Part shown: positions 1 to 64,000 of the stretch, in pieces
Layout: each line of letters opens with the position of its first letter
Numbering within the stretch: position 1 is the first letter of the stretch
NCBI RefSeq assembly: GCF_013348805.1
Contig: NZ_CP054690.1
Location: forward strand, 5,642,001-5,706,000
Reading direction: 5' to 3'
DNA length: 64,000 nucleotides
DNA from: Rhodococcus sp. W8901
Lineage (GTDB): Bacteria; Actinomycetota; Actinomycetes; Mycobacteriales; Mycobacteriaceae
The notes under the pieces: model-generated
What the model was told of the DNA's origin: nothing
The model's input: only the letters and a program-made list of their open reading frames with translations
Database searches by the model: none
Translations under genes and position numbers: made by a program

Positions 1-1046
1 CCGGGGATCCGGCGTCGATCGTGCAGAACACCTTCAGCCTCAACAACTATGTGGGCTGGGCGGTCGCGAAGGGCAACCAGCCGCTGCTCGACGCCCTGAA
101 CTCGGGGCTCGACGCGGCGATCGCGGACGGAACATGGGCGCAGCTGTACTCGGACTGGGTGCCGCGCGAACTGCCCGCAGGGTGGAAGCCGGGCAGCAAG
201 GCCGCCCCGCCACCCGTGCTGCCGGACTTCGCGGCGCTCGCGGCGGAGAGGGGAAGCGAGTCCGAACCGGTCGCGGTGCAACCGAAATCGACGCTGCAGC
301 AGCTCGGCGACACGTTCTTCAACTGGGAGCTGTACAAGCGCGCCTTTCCAGACCTGCTCCGCACCGGCCTCCCGAACACCCTGATCCTGGCGCTGTCGTC
401 GGGCATCGCCGGCACGGTGCTCGGCATGCTGCTCGCGGTCGCCGGGATATCCCGGACCCGCTGGCTGCGCTGGCCCGCCCGGATCTACACCGACATCTTC
501 CGCGGCCTGCCCGCGGTCGTCATCATCCTGCTCGTCGGCCTCGGCGTCGGACCGGTGCTCAAGGGGCTCACCGGGAACAACCCGTACTGGCTGGGCGCGG
601 CGGCGCTGTCACTGCTGGCCGCCGCGTACATCGGCGAGATCTTCCGGTCCGGGATCCAGAGCGTCGAGCCCGGACAGATGGAAGCCGCTCGGGCCCTCGG
701 CTTCTCGTATCGACGGTCGATGGTGCTCGTGGTGATCCCGCAGGGCGTGCGACGGGTGCTGCCGGCGTTGATGAACCAGTTCATCTCGTTGATCAAGGAC
801 TCCTCGCTGATCTATTTCCTGGGCCTGTTGGTGACCCAGCGGGAACTGTTCGCCGTGGGCCGGGATCTCAACGCCCAGACCGGGAACCTGTCGCCGCTCG
901 TGGCCGCCGGCCTGTTCTACCTGGCGCTCACGATCCCGTTGACGCACCTGGTGAACTACATCGACCGGCGGCTGCGGACCGGACGCGCCGACACCTCGGG
1001 CACCCTCGACGACCTCGATCAGGCCATCGTGGTGGAGAGGGGCTGA
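1..1046 (+). CDS. Polar amino-acid ABC transporter, substrate-binding/permease fusion (5' truncated by window)
   Basis: The reading frame is already open at the window edge, so the true start lies to the left; the GTG at 21 is probably an internal codon. The first ~80 visible residues ([12 protein letters not shown], ending near [10 protein letters not shown]) look like the C-terminal end of a solute-binding domain of the glutamine/polar amino acid family. A linker leads into a permease domain with about five membrane segments. The EAA loop (around [21 protein letters not shown], then LIKDSSL) docks the ATPase. Binding protein and permease are therefore one polypeptide. The ATPase gene follows after 4 bp, giving a GlnHP-GlnQ-like importer. 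The substrate cannot be fixed from sequence. Confidence 0.9.
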
Positions 1047-1050
1047 CGGA

Positions 1051-1794
1051 ATGGGCGACATCGTGACCGAGTCGGTGTCCCTCACCGGGACCGGGCTGCA
1101 CCTGGCGTTCGGCACCAGCAAGGTGCTGCGCGGGGTGGACCTGCACGTCGACGCCGGCAAGACCGTGACCGTGATCGGGCCGTCGGGGTCGGGCAAGTCG
1201 ACCCTGCTGCGGGTCCTCAACCGGCTGCACGAACCGAACGCGGGCGACATTCTGCTGGACGGACGTTCGGTGCTGGCCGACAATCCGGATCATCTGCGCC
1301 AGCGGATCGGGATGGTGTTCCAGCACTTCAACCTGTTCCCGCACAAGACCGTTGCCGACAACATCGCCCTCGGACCCCGCAAGCTGAAGAAGCTGTCGAG
1401 GGACGCGGCGCGACAACTGGCGCTCGAACAGCTCGAGTTGGTGGGCCTGGCCAACAAGGCCGATTCCCGGCCCGGAAACTTGTCCGGCGGCCAGCAGCAA
1501 CGCGTCGCGATCGCCCGGGCCCTCGCGATGAAGCCCCAGGTGATGTTCTTCGACGAGGCCACCTCGGCGCTCGATCCCGAACTGGTCAAGGGTGTGCTGG
1601 CGTTGATGGCCGACCTCTCGACCACCGGCATGACCATGGTGGTGGTGACACACGAGATGGGGTTCGCGCGGTCGGTGTCGGACACGGTGATGTTCATGGA
1701 TCGGGGCGTCGTCGTCGAATCCGGCGTGCCCGACCAAATGTTCGACAAGCCCGCGACTCCCCGTCTGCAGGCATTCCTGTCCGAGGTTCTCTGA
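1051..1794 (+). CDS. Polar amino-acid ABC transporter ATP-binding protein
   Basis: A 247-residue cytoplasmic ATPase that powers the permease encoded 4 bp upstream. Visible motifs in order: Walker [10 protein letters not shown] (~residues 47-55), Q-loop near [11 protein letters not shown] signature LSGGQQQR (~150), Walker [13 protein letters not shown] (~172) and the switch His in VVTHEMG. The HisP/GlnQ-type sequence agrees with polar amino acid uptake. ATG at 1051 fits the family's usual N-terminus. The gene ends the operon; a short hairpin with a T-rich tail lies 160 bp downstream. Confidence 0.93.
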
Positions 1795-1953
1795 GGTGAT
1801 CCGCGGATGGGGTTCGGACTTCGTGGTTCACCGAGGACGGGCAGCTCACACCCGGCGGCTGAGCAGGAGACACCCAACCTCCGATCGCTGTTGGCCCGCC
1901 GTTCACCCGGGCGTCGCCGACGGCTCGTTCCCGGCTTCTACGGTGCGTGCGTT

Positions 1954-1969
1954 GCCGACGCGTGTCGGC
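1954..1969 (+). terminator. Putative terminator of the amino-acid ABC operon
   Basis: GCCGAC-gcgt-GTCGGC forms a perfect 6-bp stem with a 4-nt loop, followed by a T-rich stretch (gtttccgttt). It lies between the ABC ATPase and the phoX-like gene. The long 204-bp gap and the T tract favour termination, but the phoX start is only 30 bp away, so it could also be a leader structure. Confidence 0.45.
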
Positions 1970-1998
1970 GTTTCCGTTTCCGACTTCGGGAGTCCACG

Positions 1999-4092
1999 GT
2001 GAGCCTCAAACCCCTCGCACTGTTCGTCAAGCACGACGGCATGTCCTCACGTGCGTCGATCACCTGCCAGTACAAGTGCGGAAATGCCTGTGCGCACGAC
2101 GTTCCCAACGATTCGCCCGGTGAGTACTTCGGCGACATCGTGCGCGGCGCGGTCACCCGCCGCGGAGTTCTGCGGGGTGGCGCGGCGGCCGTCCTCGCGG
2201 TCGGCGCCGGCAGCGTGCTCGCTGCGTGCTCCGACGGCACCGCGACCGCCGCCCCCGGTTCGCTCGACACCGGGTCGCTCGGATCCGGTTCCGCGTCCGG
2301 CTCCGCCGCCGCCGGCACGAACTTCACGCCGGTCGCGCCCAACAAGCTGGACGCCCTCACGGTCCCGACCGGGTACGAGCAGTCCGTCGTGATCCGTTGG
2401 GGCGATCCGCTGTTCGCCGACGCGCCCGCGTTCGACTTCGACAACCAGACCGCCGCCTCCGCCGAGAAGCAGTTCGGTTTCAACAACGACTTCGCGGGCC
2501 TGCTGCCGATCGAGGGCCGCCCGCACGCGTACCTGCTGGTGGTCAACCACGAGTACTCCACCGAGCCGTTCATGTTCCGCGGCTACGACAAGGAGAACCC
2601 CACCGCCGAGCAGGTGCGGATCGGCTGGGCCAATCACGGCCTGTCCGTCGTCGAGGTGCAGGGTGAGGCCGGATCCGGCCGTCTCACACCGAAGTTCGGC
2701 TCGTACAACCGACGGATCACCGCCCTCACCGAGTTCACCGTGACCGGGCCTGCCGCGGGCAGCGCGCTGCTGAAGACGTCCGCGGACCCCACCGGCACCC
2801 TGGTGAAGGGCACGCTCAACAACTGCTCCGGTGGCCTCACCCCTTGGGGCACTGTGCTTTCCGGCGAGGAGAACTTCAACCAGTACTTCGCGGGAGCGGC
2901 CCGGGTGACCGACCCGACGGCCGCGGCGCACCTCAAGCGCTACGGCGTCGAGGGCGACGCGTCCGAGCGCAAGTGGGAGCGCGTCGACCCGCGCTTCGAC
3001 GTGGTGGCCGAGCCCAACGAGGTGCACCGCTTCGGCTGGGTGGTCGAGGTGAACCCGTGGGATGCGTCGTCGACCCCGGTCAAGCACACCGCGCTGGGCC
3101 GGTTCAAGCACGAGGCCGCGACCATCCACGTCACCTCCGACGGCACCGTCGTCGCGTACAGCGGCGACGACGAGCGGTTCGACTACATGTACAAGTTCGT
3201 CTCGTCCCGCAAGATGCAGCCCGGCAACAGCCAGGCCGCGATGCGCCACAACATGACCCTGCTCGACGCCGGAACGCTGTACGTCGCGAAGCTCACCGGC
3301 GACGCGCCCGACGCGATCGACGGCTCGGGCACGCTGCCGCCGTCCGGTGTGTTCGCCGGTAAGGGGGAGTGGATTCCGCTGCTGCGCACCGGCGACGACG
3401 GCCGTGGCGAGTCGCTCGTCGCCGGCATGAGCGCCGACGAGGTGGCCGTGTTCACCCGCCTCGCGGGCGACAAGGTGGGCGCCACCAAGATGGACCGTCC
3501 CGAGGACTTCGAGCCCAACCCCAAGACCGGCAAGGTCTACGTGGCCCTCACCAACAACACCAAGCGCGGCGAGGAAGGCAAGGCGCCCGCCGACACCGCG
3601 AACCCGCGCAACAACAACAAGAACGGCCAGGTCCTCGAGATCGACGACCAGCACGCCGGCACGTCGTTCACGTGGAATCTGCTGCTGGTGTGCGGCGATC
3701 CCGCGACCGCCGACACGTACTTCGGTGGCTTCGACAAGTCGCAGGTGAGCCCCATCTCGTGCCCGGACAACCTCGCGTTCGACCCGCACGGCAACCTGTG
3801 GATCTCCACCGACGGCAACGCCCTCAAGTCCAACGACGGCCTGTTCTCGGTCGTCCTGGAGGGGGACCGCCGCGGCGAGACGAAGCAGTTCCTCACGGTG
3901 CCGATCGGCGCCGAGACGTGCGGCCCGATCGTCGACGAGAAGCGCGTCGTCGTGTGCGTGCAGCACCCCGGTGAGACCGACGGCGCCAGCATCGAGTCAC
4001 CGTCGTCGCACTGGCCCGACGGCGGCACCGCGCAGCCGCGGCCGTCCGTGGTGGCGGTCTGGAAGTCCGGTGGCGGACGGATCGGCCTCTAG
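1999..4092 (+). CDS. phoX: PhoX family (DUF839) phosphatase, Tat-exported
   Basis: A 697-residue protein read from GTG 1999, which has a gggag-type site 8 bp upstream; ATG 2041 has no such site. The N-terminus carries the family's ITCQYKCGNACAH segment (~residues 20-32), then a twin-arginine signal (TRRGVLRGGAAAVLAVGAG, ~50-70) ending in a lipobox-like LAAC. The mature part is the DUF839/PhoX beta-propeller, with characteristic KMDRPEDFEPNPKTGKVYVALTNN and ISCPDNLAFDPHGNLWISTDG regions that supply metal and phosphate ligands in characterised PhoX enzymes. The role is hydrolysis of phosphomonoesters outside the membrane, usually under phosphate starvation; no clear PHO box was identified. A Gly/Ser-rich linker follows the signal. 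Confidence 0.9.
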   Translation: MSLKPLALFVKHDGMSSRASITCQYKCGNACAHDVPNDSPGEYFGDIVRGAVTRRGVLRGGAAAVLAVGAGSVLAACSDGTATAAPGSLDTGSLGSGSASGSAAAGTNFTPVAPNKLDALTVPTGYEQSVVIRWGDPLFADAPAFDFDNQTAASAEKQFGFNNDFAGLLPIEGRPHAYLLVVNHEYSTEPFMFRGYDKENPTAEQVRIGWANHGLSVVEVQGEAGSGRLTPKFGSYNRRITALTEFTVTGPAAGSALLKTSADPTGTLVKGTLNNCSGGLTPWGTVLSGEENFNQYFAGAARVTDPTAAAHLKRYGVEGDASERKWERVDPRFDVVAEPNEVHRFGWVVEVNPWDASSTPVKHTALGRFKHEAATIHVTSDGTVVAYSGDDERFDYMYKFVSSRKMQPGNSQAAMRHNMTLLDAGTLYVAKLTGDAPDAIDGSGTLPPSGVFAGKGEWIPLLRTGDDGRGESLVAGMSADEVAVFTRLAGDKVGATKMDRPEDFEPNPKTGKVYVALTNNTKRGEEGKAPADTANPRNNNKNGQVLEIDDQHAGTSFTWNLLLVCGDPATADTYFGGFDKSQVSPISCPDNLAFDPHGNLWISTDGNALKSNDGLFSVVLEGDRRGETKQFLTVPIGAETCGPIVDEKRVVVCVQHPGETDGASIESPSSHWPDGGTAQPRPSVVAVWKSGGGRIGL

Positions 4093-4115
4093 CCGCACCC
4101 GCGTCCGAACATGCA

Positions 4116-4149
4116 GATGGGGTGGAGGACTCGCGTCCTCCACCCCATC
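4116..4149. terminator. Strong bidirectional terminator between phoX and SDR
   Basis: A perfect 15-bp stem (gatggggtggaggac against gtcctccaccccatc) with the 4-nt loop tcgc. It lies 24 bp after the phoX stop and 14 bp from the stop of the convergent SDR gene, so it can serve both. There is no long T tract, as is common in actinobacteria. Confidence 0.85.
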
Positions 4150-4162
4150 GCGGTGTCTTCGG

Positions 4163-4954
4163 TTACGCCTGTTCCACCGAGATTGCACCGGCCAGGTCGG
4201 CGATCGAGGGATTGCGTCGCAGCGTCTGCCCGCCGCTCACCTGCACCACCTGGCCCGTGACGAAGGCGGATTCGTCACCGGCGAGCCACGCCGCCACGTT
4301 CGCGACATCTTCGGCGACGCCGACCCGCCCGAGCGGGATCTCGCGAAGGTAGAGCGACCGGATCGGCGGGTAGTTCAGCCCGCCACCCGACATCGGGGCG
4401 TCCGCGACGCCACCCGGGGCAATGGAGTTCGCCCGGATCCCGCGGTGACCGTATTCGTTGGCGACACAACGGATGACGTGGTCGATGCCGGCCTTGGTAC
4501 CCATGTAGGCGGCATGGTTCTCGAACATGATCGACGCGGTGACCGAGGAGATCTGGATGATCGAACCGCCGTCCGCCATATTCGCGACGAGTCGCTGGAA
4601 GAGTTGGAACGGCCCGGTGAACTGGACCGCCGCCATCTTCTCGAGATCCTCGCGCGTGGTGTCCTCGAACGGGGTCAGCAGACCCCACCCGGTCGCGTTG
4701 ACGCCGACGTCGATGCGGCCGAGCCGCTCCAGGGCGGTGGCGACGAGCGCGTCCAGGTCCGACTCCGACGTGATGTCACACTGCTGCCACTGCGCGCCGA
4801 TGTCCTCAGCAACGGACGCCAGCGCGTCCGGGCGCCGACCCGCAATCAGCACTGCGGCACCGTCGTCGACGAAGCGGCGGGCGATCGCGTGCCCGACGTT
4901 GCCGGGCGCCACCCCGAGCACGATTGCGGTCTTGCCGCTCAATTTCTTGGTCAT
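4163..4954 (-). CDS. SDR family oxidoreductase
   Basis: A 263-residue short-chain dehydrogenase/reductase. The Rossmann glycine motif is a variant (LGVAPGNVGHAIA, ~residues 13-25) and the NNAG element reads NATG. The Ser-Tyr-Lys catalytic set is visible as ISSVTAS then YMGTKAG. The C-terminal DESAFVTGQVVQVSGG is typical of classical SDRs that form tetramers. ATG 4954 is chosen because ggggag lies 10 bp upstream; GTG 4963 is too close to that site. It is monocistronic and convergent with phoX. The substrate is unknown. Confidence 0.85.
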   Translation of the reverse strand: MTKKLSGKTAIVLGVAPGNVGHAIARRFVDDGAAVLIAGRRPDALASVAEDIGAQWQQCDITSESDLDALVATALERLGRIDVGVNATGWGLLTPFEDTTREDLEKMAAVQFTGPFQLFQRLVANMADGGSIIQISSVTASIMFENHAAYMGTKAGIDHVIRCVANEYGHRGIRANSIAPGGVADAPMSGGGLNYPPIRSLYLREIPLGRVGVAEDVANVAAWLAGDESAFVTGQVVQVSGGQTLRRNPSIADLAGAISVEQA

Positions 4955-4990
4955 GCCGGCCACTCTCCCCGAAAACGGGTCAGCGCGCGG

Positions 4991-5725
4991 TCAGCTGCCG
5001 AAGAAGTTGCGGGCGTACATGTTGATGTCGCCCATCGATCCGCTGTAGACGTTGAGGTCGATGGCGGCGTTGACGCCCGGGATCCGGCCGCTGTCGGTGT
5101 ACTGCCAGAACGCCCAGTTCCGCCAGCCTCCCGGCAGTGGCCCGGGGGCGTTGCCGCCGTTGTAGTCCGCGATCCACAGCGGGTAGTTCGAGAACTCGGT
5201 GGTGTTGGCCATCGCGGTGCGCCAGAAGTTGGGGTACGTGTAGATGATCGGGGTGCGGCCGGTGAGACCCTGCACGGCGTTGAGGTAGCGGCGGGTCCAG
5301 TCGATCAACTGCGGTGCCGCGAGGCCTCCGGTGCTCTCGAGATCCAGGACGGGCGGTAGTCCGCCGATCTGGTTGACGGCGAGCGCGTTCGCCGCGAAGA
5401 ACGCCGCCTGCGCCTCGGGCGAGGCCGACGGATCCGCGTAGTGGTAGGCGCCGCGTGCCACACCCGCGAGCCGCATCGCGATGGAATCCTGCGCGAAGTG
5501 CGGGTTGGTGTAGAACAGGCCCTCGGTGGCCTTGACCATCCCGAATTCGTACCCCGCCCCGCGCACCGCCGACCAGTTGATGGGAGCACCGTTCGGGTGC
5601 TGCCACGACGCCACGTCGACGCCCTGCGGGTTCGCCACCGCGACGGCGGGTGCTGCGACTGTCACCGCTCCCGCCAGAAGGAGGGCAGCGACACGCGGAA
5701 GGGATCGACGACGGTTCCTCGGCAT
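4991..5725 (-). CDS. Secreted GH25 lysozyme (N-acetylmuramidase)
   Basis: A 244-residue protein with an Arg-rich n-region and a Sec signal peptide ending near AVA-NPQG (~residue 32). The mature protein is a glycoside hydrolase family 25 barrel. GVDVASWQ (~35) supplies the first catalytic-face Asp, MVKATEG and YHYADP follow, and PPVLDLES carries the Asp/Glu pair expected at the active site. It cleaves MurNAc-GlcNAc bonds in peptidoglycan outside the cell. There is no cell-wall-binding repeat, so it is a minimal catalytic enzyme. The start ATG fits the signal peptide. Confidence 0.9.
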   Translation of the reverse strand: MPRNRRRSLPRVAALLLAGAVTVAAPAVAVANPQGVDVASWQHPNGAPINWSAVRGAGYEFGMVKATEGLFYTNPHFAQDSIAMRLAGVARGAYHYADPSASPEAQAAFFAANALAVNQIGGLPPVLDLESTGGLAAPQLIDWTRRYLNAVQGLTGRTPIIYTYPNFWRTAMANTTEFSNYPLWIADYNGGNAPGPLPGGWRNWAFWQYTDSGRIPGVNAAIDLNVYSGSMGDINMYARNFFGS

Positions 5726-5821
5726 TGCCCGAGACTAAACGACTTCCTCACCGCGCGCGCCGATTTCGATCCAGTGTTCATCTTCTCCCAGTCACTTCAC
5801 AGGCGCGTTCGAAACCGTGTA

Positions 5822-7159
5822 CTAACCGAGCCAGTCCAGCACCGCGGCCGCCGTCCACGACTGCTGCATGCTGCCGAGGGGTTCGCCAGTGAACGGCTCG
5901 TAGTATTCGGCGAAACTGCCGTCGGCGGCTTGCCGCAGCCCCTCCGCCCGCAACATCAACGACCGCTCCGCCCACCCGCGGCGCGCGAACGCCCACGAGA
6001 ACAACCACGTCATCACCGGCCACACCGGGCCCCGCCAGTACTCGCGGGGCCGGAAATCGCGGGACACGGGCGACGTGGACGGCGGGACCGCGTACCGCAG
6101 ATCCGGGTGCGTGCAGAAGCGGGGCCCCTCGAACGTGTGCAGCAGGGCCCGTTCGGCGTGGCGATCCAACCCGCCGCACAGCAGCGGTGCGAACATCGCG
6201 ATCGTCTCGGTACCGATCCACCGACCGGTGCGCACGTCGAAGTCCCGCGCCGCGCCCGTCCGCTCGTCGGTCGTCGCCGCGACACCCTTACGGAAGTGGT
6301 CGGCCCAGTAGTGCAGTTCGCGGACATCGGCGTTGGGACGCGAATGCTCCTCCCCGATCACCGCGAGCACGTCGCACGCCAGCGCGAACACGGCACTGAC
6401 GAACACGTCCTCCACCGCGAAGCTCATCTTCTCGGCCAGCGCGTCGTCGTCGTACCGGACGCTCTTCATCTCCTCGAGCAGCCACAGGTAGCGGTCGTAC
6501 TCGCCGTTGCTGGGACGCTGCGAGACGTCGGTGACGACCGTGACGTCCTCGCGCCGGTACGGCGGGACGGGACCGGGAATCACGTTGGCGTAGGCGGCAT
6601 CCCATCGGGGCGAATTGTCCATTCCGGACTCCCAGCCGTGGTAGAGCGTGACGCGGCCGGCGCCGTCGCGATCACGGGCGTGCGCGAGCCACCGGTGCCA
6701 ACGCATCAGGTCCGGCCACCGCCGGTCCAGGAACTCCTCCGCGACCGCCCGGGTGGTCCGGCCGTGTCGCCGGGAGTGATCGAGGATCCGCTGCACCGCG
6801 ATCGCGTGCACCGGCGGCTGCATGATGCCGGACGTGTCGATCCCGATCGGCGCGTACCCCGCCAGTTCCCGGCACGCCCAGCGCGCCGGCCCCGGGAAGT
6901 ACCCGTCCACTCCGTTCGCGAACACGATGTGCGGGATCATTCCGTTGGCCCACTGCGCCGACAGCAACGTGTCGAGTTCGACGACGGCCCGTTCGACGGA
7001 CAGCGGCGCGAGACCGACCGCGACGAACGCCGCGTCCCAGCTCCACATGTGCGGATACAGCCGCGGGGCCGCGGTCGTCATCGCCCCCAGGTCGTTGCCG
7101 CGCAGGAGGTAGGCGGCGCGGGCCGCGAGCTGCGTCGGAGTGAATCCGGGGTCGATCAT
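5822..7159 (-). CDS. ggh: Glucosylglycerate hydrolase (GH63)
   Basis: A 445-residue enzyme that strongly resembles, from memory, the mycobacterial glucosylglycerate hydrolase: FTPTQLAARAAYLLRGNDLG near the start, LYHGWESGMDNSPRWD (~205-220) with an expected catalytic Asp, and FAEYYEPFTGEPLGSMQQSW at the C-terminus with the catalytic Glu. It hydrolyses the compatible solute glucosylglycerate to glucose and glycerate, typically when nitrogen-starved cells resume growth. It is cytoplasmic, with no signal peptide. It lies 16 bp after the PHP gene in the same direction and may be cotranscribed, but no functional link is known. Confidence 0.85.
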   Translation of the reverse strand: MIDPGFTPTQLAARAAYLLRGNDLGAMTTAAPRLYPHMWSWDAAFVAVGLAPLSVERAVVELDTLLSAQWANGMIPHIVFANGVDGYFPGPARWACRELAGYAPIGIDTSGIMQPPVHAIAVQRILDHSRRHGRTTRAVAEEFLDRRWPDLMRWHRWLAHARDRDGAGRVTLYHGWESGMDNSPRWDAAYANVIPGPVPPYRREDVTVVTDVSQRPSNGEYDRYLWLLEEMKSVRYDDDALAEKMSFAVEDVFVSAVFALACDVLAVIGEEHSRPNADVRELHYWADHFRKGVAATTDERTGAARDFDVRTGRWIGTETIAMFAPLLCGGLDRHAERALLHTFEGPRFCTHPDLRYAVPPSTSPVSRDFRPREYWRGPVWPVMTWLFSWAFARRGWAERSLMLRAEGLRQAADGSFAEYYEPFTGEPLGSMQQSWTAAAVLDWLG

Positions 7160-7175
7160 CGTCCCATTCTGCGAC

Positions 7176-8201
7176 TCACCCGGCGAACGCGCGCGTCCAG
7201 GTGAGCAGGTCGTCCGCCGGCCACGTGTTCACGACCCGATCGGCCTCGACGCCGCAGCGGATCGCGCGCTCGCACCCCAGCCCCTGCCAGGCCAACTGTC
7301 CCGGCGCGTGCGCGTCGGTGTCGATCGAGAACAGACACCCGATGTCGACGGCCAGATCGATCAACCGGCTCGGTGGATCGCGGCGCTCGGGCCGGCTGTT
7401 GATCTCGACCGCGACGTCGTGGTCGCGGCACGCCTGGAACACCTTCTCGGCGTCGAACTTCGACTCCGGCCGGTTACCGCGCTTGCCCTCGACGAGCCGG
7501 CCGGTGCAGTGGCCCAACACGTTCACGCGCGGGTTCCGCACCGCGCCGAGCATGCGCCTGGTCATCTCGCCGCGGTCGGCGCGCAGATGCGAGTGCACGC
7601 TCGCCACCACCACGTCGAGTTCGTCCAGAAGGTCCGAATCCTGGTCCAGCGCACCGTCATCCAGGATGTCGACCTCGATGCCGGTGAGGATCCGGAAGGG
7701 CGACAGCTCCCGGTTGAGATCGCGCACCATCGCGAGCTGGTCCCGCAGGCGCTCGGGCGACAACCCGTTCGCGACCGTCAGCCGCGGCGAATGGTCGGTG
7801 AGCGCGCAGTATTCGTGCCCGAGGCCGGCGGCCGTCCGCATCATCTCGTCGATGGGGCTGCCACCGTCGGACCAGTCCGAGTGCACGTGCAGGTCGCCGC
7901 GCAGCGCCGGCTGCAGGTCACCGCCGTACCCGATCGGCTCGGCCGCGTCACACAGTTCCCGCAGGTAGTCGGGGACGTTCCCGGACATCGCCTGCTCGAC
8001 GATGGCCGCGGTCTTCGCACCCAGACCGGGCAGTCCGGTCCACCCGCCGCCGCGCTGACGCGCCTCCCGCTCACTCTCGGTGAGCCCCGCGACCACGTCC
8101 GCCGCCCGCCGATACGCCCGCACGCGGTACGTGTCGGCGCGGCCGCGCTCGAGCCAGAACGCGACCTCGCGCAGCGCCTGCACCGGGTCCGGGTTCGCCA
8201 T
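7176..8201 (-). CDS. PHP-domain phosphoesterase with N-terminal helix-hairpin-helix
   Basis: A 341-residue protein. Residues ~1-90 have a PolX-like 8-kDa/HhH arrangement (RVRAYRRAADVV, then LPGLGAKTAAIVEQA). From ~105 on it is a PHP metal-binding domain: GDLHVHSDWSDGG, YCALTDHSPRL, GIEVDIL, VVASVHSHL, NVLGHCTGR, VEINSRP and SIDTDAH supply the expected His/Asp/Glu ligands. This matches the C-terminal half of PolX-type polymerase/exonucleases without the polymerase palm, so a nuclease or phosphoesterase role is likely. The start is ATG 8201. Confidence 0.85.
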   Translation of the reverse strand: MANPDPVQALREVAFWLERGRADTYRVRAYRRAADVVAGLTESEREARQRGGGWTGLPGLGAKTAAIVEQAMSGNVPDYLRELCDAAEPIGYGGDLQPALRGDLHVHSDWSDGGSPIDEMMRTAAGLGHEYCALTDHSPRLTVANGLSPERLRDQLAMVRDLNRELSPFRILTGIEVDILDDGALDQDSDLLDELDVVVASVHSHLRADRGEMTRRMLGAVRNPRVNVLGHCTGRLVEGKRGNRPESKFDAEKVFQACRDHDVAVEINSRPERRDPPSRLIDLAVDIGCLFSIDTDAHAPGQLAWQGLGCERAIRCGVEADRVVNTWPADDLLTWTRAFAG

Positions 8202-8237
8202 GTCTCCATGGTGCCCCGCGAACCGCGGGGACAGGAC

Positions 8238-8660
8238 CTATTCGTCGGTGACGGTCAGGGTGACCTCGATGTTGCCGCGCGTCGCGTTCGAGTACGGGCA
8301 CACCTCGTGCGCCTTCTCGGTGAGTGCGAGCGCCTCGCCACGGTCCAGGTGCGGCAGCGAGATCTCGAGTGTCACCGCCAGACCGAAGCCACCGGAACCG
8401 TTGGGGCCGATACCGACCCGCGCGCCGACAGCGGAATCGGTGGTGTCGGCGTCGGCCTGGCGAGCGACCAGTTGGAGTGCCGAGTGGAAGCACGCGGCGT
8501 ACCCGGCGGCGAACAGCTGCTCGGGGTTGGTGCCGTTACCGCTGCCACCCATTTCCTGCGGGATCGCCAGATCCAGGTCCAACCGGCCGTCGGACGTGCG
8601 GGCGCGGCCGTTGCGACCCTCGCCCGTGGCCAGTGCCTCTGCGGTGTAGACGATGTTCAC
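8238..8660 (-). CDS. ohr: Organic hydroperoxide resistance protein
   Basis: A 140-residue Ohr/OsmC-family thiol peroxidase. The two redox cysteines are visible in GYAACFHSAL (~residue 57) and VCPYSNATRGN (~122), and the domain length is standard. It reduces organic hydroperoxides, with lipoyl proteins as electron donors in studied homologues. GTG 8660 starts the protein (VNIVYTAEA) with an agagg site upstream and overlaps the ohrR stop as GTGA, so the two are translationally coupled. The longer open frame upstream is antisense shadow of ohrR. Confidence 0.95.
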   Translation of the reverse strand: MNIVYTAEALATGEGRNGRARTSDGRLDLDLAIPQEMGGSGNGTNPEQLFAAGYAACFHSALQLVARQADADTTDSAVGARVGIGPNGSGGFGLAVTLEISLPHLDRGEALALTEKAHEVCPYSNATRGNIEVTLTVTDE

Positions 8661-9118
8661 GATGCCTCTTCTCGGTCGATGTCGAACTCGGTGGAGTGCA
8701 GATTTCGACCGACGCCCATGAGGACGTCGCGCAGCCGTCCGAGGTCCGGCCCGCTCAGGCCGGTGGCCCGTGCGAGACGGGCCGGGATGTCGGACGCCCG
8801 TGCGCGCAGTGCGGCTCCGGCGTCGGTGAGTCGGACGGTGACCCGTCGCTCGTCGCCGGCCAGCCGCTTCCGGTCGACGAGCCCGGCGACCTCGAGCCGT
8901 TTGAGCAGCGGCGACAACGTGCCGGTGTCGAGCTGGAGAGCGTCGCAGATCTCCTGGACGCCGCGCCCGTCCCGCTCCCACAGCACCAGCATCACGAGGT
9001 ACTGCGGGTAGGTGATGTCCAGGTCGGCGAGCAGGGTCCGGTAGGCAGCAGTGGTGGCACGGGAGGCCGAGTACAGCGCGAAGCACACCTGCCGGTCGAG
9101 CGCCAGATCGTCAGTCAC
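8657..9118 (-). CDS. ohrR: MarR-family organic peroxide sensor
   Basis: A 153-residue winged-helix regulator. The conserved peroxide-sensing Cys sits in DRQVCFALYSASRA (~residue 12), the position used by one-Cys and two-Cys OhrR proteins. The DNA-binding helices lie around VQEICDALQLDTGTLSPLLKRLE, and the wing has DERRVTVRLT. It represses ohr until its Cys is oxidised. GTG 9118 is selected because the family begins with this MTDDLALDRQ-type segment. A perfect palindrome lies 24 bp upstream, which implies autoregulation. Confidence 0.93.
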   Translation of the reverse strand: MTDDLALDRQVCFALYSASRATTAAYRTLLADLDITYPQYLVMLVLWERDGRGVQEICDALQLDTGTLSPLLKRLEVAGLVDRKRLAGDERRVTVRLTDAGAALRARASDIPARLARATGLSGPDLGRLRDVLMGVGRNLHSTEFDIDREEAS

Positions 9119-9141
9119 ACCCCCGAAGGTAGACCACAATA

Positions 9142-9157
9142 ATGTTGTGCACAACAT
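9142..9157. promoter_or_regulatory. OhrR operator
   Basis: ATGTTGTGCACAACAT is a perfect 16-bp palindrome just upstream of the ohrR GTG. AT-rich, TTGT/ACAA-type dyads are typical OhrR sites. Its position would let OhrR repress its own operon. Confidence 0.75.
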
Positions 9158-9231
9158 AAATCTGCGCGCTGGGCTCGACGGTGCCATGCTGGAAGCAGAG
9201 TGCCGACTCTTCCGGCGCGAAAGGCATGACG

Positions 9232-9594
9232 ATGAGGCATCAGAAGCACGAACAGCGCAATCGGATGCTCGTAGCGGCCGCAGCGGTCGCGGCCGGGCTA
9301 CTCGGCGGTGCGATCACCGGATGCGACGACAACATCGACTCGAATCCTGGACTACCGACCACCAAGGACGAAACCGAAGAAACCGAAGAAACCGACCCCG
9401 AGGATTCGAGCGGACTGCAACAGACGAACTCCTTCGGCTACATCCCCGAACACGAGAGGACCCTCGAGACCGATCCGATCGGACCCGAGGGTGGCAATAT
9501 CGAGAACGACCCGTTCGAACTGGGTGGTGGCTCGAGCCTCCCCGGCGGCAGCCGACTGCCCGCCGAGGCGACACTCACCACACCCACCGGTTGA
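9232..9594 (+). CDS. Small predicted lipoprotein with GLQQTNSFGYIP motif
   Basis: A 120-residue protein of unrecognised family. The start ATG 9232 (MRHQKHEQ) has a gaaagg site 7 bp upstream; the ATG at 9226 is too close to that site. A basic n-region and a hydrophobic stretch (~residues 11-25) end in a lipobox ITGC, predicting a membrane-anchored lipoprotein. After an acidic Glu/Thr-rich spacer, the C-terminal half carries GLQQTNSFGYIPEHE, a Gly/Pro-rich part and SLPGGSRLPAEATLTTPTG. The next gene, 14 bp downstream, repeats the same architecture. Function is unknown. Confidence 0.7.
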   Translation: MRHQKHEQRNRMLVAAAAVAAGLLGGAITGCDDNIDSNPGLPTTKDETEETEETDPEDSSGLQQTNSFGYIPEHERTLETDPIGPEGGNIENDPFELGGGSSLPGGSRLPAEATLTTPTG

Positions 9595-9608
9595 CGAGGG
9601 GCGATGTC

Positions 9609-9980
9609 ATGACAGGACAGGAAGGCCGACGGGAACGGTGGCGGCTCGTGGTCGCCGCAGCGGCCGTGTCGACGGCCCTGCTGGGCGCAGGCGCGATCAG
9701 CGTGCTCGCCACTACCGAGGACGCGAACCAATCCTTCCCCCAGATGACCTTCTCCCAGATGCCGCAGACGACGACCGAGGACACGGGGCTGCAACAGACC
9801 GATTCCTTCGGCTACATCCCGCAACACGAGACGACGCTGCCGACCAACGGCAACGGCCCGGGCGCGCCGGGGCCGTTCGGCAACGGCCCGTTCGACAATC
9901 CGGGTCCGCCGCTGCCGGGCGGCCCGGGACTGCCCGCGCACGCCACCGTCGCGCCGACGCTCACCTCACCCGCGGGATGA
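9609..9980 (+). CDS. Small predicted exported protein, tandem paralogue
   Basis: A 123-residue protein from ATG 9609, with gagggg 7 bp upstream. A basic n-region (GRRERWR) and hydrophobic segment ALLGAGAISVLA resemble a signal peptide or anchor, but no lipobox Cys is present, unlike its upstream neighbour. The C-terminal half matches the neighbour: GLQQTDSFGYIPQHE, a Gly/Pro/Asn-rich stretch, then LPGGPGLPAHATV. The pair looks like an old tandem duplication with divergent anchoring. Function is unknown. Confidence 0.7.
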   Translation: MTGQEGRRERWRLVVAAAAVSTALLGAGAISVLATTEDANQSFPQMTFSQMPQTTTEDTGLQQTDSFGYIPQHETTLPTNGNGPGAPGPFGNGPFDNPGPPLPGGPGLPAHATVAPTLTSPAG

Positions 9981-10002
9981 TCTTCGGTCTAACCTCGAGG
10001 GC

Positions 10003-10692
10003 ATGTCCACACCGCACCCGACAGCCCTGATCACCGGCGGTAGCCGCGGCCTCGGTGCCGCGATCGCCCGCGAACTGGCCCCCACGCACCAGCTGATCCT
10101 CGGTGGCCGCAGTGCCGAATCGCTCGAACCGATCGCGGGGGAGTTGGGCGCGGCCCCGTGGCCAGTGGACCTCACCGACTACGCCGCGGTGGCCGAAGCG
10201 GTCACCGACATCGACCGACTGGACGTCCTGGTGCACAACGCCGGCGTCGCGGACATCGGAACCATCGAGGAGACGTCGGTCGACACGTGGCACCGGACGT
10301 TCGAGGCCAACGTCGTCGCGGTCGCCGAGCTCACCCGGTTGCTGCTGCCGGCGCTACGCGCCGCGAACGGGCATGTCGTGCTGATCAATTCGGGCTCGGG
10401 ACTGCGCGCCAACGCGGGTTGGGGCGCGTACGCCGCCAGCAAGTTCGCGCTGCGCGCGTTCGGGGACGCGTTGCGACTCGAGGAGCCGACGCTGCGGGTC
10501 ACGTCGATCCACCCGGGGCGCATCGACACCGACATGCAGCGCGCGATCGTCGCCTCCGAGGGCGCCGAGTACGACGCCGGCAAGTTCCTCACCCCGGAAA
10601 CGGTGGCGGGTGCGGTCCGGAACGCCGTCGAGACGCCCCGGGACGCGCACCCCACCGAGATCGTGCTGCGACCGATGCCGAGTCAGCACTGA
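10003..10692 (+). CDS. SDR family oxidoreductase with replaced 3' end
   Basis: A 229-residue short-chain dehydrogenase. TALITGGSRGLGAAIA (~residues 7-22) binds NAD(P), NAG appears in VHNAGVAD, and the catalytic set is INSGSG then YAASKFA. The start ATG matches the family. Its last codons, from AGAVRN to EIVLRP, are encoded by a 68-bp sequence repeated exactly at 17225-17292. This copy ends MPSQH and the downstream copy ends VSR, so the present C-terminus probably came with the inserted module. The substrate is unknown. Confidence 0.88.
   Translation: MSTPHPTALITGGSRGLGAAIARELAPTHQLILGGRSAESLEPIAGELGAAPWPVDLTDYAAVAEAVTDIDRLDVLVHNAGVADIGTIEETSVDTWHRTFEANVVAVAELTRLLLPALRAANGHVVLINSGSGLRANAGWGAYAASKFALRAFGDALRLEEPTLRVTSIHPGRIDTDMQRAIVASEGAEYDAGKFLTPETVAGAVRNAVETPRDAHPTEIVLRPMPSQH
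10606..10673. repeat. 68-bp direct repeat, left copy (3' end of SDR gene)
   Basis: This segment inside the SDR coding sequence is identical base for base with 17225-17292, in the same orientation. The breakpoints are sharp: both flanks diverge at once. Together the copies bracket 6.55 kb of catabolic genes and resemble an attachment-site duplication or a homologous recombination joint. Confidence 0.95.
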
Positions 10693-10735
10693 CTGGCCGC
10701 TCCCGCACCTGCCTCGGATATTCACGACCACTGGA

Positions 10736-12337
10736 TCATGCGGTGAACTGCTCGCGCAGATCCCTCTTCTTGAACTTGCCGGTAGCCGTTCTGGGAATGG
10801 TGGACACGAACTCGAACCGCTCGGGTAGCTGCCACCGCGCAAACTCACCCGACAGGTGCTCACGGAGCTGCTCCGGGTCCGCGGTCTGGCCGTCCCGGAG
10901 CACGAGCACCGCCAACGGACGCTCACCCCACCGCGGATCGGGCACGGCGATCACCGCGGCCTCCGCCACCGACGGGTGTGCCATGAGGTGGTTTTCGAGA
11001 TCGACCGAGGAGATCCACTCGCCACCGGACTTGACCAGGTCCTTGGAGCGGTCACAGATCCGGATGCAGCCGCGGTGGTCGATGCGGACGATGTCTCCGG
11101 TGCGGAACCAGCCGTCAGCCGTGAAACTGTCTGCGCCCGAACCATTGTGGTAGGAAGCCGCCACCCAGGGTCCCCGAACCTCCAGCTCACCCATGGCGAC
11201 GTCATCCCACTCGATGAATCCGTCGTCCTCGTTCCGCGCTCGGATGTCGAAGAACGGCATCGCGACGCCCTGCCTGGCCCGGAACGCATACTGCTCGTCG
11301 GCCGCAGTTTCCCGCAGATCCACCGGGAGGCGGCTGACGGTACCGACCGGCGCGGTCTCGGTCATTCCCCACGCCTGGACGACGGTCAGACCGTGACGGT
11401 CATACCCCTCCAGCAGGCTGCGCGGCGCCGCCGCTCCACCGACGATCAACCGGTCGAGATGACGCAGATCCCAACGATGCGGTTCGAAGTCGAGTGCGTC
11501 GAGCATCGCCATCCACACCGTCGGCACCCCCGCAGTCATGGTGACCTTCTCGGCCTCGATCAGGTCGAGCACACTGACCGGGTCCAGCTTCGGTCCGGGT
11601 AGAACGAGCCGCGCGCCGAGCAGCGCCGCTGCGTACGGCAGACCCCACGCGTTGACGTGGAACATCGGCACCACCGGCAGCAGCGTGTCCTGCACCGAGA
11701 CGCCCAGAGCGTCGGGCAGTGCCGCGGCCATCGAATGAAGCACCAGCGCCCGGTGCGAGTACACGACGCCCTTCGGTCGACCGGTGGTGCCGGACGTGTA
11801 ACACATCGCGCCGGCTTGGCGTTCGTCGAGAACAGGCCACTGCATCGGTTCGGCCTCATCGATCAGGCTCTCGTAGTCGAGCATTCCTGCTGGTGCCGCA
11901 CCGCCATGGGAGACGACGATGACATGGTCGAACTGGTGCGTGAACCGGAACCCGTCGAACACCTCGAGCAGGGACTCGTCGACCACGATCACCCGGTCCT
12001 GCGCATCCCCGACGATGAAGGCCAGCTCGTCGGAATGCAGGCGTGGGTTGAGTGTGTGGACTACCGCCCCCATCGCCGGGACCGCGAAGTACATCTCGAG
12101 GTGCTCCGCTTGATTCCACAACAGCGTCGCCACCCGGTCACCGTCCCCGATACCGAGACCGGCCAGCGCGGTGGCAAGCCGCCGCGCCCGCCGCGCACAC
12201 GCCCCGAGAGTGGTCCGGGCAATGCTGCCGTCGGGGCGACGAGAAACGACGTCCTTTCCACTGTGGAAACGCTCGGCGCGCTCGACCACAGCGGTCAGCG
12301 ACAACGGGTAGTCATCCATGGTCAAGCCATTGATCAC
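10736..12337 (-). CDS. Acyl-CoA synthetase (AMP-forming, long/medium-chain fatty-acid-CoA ligase type)
   Basis: A 533-residue adenylate-forming enzyme that activates a carboxylic acid to its CoA thioester. The P-loop-like YTSGTTGRPKGV (~residues 180-191), the WGMTET motif (~319), the hinge region WFRTGDIVRID and the C-terminal catalytic Lys in TATGKFKKRDL are all visible. GTG 12337 has aggag 6 bp upstream. It is the last gene of the minus-strand MFS-SDR-BKACE-ligase set. In this context it may activate the acid released by or feeding the BKACE step; the exact substrate is not apparent. Confidence 0.9.
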   Translation of the reverse strand: MINGLTMDDYPLSLTAVVERAERFHSGKDVVSRRPDGSIARTTLGACARRARRLATALAGLGIGDGDRVATLLWNQAEHLEMYFAVPAMGAVVHTLNPRLHSDELAFIVGDAQDRVIVVDESLLEVFDGFRFTHQFDHVIVVSHGGAAPAGMLDYESLIDEAEPMQWPVLDERQAGAMCYTSGTTGRPKGVVYSHRALVLHSMAAALPDALGVSVQDTLLPVVPMFHVNAWGLPYAAALLGARLVLPGPKLDPVSVLDLIEAEKVTMTAGVPTVWMAMLDALDFEPHRWDLRHLDRLIVGGAAAPRSLLEGYDRHGLTVVQAWGMTETAPVGTVSRLPVDLRETAADEQYAFRARQGVAMPFFDIRARNEDDGFIEWDDVAMGELEVRGPWVAASYHNGSGADSFTADGWFRTGDIVRIDHRGCIRICDRSKDLVKSGGEWISSVDLENHLMAHPSVAEAAVIAVPDPRWGERPLAVLVLRDGQTADPEQLREHLSGEFARWQLPERFEFVSTIPRTATGKFKKRDLREQFTA

Positions 12338-12404
12338 GTAAAACTCCTAGATCGGGGATGGGCATTACTCGACGGCCGTAGATCCGGCACTGATCACGGC
12401 AGGG

Positions 12405-12433
12405 CCGGGTGTCCGGAGGAAACACCCGGACAC
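12405..12433 (-). terminator. Overlapping alternative hairpins between BKACE and ligase genes
   Basis: Two mutually exclusive 8-bp stems share sequence: CCGGGTGT (12405-12412) with ACACCCGG (12422-12429), and GTGTCCGG (12409-12416) with CCGGACAC (12426-12433). The element lies in the 142-bp gap downstream of the BKACE stop. It may be a partial terminator or attenuator that lowers ligase expression. Confidence 0.4.
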
Positions 12434-12479
12434 GGGGCACGAGTCGGTTCCGTGCCCCGCTGTGCAACAAGCCGGTGTG

Positions 12480-13532
12480 CTAGGCGTGGTGGGTGAATCC
12501 GACCTGCCCCGGGCGACGGTTCGGCGCGTAGCCGAGCTTGGCGAGGGTCTCGTCGGCGTCCGCGTAGGTGGTGCCGATCTTGTAGATGTCGCGGGCGTCC
12601 TTGCCGGTGGCAACCTCCCGTCCGAGTTCACCGGCGATGCGCACCAACTGTTGGATCTGCTGAACCGAGGTCATCTTCTCGCCCTTGCGGCCCCAGATGG
12701 TGTCCTCGTTGCCGCAGCGGGTGTGCAGGCCCATCGCGATCGCCATCGTGTTGACGGGCAGCACGCTGCGCATGAGGGACTCCAGGGTCAGGGCCGCTCC
12801 GTCCGGGACGCGCTGGATGAAGTTCATGATGTTGTACGGGTTCGGGCCCTCCATGCCGCCACCGATGCCGGTCCAGGTCACGTTCAGCGGGCCGGTGTAG
12901 ACCCCGCGACGGATGAGCCGCTCGACGCTCTCGAGGCCGGTGATGCCGGTCAGCGCGAACAGGGGCTGGATGCCGGCGGCCTGTAGGCGACGCAGGTGCT
13001 CCTCAACCCAGGCCGGTCCGGCCGGGATCGTCATCTCCCGGTACGTCTCCTGCAGTTCCGGACGCGCCAGGGATGTGCCCGCGATGTCGTCCGCGGTCAA
13101 CAGCTCCGCGATGTTCATCTGGCTGGTGTTGATCGCGATCGTGACCTGGTCCGGCTTGGGGTCGAGCTCGGCGAGCATGTGCCGGGTGTCATCGGAGAGC
13201 CACTTCGCCTCGGCGCCTTCACCTTCCGGCGCGAACGAAATCGATCCGCCGACCTGCAAGACCATCTCGGGAACCGCTTCGCGGAGCCGTCCGAGGAGTT
13301 CGTTGAACTTCGAGAGCCGCTTTGAGCCCTTGCCGTCGAGTTCACGAACGTGGATGTGCAGTACGGACGCGCCGGCCTCGTAGCAGTCCACCGCCTGCTG
13401 GACGTGCTCATCCATCGTCAACGGCAGATCCTCGCGGAAGTCGTCCGGCTCCCACTCGGGACCGTACGGCGCCGCCGTGATGACCAGCTTCTCCTGATTT
13501 TCGGGGAAGAGTGCGTCGTCATGGAAATGCAT
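12480..13532 (-). CDS. Beta-keto acid cleavage enzyme (BKACE, DUF849)
   Basis: A 350-residue TIM-barrel enzyme. Characterised family members condense a beta-keto acid with acetyl-CoA and release acetoacetate plus a new acyl-CoA, using Zn. Visible features: VITAAPYGPEWEP near the N-terminus, HIHVRELDGKGS (~60-72) with Zn-binding His residues, QVGGSI, PLNVTWTGIGGGMEG, and GLHTRCGNEDTIWGRKGEKMTS towards the end. The substrate-defining residues cannot be read with confidence, so 3-keto-5-aminohexanoate should not be assumed. ATG 13532 is followed by MHFHDDALFP. An SDR gene directly upstream could supply the keto acid. Confidence 0.88.
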   Translation of the reverse strand: MHFHDDALFPENQEKLVITAAPYGPEWEPDDFREDLPLTMDEHVQQAVDCYEAGASVLHIHVRELDGKGSKRLSKFNELLGRLREAVPEMVLQVGGSISFAPEGEGAEAKWLSDDTRHMLAELDPKPDQVTIAINTSQMNIAELLTADDIAGTSLARPELQETYREMTIPAGPAWVEEHLRRLQAAGIQPLFALTGITGLESVERLIRRGVYTGPLNVTWTGIGGGMEGPNPYNIMNFIQRVPDGAALTLESLMRSVLPVNTMAIAMGLHTRCGNEDTIWGRKGEKMTSVQQIQQLVRIAGELGREVATGKDARDIYKIGTTYADADETLAKLGYAPNRRPGQVGFTHHA

Positions 13533-13607
13533 GGTGGTGCTCCTGTCGGAAGTATTGGAAAGTGTTGCCGAGTAAGGGTGTTCGATGAAACCGAGAGTCC
13601 GCGGCGA

Positions 13608-14435
13608 TCAGATGACAGCGCCGCCGTTAGGACTGATGACCTGACCGACGAGATAGTGCGTCTCGCCGGCGAGGTAGACGGCAAGAGAGGCGTACTCCTC
13701 GGGAGTGCCGAGCCGGCCCACGGGAATAATCTGGTACAGGTTGCGCTTCTGCTCTTCGGTGGCGTTGTCGAGGTACGCCTGGAACGGCGGCGTCAAGACT
13801 CCTCCGCAGGCGATGGCGTTGACGTAGATACCCGCGCCCGCGACATCGAGGGCGACGGTCTTGGTCAGGCTCACGACTGCAGCCTTGGCGGCCGAGTAGC
13901 CGGGGCTGTGCGTGCTCGCGGTAGAGGTGCCGGCTATCGAGGCGATATTGATGATGCGGCCGTAACCCTGAGGCTCCATCAACTTCAATGCCTCACGGGT
14001 GCAGTAGAACACGCCGTGGACGTTGACGTCCCACCACTTGAGCCAGTCCTCGTCGGTGAGGCTGCTGGTGATGCCCATGGACTGGCGCTCCATCGGGGTG
14101 GTCACGTAGGCGTAGTGCCGGGCGCGCCGGACCTCGTCGGCGGGCAGGTTCGGCACTCGCGCAGCGTTGTTGACCAGGATGTGGACGGTTCCGAACTGCT
14201 CGACGGCCCGGGCGAACATCTCGACCACCTGCGCCTTGGACGAGACGTCGCAGCGCAGCGCCAAGCACTTGCGCCCCAGCGCCTCGACCTCGGCGGAGAC
14301 TTCCGCCAGCTTGTCCTCTTGAAGGTCACACAGGACGAGATCCGCGCCCTCTCGAGCCATGGCGAGCGCAATCGCCCTGCCCAGACCCTGCGCCGCTCCG
14401 GTGACCACGGCGACCTTGTCGAGTAGCTGCTGCAT
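13608..14435 (-). CDS. SDR family oxidoreductase
   Basis: A 275-residue classical SDR. VAVVTGAAQGLGRAIA (~residues 8-23) binds the dinucleotide, and the Asp in VLCDLQED (~37) suggests NAD preference. NNAA is the NNAG variant. The catalytic residues are in NIASIAG then YSAAKAA. The protein has an extra stretch, about 30 residues after NNAA (VPNLPADEV through TTPMERQSM), that lengthens the substrate loop. ATG 14435 has a gggag site upstream; longer open frame before it is shadow. It probably oxidises a hydroxy acid to the keto acid used by the BKACE enzyme. Confidence 0.87.
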   Translation of the reverse strand: MQQLLDKVAVVTGAAQGLGRAIALAMAREGADLVLCDLQEDKLAEVSAEVEALGRKCLALRCDVSSKAQVVEMFARAVEQFGTVHILVNNAARVPNLPADEVRRARHYAYVTTPMERQSMGITSSLTDEDWLKWWDVNVHGVFYCTREALKLMEPQGYGRIINIASIAGTSTASTHSPGYSAAKAAVVSLTKTVALDVAGAGIYVNAIACGGVLTPPFQAYLDNATEEQKRNLYQIIPVGRLGTPEEYASLAVYLAGETHYLVGQVISPNGGAVI

Positions 14436-14515
14436 TTCTCTGATCTCCCTCGATGAATGGAATGACAGGGCCGTCACGACGCTCAGACGGCCGACGGAAT
14501 CGGATGAGCGGGGAT

Positions 14516-15874
14516 CTATCCCGGGGACACGAGCGTGTCCGTGCCGACGGACGATGCCTCGCCGGAGGCCTTCGACTCCACCAAGGCAAGCTGGCGTAGG
14601 CCGGCCGGGTAGAGCTTCATGCCGAGGCCCAGGACCACGATGGACACGACGGATGCAAGTGGGACCCACTGCAACGCACCGAGCAGACCCAGCCGATCGG
14701 ACAGCAGTCCGACGACGAACGGCCCGAGGGCCAGCCCGAAGACGTTGTTCGCGAGTACGCCCACGCCGAGGGCCGAGGCTCGGATCGACGGGTGGGACAG
14801 GCTGGCGACGACCGCCGTCGTGGCACCGGAGAATCCGGAGCAGAAGAACGCCCCGACCCCGATCAACACCATCTGCACGGGCCCGTTCGCGAGCTGGAAG
14901 CCGACCATCAGGGACGCCATCGCGATGCCGGCGAACGCGATCGCTGCACTCCACCGGCGTTCGGGTCGCCGGCGACCGAACCGGTCGGCAGCGACGCCAC
15001 AGAGCACCGTTCCGGCGCCGATCAACAGTACGAAGACCGATGCCGCCAACCCGGCATCCGTGGCCGCCATGTCGTGGTAGCGGTTGAAGTAGCTGGGAAG
15101 CCAGGCGAGCAGCACACCCGAGACGAAGAACTGGATTCCAGCACCGACGTATGCACAGGTCAACGAGGCGTTCGTGAGCAGGCTCGAAATCGGGGCACGT
15201 CCATACCCGGAGGCGGGGGCCCCTGAGATCGGCCGGTCGGCGGCATGACGCGCCAGCCGCTGCTCGTTGACGAGGACCCGGAACAGGATGATCAGACACA
15301 GACCGAAGGCCGCCATGACCAGGAAGGCCGCACGCCAACCGAGCCGATCCGCGAGCACGCCGCCGAGCGCGACACCGACGACCGAGCCGAAGAACGCCGC
15401 ACCGAGGATGGCGCCGCTGAGCGAGGCATGCAGGCGCGGGGCAAAGACTCCCAGCATGACGGCCATGCCCACACTCGCGTAGGCGGCCTCACCGAACCCG
15501 AGCAGGAATCGTGCGCCGAGCAGCTGGGAGTAGTTTCCCGCCGCGGCGCACAGGATGGTCGCGACACTCCACAGCACTGCCATGAGGACCACACTGCGGA
15601 CGCGACCCCAACGGTCGGCGAGCAGTGACATCGGCAGCGCCAACACCCCGACCATCAGGGCTACGACGCTGGTCAGGGCCGCAAGTTGCGAATCCGACAG
15701 ATCCCACTCCGCCTTCAGCACGGGGAATACGGAACTGAGTACCTGCCGGGACATGTAGTCCGACATCATCAGACCGAAGATCAGGGTGAATACCACCCAC
15801 GGGAAAACCTTCGAGTGGGCGCCGGTGCCGAGGACCTCTCGGGATGGCGTGGATTCCTGGGGCTCCAGTTCCAT
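14516..15874 (-). CDS. MFS transporter
   Basis: A 452-residue major facilitator protein with about 12 predicted membrane segments. The MFS loop 2-3 signature is present as LLADRWGRVRS (~residues 85-95), repeated in the second half as VAADRFGRRRP. ATG 15874 (MELEPQES) has aggag 6 bp upstream; the in-frame extension to 16099 has no membrane or family character. As first gene of the minus-strand module, it probably imports the organic acid degraded by the enzymes downstream. Confidence 0.87.
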   Translation of the reverse strand: MELEPQESTPSREVLGTGAHSKVFPWVVFTLIFGLMMSDYMSRQVLSSVFPVLKAEWDLSDSQLAALTSVVALMVGVLALPMSLLADRWGRVRSVVLMAVLWSVATILCAAAGNYSQLLGARFLLGFGEAAYASVGMAVMLGVFAPRLHASLSGAILGAAFFGSVVGVALGGVLADRLGWRAAFLVMAAFGLCLIILFRVLVNEQRLARHAADRPISGAPASGYGRAPISSLLTNASLTCAYVGAGIQFFVSGVLLAWLPSYFNRYHDMAATDAGLAASVFVLLIGAGTVLCGVAADRFGRRRPERRWSAAIAFAGIAMASLMVGFQLANGPVQMVLIGVGAFFCSGFSGATTAVVASLSHPSIRASALGVGVLANNVFGLALGPFVVGLLSDRLGLLGALQWVPLASVVSIVVLGLGMKLYPAGLRQLALVESKASGEASSVGTDTLVSPG

Positions 15875-16185
15875 GCGTGCTCCTGTTCTTGAAGGGCGCG
15901 TTGAGGCGACGCGTCTCGGATGTGGCCGGTTCGGAAAGCTCGCTGCGAACCGGAACGAGGCTGTGGTTGCTCGACGTACGTGTCGGCACGAACGGCAGCG
16001 AATCGAAGGCTGTGCGTCAGGCCCTGCCGGGCGTTTTGCACGCTGGGGATCGCCCAGCGAAAGCGACCGCGCTGACCGATTCGACAACTGCGGTGACACA
16101 GGTCACGCTATACGGATTGGGGCGAGAACACTTGTCCCGTTGGGACGAATTCTTTGGCAGCTTGGGACAGGGGCTGGGGTAGTCG
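15875..16185. promoter_or_regulatory. Divergent control region between MFS operon and AraC regulator
   Basis: A 311-bp gap between divergent genes, with no gene-like frame in keeping with its neighbours. Near the regulator lies GTCCC-gtt-GGGAC (16136-16148 region), followed 20 bp later by another TTGGGACA element. These repeated GGGAC half-sites may be binding sites for the AraC protein. Base composition is slightly less G+C-rich than the genes. No convincing -10/-35 pair was fixed. Confidence 0.45.
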
Positions 16186-17199
16186 ATGACAGTGGTGAAG
16201 GTGCGGAGTTCGGCGCTGACCGGGTACGTCGAGTTGACGCAGTCTCTCGGCGCGGACCCAGATCCGTTCATGCGTGCCGTGGGCATCGACCCGACGGCCT
16301 TGGCCACGCCGAATTCATGGCTCCCTGCGGAGCGCGTCGACGAATTGTTGGAGCGAACCGCTCTGGCAACGTCCTGTGTGGACTTCGCGGTCAAGATGGC
16401 GGACGGCAGGGGGGTGTCGATACTCGGAGCAGTGGGTTTGGCCGCCAGGGAAGAGCCGGACGTCCGTAGCGCGATCGCGCTCATACTGCGCCACATGCGG
16501 GTACACAACGAGGCGATTCAGATTCTGCTCGTCGAGTTGAACGGCCTTGTCTCACTGCGGATCGAGCCCGCACCCGGGATGACACTCGGGCGCCAGTCCA
16601 TCGAACTGGTCATCGCCTCGTTGGCGCGGATACTCAGCGCGTTTCTCCCGGACGGCTGGCGACCACTGTCCACCTGCTTCGTCCACGAAGCACCGACCAC
16701 GCTCGATGTCCATCACCGCGCCTTCGGGGCGGGCGTCGCATTCGAACAGGACTTCAACGGTTTCGTGCTCTACTCGAGCGATCTGGACTCCGTCAATCCG
16801 TTGTCGGACCCGATGTTCCAGCCCTACGCAAGGCAGTACCTGGACCTGCTCGCGCCGCCGGAAGATGCCTCCGCCGTCGGACGGGTACGCGAGATGATCG
16901 AGGCGCTTCTGCCGGGCGGAAGGTGCACTGCCGCCCGGATCGCGCGCAGTCTCGGGATGGACCGGCGAACCCTGCACAGACACCTGTCACAGGCGGGCGA
17001 AAACTACTCGTCCGTGGTCGATTCCGTGCGCTCAGATCTCGCGCGACGGTACATCACACGTGGCGACCGTAGCCTCACCGACATAGCGGGTGAACTAGGG
17101 TTCTCGGACTTGAGTGCCTTCTCGCGTTGGTTCCGTCGACAGTTCGGCACGAGTCCAACGAAATGGGCTGCACACCAGCACGAAACCAAGTCGGCCTGA
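16186..17199 (+). CDS. AraC-family transcriptional regulator (OruR/ArgR-like, Arabinose_bd domain)
   Basis: A 337-residue regulator. Residues ~20-210 match the N-terminal effector domain found in the OruR/VirS group of AraC proteins (LGADPDPFMRAVGIDPTAL near the start). The C-terminal ~100 residues hold two helix-turn-helix motifs: AARIARSLGMDRRTLHRHLSQAG and LTDIAGELGFSDLSAFSRWFRRQFGTSP, the classic AraC signature. It is divergent from the MFS-SDR-BKACE-ligase genes and is probably their activator. A 6-bp hairpin (CTGAGA/TCTCAG, 17196-17214) overlaps its stop and may terminate it. Confidence 0.9.
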   Translation: MTVVKVRSSALTGYVELTQSLGADPDPFMRAVGIDPTALATPNSWLPAERVDELLERTALATSCVDFAVKMADGRGVSILGAVGLAAREEPDVRSAIALILRHMRVHNEAIQILLVELNGLVSLRIEPAPGMTLGRQSIELVIASLARILSAFLPDGWRPLSTCFVHEAPTTLDVHHRAFGAGVAFEQDFNGFVLYSSDLDSVNPLSDPMFQPYARQYLDLLAPPEDASAVGRVREMIEALLPGGRCTAARIARSLGMDRRTLHRHLSQAGENYSSVVDSVRSDLARRYITRGDRSLTDIAGELGFSDLSAFSRWFRRQFGTSPTKWAAHQHETKSA

Positions 17200-17224
17200 G
17201 AGGCGGACTCTCAGCACCCCAGTC

Positions 17225-17305
17225 GCGGGTGCGGTCCGGAACGCCGTCGAGACGCCCCGGGACGCGCACCCCACCGAGATCGTGCTGCGACCCGTATCGC
17301 GGTGA
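17225..17305 (+). pseudogene. Orphan 3' end of the SDR gene (right copy of 68-bp direct repeat)
   Basis: Bases 17225-17292 are identical to 10606-10673 and keep the same reading frame. The frame continues beyond the repeat with four codons and a stop (ends LRPVSR). This is a 26-codon tail without a gene. It stops 15 bp before the convergent hutD stop, so joining it to the SDR gene at 10003 would recreate a compact convergent pair. It therefore looks like the original SDR 3' end, displaced by the inserted module. Confidence 0.85.
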
Positions 17306-17320
17306 GGGCGGCCGTCACCG

Positions 17321-17893
17321 TCAGGGGCGGCCGAGTGGCGTGATGGTGAGGATCGCGCAGGGATCGGTCATCTCGAAGGCGTCGACACACCCGGCCGGGA
17401 GCAGCACGGCCGCCTCCGTCACCGGATCGACGAGAACGACCAGCGCAGCGGGATCGGCGGCCCGGGGCGGCTCCCCGAACCGCATCGTCGCCGTGGCCGC
17501 ACCACGCCGCACCATGACGTTCAACGCCCGAGTGGGCGCCTCCACCCGGCACCCCGGCGCCCACTCGCCCGGAAATGCGATCGTCTGCAGCGGCGCGACG
17601 ACGTGGCGCACGACGCCGGTCGCGGCGTCCGGGGCGTCCGGGGCGGCCCCCGGCCCGAACGGCGCTCCGGTCAGTTCGATCGGGACCGCACCGATCGGCA
17701 TGAACAGTCGGTCGAATCCGTCGATCACCGAGAAGGTCGACGACGTCGGTTCGTCGGCGATGCTCACCCGCCACAGATCGGTCTCGGCGACCACCTGCGT
17801 GGTGCCCTGACCGTTGCGCCAGCGCACCGACACCCGGTCGTCGCGAGTGGTGCGACGCGCCGGCGCCCCGAGCGAGTACGGTCCGTCGTTCAC
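17321..17893 (-). CDS. hutD: HutD/Ves family cupin-like protein
   Basis: A 190-residue protein of the HutD family: VSVRWRNGQGTTQVVAE (~residues 21-37), WRVSIADEPTSSTFSVIDGFDRLFMPIGA and the late LNVMVRRG segment are typical. HutD is a double-stranded beta-barrel protein associated with histidine utilisation and thought to set an upper limit on its activity. No other hut gene is in the window, but a HutC-like palindrome lies 41 bp upstream, which supports the assignment. The start is ATG 17893. Confidence 0.88.
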   Translation of the reverse strand: MNDGPYSLGAPARRTTRDDRVSVRWRNGQGTTQVVAETDLWRVSIADEPTSSTFSVIDGFDRLFMPIGAVPIELTGAPFGPGAAPDAPDAATGVVRHVVAPLQTIAFPGEWAPGCRVEAPTRALNVMVRRGAATATMRFGEPPRAADPAALVVLVDPVTEAAVLLPAGCVDAFEMTDPCAILTITPLGRP

Positions 17894-17933
17894 AGTTCCT
17901 CCGGTGACATCTCACGCCATTACTTGTCCAGTC

Positions 17934-17945
17934 TTGTATATACAA
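17934..17945. promoter_or_regulatory. HutC-like operator upstream of hutD
   Basis: TTGTATATACAA is a perfect 12-bp palindrome, extended left by a C and a further TTGT half-site (cTTGTccagtcTTGT). It resembles the TTGTATRTACAA-type site bound by the GntR-family histidine utilisation repressor HutC in other bacteria. AT-rich sequence stands out sharply in this G+C-rich region. Confidence 0.6.
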
Positions 17946-18075
17946 CCCGGAGGCGCCGCGCGCGCCCGGGGGAGCGGCACCCGCGTCGGCCCGTACGAAC
18001 GACTGGGGTGTGGTCCGGCGTCACCTGGACACCGGGCCACACCCCACCGACAGCGGAGCGGCGTTGGCCGTCTCG

Positions 18076-18447
18076 TCAGCTGACGATCATGTCCTCCTGC
18101 GCCCAGTACGCGCGGGTGCTGGTGATCTTGGCGTCGTCGTCGAACGTCATGACGTCGATGGGCTCCATGACGTAGGTGGTGTCGCCGACCTTCGAGACGG
18201 TGCGGAAGTGGAAGGCGGCGCTGTTGCCCGCGACGCGAACCGTCAGCAGTTCCGCGGTCTGGTCCATCGCCTCGATCGCCTTGAAGAAGGCACGGATCTC
18301 CTCGACGCCCCGCTTGGGCTCGGTGCCGACCGGATCCTCGACAGTGGCACCCTCGGCGAACAGGGCGGCGACGGCGTCGGCGCTCTTGCTCTCGAGTGCC
18401 TTCATGTACGAGGCGACGGTGTGCTTGATGTCTTCTGCGGTTGCCAT
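18076..18447 (-). CDS. NTF2-like / SnoaL-type protein (steroid delta-isomerase-like)
   Basis: A 123-residue protein with the cone-shaped NTF2 fold pattern: HTVASYMKALESKSADAVAALFAEGATVEDPVGTEP (~residues 9-44), GVEEIRAFF and a C-terminal MEPIDVMTFDDDAKITSTRAYW. This resembles the steroid delta-isomerase-like branch (Asp in VEDPVG, tail DVMTFD). It could be an isomerase or a small ligand-binding protein. ATG 18447 (MATAEDIKH) has aaagg about 10 bp upstream; the long frame beyond it is shadow. It is divergent from the lipase gene. Confidence 0.82.
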   Translation of the reverse strand: MATAEDIKHTVASYMKALESKSADAVAALFAEGATVEDPVGTEPKRGVEEIRAFFKAIEAMDQTAELLTVRVAGNSAAFHFRTVSKVGDTTYVMEPIDVMTFDDDAKITSTRAYWAQEDMIVS

Positions 18448-18610
18448 GGTCGCTGAACCTTTGCTCGTGGAACGAATTTCAGGGTTTTCTCGGCGGCGAG
18501 CGTATCCCGGCTCACACACCCGACACATCGCTCGGTCCCGCCCACCGGACACTCCCGACATAGCGCCGAAGCCGCACGAGCCGCAACAATCCGGTGCTAG
18601 CGTCCCGCGC

Positions 18611-20122
18611 ATGCCAATCCAGTACGGGGGTTTCTGGGGCCGGATACTCGTCGCTGCACTCGCGGTGGGTGTCGTGGTCGGAGGTGGTACCGCAGGCACA
18701 GCCGCGGCCCAATCGAGCGGCAGTGCGCTGCCGAACACCAGCATCGGCGGAGTGGGATCGACCGGCAGTGCGGCCGGACAGGGATTCATCGGACCCGGGT
18801 CGCTCACCGACGGCACCGGCTCGGACGGCACCGGGTCCAACGGCACGACGCCGATCACCGGCTCGTGGGGGACGGGGTCTCTCGCCCGGTCCGCGTTCGG
18901 TTCCTGGATACCGGGTTCGGTGGACTCGTCGGTGTCGCCACCGGATCTGGCGCCCCCGCAGCTCGATACGCTGCACCAGGAGATGCAGCCCTCGCCGATC
19001 GGCGATCCGTTCTTCGACGAGTACCCGCCCGGCCTGCCCGGCATGACGAACGGCCAGGTCATCGAGACCCGCGACGTCACGCCGGTCGCCCGTCTACTCC
19101 CACTCGGGCCGGTGCGCGAGGTCCGGCAGATCAAGGTGAAGTCCACCGACGCGCTGGGTGCGCCGTCGTTCGCTACCGCGACCCTCGTCATCCCCGCCGC
19201 GGACTGGACCGGTCCCGGCCCGCGTCCGATCCTGGTGAACAACGTGCCGATCAACGGCCTCGGGCGGGCCTGCACCCCCTCCCACACCCTCGCCAACGGG
19301 ATCACACCATCGACCAACCCCTTCGACTTCCTCCGACCCGTCACGACGAAGGCCGAGGAACGCGGCTACGCGGTTCTCATCCCTGACCATGAGGGCCCGC
19401 AGATGGCGTACGCCGAACCGTACGTCGCCGGGCACGCCGTCCTCGACACCATCCGCGGCATGCGGAACGAGTACCCGGCGGAGTTCGGCAGCAGCAAACT
19501 CGCGATGATGGGCTACTCCGGCGGAGCGATCGCGACGCACGGCGCGGTCAAGCTGATCGATTCGTACGCACCCGAACTGGCCCCCGACATCGTCGGTGCC
19601 GCGTTCGGCGGCGTGCCCGCCGACTTCGAGATGCTCGGGCGCACCATGAACGGCAACCTCGCCAGTGGACTCTTCCTCGCGGCGGTGCTGGGGATCTCGC
19701 GGGAGCGGACCCAGATCCTGCCCCTGATCAACAGTCTGGGGCAGCGGCTGGGCATCTCCACCATCAAGGACATGTGCGTGAGCAACCTCGGCGTGATCGG
19801 CCTCCTGAACGCACCCGTCGAGGCACTCGCGAACATCAAGGATGCGCTGAATTCCCCTGTCGCGCACGACATCTACAACATCACGAAGATGGCGGGCATC
19901 AAGTCCGGTACCCCGCTGTACATCTACAACGGCGGGCAGGACTGGTGGATCCCCGCCCTCGGTGCCCGCAACCTGTACGACGAGCAGTGCGGACTGGGCG
20001 TCAATGCCGTGTACCGGCAGGTGCCCGGTGAGCACCTGCTCGGCGAGGCCATCGGCAACCCCGGAGCGTTCGACTGGGTCGACGCCCTCTTCCAGGGACA
20101 GCCCGCACCCGACGAGTGCTGA
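18611..20122 (+). CDS. Secreted lipase (LIP family, triacylglycerol lipase)
   Basis: A 503-residue protein. A Sec signal (WGRILVAALAVGVVVGGG) ends near AAA-QSS (~residue 34), followed by a ~90-residue Gly/Ser/Thr-rich linker. The catalytic domain has the nucleophile elbow GYSGGA (Ser ~residue 300), an acid candidate in GGQDWWIP (~440) and a His in PGEHLLGE (~478). This is the secretory lipase family of mycolic-acid bacteria, which hydrolyses lipid esters outside the cell. ATG 18611 precedes the signal directly. A strong hairpin follows. Confidence 0.9.
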   Translation: MPIQYGGFWGRILVAALAVGVVVGGGTAGTAAAQSSGSALPNTSIGGVGSTGSAAGQGFIGPGSLTDGTGSDGTGSNGTTPITGSWGTGSLARSAFGSWIPGSVDSSVSPPDLAPPQLDTLHQEMQPSPIGDPFFDEYPPGLPGMTNGQVIETRDVTPVARLLPLGPVREVRQIKVKSTDALGAPSFATATLVIPAADWTGPGPRPILVNNVPINGLGRACTPSHTLANGITPSTNPFDFLRPVTTKAEERGYAVLIPDHEGPQMAYAEPYVAGHAVLDTIRGMRNEYPAEFGSSKLAMMGYSGGAIATHGAVKLIDSYAPELAPDIVGAAFGGVPADFEMLGRTMNGNLASGLFLAAVLGISRERTQILPLINSLGQRLGISTIKDMCVSNLGVIGLLNAPVEALANIKDALNSPVAHDIYNITKMAGIKSGTPLYIYNGGQDWWIPALGARNLYDEQCGLGVNAVYRQVPGEHLLGEAIGNPGAFDWVDALFQGQPAPDEC

Positions 20123-20133
20123 GCGCCATCCAT

Positions 20134-20196
20134 CGCGTTTTGCGCACTTATCGCTGAATCCCGGAGGGTTCAGGAGCGATAAGTGCGCAAAACGCG
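20134..20196. terminator. Bidirectional terminator between lipase and leuS
   Basis: A perfect 22-bp stem (cgcgttttgcgcacttatcg plus ct, paired with its complement at 20175-20196) around a 19-nt loop. It fills most of the 80-bp gap between the two convergent stops. The stem contains TTTT/AAAA runs, so each direction has a small U tract within the stem. Confidence 0.85.
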
Positions 20197-20202
20197 GGTG
20201 GG

Positions 20203-23073
<2,871 letters not shown>

Positions 23074-23187
23074 TGTGGTCGCTATCTACTTGGATGACGG
23101 GAATTCCGTCAACCAGGGTAAAGCGTCCGCGGTCCCCCCGAACACCCAGCAACACCAGCCCGCGCGACCGGGTCGTATCGTGTAGGC

Positions 23188-23583
23188 GTGGTCATCGTCG
23201 CTGTCGTGCTTTTCGTCGCCGCTCTCGCCCTCGCCGGTCTGGGCGCCGCCGCACTGACCGGCCGCCTGACGCGCAACCGCTGGGCCGGTGTGCGCACCCC
23301 CCAGTCGCTGCGCGACGACGAGACGTTTGCCCTGGCCAACAAGGTCGCGGCCCCGAGCATGCTCGGCGGTGCCGGCGTGCTGGCCATCGGCGGGCTCGCC
23401 ATCCTGATCCTGCCCACCGTCGCCGGCGTGATCGCGACGATCGTCGTGATCGCCGGGGCCCTGTTCACCGTCGCGGCCGGTGGCGCGCTCGGCTCCAAGG
23501 CCGCGGGCGCGGTGCCCGACACCAGTGGCTGCGGCACATCCTGCGGCGCCTGCAGCCTCAAGGGCGCGTGCGAACCCGCCTGA
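23188..23583 (+). CDS. SdpI-family membrane protein with Cys-rich tail
   Basis: A 131-residue protein with membrane segments at ~residues 2-24, 57-75 and 78-98. NRWAGVRTPQSLRDDETFALANKVAA between the first two is the SdpI-domain pattern (immunity to the toxin SDP in Bacillus). The tail after the last membrane segment has CGTSCGACSLKGAC, four cysteines spaced like a metal or redox site. GTG 23188 begins right at a membrane segment. A DUF1648 membrane protein gene follows after 27 bp; the two domains are fused in SdpI-type proteins elsewhere. Confidence 0.75.
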   Translation: MVIVAVVLFVAALALAGLGAAALTGRLTRNRWAGVRTPQSLRDDETFALANKVAAPSMLGGAGVLAIGGLAILILPTVAGVIATIVVIAGALFTVAAGGALGSKAAGAVPDTSGCGTSCGACSLKGACEPA

Positions 23584-23610
23584 TCCGCCGGGCCTGATTG
23601 AATCCGGTGT

Positions 23611-24618
23611 GTGACCACACCCATACCGGACCCCTTCCCGCCACCCGCGCCGGCGCGCGTGATCGATCCGGCCGGCGCCGTCTTCGGTATCGGCGTCCCC
23701 GTGCTGGCGGCCGCCGCGGGCATCGCGCTGACATACATGCTCGAACCCCGCCTGCCGGCGCAGATCGCCACGCACTGGTCCGGTGACGGTGGCACGCCCG
23801 ACGGCTTCATGAGCCCCACGTCGAGTGCGTGGATGGTCGCCCTGATCCTGCTGCTCGTCGGGGGCGGCTGCTGCGCGATCGCGGCGCTCGCACAGGCCCA
23901 GTTGATGATGCGCCGGATGATGCTGCTGGTGGGACTCGTCGTCGTGGGCCTCATCCTCGCCGTCGAGGTCGCGATGATCGTCGGGCAGCTCGACGCGACG
24001 TCGGTGGTCGACACCCCGCTGCCCACCACCGCGATCGGAGTGGGGGCTGCCCTCGGCGCAGTGGTCGGGTTGCTCGGCGCGTCGCTGCTGCGGGACCACC
24101 GCGTCCGCACGGTCGCCACCGAGCCCCCCGCCGCCGTCCTGCCCCGCGGCGCCGTCGAGCTCCCGATCACCGACCAGGTCGGCATGAGCGCCGGTGGGCT
24201 CGCCGGGGTCGCGCTGGTGGTCGCCACGCCCGCGATCGGGGTGTCCTACCTGGCCGGGGCGTGGTGGCCCCTGGCCCTGTTCCTGCCCGCGGTGCTGCTG
24301 CTGGTCACGCTCCTGCAGTTCCGCGTCGTCGTCGACGCCGGCAGCATCCGTGTGCAGAACCTGGGGATGTCGGCGATCGAGTACGGCACCGACGAGGTCC
24401 TCGGCGCCGAGGTCGACGAGGTCCGGCCGTTCCAGGACTTCGGCGGCTGGGGTCTCAAGACGAAGGGCCGCGGCAACTACGGCGTCGTCACCCGGACCGG
24501 GCCGGCCGTCGTGGTGACCTTCGCGTGCGGGCACCGGCTCACCGTCACCACCCCGAAGGCGGAGGAGATCGCCGGCGCGCTCAACACGCTGGCCGATCGG
24601 CGATTCGCGCGATCCTGA
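23611..24618 (+). CDS. DUF1648-domain membrane protein
   Basis: A 335-residue protein with about six membrane segments. Residues ~25-70 hold the DUF1648 signature (LPAQIATHWSGDGGTPDGFMSP), a segment normally found at the N-terminus of SdpI-like proteins. The C-terminal ~110 residues after the last membrane pair form a soluble domain with alternating strands (VVDAGSIRVQNLGM, AEVDEVRPFQDFGGWG) that looks like a PH/SHOCT-type fold; this is inference. GTG 23611. It is probably cotranscribed with the SdpI-like gene. Its role is unknown, and envelope stress or peptide immunity is possible. Confidence 0.75.
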   Translation: MTTPIPDPFPPPAPARVIDPAGAVFGIGVPVLAAAAGIALTYMLEPRLPAQIATHWSGDGGTPDGFMSPTSSAWMVALILLLVGGGCCAIAALAQAQLMMRRMMLLVGLVVVGLILAVEVAMIVGQLDATSVVDTPLPTTAIGVGAALGAVVGLLGASLLRDHRVRTVATEPPAAVLPRGAVELPITDQVGMSAGGLAGVALVVATPAIGVSYLAGAWWPLALFLPAVLLLVTLLQFRVVVDAGSIRVQNLGMSAIEYGTDEVLGAEVDEVRPFQDFGGWGLKTKGRGNYGVVTRTGPAVVVTFACGHRLTVTTPKAEEIAGALNTLADRRFARS

Positions 24619-24621
24619 GGA

Positions 24622-25464
24622 TCACAGCGCCGACGCCCGGATCGCCTCCATCAGGGCCGCCTCCGGATCGCTGGGCGTGCTGGCCCGGCCCAGCAGCACG
24701 AACTCGACGTCTCCCGGGTCCGGGAGCCCGAACCGCTCGCCGACCGGTCGCAGCTCGGTCGGCAGCAGCGACTGCGCGTGCACGATGAAACCCAGCCCGG
24801 CCAGGACGGCCGCGCGCAGCCCCGTCCGGCTGTTGGCCAGGCACGTGATCCGGCTGGGCAGGCGGGCCGTCTCGAGCGCGCCGAGCGCGCACGCGCGGGT
24901 GATGCTGGGCGGGGGATAGGCCACCAGCGGCACCGGCGCCGACGGATCCCACTCCGACTCCGCCGTCCCACCCCACACCAGCCGATCCCGCCACACCAGA
25001 TCGCCGTGCGTCTCGCCGGGCCGACGCATCACGAACGCGAGGTCGAGATCGCCGGACCGCAACTGCGCGTGCACCGTGCGGCTCAGCCCCACCGTGAGCT
25101 GCAGGTCCACCAGCGGATGGGTGCGCCGGAAGTCCCGCAGGATCTGCGGCAGTCCCTTCGCGACCAGGTCCTCCGCGGCCCCGAACCGCAGCCGTCCGGT
25201 GAGTGTCGATCCCTCGAAGTACCGGCCGGCCCGGTCGTGGGCGTCGAGGATCGAGCGGGCGAACCCCACCATCGCGGTGCCGTCCGCCGTGAGTTCGACG
25301 GTGTGGGTGTCGCGGCTCAGCAGGGCGCGACCCGCGGCCCGCTCGAGCCGGGCGATGTGGCCGCTGACGGTGGACTGACGCAGACCCAGGTGCCGGGCGG
25401 CCGCGGTGAACCCGCCGGTCTGCTCGACGGCGAGGAATGTCCTGAGGAGAACCGGATCGAACAT
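24622..25464 (-). CDS. LysR-family transcriptional regulator
   Basis: A 280-residue regulator. The N-terminal winged helix (LLRTFLAVEQTGGFTAAARHLGLRQSTVSGHIARLE, ~residues 6-41) is diagnostic. The remaining part is a periplasmic-binding-like effector domain. It is divergent from a bile acid:sodium symporter-type gene across an 84-bp gap that contains AT-rich sequence suited to LysR boxes, so it probably controls that transporter. It ends 3 bp from the DUF1648 gene stop, convergently. Confidence 0.9.
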   Translation of the reverse strand: MFDPVLLRTFLAVEQTGGFTAAARHLGLRQSTVSGHIARLERAAGRALLSRDTHTVELTADGTAMVGFARSILDAHDRAGRYFEGSTLTGRLRFGAAEDLVAKGLPQILRDFRRTHPLVDLQLTVGLSRTVHAQLRSGDLDLAFVMRRPGETHGDLVWRDRLVWGGTAESEWDPSAPVPLVAYPPPSITRACALGALETARLPSRITCLANSRTGLRAAVLAGLGFIVHAQSLLPTELRPVGERFGLPDPGDVEFVLLGRASTPSDPEAALMEAIRASAL

Positions 25465-25548
25465 GCGTCCTGCTTATCACAAATCACGATCGCAGTTAAC
25501 GGGTTGAACGCCTTTCATGATCGAATTCGCTCCGTATACCGTTGACCG

Positions 25549-26535
25549 GTGAAGTTTCTGAGCAGGTTCTACATCGATGGATTCATCCTGGCCATCGTCA
25601 CGGTGGCAATCCTCGGCAGCCTGTTCCCGGTATCCGGCAGCGGTCAGACGGTCCTCGACTGGGCCACCAAGATCGCGATCGGCCTCCTGTTCCTCCTGTA
25701 CGGCGCCCGCCTGTCACCGACCGAGGCGCTGCAGGGTCTCAAGCACTGGCGGCTGCACTCGGTGGTGTTCGCGTCGACGTTCGTGCTGTTCCCGCTGATC
25801 GGCCTGGCGCTGCGGATCCTCGTGCCGACGATCATCACCGACGAGATGTACACCGGCATCCTGTATCTGTGCCTGGTGCCGTCGACGGTGCAGTCGTCGA
25901 TCGCGTTCACCTCGATCGCGCGCGGCAACGTCGCGGGCGCGATCGTGAGCGCGTCGTTCTCGAACCTGCTCGGCGTGTTCGTCACGCCGCTGCTGGTGAT
26001 CCTGCTGATGAACACCACCGGCGAGGCGACCGTCGACTTCTCGTCGGTGATCGACATCGTGCTGCAGCTGCTGCTGCCGTTCATGATCGGCCAGCTCATC
26101 CGCCCGCTCGTCATCGACTGGCTCACCAAGTACGCCGCCCCCACCAAGCTGGTGGACCGCGGGTCGATCCTGCTGGTCGTGTTCTCGGCGTTCAGCGCGT
26201 CCATGAACGAGCACATCTGGAGCACCGTCACGGTCGCGGAGGTGGCCGTTGTGGTCGCGGTGTGCTGCGGACTGCTGGCCGCGGTCCTCGGTATCACGGC
26301 GCTCGCGGGCAAGAAGCTCGGCTTCTCGCTGCCGGACCGGATCGTCATCATCTTCTGCGGCTCCAAGAAGAGCCTCGCGACCGGACTCCCGATGGCGTCG
26401 GTGCTGTTCGCCGGCCAGCCCGTCGGGCTGATCGTGCTCCCGCTGATGATCTTCCATCAGATCCAGCTCATCGTCTGCGCCGCACTGGCGCAGCGGTACG
26501 CCAAACGCACCGACCCGGAATCCGTCACGACCTGA
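25549..26535 (+). CDS. Bile acid:sodium symporter family (SBF-like) transporter
   Basis: A 328-residue membrane protein with nine or ten predicted segments. The patterns LLFLLYGARLSP (~residues 45-56), LVPSTVQSSIAFTSIARGN (~110-128) and FCGSKKSLATGLPMA (~265) match the SBF-like (YfeH/PF13593) branch of the bile acid:sodium symporter family. Transport of an organic anion with Na+ is likely; bile acids themselves are not implied. GTG 25549 lies at the first membrane segment. It is divergent from the LysR gene. Confidence 0.88.
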   Translation: MKFLSRFYIDGFILAIVTVAILGSLFPVSGSGQTVLDWATKIAIGLLFLLYGARLSPTEALQGLKHWRLHSVVFASTFVLFPLIGLALRILVPTIITDEMYTGILYLCLVPSTVQSSIAFTSIARGNVAGAIVSASFSNLLGVFVTPLLVILLMNTTGEATVDFSSVIDIVLQLLLPFMIGQLIRPLVIDWLTKYAAPTKLVDRGSILLVVFSAFSASMNEHIWSTVTVAEVAVVVAVCCGLLAAVLGITALAGKKLGFSLPDRIVIIFCGSKKSLATGLPMASVLFAGQPVGLIVLPLMIFHQIQLIVCAALAQRYAKRTDPESVTT

Positions 26536-26640
26536 CCGGAATCCGGTTCACCCACACGTTCGGCCCGGTTCCGGTTCAATGGAGACGGAGCGAGTTCCAG
26601 TACAGGCGTTTCCCGAGCAGCTGTGTTTTCGGAGGCGAAC

Positions 26641-28032
26641 GTGTCGAAGAACCATCACCACCGCGAATCCCGCGACTTGATCGCGCCCGCCTACACCGGC
26701 CGCTTGGCGACCGACCCCGTCCCGGCGCTGCGCCTGCCGCACGACTCGATGGATCCACGTGCCGCATACCGCTTCATCCACGACGAGCTGATGCTCGACG
26801 GCAGTTCGCGCCTCAATCTCGCGACGTTCGTGACGACGTGGATGGATCCCGAGGCGGGGACGCTGATGGCGGAGACGTTCGACAAGAACCTCATCGACAA
26901 GGACGAGTACCCGGCCACCTCGGCGATCGAGCAGCGCTGCGTCAACATGGTGGCCGCACTGTTCAACGCGCCGGACCTGTCCGACACCGACCCGACATCC
27001 GCGACCGGCGTCTCCACCCTGGGCTCGAGCGAGGCGGTGATGCTCGCCGGGCTCGCGATGAAGTGGCGTTGGCGGCAGGCCCGCAAACTTGGCGGGCTGG
27101 ACGCGTCCACACCGAAACTGGTGATGGGCAGCAATGTTCAGGTGGTGTGGGAGAAGTTCTGCCGGTACTTCGACGTGGAACCGGTGTACCTGCCGATGGA
27201 GCCGGGGCGGTACGTGATCACGCCCGAACAGGTGACCGCGGCGGTGGACGAGAACACGATCGGCGTCGTCGCGATCTTCGGCACCACGTATACCGGCGAA
27301 CTCGAGCCCGTCGAGGAGATCGCGCTGGCCCTGGACGCCCTGGCCGCGGACGGCGGGCCCGACATCCCGGTGCACGTGGACGCGGCCAGCGGCGGCTTCG
27401 TGGTCCCGTTCCTGAACCCGGAACTGGTGTGGGACTTCCGGATTCCCCGGGTGGTGTCGATCAACGTCAGCGGTCACAAGTACGGATTGACGTATCCCGG
27501 CCTCGGATTCGTGATCTGGCGCGACGCCGCACATCTACCCGAGGAGCTGGTGTTCCGCGTGAACTACCTCGGCGGCGACATGCCGACGTTCACGCTCAAC
27601 TTCTCCCGCCCCGGCAACCAGGTCGTGGGCCAGTACTACAACTTCCTGCGCCTGGGCCACGGCGGCTACCACAACATCATGAAGTCGCTGCGCAGCACCG
27701 CAATGTGGTTGTCCGGCAAGCTCGCCGAGGAGGGTGACTTCCGGGTGGTCAGCGACGGCTCGGCCATCCCGGTGCTGACGTTCGAACTGTCCGACGAGCC
27801 GAAGTTCACCGTCTTCGACGTCTCGCACGAACTGCGCGCCCGCGGCTGGCAGGTGCCGGCGTACACGATGCCCGCCGATGCCGAGGGCGTCGCGGTACTG
27901 CGCGTGGTGGTCCGTGAAGGCTTCAGCGCCGACCTGGCGCGTCTGCTGTTCGACGACATCGTCGAGGTGTGCAAGCACCTGCACCGCGAAGGCGTCGCGA
28001 TCCACTCCGAGGCTCGGCACTTCGCGCACTGA
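26641..28032 (+). CDS. gadB: Glutamate decarboxylase
   Basis: A 463-residue PLP enzyme that converts L-glutamate to GABA and CO2, consuming a proton. The PLP lysine is in SINVSGHKYGLTYPG (~residue 280), HVDAASGGF (~245) holds the PLP-binding Asp, and the substrate segment NLATFVTTWM lies near residue 60. GTG 26641 has a ggagg site 5 bp upstream; an extension to 26623 lacks one. No GABA antiporter (gadC) gene is adjacent. The alpha/beta hydrolase gene 80 bp downstream may be cotranscribed. Confidence 0.95.
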   Translation: MSKNHHHRESRDLIAPAYTGRLATDPVPALRLPHDSMDPRAAYRFIHDELMLDGSSRLNLATFVTTWMDPEAGTLMAETFDKNLIDKDEYPATSAIEQRCVNMVAALFNAPDLSDTDPTSATGVSTLGSSEAVMLAGLAMKWRWRQARKLGGLDASTPKLVMGSNVQVVWEKFCRYFDVEPVYLPMEPGRYVITPEQVTAAVDENTIGVVAIFGTTYTGELEPVEEIALALDALAADGGPDIPVHVDAASGGFVVPFLNPELVWDFRIPRVVSINVSGHKYGLTYPGLGFVIWRDAAHLPEELVFRVNYLGGDMPTFTLNFSRPGNQVVGQYYNFLRLGHGGYHNIMKSLRSTAMWLSGKLAEEGDFRVVSDGSAIPVLTFELSDEPKFTVFDVSHELRARGWQVPAYTMPADAEGVAVLRVVVREGFSADLARLLFDDIVEVCKHLHREGVAIHSEARHFAH

Positions 28033-28112
28033 TCGCCGGCAGCCCGGGGACGGTTCGGCCGATCGGGGGCGCGGGTAGCCGAGTGCCGTACCGAGCGAAG
28101 GAGAAGAGTCGA

Positions 28113-29084
28113 ATGTCCACACTGCCCGATCCGCCCGAACCCGTACTGGAGACCGCCGCAAAGGAACTGGCGGACGCGACCTCACCGCATCCCCGCATCT
28201 ACGAGGTTCCACCCGAGCAGGGACGCAAGATCCTCGCCGACCTGCAGAGCGGCGACGGGGTGGACCGGCCGGAAGTCGAGGACGAGTGGGTGGACGTCCA
28301 CGCCGGACCGCACGGCCGCGTGCGGACCCGGATCCTCCGCCCGGCCGGCGCGTCCGGCGATCTGCCCGTCGTGATCTACATCCACGGCGCCGGCTGGGTC
28401 TTCGGCGACGAGAACACGCACGACCGACTGGTTCGGGAACTGGCCGTCGGTGCGGGCGCCGCGGTGGTGTTCCCGGTCTACGACCGGGCGCCGGAAGCGA
28501 AGTACCCCGTCCAGATCGAACAGAACTACGCCGTGGCCTGCTGGGTCGCGCAGCAGGGCCGCGAGCATCGCCTGGACACCTCCCGGATGGCCGTGTGCGG
28601 TGACTCCGTCGGCGGCAACATGGCGACCGTGCTGGCGTTGATGGCGGCCGACCGCGGCGACGTGGCGCTGTCCGCGCAGGTCCTGCTGTACCCGGTGACC
28701 GACGCGAACTTCGAGACCGCGTCGTACCTGCAGTTCGCGGACGGCTACTACCTCACGCGAGACGGCATGAAGTGGTTCTGGGACCAGTACCTCCCCGACC
28801 CGGCGCAGCGCGGTGACATCTACGCCTCACCGCTGCAGGGAAGCCCACAGCGGCTCGCCGAGATGCCGACCACGCTGGTGATCACCGACGAGGCCGACGT
28901 CCTGCGCGACGAGGGCGAGGCCTACGCCGCGAAGCTGCGCGCGGCGGGCGTGGACGTCACTGCGGTCCGCGTCGCCGGCATGGTCCACGACTTCCTCATG
29001 CTCGACAGCCTCCGCGACTGCAGGGCCACCGTCGTCGCCCGCGAACTGGCGATCGCGGCGCTGCGAAAGGCGCTGTCCGGGTAG
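28113..29084 (+). CDS. Alpha/beta hydrolase (hormone-sensitive lipase/acetyl esterase type)
   Basis: A 323-residue esterase. The oxyanion-hole motif reads HGAGW (~residues 91-95) instead of the usual HGGGW, and the nucleophile elbow is GDSVGG (Ser ~168). The acid is likely the Asp in ITDEADVLRDE (~265), and the His is in GMVHDFLML (~295). It hydrolyses short-chain esters in the cytoplasm, and the natural substrate is unknown. ATG 28113 has aaggag upstream; the longer open frame to 27969 overlaps gadB in another frame and is ignored. Confidence 0.9.
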   Translation: MSTLPDPPEPVLETAAKELADATSPHPRIYEVPPEQGRKILADLQSGDGVDRPEVEDEWVDVHAGPHGRVRTRILRPAGASGDLPVVIYIHGAGWVFGDENTHDRLVRELAVGAGAAVVFPVYDRAPEAKYPVQIEQNYAVACWVAQQGREHRLDTSRMAVCGDSVGGNMATVLALMAADRGDVALSAQVLLYPVTDANFETASYLQFADGYYLTRDGMKWFWDQYLPDPAQRGDIYASPLQGSPQRLAEMPTTLVITDEADVLRDEGEAYAAKLRAAGVDVTAVRVAGMVHDFLMLDSLRDCRATVVARELAIAALRKALSG

Positions 29085-29123
29085 TCCGTTTCGCTGCGCG
29101 GGCTCCCCGGGGCGAGCGTGTCG

Positions 29124-29729
29124 TCAGTTCAGCTCGATGTCGATGGGGTGCGTCGCGAGGAGCGCGAGGGGGAGTGGCTGCCGACGCAGCACCTGACCCC
29201 AGACGTCGGCGCGGGGCGGACTGATCACATCGGACGCCAACGCCGACAACACGATCCAGTCGTCGTGTTCGATCTCGGCGTCGAGCTGCCCGAGCGTCCA
29301 GCCGGCGTAACCGGCGAAGATCCGCAGGCCCTCGATCACCGGAGCGATGGGCTCGGGGTCGGCATCGAGGTCGACCATCACGACCCGGCCATCGATCCGG
29401 CGCAGTCCCGGGATGCCGGTGATGTCGGCGCCCGTCCGCAGCGTCGCCAGGCACAGCGCGGCGTCACGAGTGACGGGCCCGCCGATGTACAGCGCCTGCG
29501 GTTTGGCGGCGAGAGCGGTCCACTGCGGCAGCACCTCCTGCACGGAGGTGTCGCTGGGCCGGTTGAGGACGACGCCGAGACTGCCGGCGTCGTTGTGTTC
29601 GATCACGTAGACGACGGTCCGCCGGAACGTCGGCTCGGCGAGGTCCGTCGACGACACCAGCAGGCTGCCCGGCCGCACCGCCGGCTGTGCCGGGGCCGTG
29701 CGGTCCTCAGGTTCCTCCGAGTGCGCCAC
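29124..29729 (-). CDS. YqgE/AlgH family protein
   Basis: A 201-residue DUF179 protein. It shows the family's N-terminal LLVSSTDLAEPTFRRTVVYVIEHNDAGSLGVVLNRPS pattern (~residues 23-59), LYIGGPV (~80) and RIFAGYAGWTLGQLDAEI (~140). The family is universally small and cytoplasmic, and its function is not settled. GTG 29729. It stands alone between a hydrolase gene and a sulfur-related pair on the same strand. Confidence 0.92.
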   Translation of the reverse strand: MAHSEEPEDRTAPAQPAVRPGSLLVSSTDLAEPTFRRTVVYVIEHNDAGSLGVVLNRPSDTSVQEVLPQWTALAAKPQALYIGGPVTRDAALCLATLRTGADITGIPGLRRIDGRVVMVDLDADPEPIAPVIEGLRIFAGYAGWTLGQLDAEIEHDDWIVLSALASDVISPPRADVWGQVLRRQPLPLALLATHPIDIELN

Positions 29730-29782
29730 CGGGTCATCATCTCATCGACGGGCCCCGGACGGGAGATTCGAACGCGAACGAA

Positions 29783-30055
29783 TTACGCCGCGTCGGGATC
29801 GGGCTGCGCGACCGTCCCCGGCGCGGGCACCGAGCAGGACGCACCGCGCGGCACACCAAGCTTCTGCAGCAGCAGGCTCATCGGGCACCAGCCGACGATC
29901 CCGTAGAGCACCAGATTCGCGGACGCGAACGCCGTCAGACCCCGCCACTTGGGCGAGTGCGTGCGGCCGAGCAGCAGGCTCGTGCCCACCACGGATCCAC
30001 CCAGCAGCGGGACGATGCGTTCGACGGTCCAACCGGAATGCTTCGGCAGTGCCAT
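29783..30055 (-). CDS. DUF2892 (YgaP-type) inner-membrane protein
   Basis: A 90-residue protein from ATG 30055 with gaggag upstream. It has two membrane segments (VERIVPLLGGSVVGTSLLLG and ASANLVLYGIVGWCPMSLLL), the second with the conserved GxCPxS motif of DUF2892. Such domains sit beside or are fused to rhodaneses (as in YgaP), where they help handle thiocyanate or sulfane sulfur. It lies 29 bp downstream of a rhodanese gene in the same operon. Confidence 0.85.
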   Translation of the reverse strand: MALPKHSGWTVERIVPLLGGSVVGTSLLLGRTHSPKWRGLTAFASANLVLYGIVGWCPMSLLLQKLGVPRGASCSVPAPGTVAQPDPDAA

Positions 30056-30084
30056 GTTCGTGTACTCCTCGTGTGACGTGACGG

Positions 30085-30414
30085 TCAGTCCGGAGTGGTG
30101 ATCGCGAGGCCGGCGCGGCGCCAGGCGTCGATGCCGCCGCGCACCAGGTAGGTCTCGGCGCCCGCCCGGGCCAGCTGACGCGCCGCGTTCGCCGATCGTC
30201 CGCCGGAACGGCAGATCACGACGACGGGTCGACCCGCGACCACGTCGATGCCGTCGTCGATCACCTCGTGCAGCGGCAGGTGGGTGGCACCCGGCACGTG
30301 GCCGGCGTCCCACTCCGGACGCGATCGCACGTCCAACAGGACCGCGCCCTCCTCGACGAGGGTCTGCGCCCTGCTCGCGTCGACCGTTCCGTACGACTTT
30401 CGAAAGATGCCCAC
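30085..30414 (-). CDS. Single-domain rhodanese (sulfurtransferase)
   Basis: About 109 residues, read from GTG 30414 (VGIFRKSYGTVDA); GTG 30435 is an alternative that adds seven residues. The active-site loop CRSGGRS (~residue 73) carries the persulfide-forming Cys, and LLDVRSRPEWDAGHVPGATHLPLHE is the rhodanese entry motif. It transfers sulfane sulfur to thiophilic acceptors. It leads a two-gene operon with DUF2892 under a CsoR/CstR-like palindrome 77 bp upstream, which points to persulfide or sulfide detoxification. Confidence 0.88.
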   Translation of the reverse strand: MGIFRKSYGTVDASRAQTLVEEGAVLLDVRSRPEWDAGHVPGATHLPLHEVIDDGIDVVAGRPVVVICRSGGRSANAARQLARAGAETYLVRGGIDAWRRAGLAITTPD

Positions 30415-30490
30415 GACGTTCGACCCTAGGGCCACCCTGCTCGCTCACTCCAGACCCCCTGGGGGGGATCCTTTCTCCACCCGCGACTTT

Positions 30491-30506
30491 ATACCCCTAG
30501 GGGTAT
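30491..30506. promoter_or_regulatory. CsoR/CstR-type operator
   Basis: ATACCCCTAGGGGTAT is a perfect 16-bp palindrome with the TACCCC...GGGGTA architecture of CsoR-family operators, which include persulfide-responsive CstR. It lies between the rhodanese start and the TetR stop. A run of seven G precedes the rhodanese promoter side. No CsoR-family gene is in the window. Confidence 0.7.
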
Positions 30507-30540
30507 GTCGTCGACGTGTCGTCGGCCACGTTCCGACAGC

Positions 30541-31239
30541 TCAGTCCAGCCCCAGGATCCGGTCCAGCACCGTCAGGTGGTGCTCGAAGAGCGCCGCCGG
30601 ATCAGCGAAGGTGTCGGCGCCGTACTGCCCGAACACCTCGAAGTTGATCGCACCGAACAGCGCCGCCCAGGCCATGACGCCGCGCGCGAGCAGCTCGTCG
30701 GGCACCGTCAGGCCCATCTCGGCACGGATCCGATCGAGGTCGGCGGACAGCCCCGGGTCGACCGGCGCCGACGACGACAGCGGTGTCAGCACACCCGCCC
30801 GGTGCGCCCCCTCGATGATGCCGACCAGCGCGACGATCACGCGCGTACCCGGACCGGTCGTGCGCTCCGCCGGCGCGTGATAGCCGGGGACCGGGCTGCC
30901 GAACAGCAGCGCATAGCGGGCGGGCTCCCGGATCGCCCACGATCGCACCGCGTGGGAGAGCGCGTGCAGCCGACCGCGGTGATCGTCGTCCGCCAGCGCA
31001 TCGACGGCGGCATCCACCTCCGCACCCAGCTCGGTGTAGCCATCGATCACGAGCAGCGTGAGCAGCTCGTCGCGGCTCGCGACGTACCGGTACACCGCCG
31101 ACGACACGACGCCCAGATCGCGCGCGACGGCACGCAGCGACAACGCGGCCGCGCCCTGTGTCGCCAGCTGCTCCCGTCCGATGCGGGTGATCTCGGCGAG
31201 CGTCTGCTCGCGGGCGCGTTCGCGGGGGGTGACCGTCAT
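30541..31239 (-). CDS. TetR-family repressor
   Basis: A 232-residue regulator. The N-terminal helix-turn-helix is LSLRAVARDLGVVSSAVYRYVASRDELL (~residues 33-60). The rest matches the WHG-type TetR C-terminal domain (VRSWAIREPARYALLFGSPVPGYHAP). ATG 31239 (MTVTPRERARE) is used; upstream frame overlaps the operator region. It is divergent from an epimerase-like gene, and two identical GAGAGCAGTGCTCT dyads lie between them, so it most likely represses both directions. Confidence 0.9.
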   Translation of the reverse strand: MTVTPRERAREQTLAEITRIGREQLATQGAAALSLRAVARDLGVVSSAVYRYVASRDELLTLLVIDGYTELGAEVDAAVDALADDDHRGRLHALSHAVRSWAIREPARYALLFGSPVPGYHAPAERTTGPGTRVIVALVGIIEGAHRAGVLTPLSSSAPVDPGLSADLDRIRAEMGLTVPDELLARGVMAWAALFGAINFEVFGQYGADTFADPAALFEHHLTVLDRILGLD

Positions 31240-31281
31240 GCACCCACCCTGCCCGAGAAACGAGAGCACTGTCAACAAAAG

Positions 31282-31345
31282 AGAGCAGTGCTCTTGACAA
31301 TGGCCCCGACCCGAGCGCATCGTAGAAAACGAGAGCAGTGCTCTC
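31282..31345. promoter_or_regulatory. Two TetR operators flanking a -35-like TTGACA
   Basis: AGAGCAGTGCTCT occurs at 31282-31294 and again, extended to GAGAGCAGTGCTCTC, at 31331-31345. TTGACA (31294-31299) directly abuts the first dyad and is a plausible -35 for the plus-strand epimerase gene. A further half-site GAGAGCACTG lies at about 31262. The 49-bp spacing between dyads would block promoter access in both directions. Confidence 0.7.
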
Positions 31346-31380
31346 GATTCCGAAATCCTCTTCGAGAAAGCGAGCACGTG

Positions 31381-32328
31381 ATGTCGAATCTGCAGGTAGT
31401 GACCGGTGCGGGCCCCGTCGGCTGGACGGTCGCCGAACAACTCGCCGACGCCGGCTACGACGTCCGGGTCCTCACCCGCTCGGGTAGCGGGCCGGACCAT
31501 CCGCGGATCGAGCGCCGCAAGGTGGACGTCTCCGACCCGACCGCCCTCGCGGCCGCCCTCGACGACGCCACCGCCGTCTTCCACTGCATCCACGGATCCG
31601 CCTACGACGCCCGCGCCTGGGAACGCGAACTGCCCGCCGCCGAGCAGGTGGTGCTCGACGCCGCCGGACGGATCGGCGCGGTCGTGGTGTTCCCGGAGAG
31701 CCTGTACTCGTACGGCCGCCCGGACGGCCCGCTGACGGAGGACGGCCCGCGCGACGCGACCACCGGCAAGCTCGGTGTCCGCACCCGTCTACTCGCGGCC
31801 CGCGCGGCGCACCGCACACCGACGGTCAGCGTCGTCGCGTCCGACTTCTTCGGCCCGCACGTCCTGACCGCGCATGCCGGCGAGCGGATGGTGCCCCCGG
31901 TGCTGAAGGGGAAGACGATCCGGGTGATGGGCCGCGCCGACGTCGCCCACTCGTTCACCTACGTCCCCGATCTGGCGGCGGCCATGATCACCGCAGCGCA
32001 CGATCCGGACCGGTGGAACACGGTGCTGCACGCGCCCACCGCTCCTGCGGTGACCCAGCGACAGCTGGTGGAGGCGTTCGCGAAGGCCGCGCAGGTGCCG
32101 ACGCCCACGGTGGGCACGCTGCCCGGGTGGGCGCTGCGGGCGGTCGGGACGGTGCACCGCCCGACCCGAGAGCTCGCGGAGACGCTGTACCAGTTCGAGG
32201 CGCCGTTCGTGATGGACTCGCGTCGCAGCGAGGAGGTCCTCGGGCGCGCACCCACCCCGTTGGACGAGGCCGCGGCCGTGACGGTCCGGTGGTGGCGGCA
32301 GGAGTTGGCGACGGCGGGCGCCCGATAG
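31381..32328 (+). CDS. NAD-dependent epimerase/dehydratase-like protein (atypical SDR)
   Basis: A 315-residue extended/atypical SDR. The N-terminal VVTGAGPVGWTVAEQLADAGYDVRVLTRSG (~residues 6-35) is a Rossmann motif GxGPVG. A Tyr in LYSYGRP replaces the YxxxK motif, so a classical catalytic tyrosine-lysine pair is not clear. HSFTYVPDLAAAM (~190) is typical of epimerase-like proteins. ATG 31381 has gaaagcgagcacg upstream, a weak site. The MFS gene follows after 9 bp. It is controlled by the divergent TetR. Confidence 0.85.
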   Translation: MSNLQVVTGAGPVGWTVAEQLADAGYDVRVLTRSGSGPDHPRIERRKVDVSDPTALAAALDDATAVFHCIHGSAYDARAWERELPAAEQVVLDAAGRIGAVVVFPESLYSYGRPDGPLTEDGPRDATTGKLGVRTRLLAARAAHRTPTVSVVASDFFGPHVLTAHAGERMVPPVLKGKTIRVMGRADVAHSFTYVPDLAAAMITAAHDPDRWNTVLHAPTAPAVTQRQLVEAFAKAAQVPTPTVGTLPGWALRAVGTVHRPTRELAETLYQFEAPFVMDSRRSEEVLGRAPTPLDEAAAVTVRWWRQELATAGAR

Positions 32329-32337
32329 GGTCACCAT

Positions 32338-33639
32338 GTGCGCACATGGAATCCGTCGTCTGTCCGACAGACGTGGAGTTCCGCGGCCACCACACTGCGG
32401 CACTCACCGGGGCTGGGCCGCCTGACGGCGGTCCGGTTCGCGAGCCAGTTCGGCGACGGACTCTTCCAGGCGGCGCTCGGCGGGGCCATCCTCTTCAATC
32501 CCGAACGCGAGACCGAACCGCTCGCCATCGCCGCCGGATTCGCGGTCCTGCTGTTGCCGTACTCGGTGATCGGTCCGTTCGCGGGCGCCCTGCTGGACCG
32601 CTGGGACCGGCGGGCGGTGTTGCTGTGGGCGAATCTGCTCCGGGGCAGCCTGATCCTGTTGATCTCGGCGCTGCTGATCGCGGGCGCCGGGGAGACGCCG
32701 CTGTTGCTGATGGCACTCGCCGCGATCGGCGTCAGCCGGTTCGTCCTCGCGGGCATCTCCGCCGCGTTGCCGCATGTGGTGCGGCAAAGTTGGCTGGTAC
32801 CAACAAATTCGGTGCTCGCAACGGCAGGATCGGTGTTCTCGGCGGTCGGGGCCGGGACGGCCGTGGCCGTGATCGCCGGGATCGGCGAGGGCGATCTGGG
32901 CTCCGGCGTCGCGGTGGCGGTCGGGGCGCTCGGATCGGTGATCGGCGCGTGGGCGGTGCACGGATTCGGCCGTCGCGCGCTGGGCCCCATGGACGGCGTC
33001 ACCACCGCACGAGGCACGGTCACCGCCGTCCTGTCCGGCCTGCGCACCGGCGCGACGGCGGTGTGGCAGGCGCCCGGGGTCACCACCGCGATGATCGGAA
33101 TCGGCGCCCATCGCATCGCCTTCGGCGTCAACACCCTTGTGATGGTGCTGATCCTGCGCGACCCCGCGTCGAGTGGCGCGCTGCCCGGCGGCCTGGCCGG
33201 ATTCGGTGTGGCCGTGGGGGCGACGGCCGCCGGCATGCTGCTCGCGGCCCTCGCCACCCCCTGGTTGATTCCCCGCCTCGGACGCCCCCGCACCGTGACC
33301 GTCGCACTCGCGTTCGCAACCGTCGTCCAGTTCACGCTGATCACGACGCTGTCGCAGCCGCTGCTGCTGGCCGGTGCGTTCCTGCTCGGGTTCGCCGGGC
33401 AGACCGTCAAGCTCACCGGCGACGCCGCGATGCAGATCGAGATCGACGACGACCGCCGCGGCCAGGTGTTCGCGCTGCAGGACACCGTCTTCAACATCGC
33501 CTTCTGCGCTGCCGTGGCCGCCGCCGCGACGGTGGTCGCTCCCGACGGCCACTCGCTGGGTCCGGTCCTCGCGGCCGGTGGCGTCTACACGCTGGGCCTG
33601 GTCGCGATCGCGTGCAACGCGCGCCGCACGGTCGACTGA
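32338..33639 (+). CDS. MFS transporter
   Basis: A 433-residue membrane protein with about 12 segments. LLPYSVIGPFAGALLDRWDRRAVLLWANLLRG (~residues 65-96) holds the MFS D-R-x-x-R loop. FGVNTLVMVLILRDP and GFAGQTVKLTGDAAMQ mark the second half, as in MFS_3-type effluxers (enterobactin exporter/macrolide efflux branch). GTG 32338 starts 9 bp after the epimerase stop. The pair under TetR control suggests an inducible efflux plus modification unit; the ligand is unknown. Confidence 0.85.
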   Translation: MRTWNPSSVRQTWSSAATTLRHSPGLGRLTAVRFASQFGDGLFQAALGGAILFNPERETEPLAIAAGFAVLLLPYSVIGPFAGALLDRWDRRAVLLWANLLRGSLILLISALLIAGAGETPLLLMALAAIGVSRFVLAGISAALPHVVRQSWLVPTNSVLATAGSVFSAVGAGTAVAVIAGIGEGDLGSGVAVAVGALGSVIGAWAVHGFGRRALGPMDGVTTARGTVTAVLSGLRTGATAVWQAPGVTTAMIGIGAHRIAFGVNTLVMVLILRDPASSGALPGGLAGFGVAVGATAAGMLLAALATPWLIPRLGRPRTVTVALAFATVVQFTLITTLSQPLLLAGAFLLGFAGQTVKLTGDAAMQIEIDDDRRGQVFALQDTVFNIAFCAAVAAAATVVAPDGHSLGPVLAAGGVYTLGLVAIACNARRTVD

Positions 33640-33643
33640 CCGG

Positions 33644-34189
33644 TCACCGCACGTCCCGCCGGACGGTGTCCACACGGCCGTCGGTGTCGGTATCGCTGAG
33701 TTGCACCGACATCCGGCCCGGATCCTCCTCGGCGACCAGCACCGTGTCGAACCGGGCCGGATCCCGCGTCGAGACCAGCACGACGTCGGGTTCGCCGTCG
33801 CCGTCGAAGTCGACGAGCGCGTCGTCCGCCGCACCGTCACCGTCGTAGTCGATGCTCCGCCACCCGGCCGGATCGGGTGGTGCGGGAGACCGCGGCGCGG
33901 GGACCGGGTGCACGGATTGCTGTGTCCGCGAGACCTGCTGGTCCCAGACGCCGGTGTGCACGGGGTCCGCGAAGTACCGCGCCGGTGCCGCCCCGACGTC
34001 CAGCACGGAGCGGTCGGCGGCACCGTCACCGTCGCTGTCCCACATCGCGTCGTCGAACAGGCCGTCCCCGTCGAAGTCCAGACGCACCGCGTCGAACTCG
34101 CCGTCGGCGTCGAGGTCGAGATCGGCCAACGAGGTCCACGTGGTGGTCGCACCGTCCCCTGTGCCGAACCAGTACTCGAGTGATCCCAT
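33644..34189 (-). CDS. Asp-rich repeat protein (DxDxDG, calcium-binding-like)
   Basis: A 181-residue protein with no signal peptide. It has repeated acidic loops in two blocks: residues ~22-68 (DLDLDADG, DFDGDG, DSDGDG) and ~115-140 (DYDGDG, DFDGDG), plus DTDTDG near the end. These match EF-hand/thrombospondin-3-like or FG-GAP-type calcium loops. A Pro-rich linker separates the blocks. The start ATG 34189 precedes MGSLEYWFGTGD. The function is unknown; similar actinobacterial proteins carry doubtful 'pullulanase' labels that I do not adopt. Confidence 0.7.
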   Translation of the reverse strand: MGSLEYWFGTGDGATTTWTSLADLDLDADGEFDAVRLDFDGDGLFDDAMWDSDGDGAADRSVLDVGAAPARYFADPVHTGVWDQQVSRTQQSVHPVPAPRSPAPPDPAGWRSIDYDGDGAADDALVDFDGDGEPDVVLVSTRDPARFDTVLVAEEDPGRMSVQLSDTDTDGRVDTVRRDVR

Positions 34190-34351
34190 ACCTCTGTGGA
34201 CGCACCGCGACGTGACACGGTTCCGTCACGGTCACCGGGATTGTCGGTGAACACCCCCGCACCTCGGTGCTACCTTTCCTCGAAACACCAGGTAGTGAAC
34301 GGTTTCGGACCAATCGCCCAGGGGTGAACCATCATCAGACGCCTGACGTCG

Positions 34352-35884
34352 ATGCTCGCCGTCACGGTCGCGGGCCTCGCGCTCACCACCGCCCCCGCAC
34401 TCGCGGAACCCGCGACGGGGCCCACCAACTCGTGCGGCGAGGCGGGATTCGATCCGTCGGCGCCGGACCCGGAACCGCCGCCGCCGACGTCCCCGCCCGT
34501 CATCGGGGTCCCGCTGCCGTACCCGCAGTTCGTCCCCGTCCCACTACCCGATCCCGCCCCCGACCGGACCCGGGTGGCGCAGGATCCCCTGCCGGCGGAC
34601 CCCTGCCAGGACCCGTGCCCCGACCTCACCGATGCGACCGACGATCCCGGCGGGCCGGACACCGCACCCGGTTCGCCGGGTTCGGGATCGGGCTCCAGTT
34701 CGGGCTCGAGTTCGGGATCGGATTCGGGATCCGGTTCGGGTCCGGGATCCGGTTCGATCACCCTGCCGCGCATCCAGATCCAGCCGCGGCCCGAGACCGT
34801 CCCGATTCCGGTGCCGGGCGGCGACCCGGGTCCGGATCCGCAGCCCGCACCGCCGCTCGACATCGGCACGATCGACCCCGGGCCCGTCACCGCACCGCTC
34901 GGCACCCCGGCTGTGGGGGCGGTGAGTCTGGTGTCGCAGGTGACCGGGCCCGGATCCGAGAACCGCACCGACAAGCGGTGGCAGGTCGACGGCACCGACC
35001 TGGGCATCACGTGGGAGAGCCGTCCGGGCGAGGTCGCGGTGGCGTTCGGCGACACGTTCGGCGCGGACTGGCAGCCGCCCGGCGCGAACGGCCGGGACTG
35101 GCGCAGCAGCGTGCTCGGGCACAGCACCGACACCGATCTGTCCGACGGCATGACGATCGACAGCATGGTGCAGGACAGTCGCTGTCACGCCGCCGAGATC
35201 ATCGACGCCCGGCACATCGCGAACTGGGAGACCACCGCCATCCCCACGTCGGGCTTCGCGATCGGCGCCCGCCAGTACCTGAGCTACATGTCGGTGCGCC
35301 GCTGGGGCGAGCCCGGCATGTGGGTGACGAACCACGGCGGCATCGCGTACTCCGACGACAACGGTCAGACGTGGACCAAGGATCAATATGCCCAGTGGGA
35401 CAATATCTTCGGACAGGGCCTGTTCCAGGTGACCGCGATGGTTCCGCAGGGCGACGACGTGTACATGTTCGGCACCCCCAACGGCCGGATGGGCACGATC
35501 GGCCTCGCCCGCGTCCCCGCCGGCGAGCTACTCGACACCAGTGCGTACCAGTACTGGGTCGACGGCAACTGGGTCCCGGTGGTGGAACACCTCGCCACAT
35601 CGCTCGTCTCGGGCCCCGCGGGCGAGCTGTCCGTGCGCTACGACGCCGATCGGCAGCGGTGGCTCATGAGCTACCTCGACCAGGTCGACGGACGAATCCT
35701 CCTGCGGCAGTCGTCGAGTCCGCAGGGCACCTGGTCCGACGGCGCGACCCTCGTCGACAGTACCGAGTACCCGAAGACCTACGGCGGTTTCATGCACCCC
35801 TGGTCCACACCCGACGAGCTGTACTTCACGATGTCGGAATGGGACAGCTACAACGTCTACCTCATGCGGGCGAAGTTGAACTGA
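34352..35884 (+). CDS. Secreted DUF4185-domain protein with Pro- and Gly/Ser-rich linkers
   Basis: At least 510 residues. The ATG at 34352 leaves a signal peptide without positive charges (MLAVTVAGLALTTAPALA). The in-frame codons just before it encode IIRRLTS, an ideal n-region, but with no ATG/GTG/TTG; an aggggtga site sits directly upstream of ATC codons at 34331/34334. Residues ~20-180 are Pro-rich, with a Gly/Ser repeat. The C-terminal ~320 residues are the DUF4185 beta-propeller-like domain (VAFGDTFGADW, MWVTNHGGIAYSDDNGQTW, TYGGFMHPWS). Extracellular; the family's function is unknown. Confidence 0.8.
   Translation: MLAVTVAGLALTTAPALAEPATGPTNSCGEAGFDPSAPDPEPPPPTSPPVIGVPLPYPQFVPVPLPDPAPDRTRVAQDPLPADPCQDPCPDLTDATDDPGGPDTAPGSPGSGSGSSSGSSSGSDSGSGSGPGSGSITLPRIQIQPRPETVPIPVPGGDPGPDPQPAPPLDIGTIDPGPVTAPLGTPAVGAVSLVSQVTGPGSENRTDKRWQVDGTDLGITWESRPGEVAVAFGDTFGADWQPPGANGRDWRSSVLGHSTDTDLSDGMTIDSMVQDSRCHAAEIIDARHIANWETTAIPTSGFAIGARQYLSYMSVRRWGEPGMWVTNHGGIAYSDDNGQTWTKDQYAQWDNIFGQGLFQVTAMVPQGDDVYMFGTPNGRMGTIGLARVPAGELLDTSAYQYWVDGNWVPVVEHLATSLVSGPAGELSVRYDADRQRWLMSYLDQVDGRILLRQSSSPQGTWSDGATLVDSTEYPKTYGGFMHPWSTPDELYFTMSEWDSYNVYLMRAKLN
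34669..34760 (+). repeat. Gly/Ser-coding hexamer repeat in DUF4185 gene
   Basis: Imperfect 6-bp units of the type ggttcg/ggatcg/ggctcc encode an alternating Gly-Ser linker of about 30 residues. Such tracts are prone to length change and would vary the distance between the membrane side and the DUF4185 domain. Confidence 0.75.
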
Positions 35885-35926
35885 CCCGAGCCGACGCGAA
35901 CCGACCCGGGCTACGTGAACGATGCG

Positions 35927-36199
35927 TCACCCGGCTCCGGAACCCTGAGCCGGAACGTACCGACCGCTCCCGCCCGGAGCGAGGACGGCGGCGGATCCGA
36001 CGTAGCCGCCCGGCGGGCACCCCGGGTGCTCGCTCTGCCGGCAGTACTCCGGGGAGATCCGATCGGTGGGGGTCACGGACGTCTCGGAAGTGGTCGACGT
36101 GCCGGACGCGGGTGGGGGAGTAGCGGTCTCGTCTTCGCAAGAGGCCACGAGCAGCGGCACGGCCGCCGCGACGAGCAGAGTCTTCCAGCGGCGAATCAT
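35927..36199 (-). CDS. Small predicted lipoprotein
   Basis: A 90-residue protein with a classic lipoprotein start: MIRRWKTLLVAAAVPLLVASC with a lipobox VASC at residue 21. ATG 36199 has ggaaggg upstream. The mature part is Thr/Ser/Pro-rich, then has EYCRQSEHPGC, two cysteines that could pair. It lies between a plus-strand secreted protein and the minus-strand DUF1023 gene. The family was not recognised. Confidence 0.65.
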   Translation of the reverse strand: MIRRWKTLLVAAAVPLLVASCEDETATPPPASGTSTTSETSVTPTDRISPEYCRQSEHPGCPPGGYVGSAAVLAPGGSGRYVPAQGSGAG

Positions 36200-36316
36200 C
36201 GTTCCCTTCCTTTCGGCGGGACCTGGTTCGACGATACGCCCGGGTTGTCCGCTCGGAGGTGGGCGATTCCCGACGCGCCTCGAGTGCCGGCGGACCCGCT
36301 GCGCGGCGGTGGCGAC

Positions 36317-38026
36317 TCAGGTGGTGACGGCCCGCTCCGGCAGATCCGCGATGATCGCGGCCAGGTTGTAGCCGCTGGTCCGCAGGCGTCCGTTGGCACC
36401 CGTCCGGGGATACTCGCTGTGGCCGGACGCGCCGTCGCGCGTCACTCCGTCGGGTGTCGTGGCGGCATCGGTCGCGAGATGGGTGAAACCGTCCGTCGCG
36501 TACGGTCCACCGCCGAACGGTCCGGGGCCGAACCGGTTGAGACGGGCGATCACGTCACCGTCCGCCGTCATCTCGTACGCATGCCCCGGAACCAGTCCGA
36601 GATCGCTCGGCGAGCGGACGCCGACCAGGCCGGGGGAGCCGTAGACGACCAGGTCGTCCACCGGGTGGTGGCCCGGTTCACGCAGCGCCAGACCCGTGGT
36701 GACCGAACCGTACGAGTGCCCGATCGCGGTGATGTGCGGATCGGATCCCGTGTGCGCGACGCCGAGGCCGTCGTAGAACCGCGCGAGGTCCCGCGCCCCG
36801 GCGCGGGCCCGATCCTCCAGTGCCACAGCCAGTCCACCCCCGATCCGGTCGGTGATGCTGCCCGACATCTGCGGCGTGTCGTAGCCCACCCAGGCGATGA
36901 TCGCGACCGTCTCGTGTTCGCGTCCGGGCTTGGCGCGCAGCTGGATCCGCGACTCGCGCTGCAGCGCCCCGGCCTCGTCGGCCATCGAACCGAGGGACCC
37001 GCGCACGGTGGAGTTCAGCCCCGGCGTGGATACCGCGATGTGATCGGCCGTGTCCGGATCACCGATCGCCACGGCGGCGTGAACCTGCTCGCCGGAGCGC
37101 ACCTCCAACAGCAACAGCCTCCGGTCCGGGTGCTGCTCGAGCGCGCTCTGTACCGTGTCGATATCGGCCAGCCGACGGCCGACGTCCACGAGTTGCTGTC
37201 GCGCAAAGAGCGATTCGAGGTTGTTCGGACTCCGCACCCGATCCGACAGCTCCCGCTGCGTCGCCTCCAGGGCCGCCCGTTCGACCGGCAGACGATCGAC
37301 GTTGGCCCGGTGGCGCACCGCGGCCGGTAGACCGTCCCGGTTGCCGACGCTCGCGGGCGTGGTCTCGATCAGCATCCGCTGCTGCCCCGTCGTGAGCGCG
37401 TCCCACCATGTGCGGTTCGCCTCCGCACTCGCACCGTCCGGGGGCGGCGGAACGGTCTGCACCCCGGCCCATCCGGTGCCCGGATCACCGGCGCGGGGAA
37501 GCTGGGCGAACGCGGTGGCGATCAGCGACGTCACCCGGCCGTCGGCCGCGGCGAGTTCGCCGAGTGCAGCCCGGATCATGGTCTGGTGCCGGCGCGCCCG
37601 GTGGTCGAGTACCGCCGTCGCCATCGCTGCGCCCGACCCGGATCCCAGTGCGGCCAGGAAGATCCCGGGCGGGACACCGACGGCGCCGTCGTCCGCCACC
37701 TCGAATCCCTCCGCCCGGGCCGCGACGACCGCGGCGAGCACGGCGTCCCGCGCCCCGTCGAGTTGCGCCGCACCGGAATTCGCCGCGTCGGCGGCCGCCT
37801 GCAGCGCCGACACGGTCCGCGTCGCGATCGCGCCGATCTCCCCGGCCCGCGCCCATGCCGCGTCCCCGGCGACGCCACCCCAGTGATCTCGCGCCCCGTC
37901 CACCGCCCGTACGTATCCGTCGATCTGCGCGTCGACGACACGGGCGCACCTCCGCCACCGCGCGCCCTGACCCCGCAACACCGACGGAGCCCACGACTCC
38001 GCGAGCGACACCGTCGGAGTCGTCAC
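36317..38026 (-). CDS. DUF1023 alpha/beta hydrolase with N-terminal helical (ESX-like) region
   Basis: A 569-residue protein. Residues ~1-190 are helical and Ala-rich (VDAQIDGYVRAVDGARDHWGG, WARAGEIGAIATRTVSAL), like the N-terminal part of WXG/PPE-type T7SS-associated proteins. From ~300 on it is a DUF1023 hydrolase with GHSYGS (Ser ~residue 430), the family's nucleophile motif, and VYGSPGLVG. GTG 38026 overlaps the stop of the small upstream gene as GTGA, so the two are coupled. The open frame continues to 38335 only as shadow. The enzyme's substrate is unknown. Confidence 0.82.
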   Translation of the reverse strand: MTTPTVSLAESWAPSVLRGQGARWRRCARVVDAQIDGYVRAVDGARDHWGGVAGDAAWARAGEIGAIATRTVSALQAAADAANSGAAQLDGARDAVLAAVVAARAEGFEVADDGAVGVPPGIFLAALGSGSGAAMATAVLDHRARRHQTMIRAALGELAAADGRVTSLIATAFAQLPRAGDPGTGWAGVQTVPPPPDGASAEANRTWWDALTTGQQRMLIETTPASVGNRDGLPAAVRHRANVDRLPVERAALEATQRELSDRVRSPNNLESLFARQQLVDVGRRLADIDTVQSALEQHPDRRLLLLEVRSGEQVHAAVAIGDPDTADHIAVSTPGLNSTVRGSLGSMADEAGALQRESRIQLRAKPGREHETVAIIAWVGYDTPQMSGSITDRIGGGLAVALEDRARAGARDLARFYDGLGVAHTGSDPHITAIGHSYGSVTTGLALREPGHHPVDDLVVYGSPGLVGVRSPSDLGLVPGHAYEMTADGDVIARLNRFGPGPFGGGPYATDGFTHLATDAATTPDGVTRDGASGHSEYPRTGANGRLRTSGYNLAAIIADLPERAVTT

Positions 38027-38346
38027 CGACCGCCGTCCGATCCCCGCAGTCCCGCAACGAGTCCGACGAGAGAATCGGCCTCGGCGGTGTCGGCGCGCGC
38101 GTACCCGCCCGCGGCCCTCGCCGTGCTCGCGGACCAGTCGTGCAGCCGGCCGGCGACGACGGCCAGCACGTCCGACACCGCCCTCGATCCCGCCCCGCAT
38201 GCCCGGCCCACCCGTGATCCCGGCAGTCCGGTGCCGGTTGCCGCCGACTCCGTGCCCGCCCGCGCGTCCGCGATCACGTCCCCGATCGCCGACACGGTCC
38301 GCGCGGTCTCGCCGAGCCGGCCCGGATCGACCCACATCTCCGCCAT
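38023..38346 (-). CDS. Small WXG-like/ESX-associated helical protein
   Basis: A 107-residue protein from ATG 38346 (MAEMWVDPGRL) with a ggaggggg site immediately upstream. It resembles the DUF2580/ESX-1-type small proteins: VDPGRLGETARTVSAIGDVIADA at the N-terminus, a central Gly-rich turn, and LHDWSASTARAAGGYARADTAEADSLVGLV as the second helix. The D-x-x-x-A near Y-A-x-A-D recalls the YxxxD secretion signal (YARAD), consistent with export by a type VII system. No ESX core genes are in the window. Confidence 0.7.
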   Translation of the reverse strand: MAEMWVDPGRLGETARTVSAIGDVIADARAGTESAATGTGLPGSRVGRACGAGSRAVSDVLAVVAGRLHDWSASTARAAGGYARADTAEADSLVGLVAGLRGSDGGR

Positions 38347-38459
38347 GACACCCCCCTCCGTCCGCATCCCCCGGATCCGTTCCGGACGATACTGCAGCCG
38401 TTTCGCGGTATGAGACGATCGCCGCCGGTCACCGACCGCGGATCACGAGGGGAGACGGG

Positions 38460-38870
38460 ATGAACCACAGAGCACCGGGGCACTCGCACGGATGGACCGA
38501 AACCGTTGTCGACCAGCAGGATCGGCTGCTGAGTGCCGCGGCGACCCGTCGATCGCGCGCCGAGTCCGCGGACGGGGCCGTCGCGGTCGAGGCCACGGCC
38601 GACGGACTTATCCACAACTGGCACATCGGGGAGGAACTGCGGGGTACGGACGTGCGCGAGGTGGTCGCGGCCGTCGTCCGGCTGCAGCACGAGGCGGTGG
38701 CCGACGCCCGGGACGAACTGGCCGCGGCCGCCGCCGCGCTGCGCGAGGACCCCCGCTTCCGCGCCGTGGTCGACCGTCACGTCGACGCGATCGATCGGCC
38801 GGTCGTGTCCGAGACGACGCCGGACAACGACGGCTACTTCGCGCACCTCACCGTGTGGGATCGCGGCTGA
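38460..38870 (+). CDS. YbaB/EbfC-like small protein
   Basis: A 136-residue protein. Helical N-terminus (VDQQDRLLSAAATRRS), then VAVEATADGLIHNWHIGEELRG (~residues 41-62) and REVVAAVVRLQHEAVADAR, the pattern of actinobacterial YbaB/EbfC-like proteins encoded beside ESX-related genes. It is divergent from the WXG-like/DUF1023 pair. DNA binding has been shown for true EbfC but is only inferred here. ATG 38460 has gagggga upstream. Confidence 0.65.
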   Translation: MNHRAPGHSHGWTETVVDQQDRLLSAAATRRSRAESADGAVAVEATADGLIHNWHIGEELRGTDVREVVAAVVRLQHEAVADARDELAAAAAALREDPRFRAVVDRHVDAIDRPVVSETTPDNDGYFAHLTVWDRG

Positions 38871-38889
38871 CGAATCCGAGTCCCTCGGG

Positions 38890-39339
38890 TCACCAGACGG
38901 GTCGCGGCGTGCCGCCTCTCCCGATCTCCTCGAGCGCACGGACCAGAGATGCCATCGTGTCCGCGCCCAGCACCGCACTCGCCGCATGCCAGCGCGCCAG
39001 GGCCGCGTCGGTGGCCGCCGCGGTCACGTCCAGCCCCGCGGAAGTCAGTTGGACCAGCTGCGCCCGGCGATCTTGGGGGTGAGGTTGCTTGTCGACATAG
39101 CCGGAGGCCGTCAGCTCGTCGACGATGACAGCGGCCGACTGCTTGGTGATGCCCAGGAAAGCGCCAATCTCACTGACCGTGGCACCGTTCCCGGCAATCC
39201 GGACGAACACGAGACCGTGCGCCGGACGCAGCGTCGAATTCCCTTGCACGACAATGGCTTCGTTGATCTGCTCGGCCAGCGTGGACGCGGCGCGCATCAG
39301 CAGCATCAGCAGATCGGCACGAGGCTCATCCCTTGACAT
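38890..39339 (-). CDS. MarR-family transcriptional regulator
   Basis: A 149-residue winged-helix regulator: VSEIGAFLGITKQSAAVIVDELTASGYVDKQPHPQDRRAQLVQLT (~residues 54-98) contains the recognition helix and wing. It is divergent from a cupin gene with a 39-bp interrupted palindrome in between, starting only 3 bp from this ATG, so autorepression and control of the cupin are likely. The ATG 39339 has no strong ribosome site, and translation may be leaderless. Confidence 0.88.
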   Translation of the reverse strand: MSRDEPRADLLMLLMRAASTLAEQINEAIVVQGNSTLRPAHGLVFVRIAGNGATVSEIGAFLGITKQSAAVIVDELTASGYVDKQPHPQDRRAQLVQLTSAGLDVTAAATDAALARWHAASAVLGADTMASLVRALEEIGRGGTPRPVW

Positions 39340-39341
39340 AC

Positions 39342-39380
39342 CGTCAGTCTACCTGTCCAATAAAGACAGCTAAACTGACG
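39342..39380. promoter_or_regulatory. Nested MarR operator dyad
   Basis: Outer arms CGTCAGT (39342-39348) and ACTGACG (39374-39380) and inner arms CTGTC (39353-39357) and GACAG (39365-39369) share the same centre at 39361. Two of four base pairs between the arms also match. The centre is AT-rich (caataaa). It spans most of the gap between the MarR and cupin genes. Confidence 0.7.
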
Positions 39381-39395
39381 AGAAGGGGGTTCGCG

Positions 39396-39770
39396 ATGCC
39401 AGTCCGAAAAGATGGTGACCATCTGACACACCGAATGCACGAGTCTCGATTCCACTCCTACGTGGCACCGTCTCGTGGCAGCCGACAGCTGTGCGCCTGG
39501 CGCACAGACCTGGCACCCGGGTCCGACGGTGCCCCGCACACCGTCTCGCACGAAGAGGTCTTCCTCGTGCTCCACGGCTCACCCACAGTCACCCTGGACG
39601 GCCGCCGAACTCCGCTCGCCGCCGGAGACGTCGTCCTGGTTCCGGAGGCGGCAACGGTTCAGCTCGACAATCACGGCGACGGCACGGCCTCGCTGTGGGT
39701 GACGACATCGGTGGGCCTGACCGCCACCACCGCCGACGGTGGCATCATCACGCCCCCGTGGACTCGATGA
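39396..39770 (+). CDS. Cupin-domain protein
   Basis: A 124-residue single-domain cupin from ATG 39396, with agaaggggg upstream. Motif 1 is present as GAPHTVSHEEVFLVLHGSPTVTLDG (~residues 49-73), with HEEVF offering metal ligands; motif 2 is PLAAGDVVLVPEAATVQLDNHG. The active-site metal set seems incomplete (one His plus Glu in motif 1, one His in motif 2), so binding or an enzyme role is open. It is regulated by the divergent MarR. Confidence 0.85.
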   Translation: MPVRKDGDHLTHRMHESRFHSYVAPSRGSRQLCAWRTDLAPGSDGAPHTVSHEEVFLVLHGSPTVTLDGRRTPLAAGDVVLVPEAATVQLDNHGDGTASLWVTTSVGLTATTADGGIITPPWTR

Positions 39771-39816
39771 TCCAGTCGGCGGGCAACATTGCGGGCGCCT
39801 TCGGGTGCTGCCCGGT

Positions 39817-40890
39817 TCACCGCGCCGGGTAGACCGCCACCTCGGTCGCCTTGACGGCGAACCACACGTCGTCGCCGGGGGCCAGATCGAGTTCGGCGAC
39901 GGCGGTGGCCGTGACGTCGGCGACCAGACCGGCCGAACCGTCGACGTGATCGTCGGTGCGGACACGAATCGCGTGCCCCCGTCCCTCGATCTCCGCGATC
40001 CGTACCCGGAAGATGTTGCGGGGGCTGCCTTCCGGATGCTCACGGTGGACTGCGACAGCGGTGGGCGAGAACACCGCAACGGCATGCTCCCCGTCGCCGC
40101 ACCCGTCCTCGCCGATGCCACTCACCGCCCCCGCGGCGGTGTCCAGGACGCCGTCGCGAATCTTGCCCGACAGCAGGTTGATGCCGGCGATCCGGGCCGC
40201 GAAGGCGCTGCGCGGCCGGGTGAGTACCCGGTCCACGGATCCCTGCTCGACGATGCGCCCGCCGTCGAGAACGACGGCCCGGTCGGCAAGCGAAAGCGCG
40301 TCCAGCACATCGTGAGTCACGAGGATCGCGGTCCGGTCCCCGGTACGCAGAACCCGGCGCAGCAGGGCCCGCAGCGCCGGCGCGGCGGCGACGTCCAGTG
40401 CCGCCATCGGCTCGTCGAGCAGCAGCACCTGCGGGTCGGCGGCGAGCGCCCGCGCCACCGCGACCCGCTGTGCCTGACCGCCGGACAGTTGCCGCGGCCG
40501 CCGCGCCGCGAGGGCCGCCGCGTCCACCTCGTCGAGCCACCGCTGCGCCGAGGCATACGACTCGCGCCGCCCCAACCCCGCGCTGCGCGGGGCGAATGCG
40601 ACGTTCTCTCGGACCGTGAGGTGCGGGAACAGCAGCGCCTCCTGGGCCAGCAACGCCACCGATCGCTGGTGCGGCTGCACCGCAACATTTTTCGAGAAAT
40701 CGGTGAGCACCCGGTCGCCGAGTTCGACACGGCCGGCGTCGGGCCGCAGCAGCCCGGCCACCACGTCCAGCAGCGTCGACTTGCCGGCCCCGTTGGGGCC
40801 GAGCACCGCGAGCACCTCGCCCGGAGCGACGTCGAGCTCGACGTCGAACCCGCGGGCATCGACCCGGGCCCGCACGCTCAACCCGTTCAC
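39817..40890 (-). CDS. modC: Molybdate ABC transporter ATP-binding protein
   Basis: A 357-residue ATPase. Walker [10 protein letters not shown] (~residues 32-40), signature LSGGQAQR (~130), Walker [13 protein letters not shown] (~150) and the His in LVTHDVLDA are visible. A C-terminal TOBE/MOP domain ([22 protein letters not shown] through [13 protein letters not shown], ~285-355) is typical of ModC and binds molybdate. GTG 40890 overlaps the modB stop as GTGA. It is the last gene of the four-gene mod operon. Confidence 0.95.
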
Positions 40891-41693
40891 AGCGCACCGG
40901 CCGCGCGACGCGTGCGGGCGCCGAGGACGATGGCGACGGCCACCACCACCAGCACCAACGACAGCGCGACCGCGGCCTCCGGATCGGTCTCCCGCTGCAG
41001 GTAGATCTCCAGCGGCAACGTCCTGGTGACGCCCTGCAGGCTCCCGGCGAAGGTCAGTGTCGCGCCGAATTCGCCGAGGGCGCGCGCGAAGGCCAGCACC
41101 GCGCCCGAGATCAGTCCGGGCAGCACCAGCGGCAGGGTGACCCGGCGCAGCACCGTCGTGGGTGGAGCGCCGAGCGTGGCGGCCACCGCCTCGTAGCGCC
41201 GCCCGGCGGTCCGCAGCGCGCCCTCGAGACTGATCACCAGGAACGGCAGCGCGACGAACGTCTGCGCCAACACGACCGCGGTGGTGGAGAACGCGATCTG
41301 GATGCCCGCCACCTCGAGGTGCTGCCCGATCAATCCGCGTCGGCCGAACGTGTAGAGCAGCGCGAGGCCGCCGACGACGGGCGGCAGCACCAGCGGGAGC
41401 AGCACCAGCGCCCGCAGCGCCGCGAGCCCGGGAAACGAGCAGCGGGCCGACACCATCGCCATCGGCACCCCCAGCAGCACACACAGCAGCGTGCTGATCG
41501 AGGCCGTCTTCAGACTCAGAACCAAAGCGTCCAAGGAGGATTCGGAGGTGACGAGCTCCCAGAAGTTGGGCCAGTCGACCCCGACGAGCATCGCGACCAG
41601 CGGCAGCACAACCAGCAGCGCGCCGACGGCCGCGGGAACGTAGATCCAGACCGGCAGACTGGCCGGAACCCGTACCCGCGGCCGCACGGTCAC
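40887..41693 (-). CDS. modB: Molybdate ABC transporter permease
   Basis: A 268-residue permease with about six membrane segments. The EAA loop is [48 protein letters not shown] (~residues 165-212), including the [11 protein letters not shown] stretch characteristic of ModB. GTG 41693 overlaps the modA stop as GTGA, and its own stop overlaps the modC start, so the operon is translationally coupled throughout. Confidence 0.95.
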
Positions 41694-42460
41694 GGGGCGC
41701 CGAACCCGGCCGCGGACAGGACCGCACGGCCCTCCGGCCCGGTGACGTACCCGGTGAATTCGCTCGCCACCTCCGGGTTCCCGGAATCCTTCAGCACCAC
41801 GATCGGGTAGGTGTTGACGACCTTCGTCGCCTCCGGGAACGGGATCTCCGCGACCTTGTCACCTGCGGCGGCCGCGTCGGTGACGTACACCAGCCCGGCA
41901 TCGGCCTGACCGGTGACGACCTTGCCGAGCACGTCGGTGACCGACGATTCCTCGCTGACGGGAGTGAGGCGGATCCCGGTGGCGTCCTCGATCTTCTGGG
42001 TCGCCGTGCCGCACGGCACCTGCGGCGCGCAGACCACCACCTTCACGTCCGGGCGGGCCAGGTCCGCGAACGACGCGATGTTCGCCGGATTACCGGGCGG
42101 CACAACGATGGTCAGAATATTGGTCGCGAAGTTCACCGGCTCCGACGCCGTCAACCCCGCCTGGACCGCCTTCGTCATGTTCGCGGTGTCGGCCGACGCG
42201 AAGACGTCGCCCGGGGCGCCCTGATCGAGCTGAGCCACCAGGTCGGACGATCCGGCGAAGTTGAACACGACCCGGGTGCCGGGATGCTGGTCCTCGAAAC
42301 GCTGCCCCAGTTCGGTGAACGTCGACTTCAGCGACGCTGCCGCGAACACCGTGATCGAGTCTCCGCCCTCGGTTCCCGCGTCGGTGGCGCCGCTGCACCC
42401 GGCAAGGGCCGTCGTCAGCACCGCGGCGACCGCGACCACCGCACCCCGCATCCACCTCAC
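41690..42460 (-). CDS. modA: Molybdate-binding lipoprotein
   Basis: A 256-residue binding protein. The signal peptide ends in lipobox TALAGC (~residue 22), giving a lipid-anchored receptor. [20 protein letters not shown] (~35-54) is the ModA entry motif, [26 protein letters not shown] (~70-95) carries the oxyanion-binding Ser residues, and the C-terminus closes with [20 protein letters not shown] 42460 overlaps the regulator gene's stop as GTGA. Confidence 0.95.
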
Positions 42461-42864
42461 GACGGGACCCCCGGCGTCTCGACGATCACGGTGGTCGCCT
42501 TCACGACGGCCACCGCGATGCTGCCCGGTTCGAGCTTCAGCTCGCGGACGGCCTCGGCACTCATCAGCGAGACGACGGAGAACGGCCCGCACTGCATCTC
42601 CACCTGGGCCATCACCCCGTCGGCGACGACCCGGGTGACGAGACCGACGAACCGGTTGCGGGCCGAGCTGCCGACCCCGAGCGGGTTCTCGGGCGTGGGC
42701 GCCGCGTTGGCCCGCGCGTACTCGGCGAGCTGCTTTCCGTCGACCACCATGCGGCCGGAGTCGTCCTTGTGGGCGGCGAGGGTGCCGGCGTCGACCCACC
42801 GGCGGACGGTGTCGTCGCTGACGCCGAGCAACTGGGCCGCGTCGCGTATCCGGATGTCTGGCAT
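42457..42864 (-). CDS. Excisionase-type HTH plus TOBE molybdate regulator
   Basis: A 135-residue protein. Residues ~3-50 are a MerR/excisionase-like helix-turn-helix (IRDAAQLLGVSDDTVRRWVDAGTLAAHKDDSGRMV). Residues ~70-132 are a TOBE/Mop molybdate-binding domain (NRFVGLVTRVVADGVMAQVEMQ through VAVVKATTVIVE). This is the small actinobacterial counterpart of ModE. As first gene of the mod operon it probably represses the operon when molybdate is bound. A 14-bp dyad lies 14 bp upstream of ATG 42864. Confidence 0.88.
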   Translation of the reverse strand: MPDIRIRDAAQLLGVSDDTVRRWVDAGTLAAHKDDSGRMVVDGKQLAEYARANAAPTPENPLGVGSSARNRFVGLVTRVVADGVMAQVEMQCGPFSVVSLMSAEAVRELKLEPGSIAVAVVKATTVIVETPGVPS

Positions 42865-42878
42865 TCCGGGAGTCTAGA

Positions 42879-42892
42879 TCCGCATACGCGGA
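42879..42892. promoter_or_regulatory. Candidate molybdate operator
   Basis: TCCGC-atac-GCGGA is a perfect 5-bp dyad directly upstream of the mod operon. Its centre CGCATACGCG is itself nearly symmetrical. It is the best candidate site for the HTH-TOBE regulator. Confidence 0.5.
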
Positions 42893-42931
42893 AGATTCAA
42901 TCGATTCGCTCCGCGGATGCGTGCTTGCGAC

Positions 42932-44401
42932 CTAGCTCTCCGGCTGCTGGTTCTCCGACTGCTCCGCCCACCACTTCAGCAGCTCGGCCTCGGCCTCGTC
43001 CCGATCGAGCGGTCCGCGGTCCAGGCGCAGCTCCTTGAGGAACTTCCACGCCTTACCCACCTGCGGGCCGGCCGGGATGCCGAGCAGTTCCATGATCGCG
43101 TTGCCGTCGAGGTCGGGGCGCACCCGCGCCAGATCCTCCTGCTCGGCGATCCGGGCGATCCGCTGCTCGAGGTCGTCGTACGTGGCCTGCAGCGCCGCGG
43201 CCCGACGCTTGTTGCGGGTGGTGCAGTCGGCGCGCACCAGCTTGTGCAGCCGCGGCAGCAGGTCACCGGCGTCGGTGACGTAGCGGCGCACCGCCGAATC
43301 CGTCCACTGCCCCTTGCCGTAGCCGTGGAAGCGCAGGTGCAGGAACACCAACTGGCCGACCTCGTCGACCATTTGTTTGGAGTACTTCAGCGCCCGCATC
43401 CGCTTGCGGACCAGCTTGGCGCCCACCACCTCGTGGTGGTGGAAGCTGACGCCGCCGCCGGGCTCGTTGCGCTTGGTGTCCGGCTTGCCGATGTCGTGGA
43501 GCAGCGCCGCCCAGCGCAGCACCAGGTCCGGGTTGCCGTCCTCGAGGTCGATCGCCTGCTTGAGCACCGTCAGCGAATGCCAGTACACGTCCTTGTGCTG
43601 GTGGTGCTCGTCGATCTCGAGCTTCATCTGCGGCACCTCGGGCAGCACGTGATCGGCCAGGCCGGTCTCGCACATCACGTTGATGCCGTCGATCGGGTAT
43701 TCGCCGAGGATCAGCTTGTCGAGCTCGGTGTGCACCCGCTCGGCGGTGATCCGGTCGATCTGCCCGGCCATGTCGACGATCGCCTGGTGCACCCGCGGCG
43801 CGAGCGTGAAACCGAGTTGCGAGACGAATCGGCACGCGCGCAGCATCCGCAGCGGATCGTCGTTGAAGGAGATCTCCGGCGCCGCGGGAGTGTCCAGGAC
43901 GCCGGCGAGCAGCGCATCCATGCCCCCGAGCGGATCCACGAACTCGAACGTGCCCTCCGCATCGATCCGCACGGCCATCGCGTTGACCGTGAAGTCGCGT
44001 CGGACCAGGTCCTCCTCGAGCGTCGTGCCGTACTGCACCTCGGGGTTCCGCGTGACGCCGTCGTAGGTGTCGGTGCGGTAGGTGGTGATCTCGATCTGGT
44101 CGTTGCCCTTGGCCGCGCTGATCGTCCCGAACGCGATGCCGGTGTCCCACTGGTTGTCGGCCCAGCCGCGCAGGATCGCCTGCACCTGCTCGGGGTGCGC
44201 GTCGGTGGTGAGGTCCAGGTCCGTGCCGAGACGGCCCAGGACCGCGTCGCGCACACTGCCACCCACCAGGTACAACTCGTGACCCGCGTCGGCGAACCGG
44301 GCCCCGAGCGGGGTCAGCACGTCCGACAGGGCGCTCAGGGTCTCGTGCGCACCGCGCAGCAGTCGGGCACGCCGGTCCGCGTCGGGGGTAGGGGCATTCA
44401 C
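42932..44401 (-). CDS. pcnA: CCA tRNA nucleotidyltransferase
   Basis: A 489-residue class II nucleotidyltransferase that adds or repairs the 3'-CCA of tRNAs. [15 protein letters not shown] and TDLDLTTDA (~residues 42-65) hold the catalytic Asp pair. [20 protein letters not shown] and the HD domain ([27 protein letters not shown]) follow in order. GTG 44401 has aagg about 9 bp upstream and is preferred to TTG 44428. It is divergent from the Nudix gene, as in mycobacteria (Rv3907c-Rv3908). Confidence 0.93.
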
Positions 44402-44512
44402 GTGAGCAAACCTTACCGAGGTCGACAAATAGCCGGACGTGCATCAGTGACCCTGCACGCACGCTGGCGTGGGAGTCAGGCCGAACGGGCTCTGTCAACT
44501 ACGATCGATGAG

Positions 44513-45067
44513 GTGTCCGCCGCCGAACGTGCCAACCGTAACCGCCGCTCCTCGCGGCGTCGCGGCGCGGGCGCGGATTCTGCGACTCCGCACATGCGGA
44601 CCGTCCGCGAAACCTCCGCCGGGGGACTGGTCGTCGACGGCCTCGGCGGCCCCGAGGACAAACTGTGCGCGGCCCTCATCGGGCGGACCGACCGGCGTGG
44701 CCGGCTGCTGTGGTCGCTGCCGAAGGGACACATCGAACAGGGCGAGACCGCCGAACAGACCGCGATGCGAGAGGTCGCCGAGGAGACCGGTATCCGCGGA
44801 TCCGTCGTCGCATCCCTCGGCAGCATCGACTACTGGTTCGTCACCGAGGGCCGCCGCGTCCACAAGACCGTGCACCACTACCTCATGCGATCGCTCGGCG
44901 GTGAGCTGTCCGACGCCGACATCGAAGTCACCGAGGTGGCCTGGGTGCCGCTGTCGGAACTGGACTCCCGCCTCGCCTACGCCGACGAACGCAAGCTCGC
45001 CGAGATCGCCGGTCAGCTCATCGCCGAGATGGAACCCTCGCGCGTCAGGGGGACCGACGCGGAATGA
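44513..45067 (+). CDS. mutT4: Nudix hydrolase, MutT4-like
   Basis: A 184-residue protein from GTG 44513. An Arg-rich N-terminal tail (~residues 5-22) precedes the domain [12 protein letters not shown]. The Nudix box is complete: [23 protein letters not shown] (~79-101 region, with GxxxxxE and REVxEExG). Position between pcnA and the DUF6049 gene matches Rv3908. It is predicted to hydrolyse a nucleoside diphosphate derivative. ATG 44595 would delete the basic tail. Its stop overlaps the next ATG as ATGA. Confidence 0.9.
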
Positions 45068-47492
45068 CAGTGGCATCGCGTCCGGCATGGCGACGATCCG
45101 GTGCCAGAGTTCTCACGGCGCTGACGCTCGTCCTGATGATGATCGGCGCCGTCGTGGGCGCCGGGGCCGCGGCCGCCCAACCCACGACGCAGACCCAGCC
45201 CGAGTCGACGACCGGGGCGCCGGTGACGAAGTCGCGCGCACAACCGAAGTTCCTCGAACTGCACATCGACGACGTCACCCCGACCGCGGTGACCACCACG
45301 ACCGACCCGGTGGTGACCGTCCGGGGAACCGTCGCGAACATCGGCGACCGGCCGGTCACCGACGTCGGTGTCCGGCTGCAGCGGGCACCCGCGGTGGGCT
45401 CGAGCGAGGAACTGCGCACCTCCCTGGACCTCGATCAGGGCGAGTTCGACGTCGTCGGACCATTCGTGGAGGTGGCTTCCAGCCTCGAGGAGGGTGAACG
45501 CAAGCAGTTCACGCTGGCGCTGCCGCTGCGCTCGATCTCCGGGTGGTCGCTCGACATCACCGAACCCGGCGTCTACCCGCTCCTGGTCAACGTCAACGGA
45601 ACCCCCGCGTACGGCGGGCAGGCCCGCCTCGACGACGCCCGGTTCCTGCTGCCCGTGCTGGGACTGCCCCGAGCAACGGGGACCGCCGACAGCGCGCCGC
45701 AGGGCACCGACTCCGGATCGGTGACCGCGCCCGTCCCGCCCGACACGTCCGACCCGCTCGCGGTCACGATGCTGTGGCCGCTCGCCGACCAGCCGCGACT
45801 GGCGGCCGGGATCCCGGGCTCCGTGAACGACAAGGTCCGGCTGGTCGACGACGTCCTCGCGGGCTCCCTGTCCCAGGGCGGACGGCTCGAGCAACTGCTC
45901 GCCGCCGCCGAGTTCGCCACCGGGCCCGACGTCGACAAGGACAAACGGCTGACCGACAGCGTGTGCCTGGCGGTCGACCCGGACCTGCTGATCACCGTGA
46001 GCAACATGTCCGGCGGGTACCTCGTGGTGGACGACCCGGCGAATCCGTCCGGACCCGCGCACGAGGGCGCCGGACGCGACGCCGCGGCCGCGTGGCTCGA
46101 TCGCCTGGAATCGCTCGCTCACAGCATGTGCGTGACCGCCGTGCCGTTCGCGCAGGTGGACCTCGCGGCGCTGAGCCGGGTCGACGACCCGTCACTCACC
46201 GCGAGCGCACTGCAGTCGCCGTCCGACATCGTCGACTCGATCCTCGGGGTCACGTCGCTGCGCAACGTCACCTGGCCGGACTCCGGCGTCCTCGACGACT
46301 CGTCGGCGCAGATGCTGCACAGCCGCGGGCCGACCACGACGCTGCTGGCCGCCAACGCGGTGGAGTCCACCCAGTCGTCGGGCAAGACGGTGACGATCGC
46401 CGGTGGGGGAGCGGACGCCGTGACCGCCGCGCTGTTCGACGTGTCCGCGGCCGCGGCGCTGGCGGCGGTCGGGTCCAGCCCGCAGACGCCGTCGTACGTG
46501 CCCGAGCGGGCGCGCTACAACCTGGACCGGGACTCGCGCACGGCCCGCCTGCAGGATGCGCTGGGCGCGGTGACCTGGTCGTCGCTGCAGAGCCCCGGCA
46601 CCGCGAGCCGAACGGTCGACCGTTCGATGCTGATCGCGCCGCCGCAGCTGTGGTCCGCCGACGGCGACGAGGCCGCGGCCGTGCTGTCGACGGTGTCGAC
46701 GCTGCTCCGTACCGGACTGGCGACGCCCCGGCCGCTCGCGAAACTCGCCGAGCAGCGGCCCGCGACACCCGAGATCGCCTCGCTGGCCTACCCCCAGCGC
46801 GCGATCGTCGACGGCACCCCCGAATCCGTCGAACGGGGAGTGGGCGCGCAGGCGCCGCGCATCGACGAACTGATGCGGACCCTGGTCGATGATCCGCAGG
46901 TCCCGCTGACGCCGACCCGGTTCATGGCGCCGCTGCGCGAGGATCTGGTCCGGGCGATGAGCCTGTCCGGCCGACGCGACCAGAACACCGCGACCACGAC
47001 CGCCGCCGACGAGGCCGCCCACGTCCGGGTGAGCAACGTGGCGACCGCGATCGACGCCATGTACGCCGCGGTCACGGTCCTCGCGCCGGGCGGGGTGTAC
47101 TCGCTGGCCTCCGAGCAGAGCCCCCTGTTGCTGGTGGCCCGCAACGACCTCCCCGTCGCGATCAACGTGAAACTGCGCGTCGACGCCCCCGACGAGATGC
47201 ACGTCACCGACATCGGACCGCAGCAACTACCCCCGCGCGGCAGCCGATCGTTGCAGGTACCCGCGGAGGTCTCCGACTCCCGGACCATGGTGGTCGATTT
47301 CTCACTGACCACCGAAAGCGGCCAGAACCTGGGCGAACAGACTTCCGTCACGGTGCGGTCGAACGCGTACGGTCAAGCATTGGCGATAATTACCGCGTGT
47401 GCTGGTGCACTCCTGCTGTTCCTCGCCGGGCGACGCCTCTGGCACCGGTTCCGGGGCCAGCCGGATCGAGCCGACGAAGGGTATGAACGTCC

Positions 47493-47496
<4 letters not shown>
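45064..47496 (+). CDS. DUF6049 family envelope protein (Rv3909-like)
   Basis: An 810-residue protein. A signal peptide or anchor ([24 protein letters not shown], ~residues 15-38) is followed by a large extracellular part that begins with an Ig-like domain ([27 protein letters not shown]) and ends with a second beta domain. A C-terminal membrane helix ([18 protein letters not shown], ~775) leaves a short basic cytoplasmic tail. It is the counterpart of Rv3909 in the murJ operon, overlapping both neighbours by ATGA. Its function is unknown; a role in envelope assembly with MurJ is inferred from conserved linkage. Confidence 0.88.
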
Positions 47497-51806
<4,310 letters not shown>

Positions 51807-51867
51807 GCCGGCCGCCGGCGGCGCCCCTACGACGCGTGACGGGCAATTGATCGGCTAACATCCGCCG

Positions 51868-52449
51868 GTGCGAATCTTCAGGGGGGTCGCCAAAGCTGAT
51901 TTGTCGGATGCACAACTCTTGGCAGCGCACGCGTCGGGTGACGGGGGCGCGTTCGCGGAGCTGCTGAGCAGGCATTACGACCATCTTTGGCATGTTGCGA
52001 GGAGAACGAGCTACACCGTCGAGGACGCGGCCGACGCGCTACAGGACGCGTTGCTGTCCGCGCACCGTACGGCGGGGTCGTTTCGGGAGGATGCGGCCGT
52101 GCGCAGCTGGCTGCACACGATCGTGGTGAACGCGTGTCTGGACCGGATCCGGCGGAACCGTGTCCGTCCGACGGTGTCGCTGTCCGCCGACGAGACCGTC
52201 GATCCTCGCGACGAGCGTGACCACATCGCCGAGAGCGAGACGGCGATGCTCGTCGACCGGGCCCTGCTGCGGCTGTCGGCGGAGCAGCGCGCCGCGATCG
52301 TGGCCGTCGACATGGAGGGTTATTCGGTGGCCGAGGCCGCCGCGCGGCTCGGGGTCCCCGAGGGGACTGTCAAGAGTCGCTGCGCCCGCGCACGGGCCAA
52401 GCTGGCGGGACATTTGGAATACTTGCGAGATGTAGGGAACCGATCTTGA
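51868..52449 (+). CDS. sigM: ECF RNA polymerase sigma factor SigM
   Basis: A 193-residue ECF sigma factor. Region 2 is HYDHLWHVARRTSYTVEDAADALQDALLSAHRTAGSFREDAAVRSWLHTIVVNACLDRIRR (~residues 35-95) and region 4 is LLRLSAEQRAAIVAVDMEGYSVAEAAARLGVPEGTVKSRCARARAKL (~132-178). Gene order (murJ, sigM, anti-sigma, trxB) identifies it with mycobacterial SigM. GTG 51868 may be leaderless: a TAACAT -10-like element lies 7-12 bp upstream. A SigM-type promoter sits in its own 3' end. Confidence 0.93.
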   Translation: MRIFRGVAKADLSDAQLLAAHASGDGGAFAELLSRHYDHLWHVARRTSYTVEDAADALQDALLSAHRTAGSFREDAAVRSWLHTIVVNACLDRIRRNRVRPTVSLSADETVDPRDERDHIAESETAMLVDRALLRLSAEQRAAIVAVDMEGYSVAEAAARLGVPEGTVKSRCARARAKLAGHLEYLRDVGNRS

Positions 52450-52461
52450 TCTCCCGGCGTC
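52436..52461 (+). promoter_or_regulatory. SigM-type ECF promoter inside sigM 3' end
   Basis: GGAAC (52436-52440), 17-bp spacer, CGTC (52458-52461). This matches the GGAAC-N16/18-CGTC pattern reported for mycobacterial SigM promoters. It would drive the anti-sigma gene at 52514. Confidence 0.65.
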
Positions 52462-52513
52462 TGAACTAATTGAAGGCACAATCGTGTCCCGGACATTGCG
52501 GGTTGGAGGTGGG

Positions 52514-53290
52514 ATGACGGACCACGACGACGGAGAACCGCTCGGCCCCCCGTTCTCGACGGAGCTTCTCGCCGACCTGCATGCCGACGCTCTGACCGAC
52601 GACGTGAGCGCCCGACTGTGGCCGCTGGTGCGCCAGGACCCGGACGCGCTCGCCGTTCTGGATTCGCTCGATGCCGTCACCGCCCGACTCGGCGAGGCCG
52701 GGCGCGATCACAGCGTCGAGACCCCCATTCCGCAGGACGTCGCCGCTCGCATCAATTCCGCTCTCGGACTGAATGATTCGCAGACTCCACGCAACGTGAC
52801 GGCGCTGTCCGACGCGCCGTCGCGCCGTCGGATGATCACGTGGATCACCGTGTCCGCCGCCTCGATGGCCGCGGCCGTCGCCGTCGTCTTCGCACTCACC
52901 AGCCTGGACGGCTCCGAATCCGCGCCACCGACCGTGATCGCGACGCCCAGCTCGACCGCAGCGGAGCCCGCACCGCCGTCCGCCGTCGATCTCGGCACGG
53001 ACCTCGACGGCGACCAGGTGCTGGCCCTCATGCGCGAGTCGAGGTCCACGCGGACCGAGACGGGCATCGGGGAACTCGGGAACCCGGCCGTCCGGAGCGC
53101 GTGCCTGCAGGCCATCGGGATCGACCCGGCGCGTCCCGTGGTGGGCACCCGGGAAGTGTCGTACCGGGGGAGCGCCGCCGTGTTGATGCTGATCGCGGGC
53201 CCCCGTCCGCCCGCCCTCACGGCAGTGGTCGTCGGGTCCGGCTGCGACGCCGGCGCACCGGATCTGCTCGCTCAGACCGAAATCGGCTGA
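52514..53290 (+). CDS. rsmA: Anti-sigma-M factor (RsmA-like)
   Basis: A 258-residue single-pass membrane protein. The cytoplasmic N-terminus (~residues 1-100: STELLADLHADALTDDVSARLWPLVRQDPDALAVLDSL) resembles an anti-sigma domain, with no HxxxCxxC zinc motif. One membrane helix (ITWITVSAASMAAAVAVVFALTSL, ~108-131) leads to an extracytoplasmic domain with two Cys (VRSACLQAIG, GSGCDAG) that may form a disulfide. ATG 52514 has ggagg 6 bp upstream. It directly follows sigM, as Rv3912 does, and presumably holds SigM inactive. Confidence 0.85.
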   Translation: MTDHDDGEPLGPPFSTELLADLHADALTDDVSARLWPLVRQDPDALAVLDSLDAVTARLGEAGRDHSVETPIPQDVAARINSALGLNDSQTPRNVTALSDAPSRRRMITWITVSAASMAAAVAVVFALTSLDGSESAPPTVIATPSSTAAEPAPPSAVDLGTDLDGDQVLALMRESRSTRTETGIGELGNPAVRSACLQAIGIDPARPVVGTREVSYRGSAAVLMLIAGPRPPALTAVVVGSGCDAGAPDLLAQTEIG

Positions 53291-53297
53291 GCCGCAA

Positions 53298-53918
53298 TCA
53301 GTTGTCGTCGGCTTGGAGCTCCCGGTCGGCGACGGGTGTCAGCAGTTCCCGGATCCGCGCGCGCAGCTCGGGGGTGTCGTCGTCCTTCGCGATGAGGCTC
53401 GAGAAGAGGGCGGCACCGGCGGCCGCCACCAGCACGGCCTTGGCGTCGCGCAGATCCCGCGCCCGGTCCTCCTCGCTGGCGTCGTCGCTGCCGTGCGCGA
53501 CGAAGAGCGCCGTGGCCGGACCGCTGAACCCCTGCCACAGTGCGGCACGCATGTCCTCGTGGTCACGCAGCGCCGCCAGCAGTCCGGGCAACGCCTCCCG
53601 CACATCGGGCCGGGAGAACAGCTGCGCGCTGCCGGTGACGACCCAGTCGATCCAGCCCGCGCGGTCGGTCCCCTCGAACGGCTCGAGGTCCGGTGTCGCG
53701 CCCAGCAGGGCATCGAGCACGAGGTGCGCCTTCGACGCCCATCGCCGGGACAGGGCCGCCCGGCTGACGCCGGCGCGGGTGGCGATGGCGCGCAGGCTCA
53801 GTTGCTCCCAGCCCACCTCGAGGAGCATCTCGCGGGTCGCGGCGAGGACGTCGGTGTCGATCCGGGGGTCCCGGGGCCGCCCGGTGGGCGGTACGCCGGC
53901 AGTTGTCTGTGCACTCAT
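53298..53918 (-). CDS. TetR-family transcriptional regulator
   Basis: A 206-residue regulator. The helix-turn-helix is LSLRAIATRAGVSRAALSRRWASKAHLV (~residues 40-67); the C-terminal domain is a generic ligand pocket. It is divergent from the SDR-OYE pair across a 92-bp gap, so it probably represses them. It lies at the left edge of the segment that interrupts the conserved rsmA-trxB junction and is convergent with rsmA (7-bp gap). Confidence 0.88.
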   Translation of the reverse strand: MSAQTTAGVPPTGRPRDPRIDTDVLAATREMLLEVGWEQLSLRAIATRAGVSRAALSRRWASKAHLVLDALLGATPDLEPFEGTDRAGWIDWVVTGSAQLFSRPDVREALPGLLAALRDHEDMRAALWQGFSGPATALFVAHGSDDASEEDRARDLRDAKAVLVAAAGAALFSSLIAKDDDTPELRARIRELLTPVADRELQADDN

Positions 53919-54010
53919 CGCCTTGAATTGTCGGACACCGCGCCGTATCGCGCTATAGGCTCCATTTACGATCCCAGTGGCAACAGAATTGTGGGGCCGG
54001 AAGGATGCAG

Positions 54011-54985
54011 ATGAGGATCGCGGTGACCGGCGGGACCGGCTACCTCGGCGCGCACACGACCCGCGCCCTGCTCGACGACGGACACCGCATCAGGCTGCTC
54101 GTGCACCCGAACGAGTCCGCCACCGAGATCGTCTCGCTCTTCGGTGACGCCGCCGACCACGTCGAGGTGCGCTCGGGCGACATCCGGGACCCCGAGGTCG
54201 TCGCGGCGCTGCTGGACGGCTGCGACGCGGTGCTGCACGCGGCCGGCGTGGTCGGCACCGACAACAGCCGCGAGGCCCTGATGTGGGAGGTCAACACCGC
54301 GGCCACCGCGACCCTGCTCACCCGCGCGGCGCTGCTGGGGCTGGATCCGATCGTGCACGTCGCCAGCTACAGCGCGCTGTTCCCGTCGCCGGATCCGGTG
54401 ATCGGCCCGGACAGCCCGACGGCGCCGGGCCGCAGCGCCTACGGCCGCACCAAGGCCGCGGCCGACCGCATCGCACGCGCGCTGCAGGACGCCGGCGCGC
54501 CGGTGGTCATCACGTATCCGTCGAGTGTCGTCGGACCGGGACTGGGCGGCATGCGCGGGGTGACGGCGACCGGGTGGGCACCGATGGTCGCGGCCGGCGC
54601 CGCACCGCGGCTGCGGGGCGGCATGCAGATGATCGACGTGCGCGACGTCGCGGCCGTGCACGCCGCGGCGATGCGGCCGGGCCGTGGTCCGCGCCGGTAC
54701 ATGTGCGGCGGCGAGCTGATCGGGTTCAACGAGCTCGTCGACATCCCCGAACGCGCGTCGGGCCACCGAATCCGACGGATTCCTATGGCGCCGAGCATGT
54801 TCCGCGGAGCCGGACGGGTCGCCGATCTGATCGGCACGGTACTGCCGGTGAGCGCCGGGTTCAGCTACGAGGCCGCGTGGCTGCTCACCGCGGCCACCCC
54901 CACCGACGACTCCCGGACGCTGTCGGAACTCGGATTGACCTGGCGCCCCGTGCGCGACGCCCTGACCGCATCGGTGACACCGTGA
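54011..54985 (+). CDS. NAD(P)-dependent epimerase/dehydratase (extended SDR)
   Basis: A 324-residue extended SDR. RIAVTGGTGYLGAHTTRALL (~residues 2-21) is the Rossmann motif TGGTGYLG, AAGVV follows strand 4, and the catalytic Tyr-Lys is YGRTKAAAD (~148). ATG 54011 is chosen because ggaagg lies 6 bp upstream; ATG 54005 abuts it. It resembles 3-beta-hydroxysteroid dehydrogenase/dihydroflavonol reductase-like proteins. Its stop overlaps the next start as GTGA, so it works together with the flavin reductase. Confidence 0.87.
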   Translation: MRIAVTGGTGYLGAHTTRALLDDGHRIRLLVHPNESATEIVSLFGDAADHVEVRSGDIRDPEVVAALLDGCDAVLHAAGVVGTDNSREALMWEVNTAATATLLTRAALLGLDPIVHVASYSALFPSPDPVIGPDSPTAPGRSAYGRTKAAADRIARALQDAGAPVVITYPSSVVGPGLGGMRGVTATGWAPMVAAGAAPRLRGGMQMIDVRDVAAVHAAAMRPGRGPRRYMCGGELIGFNELVDIPERASGHRIRRIPMAPSMFRGAGRVADLIGTVLPVSAGFSYEAAWLLTAATPTDDSRTLSELGLTWRPVRDALTASVTP

Positions 54986-56205
54986 ATTCGACGCCGCCCA
55001 CGCCCACGGCCACGCCCGCATCGGCGATCTGGGAGCCGGCCCGGCTGGGCCCGCTGACGCTGCGCAACCGAATCATCAAGGCCGCCACCTTCGAAGGCGT
55101 CATGCCGCACGGCCGGGTCACCGCCGAGCTGATCGACTTCCACGCCGAGGTGGCGCGCGGGGGAGCGGCGATGACGACCGTCGCCTACTGCGCCGTCTCG
55201 CCGGGCGGACGCGTGCACAACAACACGCTCGTCCTCGACGGGAACACCGGACGGGACCTGCGGCAGCTCACCGACGCCGTGCACGCCGAGGGGTCGCTGG
55301 CCTGCGCCCAGATCGGGCACGCCGGCCTGGTCGCGAACCAGCGCGCGAACAAGTCCCGGACGCTGGCGCCGTCGACCCGGATCAGCGCTCCCGCAATGGG
55401 TTTGGTACGTGCCGCGACCCGCGACCAGCTCGAGCAGGTGGCCCGGGACTTCGAGAACGCGGCGCGAGTGGCCGTCGACGCCGGGTTCGACGCGCTCGAG
55501 GTCCACCTGGGCCACAACTATCTGCTGAGCAGCTTCCTGAGCCCCAACCTCAACAGGCGCACCGACGTGTACGGCGGCAGCGTCGTCGCGCGGTCCCGGT
55601 TTCCGCGCGAGGTGCTCGAACGGATCCGCACGGCGGTCGGCGGTTCCGTCGCGGTCACCGCCAAGTTCAACATGGCCGACGGTGTCCCCGGGGGACTGTG
55701 GCTGGACCAGAGCCTGCAGATCGCCCGGCTGATCGAGTCGGACGGCCACCTCGACGGGATGCAACTCACCGGCGGCAGCTCGCTGCTCAACGGCATGTAC
55801 TACTTCCGCGGCGAGGTCCCGATGGCCGAATTCGTTGCCGCGCAACCGAAACTGGTGGGACTGGGACTCAAGGTCTACGGACCGCGGATCCTTCCGACCT
55901 ACCCGTTCGAGGAGGCCTTCTTCCTGCCCCTCGCCCGGCAGTTCCGCGAGGCGCTGTCGATGCCGCTGATCCTGCTCGGCGGCATCAACGATCTCGACAC
56001 CGTCCGCACCGCACTCCACGACGGCTTCGAGTTCGTCGCCATGGCACGCGCGCTGCTCCGCGATCCGTACCTGCCGGAGAAGTTCCGACGCGGGCTCGCG
56101 ACCGAGGGACTGTGCATCCACTGCAACAAGTGCATGCCCACGATCTACACCGGGACGCGGTGCGTCGTGCGCGAGGCGCTGTGGGAGAACACCCGGGCCC
56201 GATAG
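54982..56205 (+). CDS. Old Yellow Enzyme-like flavin reductase with C-terminal Cys cluster
   Basis: A 407-residue NADH:flavin oxidoreductase-type TIM barrel. LGPLTLRNRIIKAATFEGVM (~residues 22-41), CAQIGHAGL (~107), HLGHNYLLSSFLSPNLNRRTDVYGG (~170-195) with active-site His, and LLGGINDLDTV are family landmarks. The C-terminus ends CIHCNKCMPT...RC, a C-x2-C-x2-C-x9-C pattern like the 4Fe-4S site of 2,4-dienoyl-CoA reductase/trimethylamine dehydrogenase. The second (FAD/NAD) domain of those enzymes is missing. GTG 54982 overlaps the SDR stop. Confidence 0.88.
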   Translation: MNSTPPTPTATPASAIWEPARLGPLTLRNRIIKAATFEGVMPHGRVTAELIDFHAEVARGGAAMTTVAYCAVSPGGRVHNNTLVLDGNTGRDLRQLTDAVHAEGSLACAQIGHAGLVANQRANKSRTLAPSTRISAPAMGLVRAATRDQLEQVARDFENAARVAVDAGFDALEVHLGHNYLLSSFLSPNLNRRTDVYGGSVVARSRFPREVLERIRTAVGGSVAVTAKFNMADGVPGGLWLDQSLQIARLIESDGHLDGMQLTGGSSLLNGMYYFRGEVPMAEFVAAQPKLVGLGLKVYGPRILPTYPFEEAFFLPLARQFREALSMPLILLGGINDLDTVRTALHDGFEFVAMARALLRDPYLPEKFRRGLATEGLCIHCNKCMPTIYTGTRCVVREALWENTRAR

Positions 56206-56232
56206 CCGGGCGAGAGCAACGTCACCGAACTT

Positions 56233-56272
56233 ACCGACAGCCCGTTGGTATATTTACCGACAGGCCGTCGGG
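56233..56272. promoter_or_regulatory. Tandem operators upstream of the ABC transporter
   Basis: Two copies of ACCGAC-N5-GTYGGK at 56233-56249 (accgac agccc gttggt) and 56256-56272 (accgac aggcc gtcggg), with a 23-bp period. Each is also preceded by TT or TTT. They lie 58 bp before the permease ATG and are the likely target of the TetR regulator encoded at the end of this operon. Confidence 0.65.
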
Positions 56273-56330
56273 AAGATTGGAGTTCCCGCGTCGGCTACAT
56301 CGACAGATCACACCGACCAGGAGTTCACAG

Positions 56331-57444
56331 ATGTTCCTCGCCCTGCGGGAGCTACGGTTCGCGCGATCCAGATTCGGCCTGATGGGCGGTGTCATCGCCC
56401 TCATCTCGGTGCTGATGGTGCTGCTGTCCGGGCTGTCCTCCGGCCTCGTCGAGGACGGCGTCTCGGGCCTGAAGGCCATGCCGGTCGACGGGTTCGCATT
56501 CAACGAAGGCACCAAGACCGACTCCGCGTTCTCGCGCAGCGTCGTCACCGACGAGCAGGTCGACGCGTGGCGCGCACAGCCCGGCGTCGCCGAGGCCCAG
56601 CCGTTCGGCAACATGCTCGTCAACGCCCACAACGACAAGGACGTGCCGGTCGATTTCGCGCTCTTCGGCGTCCCGGCCGACTCGTTCCTCGCCCCGTCCG
56701 CCGCTCGAGGCGCCGGACTGGGCGAGCCGAACGGCATCGTCATCAGCAAGAGCGCCCTCGACGCCGGCGTCGACCTCGGTGACACCATCACGATCGATCG
56801 TCTCGGCACCGAACTGAAGATCGTCGGCGTCACCGACGGCAAGCAGACGTTCGGCCATGTCGACGTCGCCTACCTGCCGATCGACACGTGGCGCGAGTTG
56901 CACTCCGGCGTCCGTCCCGGCGAGCCCGTGCCCGCGCAGGCGATGACCGAGTCCACCGCCGTCGCGTTGCAGGCACAGCCCGGCGCCACGCTCGACTACG
57001 CCGCGGGCGACGTCCACCGTCGCGCTCGAGGATTCGTTCGCGTCGTCACCGGGCTTCAGCGCCGAAACCATGACCCTGGACCTCATCAAGGTGTTCCTCT
57101 ACGCCATCTCCGCGCTCGTCGTCGGCGCGTTCTTCACGGTGTGGACGATCCAGCGCAAGCACGAGATCGCGGTGATGCGCGCGATGGGCGCCTCCACCGG
57201 ATACCTGCTGCGCGACGGCCTGGCGCAGGCGTTCATCCTGCTGCTCGGCTCCGTCGCAGTGGGCGCGGCGGTCGGCTACGGCTTCGGCTCGCTGATCGGC
57301 GGGGGAGTGCCGTTCCTGCTCGAACCGGCGGCCGTCGCGGTCGCCGCGGTCCTGCTGACGGTCCTCGGACTGGTCGGCGCCGCGATCGCGATCATCCGCA
57401 TCGCCTCGGTCAACCCGTTGAACGCGCTGGGAGGCCAGCGATGA
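56331..57444 (+). pseudogene. ABC transporter permease (MacB/FtsX type), frameshifted
   Basis: The start ATG 56331 (MFLALRELRFARSRFG) leads into a membrane segment (~residues 18-38) and a MacB-like extracytoplasmic domain (VSGLKAMPVDGFAFNEG, IVISKSALDAGVDLGDTITID, IVGVTDGKQTFGHVDVAYLP). At about 57010 the good sequence changes frame by one: in the new frame it reads TSTVALEDSFASSPGFSAETM, then three membrane segments (LYAISALVVGAFFTVWTIQRKHE onwards) to the stop at 57444. All FtsX/MacB landmarks exist in two frames, so the gene is broken, or the assembly has a base error. The stop overlaps the ATPase ATG as ATGA. Confidence 0.75.
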
Positions 57445-58175
57445 GCGCCCGGCGAAGCAGCGCACAGGAGAACACCGTGAGCACGACCGAAACCGCAATC
57501 GAGACCGCCGCCCTCGACATCGTCGACGCCAATCTGCGTCTCGGTGACGGCGAGCAGACCGTGACCGCACTCGACAAGGTGAGCCTGACCGTCCGGCCGG
57601 GCGAGATGGTCGCCGTCGTCGGCCCGTCGGGCTCGGGCAAGTCGAGCCTCCTCGCGGTGGCGGGGGCGCTCACCACACCGGACTCGGGCACCGTCCACGT
57701 GGGCGGCCGCAACCTGCTCGATATGAAGCGCGCCGAGGCGGCGAAGTTCCGGCGGGCGCACATCGGGTTCGTGTTCCAGAGCGGCAACCTCATCCCGTCG
57801 CTCACCGCCGCCGACCAGTTGCGGCTGGTGTCGCATCTCGGCAACAGCAAGGGCCGCACGTTCCGCGACCCGATCGCGCTGCTCGAGCAGGTGGGTCTGG
57901 GTCACAAGGTCGACCGACGCCCCGACCAGCTCTCGGGCGGTGAACGTCAGCGCGTCGGCATCGCCCGCGCCCTGGTGTCGTCGCCGTCGCTGCTGCTGGT
58001 CGACGAGCCGACCGCCGCCCTCGACCGGGCCCGCAGCCACGAGATCGTGCAACTGCTGGCGCGTGAGACCCGGGAGTCGCGCGTAGGGACCGTCATGGTG
58101 ACCCACGACTACGATGTTCTCGACTATTGCGACCGCGTGGTCGAGATGACGGACGGGCGACTCGAACCCCGGTAA
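57441..58175 (+). CDS. ABC transporter ATP-binding protein (LolD/MacB type)
   Basis: A 244-residue ATPase. Walker [10 protein letters not shown] (~residues 56-64), Q-loop VFQSGNLIPSL, signature LSGGERQR (~155) and Walker B LLLVDEPTAALD (~175) are intact. ATG 57441 overlaps the permease stop; GTG 57477, with caggag 6 bp upstream, is an alternative start. It partners with the permease upstream in a MacB/LolCDE-like exporter. The frame before 57441 is also open and continuous with the permease N-terminus, because of the frameshift and high G+C. Confidence 0.9.
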   Translation: MSARRSSAQENTVSTTETAIETAALDIVDANLRLGDGEQTVTALDKVSLTVRPGEMVAVVGPSGSGKSSLLAVAGALTTPDSGTVHVGGRNLLDMKRAEAAKFRRAHIGFVFQSGNLIPSLTAADQLRLVSHLGNSKGRTFRDPIALLEQVGLGHKVDRRPDQLSGGERQRVGIARALVSSPSLLLVDEPTAALDRARSHEIVQLLARETRESRVGTVMVTHDYDVLDYCDRVVEMTDGRLEPR

Positions 58176-58202
58176 CCGAGACGAGTGCGAAGAGGAGGGC
58201 GC

Positions 58203-58796
58203 GTGCCGCGGATCAGTGCACCGACTGTCGGTGAGCATCGAGCCGCGCAACAGCGTGCCCTCCTCGACGCCGCTCGGGAGGTCCTCGCCGAAGGCGCCAC
58301 GGAGATCCCCCCGTTCGGCGAGGTCGCGGCCCGCGCCGGACTCGCGCGCTCGAGCATGTACCAGTACTTCCGGTCCCGGCAGCACCTGCTCGAGGCGCTC
58401 ATCGAGGACTCCTTTCCCCGGTGGTCGGCCCGGGTCACCGCCGAGATGTCCGACGCCGGCGGCCCCGATCAGCGGGTGCTGGCCTACGTCGACGCGAACC
58501 TGAAGCTGGTGGCCGAGGGGGAGCACGCCATCGCCACGGCGCTGGCGCAGATCGCACCGGGTCCCGAACTCGACGCCAAGAGCCGCGCGATGCACGCGGA
58601 CCTCGTCACTCCGCTGTCCGACGCGCTCGCCGAACTCGGGGTGCCGGACGTGGCGGCGACGTCCGAACTCGTCAACGCCGTGCTGCACGCCGCGACCCGC
58701 CAGGTGGAGCGGGGCGAGGACGTCGATCATGTCCGACGCACCACCGCGGCCCTGATCCGCCCGTTCGTCACCGACCTCGCCGGCCGGCCGGAGTGA
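58203..58796 (+). CDS. TetR-family transcriptional regulator
   Basis: A 197-residue regulator from GTG 58203, with gaggaggg upstream. The helix-turn-helix is IPPFGEVAARAGLARSSMYQYFRSRQHLLEALI (~residues 35-67). It is the last gene of the ABC operon, 27 bp after the ATPase, and probably represses it through the tandem dyads upstream of the permease. Confidence 0.88.
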   Translation: MPRISAPTVGEHRAAQQRALLDAAREVLAEGATEIPPFGEVAARAGLARSSMYQYFRSRQHLLEALIEDSFPRWSARVTAEMSDAGGPDQRVLAYVDANLKLVAEGEHAIATALAQIAPGPELDAKSRAMHADLVTPLSDALAELGVPDVAATSELVNAVLHAATRQVERGEDVDHVRRTTAALIRPFVTDLAGRPE

Positions 58797-58804
58797 CGGT
58801 GGGG

Positions 58805-58829
58805 GGAACTATGACTCGTTCCACACGTC
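58805..58829 (+). promoter_or_regulatory. SigM-type ECF promoter upstream of trxB
   Basis: GGAAC (58805-58809), 16-bp spacer, CGTC (58826-58829). It has the same element pair as the one in the sigM 3' end. It lies 184 bp before the trxB start and 2 bp before a parS-like site. Confidence 0.55.
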
Positions 58830-58831
58830 CG

Positions 58832-58845
58832 GTTCCACGTGAAAC
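58832..58845. other. parS: parS centromere site
   Basis: GTTCCACGTGAAAC matches the conserved parS core GTTTCACGTGAAAC at 13 of 14 positions; the C for T change is also found in known parS variants (GTTCCACGTGGAAC). It lies in the 216-bp gap before trxB and 4 kb from parB, the expected origin-proximal place. ParB would nucleate here and spread. Confidence 0.8.
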
Positions 58846-59012
58846 GTTCGACAGCGCCGGTGCCGTGCGGCTCACGGACGCGGGGAACAACACCCATTAA
58901 TCTGTTGTTGACCTGACCGACTCCGCGAGCTGCGCCGCCACCGGCGGAATCGCGCGAGCAGCAGTGAACCACCGCATCGCACGACTGCATCACAGGAACA
59001 GGAAAGGCCCGC

Positions 59013-60002
59013 ATGACTACTCCGACCACGGTCCGTGACCTCATCATCGTCGGCTCCGGACCCGCCGGATACACGGCCGGCGTCTACGCCGCCCGTGCGG
59101 AGCTCGAGCCCCTGCTCTTCGAGGGCACCCAGTTCGGCGGCTCGCTGATGACCACCACCGAGGTGGAGAACTTCCCCGGCTTCCGCGAGGGCATCATGGG
59201 CCCGGACCTGATGGACGAGATGCGCGAGCAGGCCAAGCGCTTCGGTGCGGACATCCGCACCGAGGACGTCGAGGAACTCGAGCTCGACGGCCCGGTCAAG
59301 AAGGTCGTCGTGGGCGGCGAGACGTACTACGCGCGCGCCGTCATCCTCGCGATGGGCGCCGCCGCCCGCTACCTGGGCATCCCCGGCGAGGAACGCCTCC
59401 TCGGCCGCGGCGTCAGCGCCTGCGCCACCTGCGACGGCTTCTTCTTCCGCGACCAGGACATCGTCGTGGTCGGCGGCGGCGACTCCGCGATGGAGGAGGC
59501 CACCTTCCTCACCAAGTTCGCCCGCAGCGTCACCCTCGTGCACCGCCGCGAGGAGTTCCGCGCGTCCCGCATCATGCTCGAGCGCGCCAAGGCGAACGAG
59601 AAGATCCGCTTCGTCACAGGCGCCGAGCCGGTCGAGGTCCTCGGCGAGAACAGCGTCACCGGCCTGGTCGTGCGCGACACCGTCACCGGCGAGCAGTCCA
59701 CGCTCGATGTGACCGGCATGTTCGTCGCGATCGGTCACGACCCGCGCAGCGAGCTCGTCAAGGGCCAGGTGCAGCTCGACGACGCCGGCTACGTCAAGGT
59801 GCAGTCGCCGACCACCGCGACCTCGACCGAGGGCGTCTTCGCCGCCGGCGACCTGGTGGACCACACCTACCGTCAGGCGATCACCGCCGCCGGCACCGGC
59901 TGCGCCGCCGCGATCGACGCCGAGCGCTGGCTGGCCGACCAGGGCGACATCACCGGCAATACCCTCGCCGCCGCGGGCGAGCCCGTCGCCGTCGACGCCT
60001 GA
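59013..60002 (+). CDS. trxB: Thioredoxin reductase
   Basis: A 329-residue FAD enzyme that reduces thioredoxin with NADPH. FAD motif [13 protein letters not shown] (~residues 11-23), redox pair CATC (~145), NADPH motif [13 protein letters not shown] (~160) and the second FAD motif [10 protein letters not shown] (~285) are in order. ATG 59013 has ggaaagg upstream. It forms an operon with trxA (68-bp gap). A SigM-like promoter lies before it, so it may respond to disulfide stress. Confidence 0.97.
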
Positions 60003-60070
60003 GTCGGTCCCGCACCACCCGATCCGAGCACTGTCCCGATCCGCGCACTTCCAGGTCCCAGGAGGATCCC

Positions 60071-60394
60071 GTGTCGAACACCATCACGATCAACGACGAC
60101 TCGTTCAAGCAGGAGGTTCTGGACTCCGACAAGCCCGTGCTCGTCGACTTCTGGGCCACCTGGTGCGGCCCGTGCAAGATGGTCGCCCCCGTGCTCGAGG
60201 AGATCGCCGGTGAGCACGGCGACAAGCTCACCGTCGCCAAGCTCGACATCGACCAGAACCCGGGCGCGGCCCGCGACTTCCAGGTCATGTCGATCCCCAC
60301 GATGATCCTGTTCCAGGGCGGCAAGCCCATCAAGACCATCGTCGGCGCCAAGGGCAAGGCGGCCCTCCTCAAGGATCTCGCCGACGTCCTCTGA
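60071..60394 (+). CDS. trxA: Thioredoxin
   Basis: A 107-residue thioredoxin with WCGPC at ~residues 31-35, DFWATWCGPCK context and the cis-Pro in MSIPT (~75). It reduces protein disulfides and is recharged by TrxB encoded upstream. GTG 60071 has a canonical aggagg site. It corresponds to the trxC gene (Rv3914) of mycobacteria by position. Confidence 0.97.
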   Translation: MSNTITINDDSFKQEVLDSDKPVLVDFWATWCGPCKMVAPVLEEIAGEHGDKLTVAKLDIDQNPGAARDFQVMSIPTMILFQGGKPIKTIVGAKGKAALLKDLADVL

Positions 60395-60443
60395 CCTGAA
60401 TCCGTTCCGCTCCGCCCGGTAGGCACCGAATGTGTCACCGGAC

Positions 60444-60493
60444 AGGCCACAGTGTGACCCGACTGGCGCTACAGCCTTGTCACACTGTGGCCT
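60444..60493. terminator. Long stem-loop between trxA and cwlM
   Basis: A perfect 15-bp stem (aggccacagtgtgac and its complement at 60479-60493) around a 20-nt loop. It lies 49 bp after the trxA stop and 70 bp before cwlM. It most likely terminates trxBA, although it could also act in the cwlM leader. No T tract follows. Confidence 0.7.
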
Positions 60494-60562
60494 ACTGGAT
60501 TGCTGAAATCCGGGGGCGGTCTGAGAGAATCGATCGACGTCCGCAACGAAAGGCCCGCGAGC

Positions 60563-61765
60563 ATGCAGCTACTCCGTCACGGCGATCACGGCCCCGCCGT
60601 CGCCGAGATTCGGGGTACCTTGACCGGCCTGGGCTTCCTCCACAACGGGGTAGCGGAGACGCAGCGTGAGGCCGTCAACGGCTCGCACTGGGTGGCCCCG
60701 GACGCCGTGTTCGATCACCACCTCGATTCCGCCGTCAGAGCCTTCCAGCAGCAGCGTGGCCTGTTGGTCGACGGGATCGTCGGTCCCGCGACGTACCGCT
60801 CGCTCAAGGAGGCGTCGTACCGCCTCGGCGCCCGCACCCTCATCTATCAGCTGTCCGCGCCGCTGTACGGCGACGACGTCGCCGCCCTGCAGACCCGTCT
60901 GCAGGACCTCGGCTTCTACGTCGGGCGGGTGGACGGCTACTTCGGCCCGCAGACGCACGAGGCGCTCAGCTCGTTCCAGCGAGAGATCGGCATCGCCGCC
61001 GACGGCATCTGCGGCCCCGCGACCCTGCGGTCGCTGGAACTGCTCGGCACCCGGGTCTCCGGCGGTTCGCCGCACGCGATCAGCGAGGAGGAGCTGGTCC
61101 GCCGGTCCGGCCCGCAGCTCAGCGGCAAGCGGATCGTCATCGATCCCGGTCTGGGCGGCGCCGACACCGGTCTGATCGTCTCGACCCCGCACGGCCCGAT
61201 GAGCGAGGCCGAGATCCTGTGGGATCTCGCGAGCCGGCTCGAGGGTCGCATGGCGGCGACCGGGATGGAGACGTTCCTGTCCCGCCCGCCGCACGCCAAC
61301 CCCAGCGAGGCGCAGCGCGCCGAGACGTCCAACGGCTTCGACGCCGACCTGATGATCGCGCTGCGGTGCGACAGCCACACCAGCCCGTCCGCGGGCGGTG
61401 TGGCCAGCTTCCACTTCGGCAACTCGCACGGCTCCACCTCGATGATCGGCCAGATCCTCACCGGCTTCATCCAGCGCGAGGTCGTGGCTCGAACACCTAT
61501 GCAGGACTGCAGAACTCACGGACGCACCTGGGATCTGTTGCGGCTCACCAAGATGCCTACCGTTCAGGTCGACATCGGATATCTCACAAATGATTCCGAT
61601 GTTTCGGTGCTGACGAACCCGCGTTACCGCGACACCATCGCCGAGGCGATCCTCGTCGCCGTCAAGCGGCTGTACCTGCTCGGGCAGGACGACGCGCCGA
61701 CCGGGACGTTCACGTTCGCCGAACTGCTCGCCGAGGAACTGTCCGGCGTGGAGCGGGCCCGGTAG
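60563..61765 (+). CDS. cwlM: CwlM, amidase-like regulator of peptidoglycan synthesis
   Basis: A 400-residue protein without a signal peptide. Two peptidoglycan-binding-like helical domains (~residues 8-80: VAEIRGTLTGLGFL, DHHLDSAVRAFQQQRGLLVDGIVGPATYRSL; ~95-160: VAALQTRLQDLGFYVGRVDGYFGPQTHEALSSFQ) precede an amidase_3 domain (~188-385). The first zinc His is absent: the usual IDPGHGG reads IDPGLGG. This fits CwlM of mycobacteria, a cytoplasmic protein that activates MurA when phosphorylated by PknB rather than cutting peptidoglycan. ATG 60563 is chosen as MQLLRHGDHGPAV matches the family start. Confidence 0.92.
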   Translation: MQLLRHGDHGPAVAEIRGTLTGLGFLHNGVAETQREAVNGSHWVAPDAVFDHHLDSAVRAFQQQRGLLVDGIVGPATYRSLKEASYRLGARTLIYQLSAPLYGDDVAALQTRLQDLGFYVGRVDGYFGPQTHEALSSFQREIGIAADGICGPATLRSLELLGTRVSGGSPHAISEEELVRRSGPQLSGKRIVIDPGLGGADTGLIVSTPHGPMSEAEILWDLASRLEGRMAATGMETFLSRPPHANPSEAQRAETSNGFDADLMIALRCDSHTSPSAGGVASFHFGNSHGSTSMIGQILTGFIQREVVARTPMQDCRTHGRTWDLLRLTKMPTVQVDIGYLTNDSDVSVLTNPRYRDTIAEAILVAVKRLYLLGQDDAPTGTFTFAELLAEELSGVERAR

Positions 61766-61808
61766 CGGTTCCACGGCGCCACTCGGCGTTGCCGGAACCA
61801 CCCGGAAT

Positions 61809-61824
61809 GGGCCCTAGTGGGCCC
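61809..61824. terminator. Short hairpin between cwlM and GNAT gene
   Basis: GGGCCC-tagt-GGGCCC, overlapping the stop codon of the minus-strand gene. With the convergent arrangement it could terminate cwlM transcripts. Short and without a T tract. Confidence 0.4.
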
Positions 61825-62512
61825 CCACAGGGCTTCGTTCGCCGATATCGACCAGTGACAGGGCCGCGACCTCCAGGAGCCGCTCCAGGGCCGCCTCGAC
61901 GTCCGCCTTCCACAGGTGGTCCCGATCGAGCTCGAGCCGCAACCGCGGGAACCGGTGATGGGGTGCGACCACCTCGAATCCGACGTCCGTCAGGAAGTCG
62001 GCGCTGATCATGCATTCCTGGGGCGAACACTCGCGGGCCGCGGTCGCGGTGGGGACGTCACTGGGGGAGGAGTCGAGGTCGGGTCGGATCCCGAAGGCTT
62101 CGAGCGCGCGGACACCGCGACGGACCAGATCGCCGACGGCTGCCTGGATGAGCGTCGACCCCAACTCGAACTCGTCACCGGTCGGTTCCAGCCGCATCGT
62201 GGTCAGCAGGATCGCGTCGGCGCTCACCGGCGAGGTGGGGAAAAGGTCGGCCCGGGGCACCATGTTCGGTGGGGCGTACAGGGCGCAGCCGGCCGGTTTG
62301 TCGTCGACGAGGGCGACCTGGCCGCACGAACCCCACTCGAGCATGACCATCGACAGCCATGCTTCCTTCTCGAACTCGGGGTCGTGGAAACCACTGAACT
62401 CTCGGGAGCTGCGAACCGCGGCGGGATCCATTTCCCAGAAGACGCATCGCCGCGCGTGCGAGGACAGCTTGTCGAGTCCGTCCAGTGTGAGTGACGTGAC
62501 GCTAGTCGACAC
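61814..62512 (-). CDS. GNAT-like acetyltransferase (Rv3916c-like)
   Basis: A 232-residue protein with a GNAT-type centre: SCGQVALVDDKPAGCALYAPP (~residues 60-82), ILLTTMRLEPTGDEFELGSTLIQAAVGDLVRRGVRALEAFG (~100-142, the acetyl-CoA-binding turn is degenerate), then EVVAPHHRFPRLRLEL. Position next to parB and convergent with cwlM equals Rv3916c. GTG 62512. The substrate is unknown, and acetyl-CoA binding itself is inferred. Confidence 0.8.
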   Translation of the reverse strand: MSTSVTSLTLDGLDKLSSHARRCVFWEMDPAAVRSSREFSGFHDPEFEKEAWLSMVMLEWGSCGQVALVDDKPAGCALYAPPNMVPRADLFPTSPVSADAILLTTMRLEPTGDEFELGSTLIQAAVGDLVRRGVRALEAFGIRPDLDSSPSDVPTATAARECSPQECMISADFLTDVGFEVVAPHHRFPRLRLELDRDHLWKADVEAALERLLEVAALSLVDIGERSPVGAH

Positions 62513-62544
62513 TGTGTAAGCCAGCCTCCATGCTCGCCCCTCCT

Positions 62545-62585
62545 CGACGGAACTATCCCCTCCAGAATAGGGGATAGTTCCGTCG
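62545..62585. terminator. 17-bp perfect inverted repeat between parB and GNAT gene
   Basis: Arms cgacggaactatcccct (62545-62561) and its complement (62569-62585) around the 7-nt loop ccagaat. It lies 33 bp upstream of the GNAT start and within the parB downstream region. It may be a second terminator for parAB or a binding site. Confidence 0.65.
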
Positions 62586-62668
62586 GCGGCCCGGCGACGA
62601 TGTCCGGCTCATGAATCAGCCTGTGGAGCAGACTCTTTCGGAGACCCGTGACCCCGCAGCGTGAGACT

Positions 62669-62705
62669 CGTCGACCATAACGTCACAGTGACGTTATGGT
62701 CGACG
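62669..62705. terminator. 37-bp perfect palindrome downstream of parB
   Basis: Two 18-bp arms (cgtcgaccataacgtcac and its complement) around a single base. It starts 25 bp beyond the parB stop on the minus strand. As RNA it forms a long, almost loopless hairpin suited to terminating parAB; as DNA it could be extruded or bound by a dimeric protein. Confidence 0.75.
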
Positions 62706-62729
62706 GTTCCCGGAGCCGGTGAAACGCGA

Positions 62730-63896
62730 TCAGTTACCGCTCTGCTTCTCCATCATGCCCACGATGCGCTCCAGATCGTCGACCGAACCGAACTCGACGA
62801 CGATCTTGCCCTTCCGCTTGCCGAGACTCACCGTGACGCGAGTGTCGAACGAACTCGACAGCCGCTCGGCGACGTCCTGCAGACCCGGCATCTGGATCGG
62901 CTTCCGCTTCACCGGTGGGGTAGGGGAGGGGCCCTCGCGATTCGCGAGCATGACCGCTTCCTCCGTTGCCCGCACCGACATGCCCTCGGCCACGATGCGG
63001 GCCGCGAGCACCTCCTGCGCGTCCGCTCCCGCCTCGAGGGACAGCAGCGCACGGGCGTGGCCCGCGGACAGCACACCTGCCGCGACGCGGCGCTGCACCG
63101 GGATCGGGAGCTTGAGGAGTCGGATCATGTTCGTCACGACCGGACGCGAGCGTCCGATCCGTGCCGCCAACTCCTCGTGGGTGACCTCGAACTCCTCGAG
63201 CAACTGCTGATACGCGGCCGCCTCTTCGAGCGGGTTGAGCTGCACCCGATGGATGTTCTCCAGGAGGGCATCGCGCAGCAGCGTTTCGTCCGTGGTCTCG
63301 CGGACGATCGCGGGGATCGTCTCGAGGCCGGCGATCTGGCTCGCCCGCCAGCGGCGCTCGCCCATGACGAGCTGGTACTGCTCGGGGCCGATCCGCCGGA
63401 CGACGATCGGCTGCATCAGTCCGAACTCGCGGATCGAGTGCACCAGTTCGTTCAGCGCCTCCTCGTCGAAGACGTGGCGGGGCTGCTTGGGGTTCGGCTC
63501 GATCAGGTGCGGCGGGATCTCGTGGTACACCGCACCGGCGGGGGAGAGGGGCTCCTCGTCGGTGCGGACCGCGGGTGCCGGAGTCGGGGCGCTCGCGACG
63601 ACATCCGCGGCCTTCGCGGCCGCGGCCGGCTTCGCCGGGGTCTTGGCCGGGGCCTTCGCCGTGGCCTTCGCTGCGGTCTTCTTGGCGGCCTTCGGCGCGG
63701 CCGCGGTGGCCCCCGACTCCGCTGCGTCCGCCGGGGGATCCACGGGATCCTTGGTGGCGACACCGGCGGCCGGCGCCGACGTCCCGATGATGACGTCCGC
63801 GGCCGCGTTCCCCAGTCCCGGTCCACCGTTGGCCGGTCCCGTCGGGATCAGCGCCGCCAGCCCGCGGCCGAGCCCGCCCTTACGTGTCTGCGCCAT
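62730..63896 (-). CDS. parB: Chromosome partitioning protein ParB
   Basis: A 388-residue CTPase/DNA-binding protein that loads at parS. The N-terminal [13 protein letters not shown] (~residues 6-18) contacts ParA. A ~60-residue Ala/Lys/Pro-rich linker (60-105) follows. The ParB/Srx domain ([19 protein letters not shown] at ~179-185, [20 protein letters not shown]) and helix-turn-helix ([24 protein letters not shown], ~238-261) are intact, and the C-terminal dimer domain ends [14 protein letters not shown] 63896 lies 2 bp after the parA stop, within one operon. Confidence 0.97.
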
Positions 63897-63898
63897 CT

Positions 63899-64000
63899 CT
63901 ACTGCTCCTGCGTCGTGGTGGTCATCCCGCGTGCCGCGAGTTCTCGGCCGGCGTCGAGATAGCTCATCGCCCCCCTCGATCCGGGGTCGTAGTCGAGGAC
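63899..64000 (-). CDS. parA: Chromosome partitioning ATPase ParA (C-terminal end; truncated by window)
   Basis: The frame open at the right window edge encodes the last 33 residues: [20 protein letters not shown], then [13 protein letters not shown] and a TAG stop. [13 protein letters not shown] is the typical ParA/Soj C-terminus. The rest, including the Walker ATPase domain, lies beyond the window. Its end carries an aggag site that serves parB. Confidence 0.9.

What the first reader, a model, noticed from the sequence alone, without database searches (positions are those of the whole stretch)
10606..17305. A 6.6-kb catabolic module is bracketed by a 68-bp exact direct repeat of an SDR gene's 3' end
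Bases 10606-10673 and 17225-17292 are identical over 68 bp with abrupt divergence on both sides. The left copy is the C-terminal coding end of an SDR gene. The right copy is an orphan tail that stays in frame, ends VSR-stop, and finishes 15 bp from the convergent hutD stop. Deleting one repeat plus the intervening DNA would restore a complete SDR gene ending VSR, facing hutD. The interval holds a self-contained pathway with its own regulator. This looks like integration into, or recombination at, a gene 3' end, but with a protein gene as target and no integrase in the module.
Basis: seen in the sequence. Interest (0 to 1): 0.78.

Follow-up and report, generated by a model that had tools for sequence, protein, structure and literature searches.

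The report
Module inserted at a gene's end
A five-gene set for breaking down an unknown compound has been spliced into the end of an ordinary enzyme gene in a bacterium related to Prescottella, giving that gene a new tail and leaving its old tail stranded 6.6 kb away, most likely through ordinary recombination without a dedicated integrase.

Summary
Confirmed: 10606-10673 and 17225-17292 are identical over 68 bp (71 nt with one mismatch), far beyond chance. Seven of 13 have one SDR ending RPxxR* directly facing hutD, and the window's joined empty site aligns end to end with all seven; six of 13 lack hutD. None has the window's arrangement. One congener (P. agglutinans) carries the same module between hutD and the SnoaL-like gene, without the repeat.

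Correction: the copies are not one duplicated end. They lead into two different SDR ends: left MPSQH* (like IPRQQ* of the hutD-less near relative P. defluvii Ca11), right VSR* (like hutD-bearing species). A truncated SDR tail joined to the same module also lies on a 775-kb contig of another genus, so the unit can carry an SDR tail with it.

Best explanation: a recent homology-driven insertion (single crossover of a recircularised fragment, or one-sided recombination plus end-joining), not site-specific integration. Direction and exact mechanism are inferred; no genome of the same species was available. A well-resolved example of a known kind of event; interest modest.

The parts
10003..10692 (+). 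SDR oxidoreductase gene, now ending RPMPSQH*
   Evidence: PF00106, NCBIfam NF006073 above cut-off; match in 14 of 14 genus genomes
10606..10673 (+). left copy of the 68-bp repeat, coding part of the SDR 3' end
   Evidence: 68 of 68 in G001, 55-66 of 68 in the 12 other congeners, ungapped
10674..10692 (+). SDR tail resembling that of hutD-less relatives (MPSQH*)
   Evidence: bases 10674-10697 match the G001 tail (IPRQQ*) at 20 of 24
10693..10735 (.). 43-nt spacer between SDR stop and ligase stop, shared with the truncated-tail copy on G245:C2
   Evidence: alignment
10736..12337 (-). AMP-binding acyl-CoA ligase of the module
   Evidence: PF00501 + PF13193; NCBIfam best hit NF005426 below cut-off, NF004837 (general subfamily) above it
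12480..13532 (-). beta-keto acid cleavage enzyme (BKACE)
   Evidence: PF05853, E=1.9e-60
13608..14435 (-). second SDR dehydrogenase of the module (start codon inferred; 13608-14432 was scanned)
   Evidence: PF13561/PF00106
14516..16099 (-). MFS transporter (start uncertain)
   Evidence: PF07690
16186..17199 (+). AraC-type regulator
   Evidence: PF12625 + PF12833; 94% in G003, 90-92% in three genomes of genus g21
17200..17224 (.). remnant of the module's own right flank, and the right junction
   Evidence: similarity to G003 runs 13 nt past the AraC stop by blastn, perhaps about 26 in a forced global alignment
17225..17292 (+). right copy of the 68-bp repeat: orphan, displaced SDR tail
17293..17305 (+). 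end of the displaced tail, VSR*, of the hutD-bearing type
   Evidence: compare RPVPR* (G011) and RPVAR* (G007)
17321..17893 (-). hutD, convergent neighbour of the old SDR end
   Evidence: PF05962; found in 8 of 14 genus genomes
17894..18078 (.). hutD to SnoaL-like spacer with a 19-nt inverted repeat (18004-18046), module-free in the window
   Evidence: the module sits at this place in G003, where neither remaining side shows an inverted repeat
18079..18465 (-). SnoaL-like gene, right-hand neighbour
   Evidence: PF12680

Best explanation
The window's ancestor had the arrangement seen in hutD-bearing relatives: SDR ending RPVSR*, directly facing hutD. A DNA fragment from a close relative with the other SDR end, running from inside the SDR 3' end (...MPSQH*) through the ligase-BKACE-SDR-MFS-AraC module, entered and recombined in the shared SDR 3' end. 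Either the fragment had closed into a circle, its AraC flank end-joined to a truncated SDR tail, and went in by one crossover inside the 68 bp; or it paired at the SDR end only and its far end was joined with little homology. Both give SDR - new tail - module - orphan old tail - hutD. SHOWN: the repeat, the two kinds of SDR end, the empty sites in relatives, a module with a truncated SDR tail elsewhere, no PF00589 integrase in the window. INFERRED: direction of transfer, circle versus one-sided, the donor.
For: Empty site in 7 of 13 congeners; joined flanks align 972/972 bases with all 7, and only to 371-380 in the 6 hutD-less ones. The window's hutD groups with G010/G013/G011, as a native gene would, though that fork is weak (67/74). 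The left tail resembles hutD-less G001 (20 of 24 bases), the right tail hutD-bearing species. G245:C2, in another genus, holds the same module preceded by a 5'-truncated SDR tail and the same spacer. The orphan copy has 0 of 68 changes, while the SDR body differs from G001 at 33 of 123 four-fold sites; an unselected copy as old as that split would be expected to carry about 11 changes, P about 1e-5, so the event is young unless conversion erased changes. The right junction shows little shared sequence. The genome has Ku. Precedent: in E. coli conjugation a PCR product for a gene-end duplication was found in 56 of 60 clones; 14 sequenced had 109-950 bp, read by the authors as single crossovers of truncated circular molecules (PMC3240628, passages).
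Against: No strain of the same species was available, so neither donor nor empty site was seen within the species. G001, nearest over the SDR (90%, fork 89/81) and over 40-44 kb, lacks hutD and has an MPSQH-like end, which also fits a hutD-less ancestor (rival 1). G001 is not nearest everywhere: leuS is nearest to G013 by identity, and in a second control locus G001 is 92% over one part but 80% over another. HutD-bearing congeners differ from the repeat by 2 to 10 of 68 bases, so perfect identity of the two copies needs a donor of the same clade, or conversion. No circle was observed.
Confidence: 0.6

Rival explanations
1. Reverse order: the native chromosome was hutD-less with SDR(MPSQH)-module, and a strain with SDR(VSR)-hutD donated the stretch starting at 17225 (orphan tail, hutD, perhaps part of the SnoaL-like gene).
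For: G001 is hutD-less with a like SDR end. G004 and G012, also hutD-less, have an end that is likewise longer by two codons (RPIPRRK*). At 18100-18249 the window is nearer to G013 (95%) than to G001 (89%), though at 18250-18399 G001 has 92% and G013 91%.
Against: The window's hutD groups with three related species like a native gene, weakly supported, and no sampled hutD is closer than 89%. The donated end would have to match the resident 68 bp exactly, while sampled hutD-bearing species have 2-10 mismatches.
Confidence: 0.22
2. Site-specific integration at the SDR 3' end by a recombinase acting in trans, with the 68 bp as attachment core and the element restoring the gene end.
For: Anatomy as in elements that rebuild a gene end. 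The truncated tail on G245:C2 begins within 4-11 bases of the point where the right copy begins. Twelve PF00589 matches exist elsewhere in the genome.
Against: No integrase domain in the five module proteins and no PF00589 match in the window. The G245 boundary is a 7-bp microhomology with a repeat of that contig. The module has other flanks in G003, G033, G114, G139 and G191.
Confidence: 0.07
3. Ancient state: the common ancestor with G001 already had the window's arrangement, and G001 deleted the module, orphan tail and hutD.
For: Needs one insertion and one deletion. The G001 join (TGACT|AGCTGACG) is compatible with such a deletion, read by eye (sequences).
Against: The orphan copy would then have stayed unchanged over 68 bp where about 11 changes are expected, P about 1e-5, unless conversion keeps it.
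Confidence: 0.08
4. Rearrangement of the P. agglutinans order (SDR-hutD-module-SnoaL) by tandem duplication and loss.
For: The same module, 86% alike, lies one gene away in G003.
Against: The window's hutD-SnoaL spacer keeps a 19-nt inverted repeat that neither side of the module in G003 shows, and I see no module remnant in it.
Confidence: 0.03

Closest known systems
Homology-facilitated illegitimate recombination (HFIR), and single crossover of truncated circular molecules (PMC3240628, passages seen)
   Same: Homology at one end only and a junction with little or no homology at the other; in E. coli most clones carried a partial duplication of the homologous gene end.
   Different: Natural 6.6-kb module and a 68-bp repeat, no experiment; the two copies end in different alleles. 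HFIR proper usually deletes resident DNA, which is not seen here.
Displacement of effector-immunity modules in Vibrio T6SS clusters with orphaned 3' genes (PMC5361080, abstract and passages seen)
   Same: An incoming module anchors in a conserved region and leaves the old 3' part downstream as an orphan; the authors saw no evidence for an integrase.
   Different: Here the anchor is an SDR gene and the cargo looks catabolic; only a short tail is orphaned.
Genomic islands that integrate at gene 3' ends and rebuild the gene (recalled)
   Same: Gene end restored by the incoming DNA, old end displaced, direct repeat left.
   Different: No integrase found, no evidence of a specific crossover site, other flanks elsewhere.
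Illegitimate integration and an excised circle in Rhodococcus jostii RHA1 (PMC12169178, abstract and passages seen)
   Same: Related genus; non-specific insertion of foreign DNA and a circular chromosomal piece without typical island features.
   Different: Seen after antibiotic selection, circle of 75-80 kb; no gene-end repeat described in what I saw.

Membership tests
HFIR or single-crossover (homology-driven) insertion | homology to the resident locus at one end of the incoming DNA | tested here: met
   SDR 3' end on both sides, 68/68
HFIR or single-crossover (homology-driven) insertion | other junction without extended homology | tested here: met
   module flank to SDR tail at 17224: upstream of 17225 the two sides share only scattered bases; the module flank before insertion is not known
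HFIR or single-crossover (homology-driven) insertion | empty site in relatives | tested here: met
   7 of 13 congeners; none of the same species
HFIR or single-crossover (homology-driven) insertion | donor molecule or circle | not testable with these tools
   no reads or strains of the species
Integrase-borne genomic island at a gene 3' end | integrase gene in the element | tested here: not met
   no such domain in the five module proteins; none of 12 PF00589 matches lies in the window
Integrase-borne genomic island at a gene 3' end | same attachment site used by independent copies | tested here: inconclusive
   G245 boundary 4-11 bases away but with a 7-bp microhomology; five other copies have other flanks, read by eye
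Integrase-borne genomic island at a gene 3' end | direct repeat with the gene end rebuilt by the element | tested here: met
   that the left end is the incoming one is inferred
Insertion sequence / target-site duplication | simple duplication of one target sequence | tested here: not met
   bases after the copies belong to two different SDR ends
Insertion sequence / target-site duplication | transposase in the element | tested here: not met
   no such domain in the five module proteins; other open frames of the interval were not scanned

The most novel reading that the evidence does not exclude
A catabolic module that travels without its own recombinase by carrying a short 3' piece of a conserved host gene as a homology key. 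The truncated SDR tail joined to the module, in this chromosome and on a 775-kb contig of another genus, would be a portable homology arm that aims the unit at the SDR end of Prescottella chromosomes and repairs the gene on entry.
Probability: 0.1. Interest if true: 0.6.

Novelty: new member of a known kind. Interest (0 to 1): 0.36.

Why it matters
It is a clear natural footprint of how a catabolic gene set can enter a conserved chromosomal spot with no integrase of its own in sight, keep the target gene intact, and leave a roughly dateable orphan. If the SDR tail serves as a portable homology arm, it would show a way for accessory pathways to be aimed at a core-gene end by homology alone.

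Tried and rejected
Plain tandem duplication or target-site duplication: rejected, because the bases directly after the 68 bp belong to two different SDR ends. Descent from the P. agglutinans order: disfavoured. RNA or tRNA target: no Rfam hit at gathering threshold in 9900-18600; the only tRNA call in the window is at 34666. A precise shared boundary between the window and G245: looked exact at first, then weakened when the G245 flank at C2:289654 showed a 7-bp microhomology. Two independent insertions on G245:C2: rejected, since A and B share flanks and are a 2.7-kb duplication at 96%. Tail plus module in further genomes: in a sample of 401 family genomes 34 matched the 197-base junction query, and only G000 and G245 span the junction, but only two candidates per genome were scored; 2 of 28 genomes of genus g23 matched, only G245 with the tail; 3 of 6 of genus g21 have the module end, none with the tail. 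Plasmids: the 6.7-kb query met 287 of 72,556 records, 0 covering 80%; the 211-base junction query met 2, at 75-76%, over the SDR side. Papers: Rhodococcus equi with hutD 0; gene-end island terms 0; Prescottella with genomic island and integration 3, listing only, none opened. So I did not find this locus described, within those searches.
Full report
CHECK. The repeat is real: 10606-10673 equals 17225-17292, and the match extends to 71 nt with one mismatch. The frame, the VSR stop and the 15-bp gap to the hutD stop are as described. The genome (5.71 Mb, one contig) gave no third match at E <= 0.001. Direct pairs with a 30-base exact match 0.5-25 kb apart are few: one in the window, one in the stretch 1.0-1.4 Mb (both copies inside one open frame of 2885 aa) and five at 3.0-3.4 Mb.

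THE MODULE. It holds an AMP-binding ligase, a BKACE (PF05853), an SDR, an MFS transporter and an AraC-type regulator. No family hit fixes the substrate: of the NCBIfam hits shown for these five proteins, only a general ligase subfamily passes its cut-off. A BKACE, an SDR, a transporter and an AraC regulator also occur together in a deoxyribonate cluster of Paraburkholderia bryophila (PMC6365646, passages), so a 3-hydroxy acid is a fair guess. That is inference only.

RELATIVES IN THE GENUS. All 14 genus genomes held have the SDR; 8 of 14 have hutD. I read the SDR-to-leuS stretch in the 13 others. Seven have SDR directly facing hutD (G002, G003, G007, G009, G010, G011, G013); six lack hutD (G001, G004, G005, G006, G008, G012). 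The joined empty site of the window aligns over 972 of 972 bases with the seven, and only to 371-380 with the six. Only G003 (P. agglutinans) has the same module nearby, 86% alike, but between hutD and the SnoaL-like gene. In G003 no inverted repeat is left on either side of the module, while the window's hutD-SnoaL spacer keeps one of 19 nt. G002 and G009 have 85%-like SDR2 and 73%-like AraC genes together at another place. Other BKACE genes of the genus are 67-85% relatives at other places.

TWO SDR ENDS. After the 68 bp the left copy continues with 24 bases of which 20 match G001. The right copy continues CGTATCGCGGTGA, like G011 and G007. So the copies run into two alleles of the gene end, not one duplicated end. 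G001 (P. defluvii Ca11) is nearest over the SDR (90%, fork 89/81) and over 40-44 kb (90% against 81-84% in the long alignments of the others; three of them have 90-91% in a separate conserved piece of about 1 kb). It is not nearest in leuS, and a second control locus is mixed, 92% over one part and 80% over another.

AGE. The orphan copy has no change in 68 bases. The SDR body differs from G001 at 33 of 123 four-fold sites, so an unselected copy as old as that split should carry about 11 changes (P about 1e-5; rough, assumes neutrality and no conversion). The 68-bp stretch is itself conserved in the genus (55 to 68 of 68 across the 13), so identity between copies from one clade is not surprising.

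THE MODULE ELSEWHERE. AraC relatives at 90-92% occur in three genomes of another genus, g21; the module there has no SDR tail beside it. In g23, G245 carries a full copy on its main contig and several copies or pieces on a 775-kb contig, and G191 has a full one. On G245:C2 the module is preceded by a truncated SDR tail (66 bp at 91%) and the same 43-nt spacer as in the window. The body of that copy is over 90% like G191 in 18 of 22 bins, and nearer to the window in 3 of 22, so tail and body may have different histories. The truncated tail starts at a 7-bp microhomology (window 10610-10616) with a repeat of that contig, 4-11 bases from where the window's right copy starts. This may point to a shared unit or be chance. 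The second tail copy, C2:202262, is a duplication of the same locus. No tail was seen beside the module in G003, G033, G114, G139 or G191.

MECHANISM. At the right junction the module's flank gives way to the SDR tail with little shared sequence. The genome has Ku and no PF00589 match inside the window. This fits homology at one end and end-joining at the other, or one crossover of a recircularised, truncated fragment. The latter was the authors' reading for 56 of 60 clones in E. coli conjugation (PMC3240628, passages). Rhodococcus integrates foreign DNA illegitimately and can release a circle (PMC12169178, passages). I put 0.6 on homology-driven insertion into a native SDR(VSR)-hutD chromosome and 0.22 on the reverse order.

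RESULTS AGAINST MY READING. G001 is hutD-less. At 18100-18249 the window is nearer to G013 than to G001. The hutD and leuS trees are poorly supported. No genome of the same species was available. All of this leaves the direction open.

VERDICT. A good, largely explained natural example of a known kind of recombination, with one unusual twist: the module can travel with a piece of the target gene.

Noticed in passing
window 10693-20200; loci L138-L150: The interval between the SDR and leuS varies in content across the genus: hutD, the SnoaL-like gene and inserts of several kb come and go.
   Followed up: partly
L180, L214, L224, L225 (G245): One genome of genus g23 carries several copies or pieces of the BKACE module on its main and its 775-kb contig, one a segmental duplication.
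   Followed up: partly
window 17934-17945: TTGTATATACAA palindrome upstream of hutD, kept with small changes in the six hutD-bearing congeners printed; it looks like a HutC-type operator (recalled, not tested).
   Followed up: no
window 9412-9471 and 9786-9845: 60-nt direct repeat at 82% upstream of the SDR, in the frame of putative small proteins.
   Followed up: no
window 47583-48038: Repeat family with 24-nt period, apparently coding and rich in proline and glutamine (not translated).
   Followed up: no
window 34666-34755: ARAGORN reports a tRNA-like gene with an unassigned two-base anticodon.
   Followed up: no
G000:C1:3244943-3271488 (L262, L263): A stretch with five direct pairs of 30-573 bp, 4.5-19 kb apart.
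   Followed up: no
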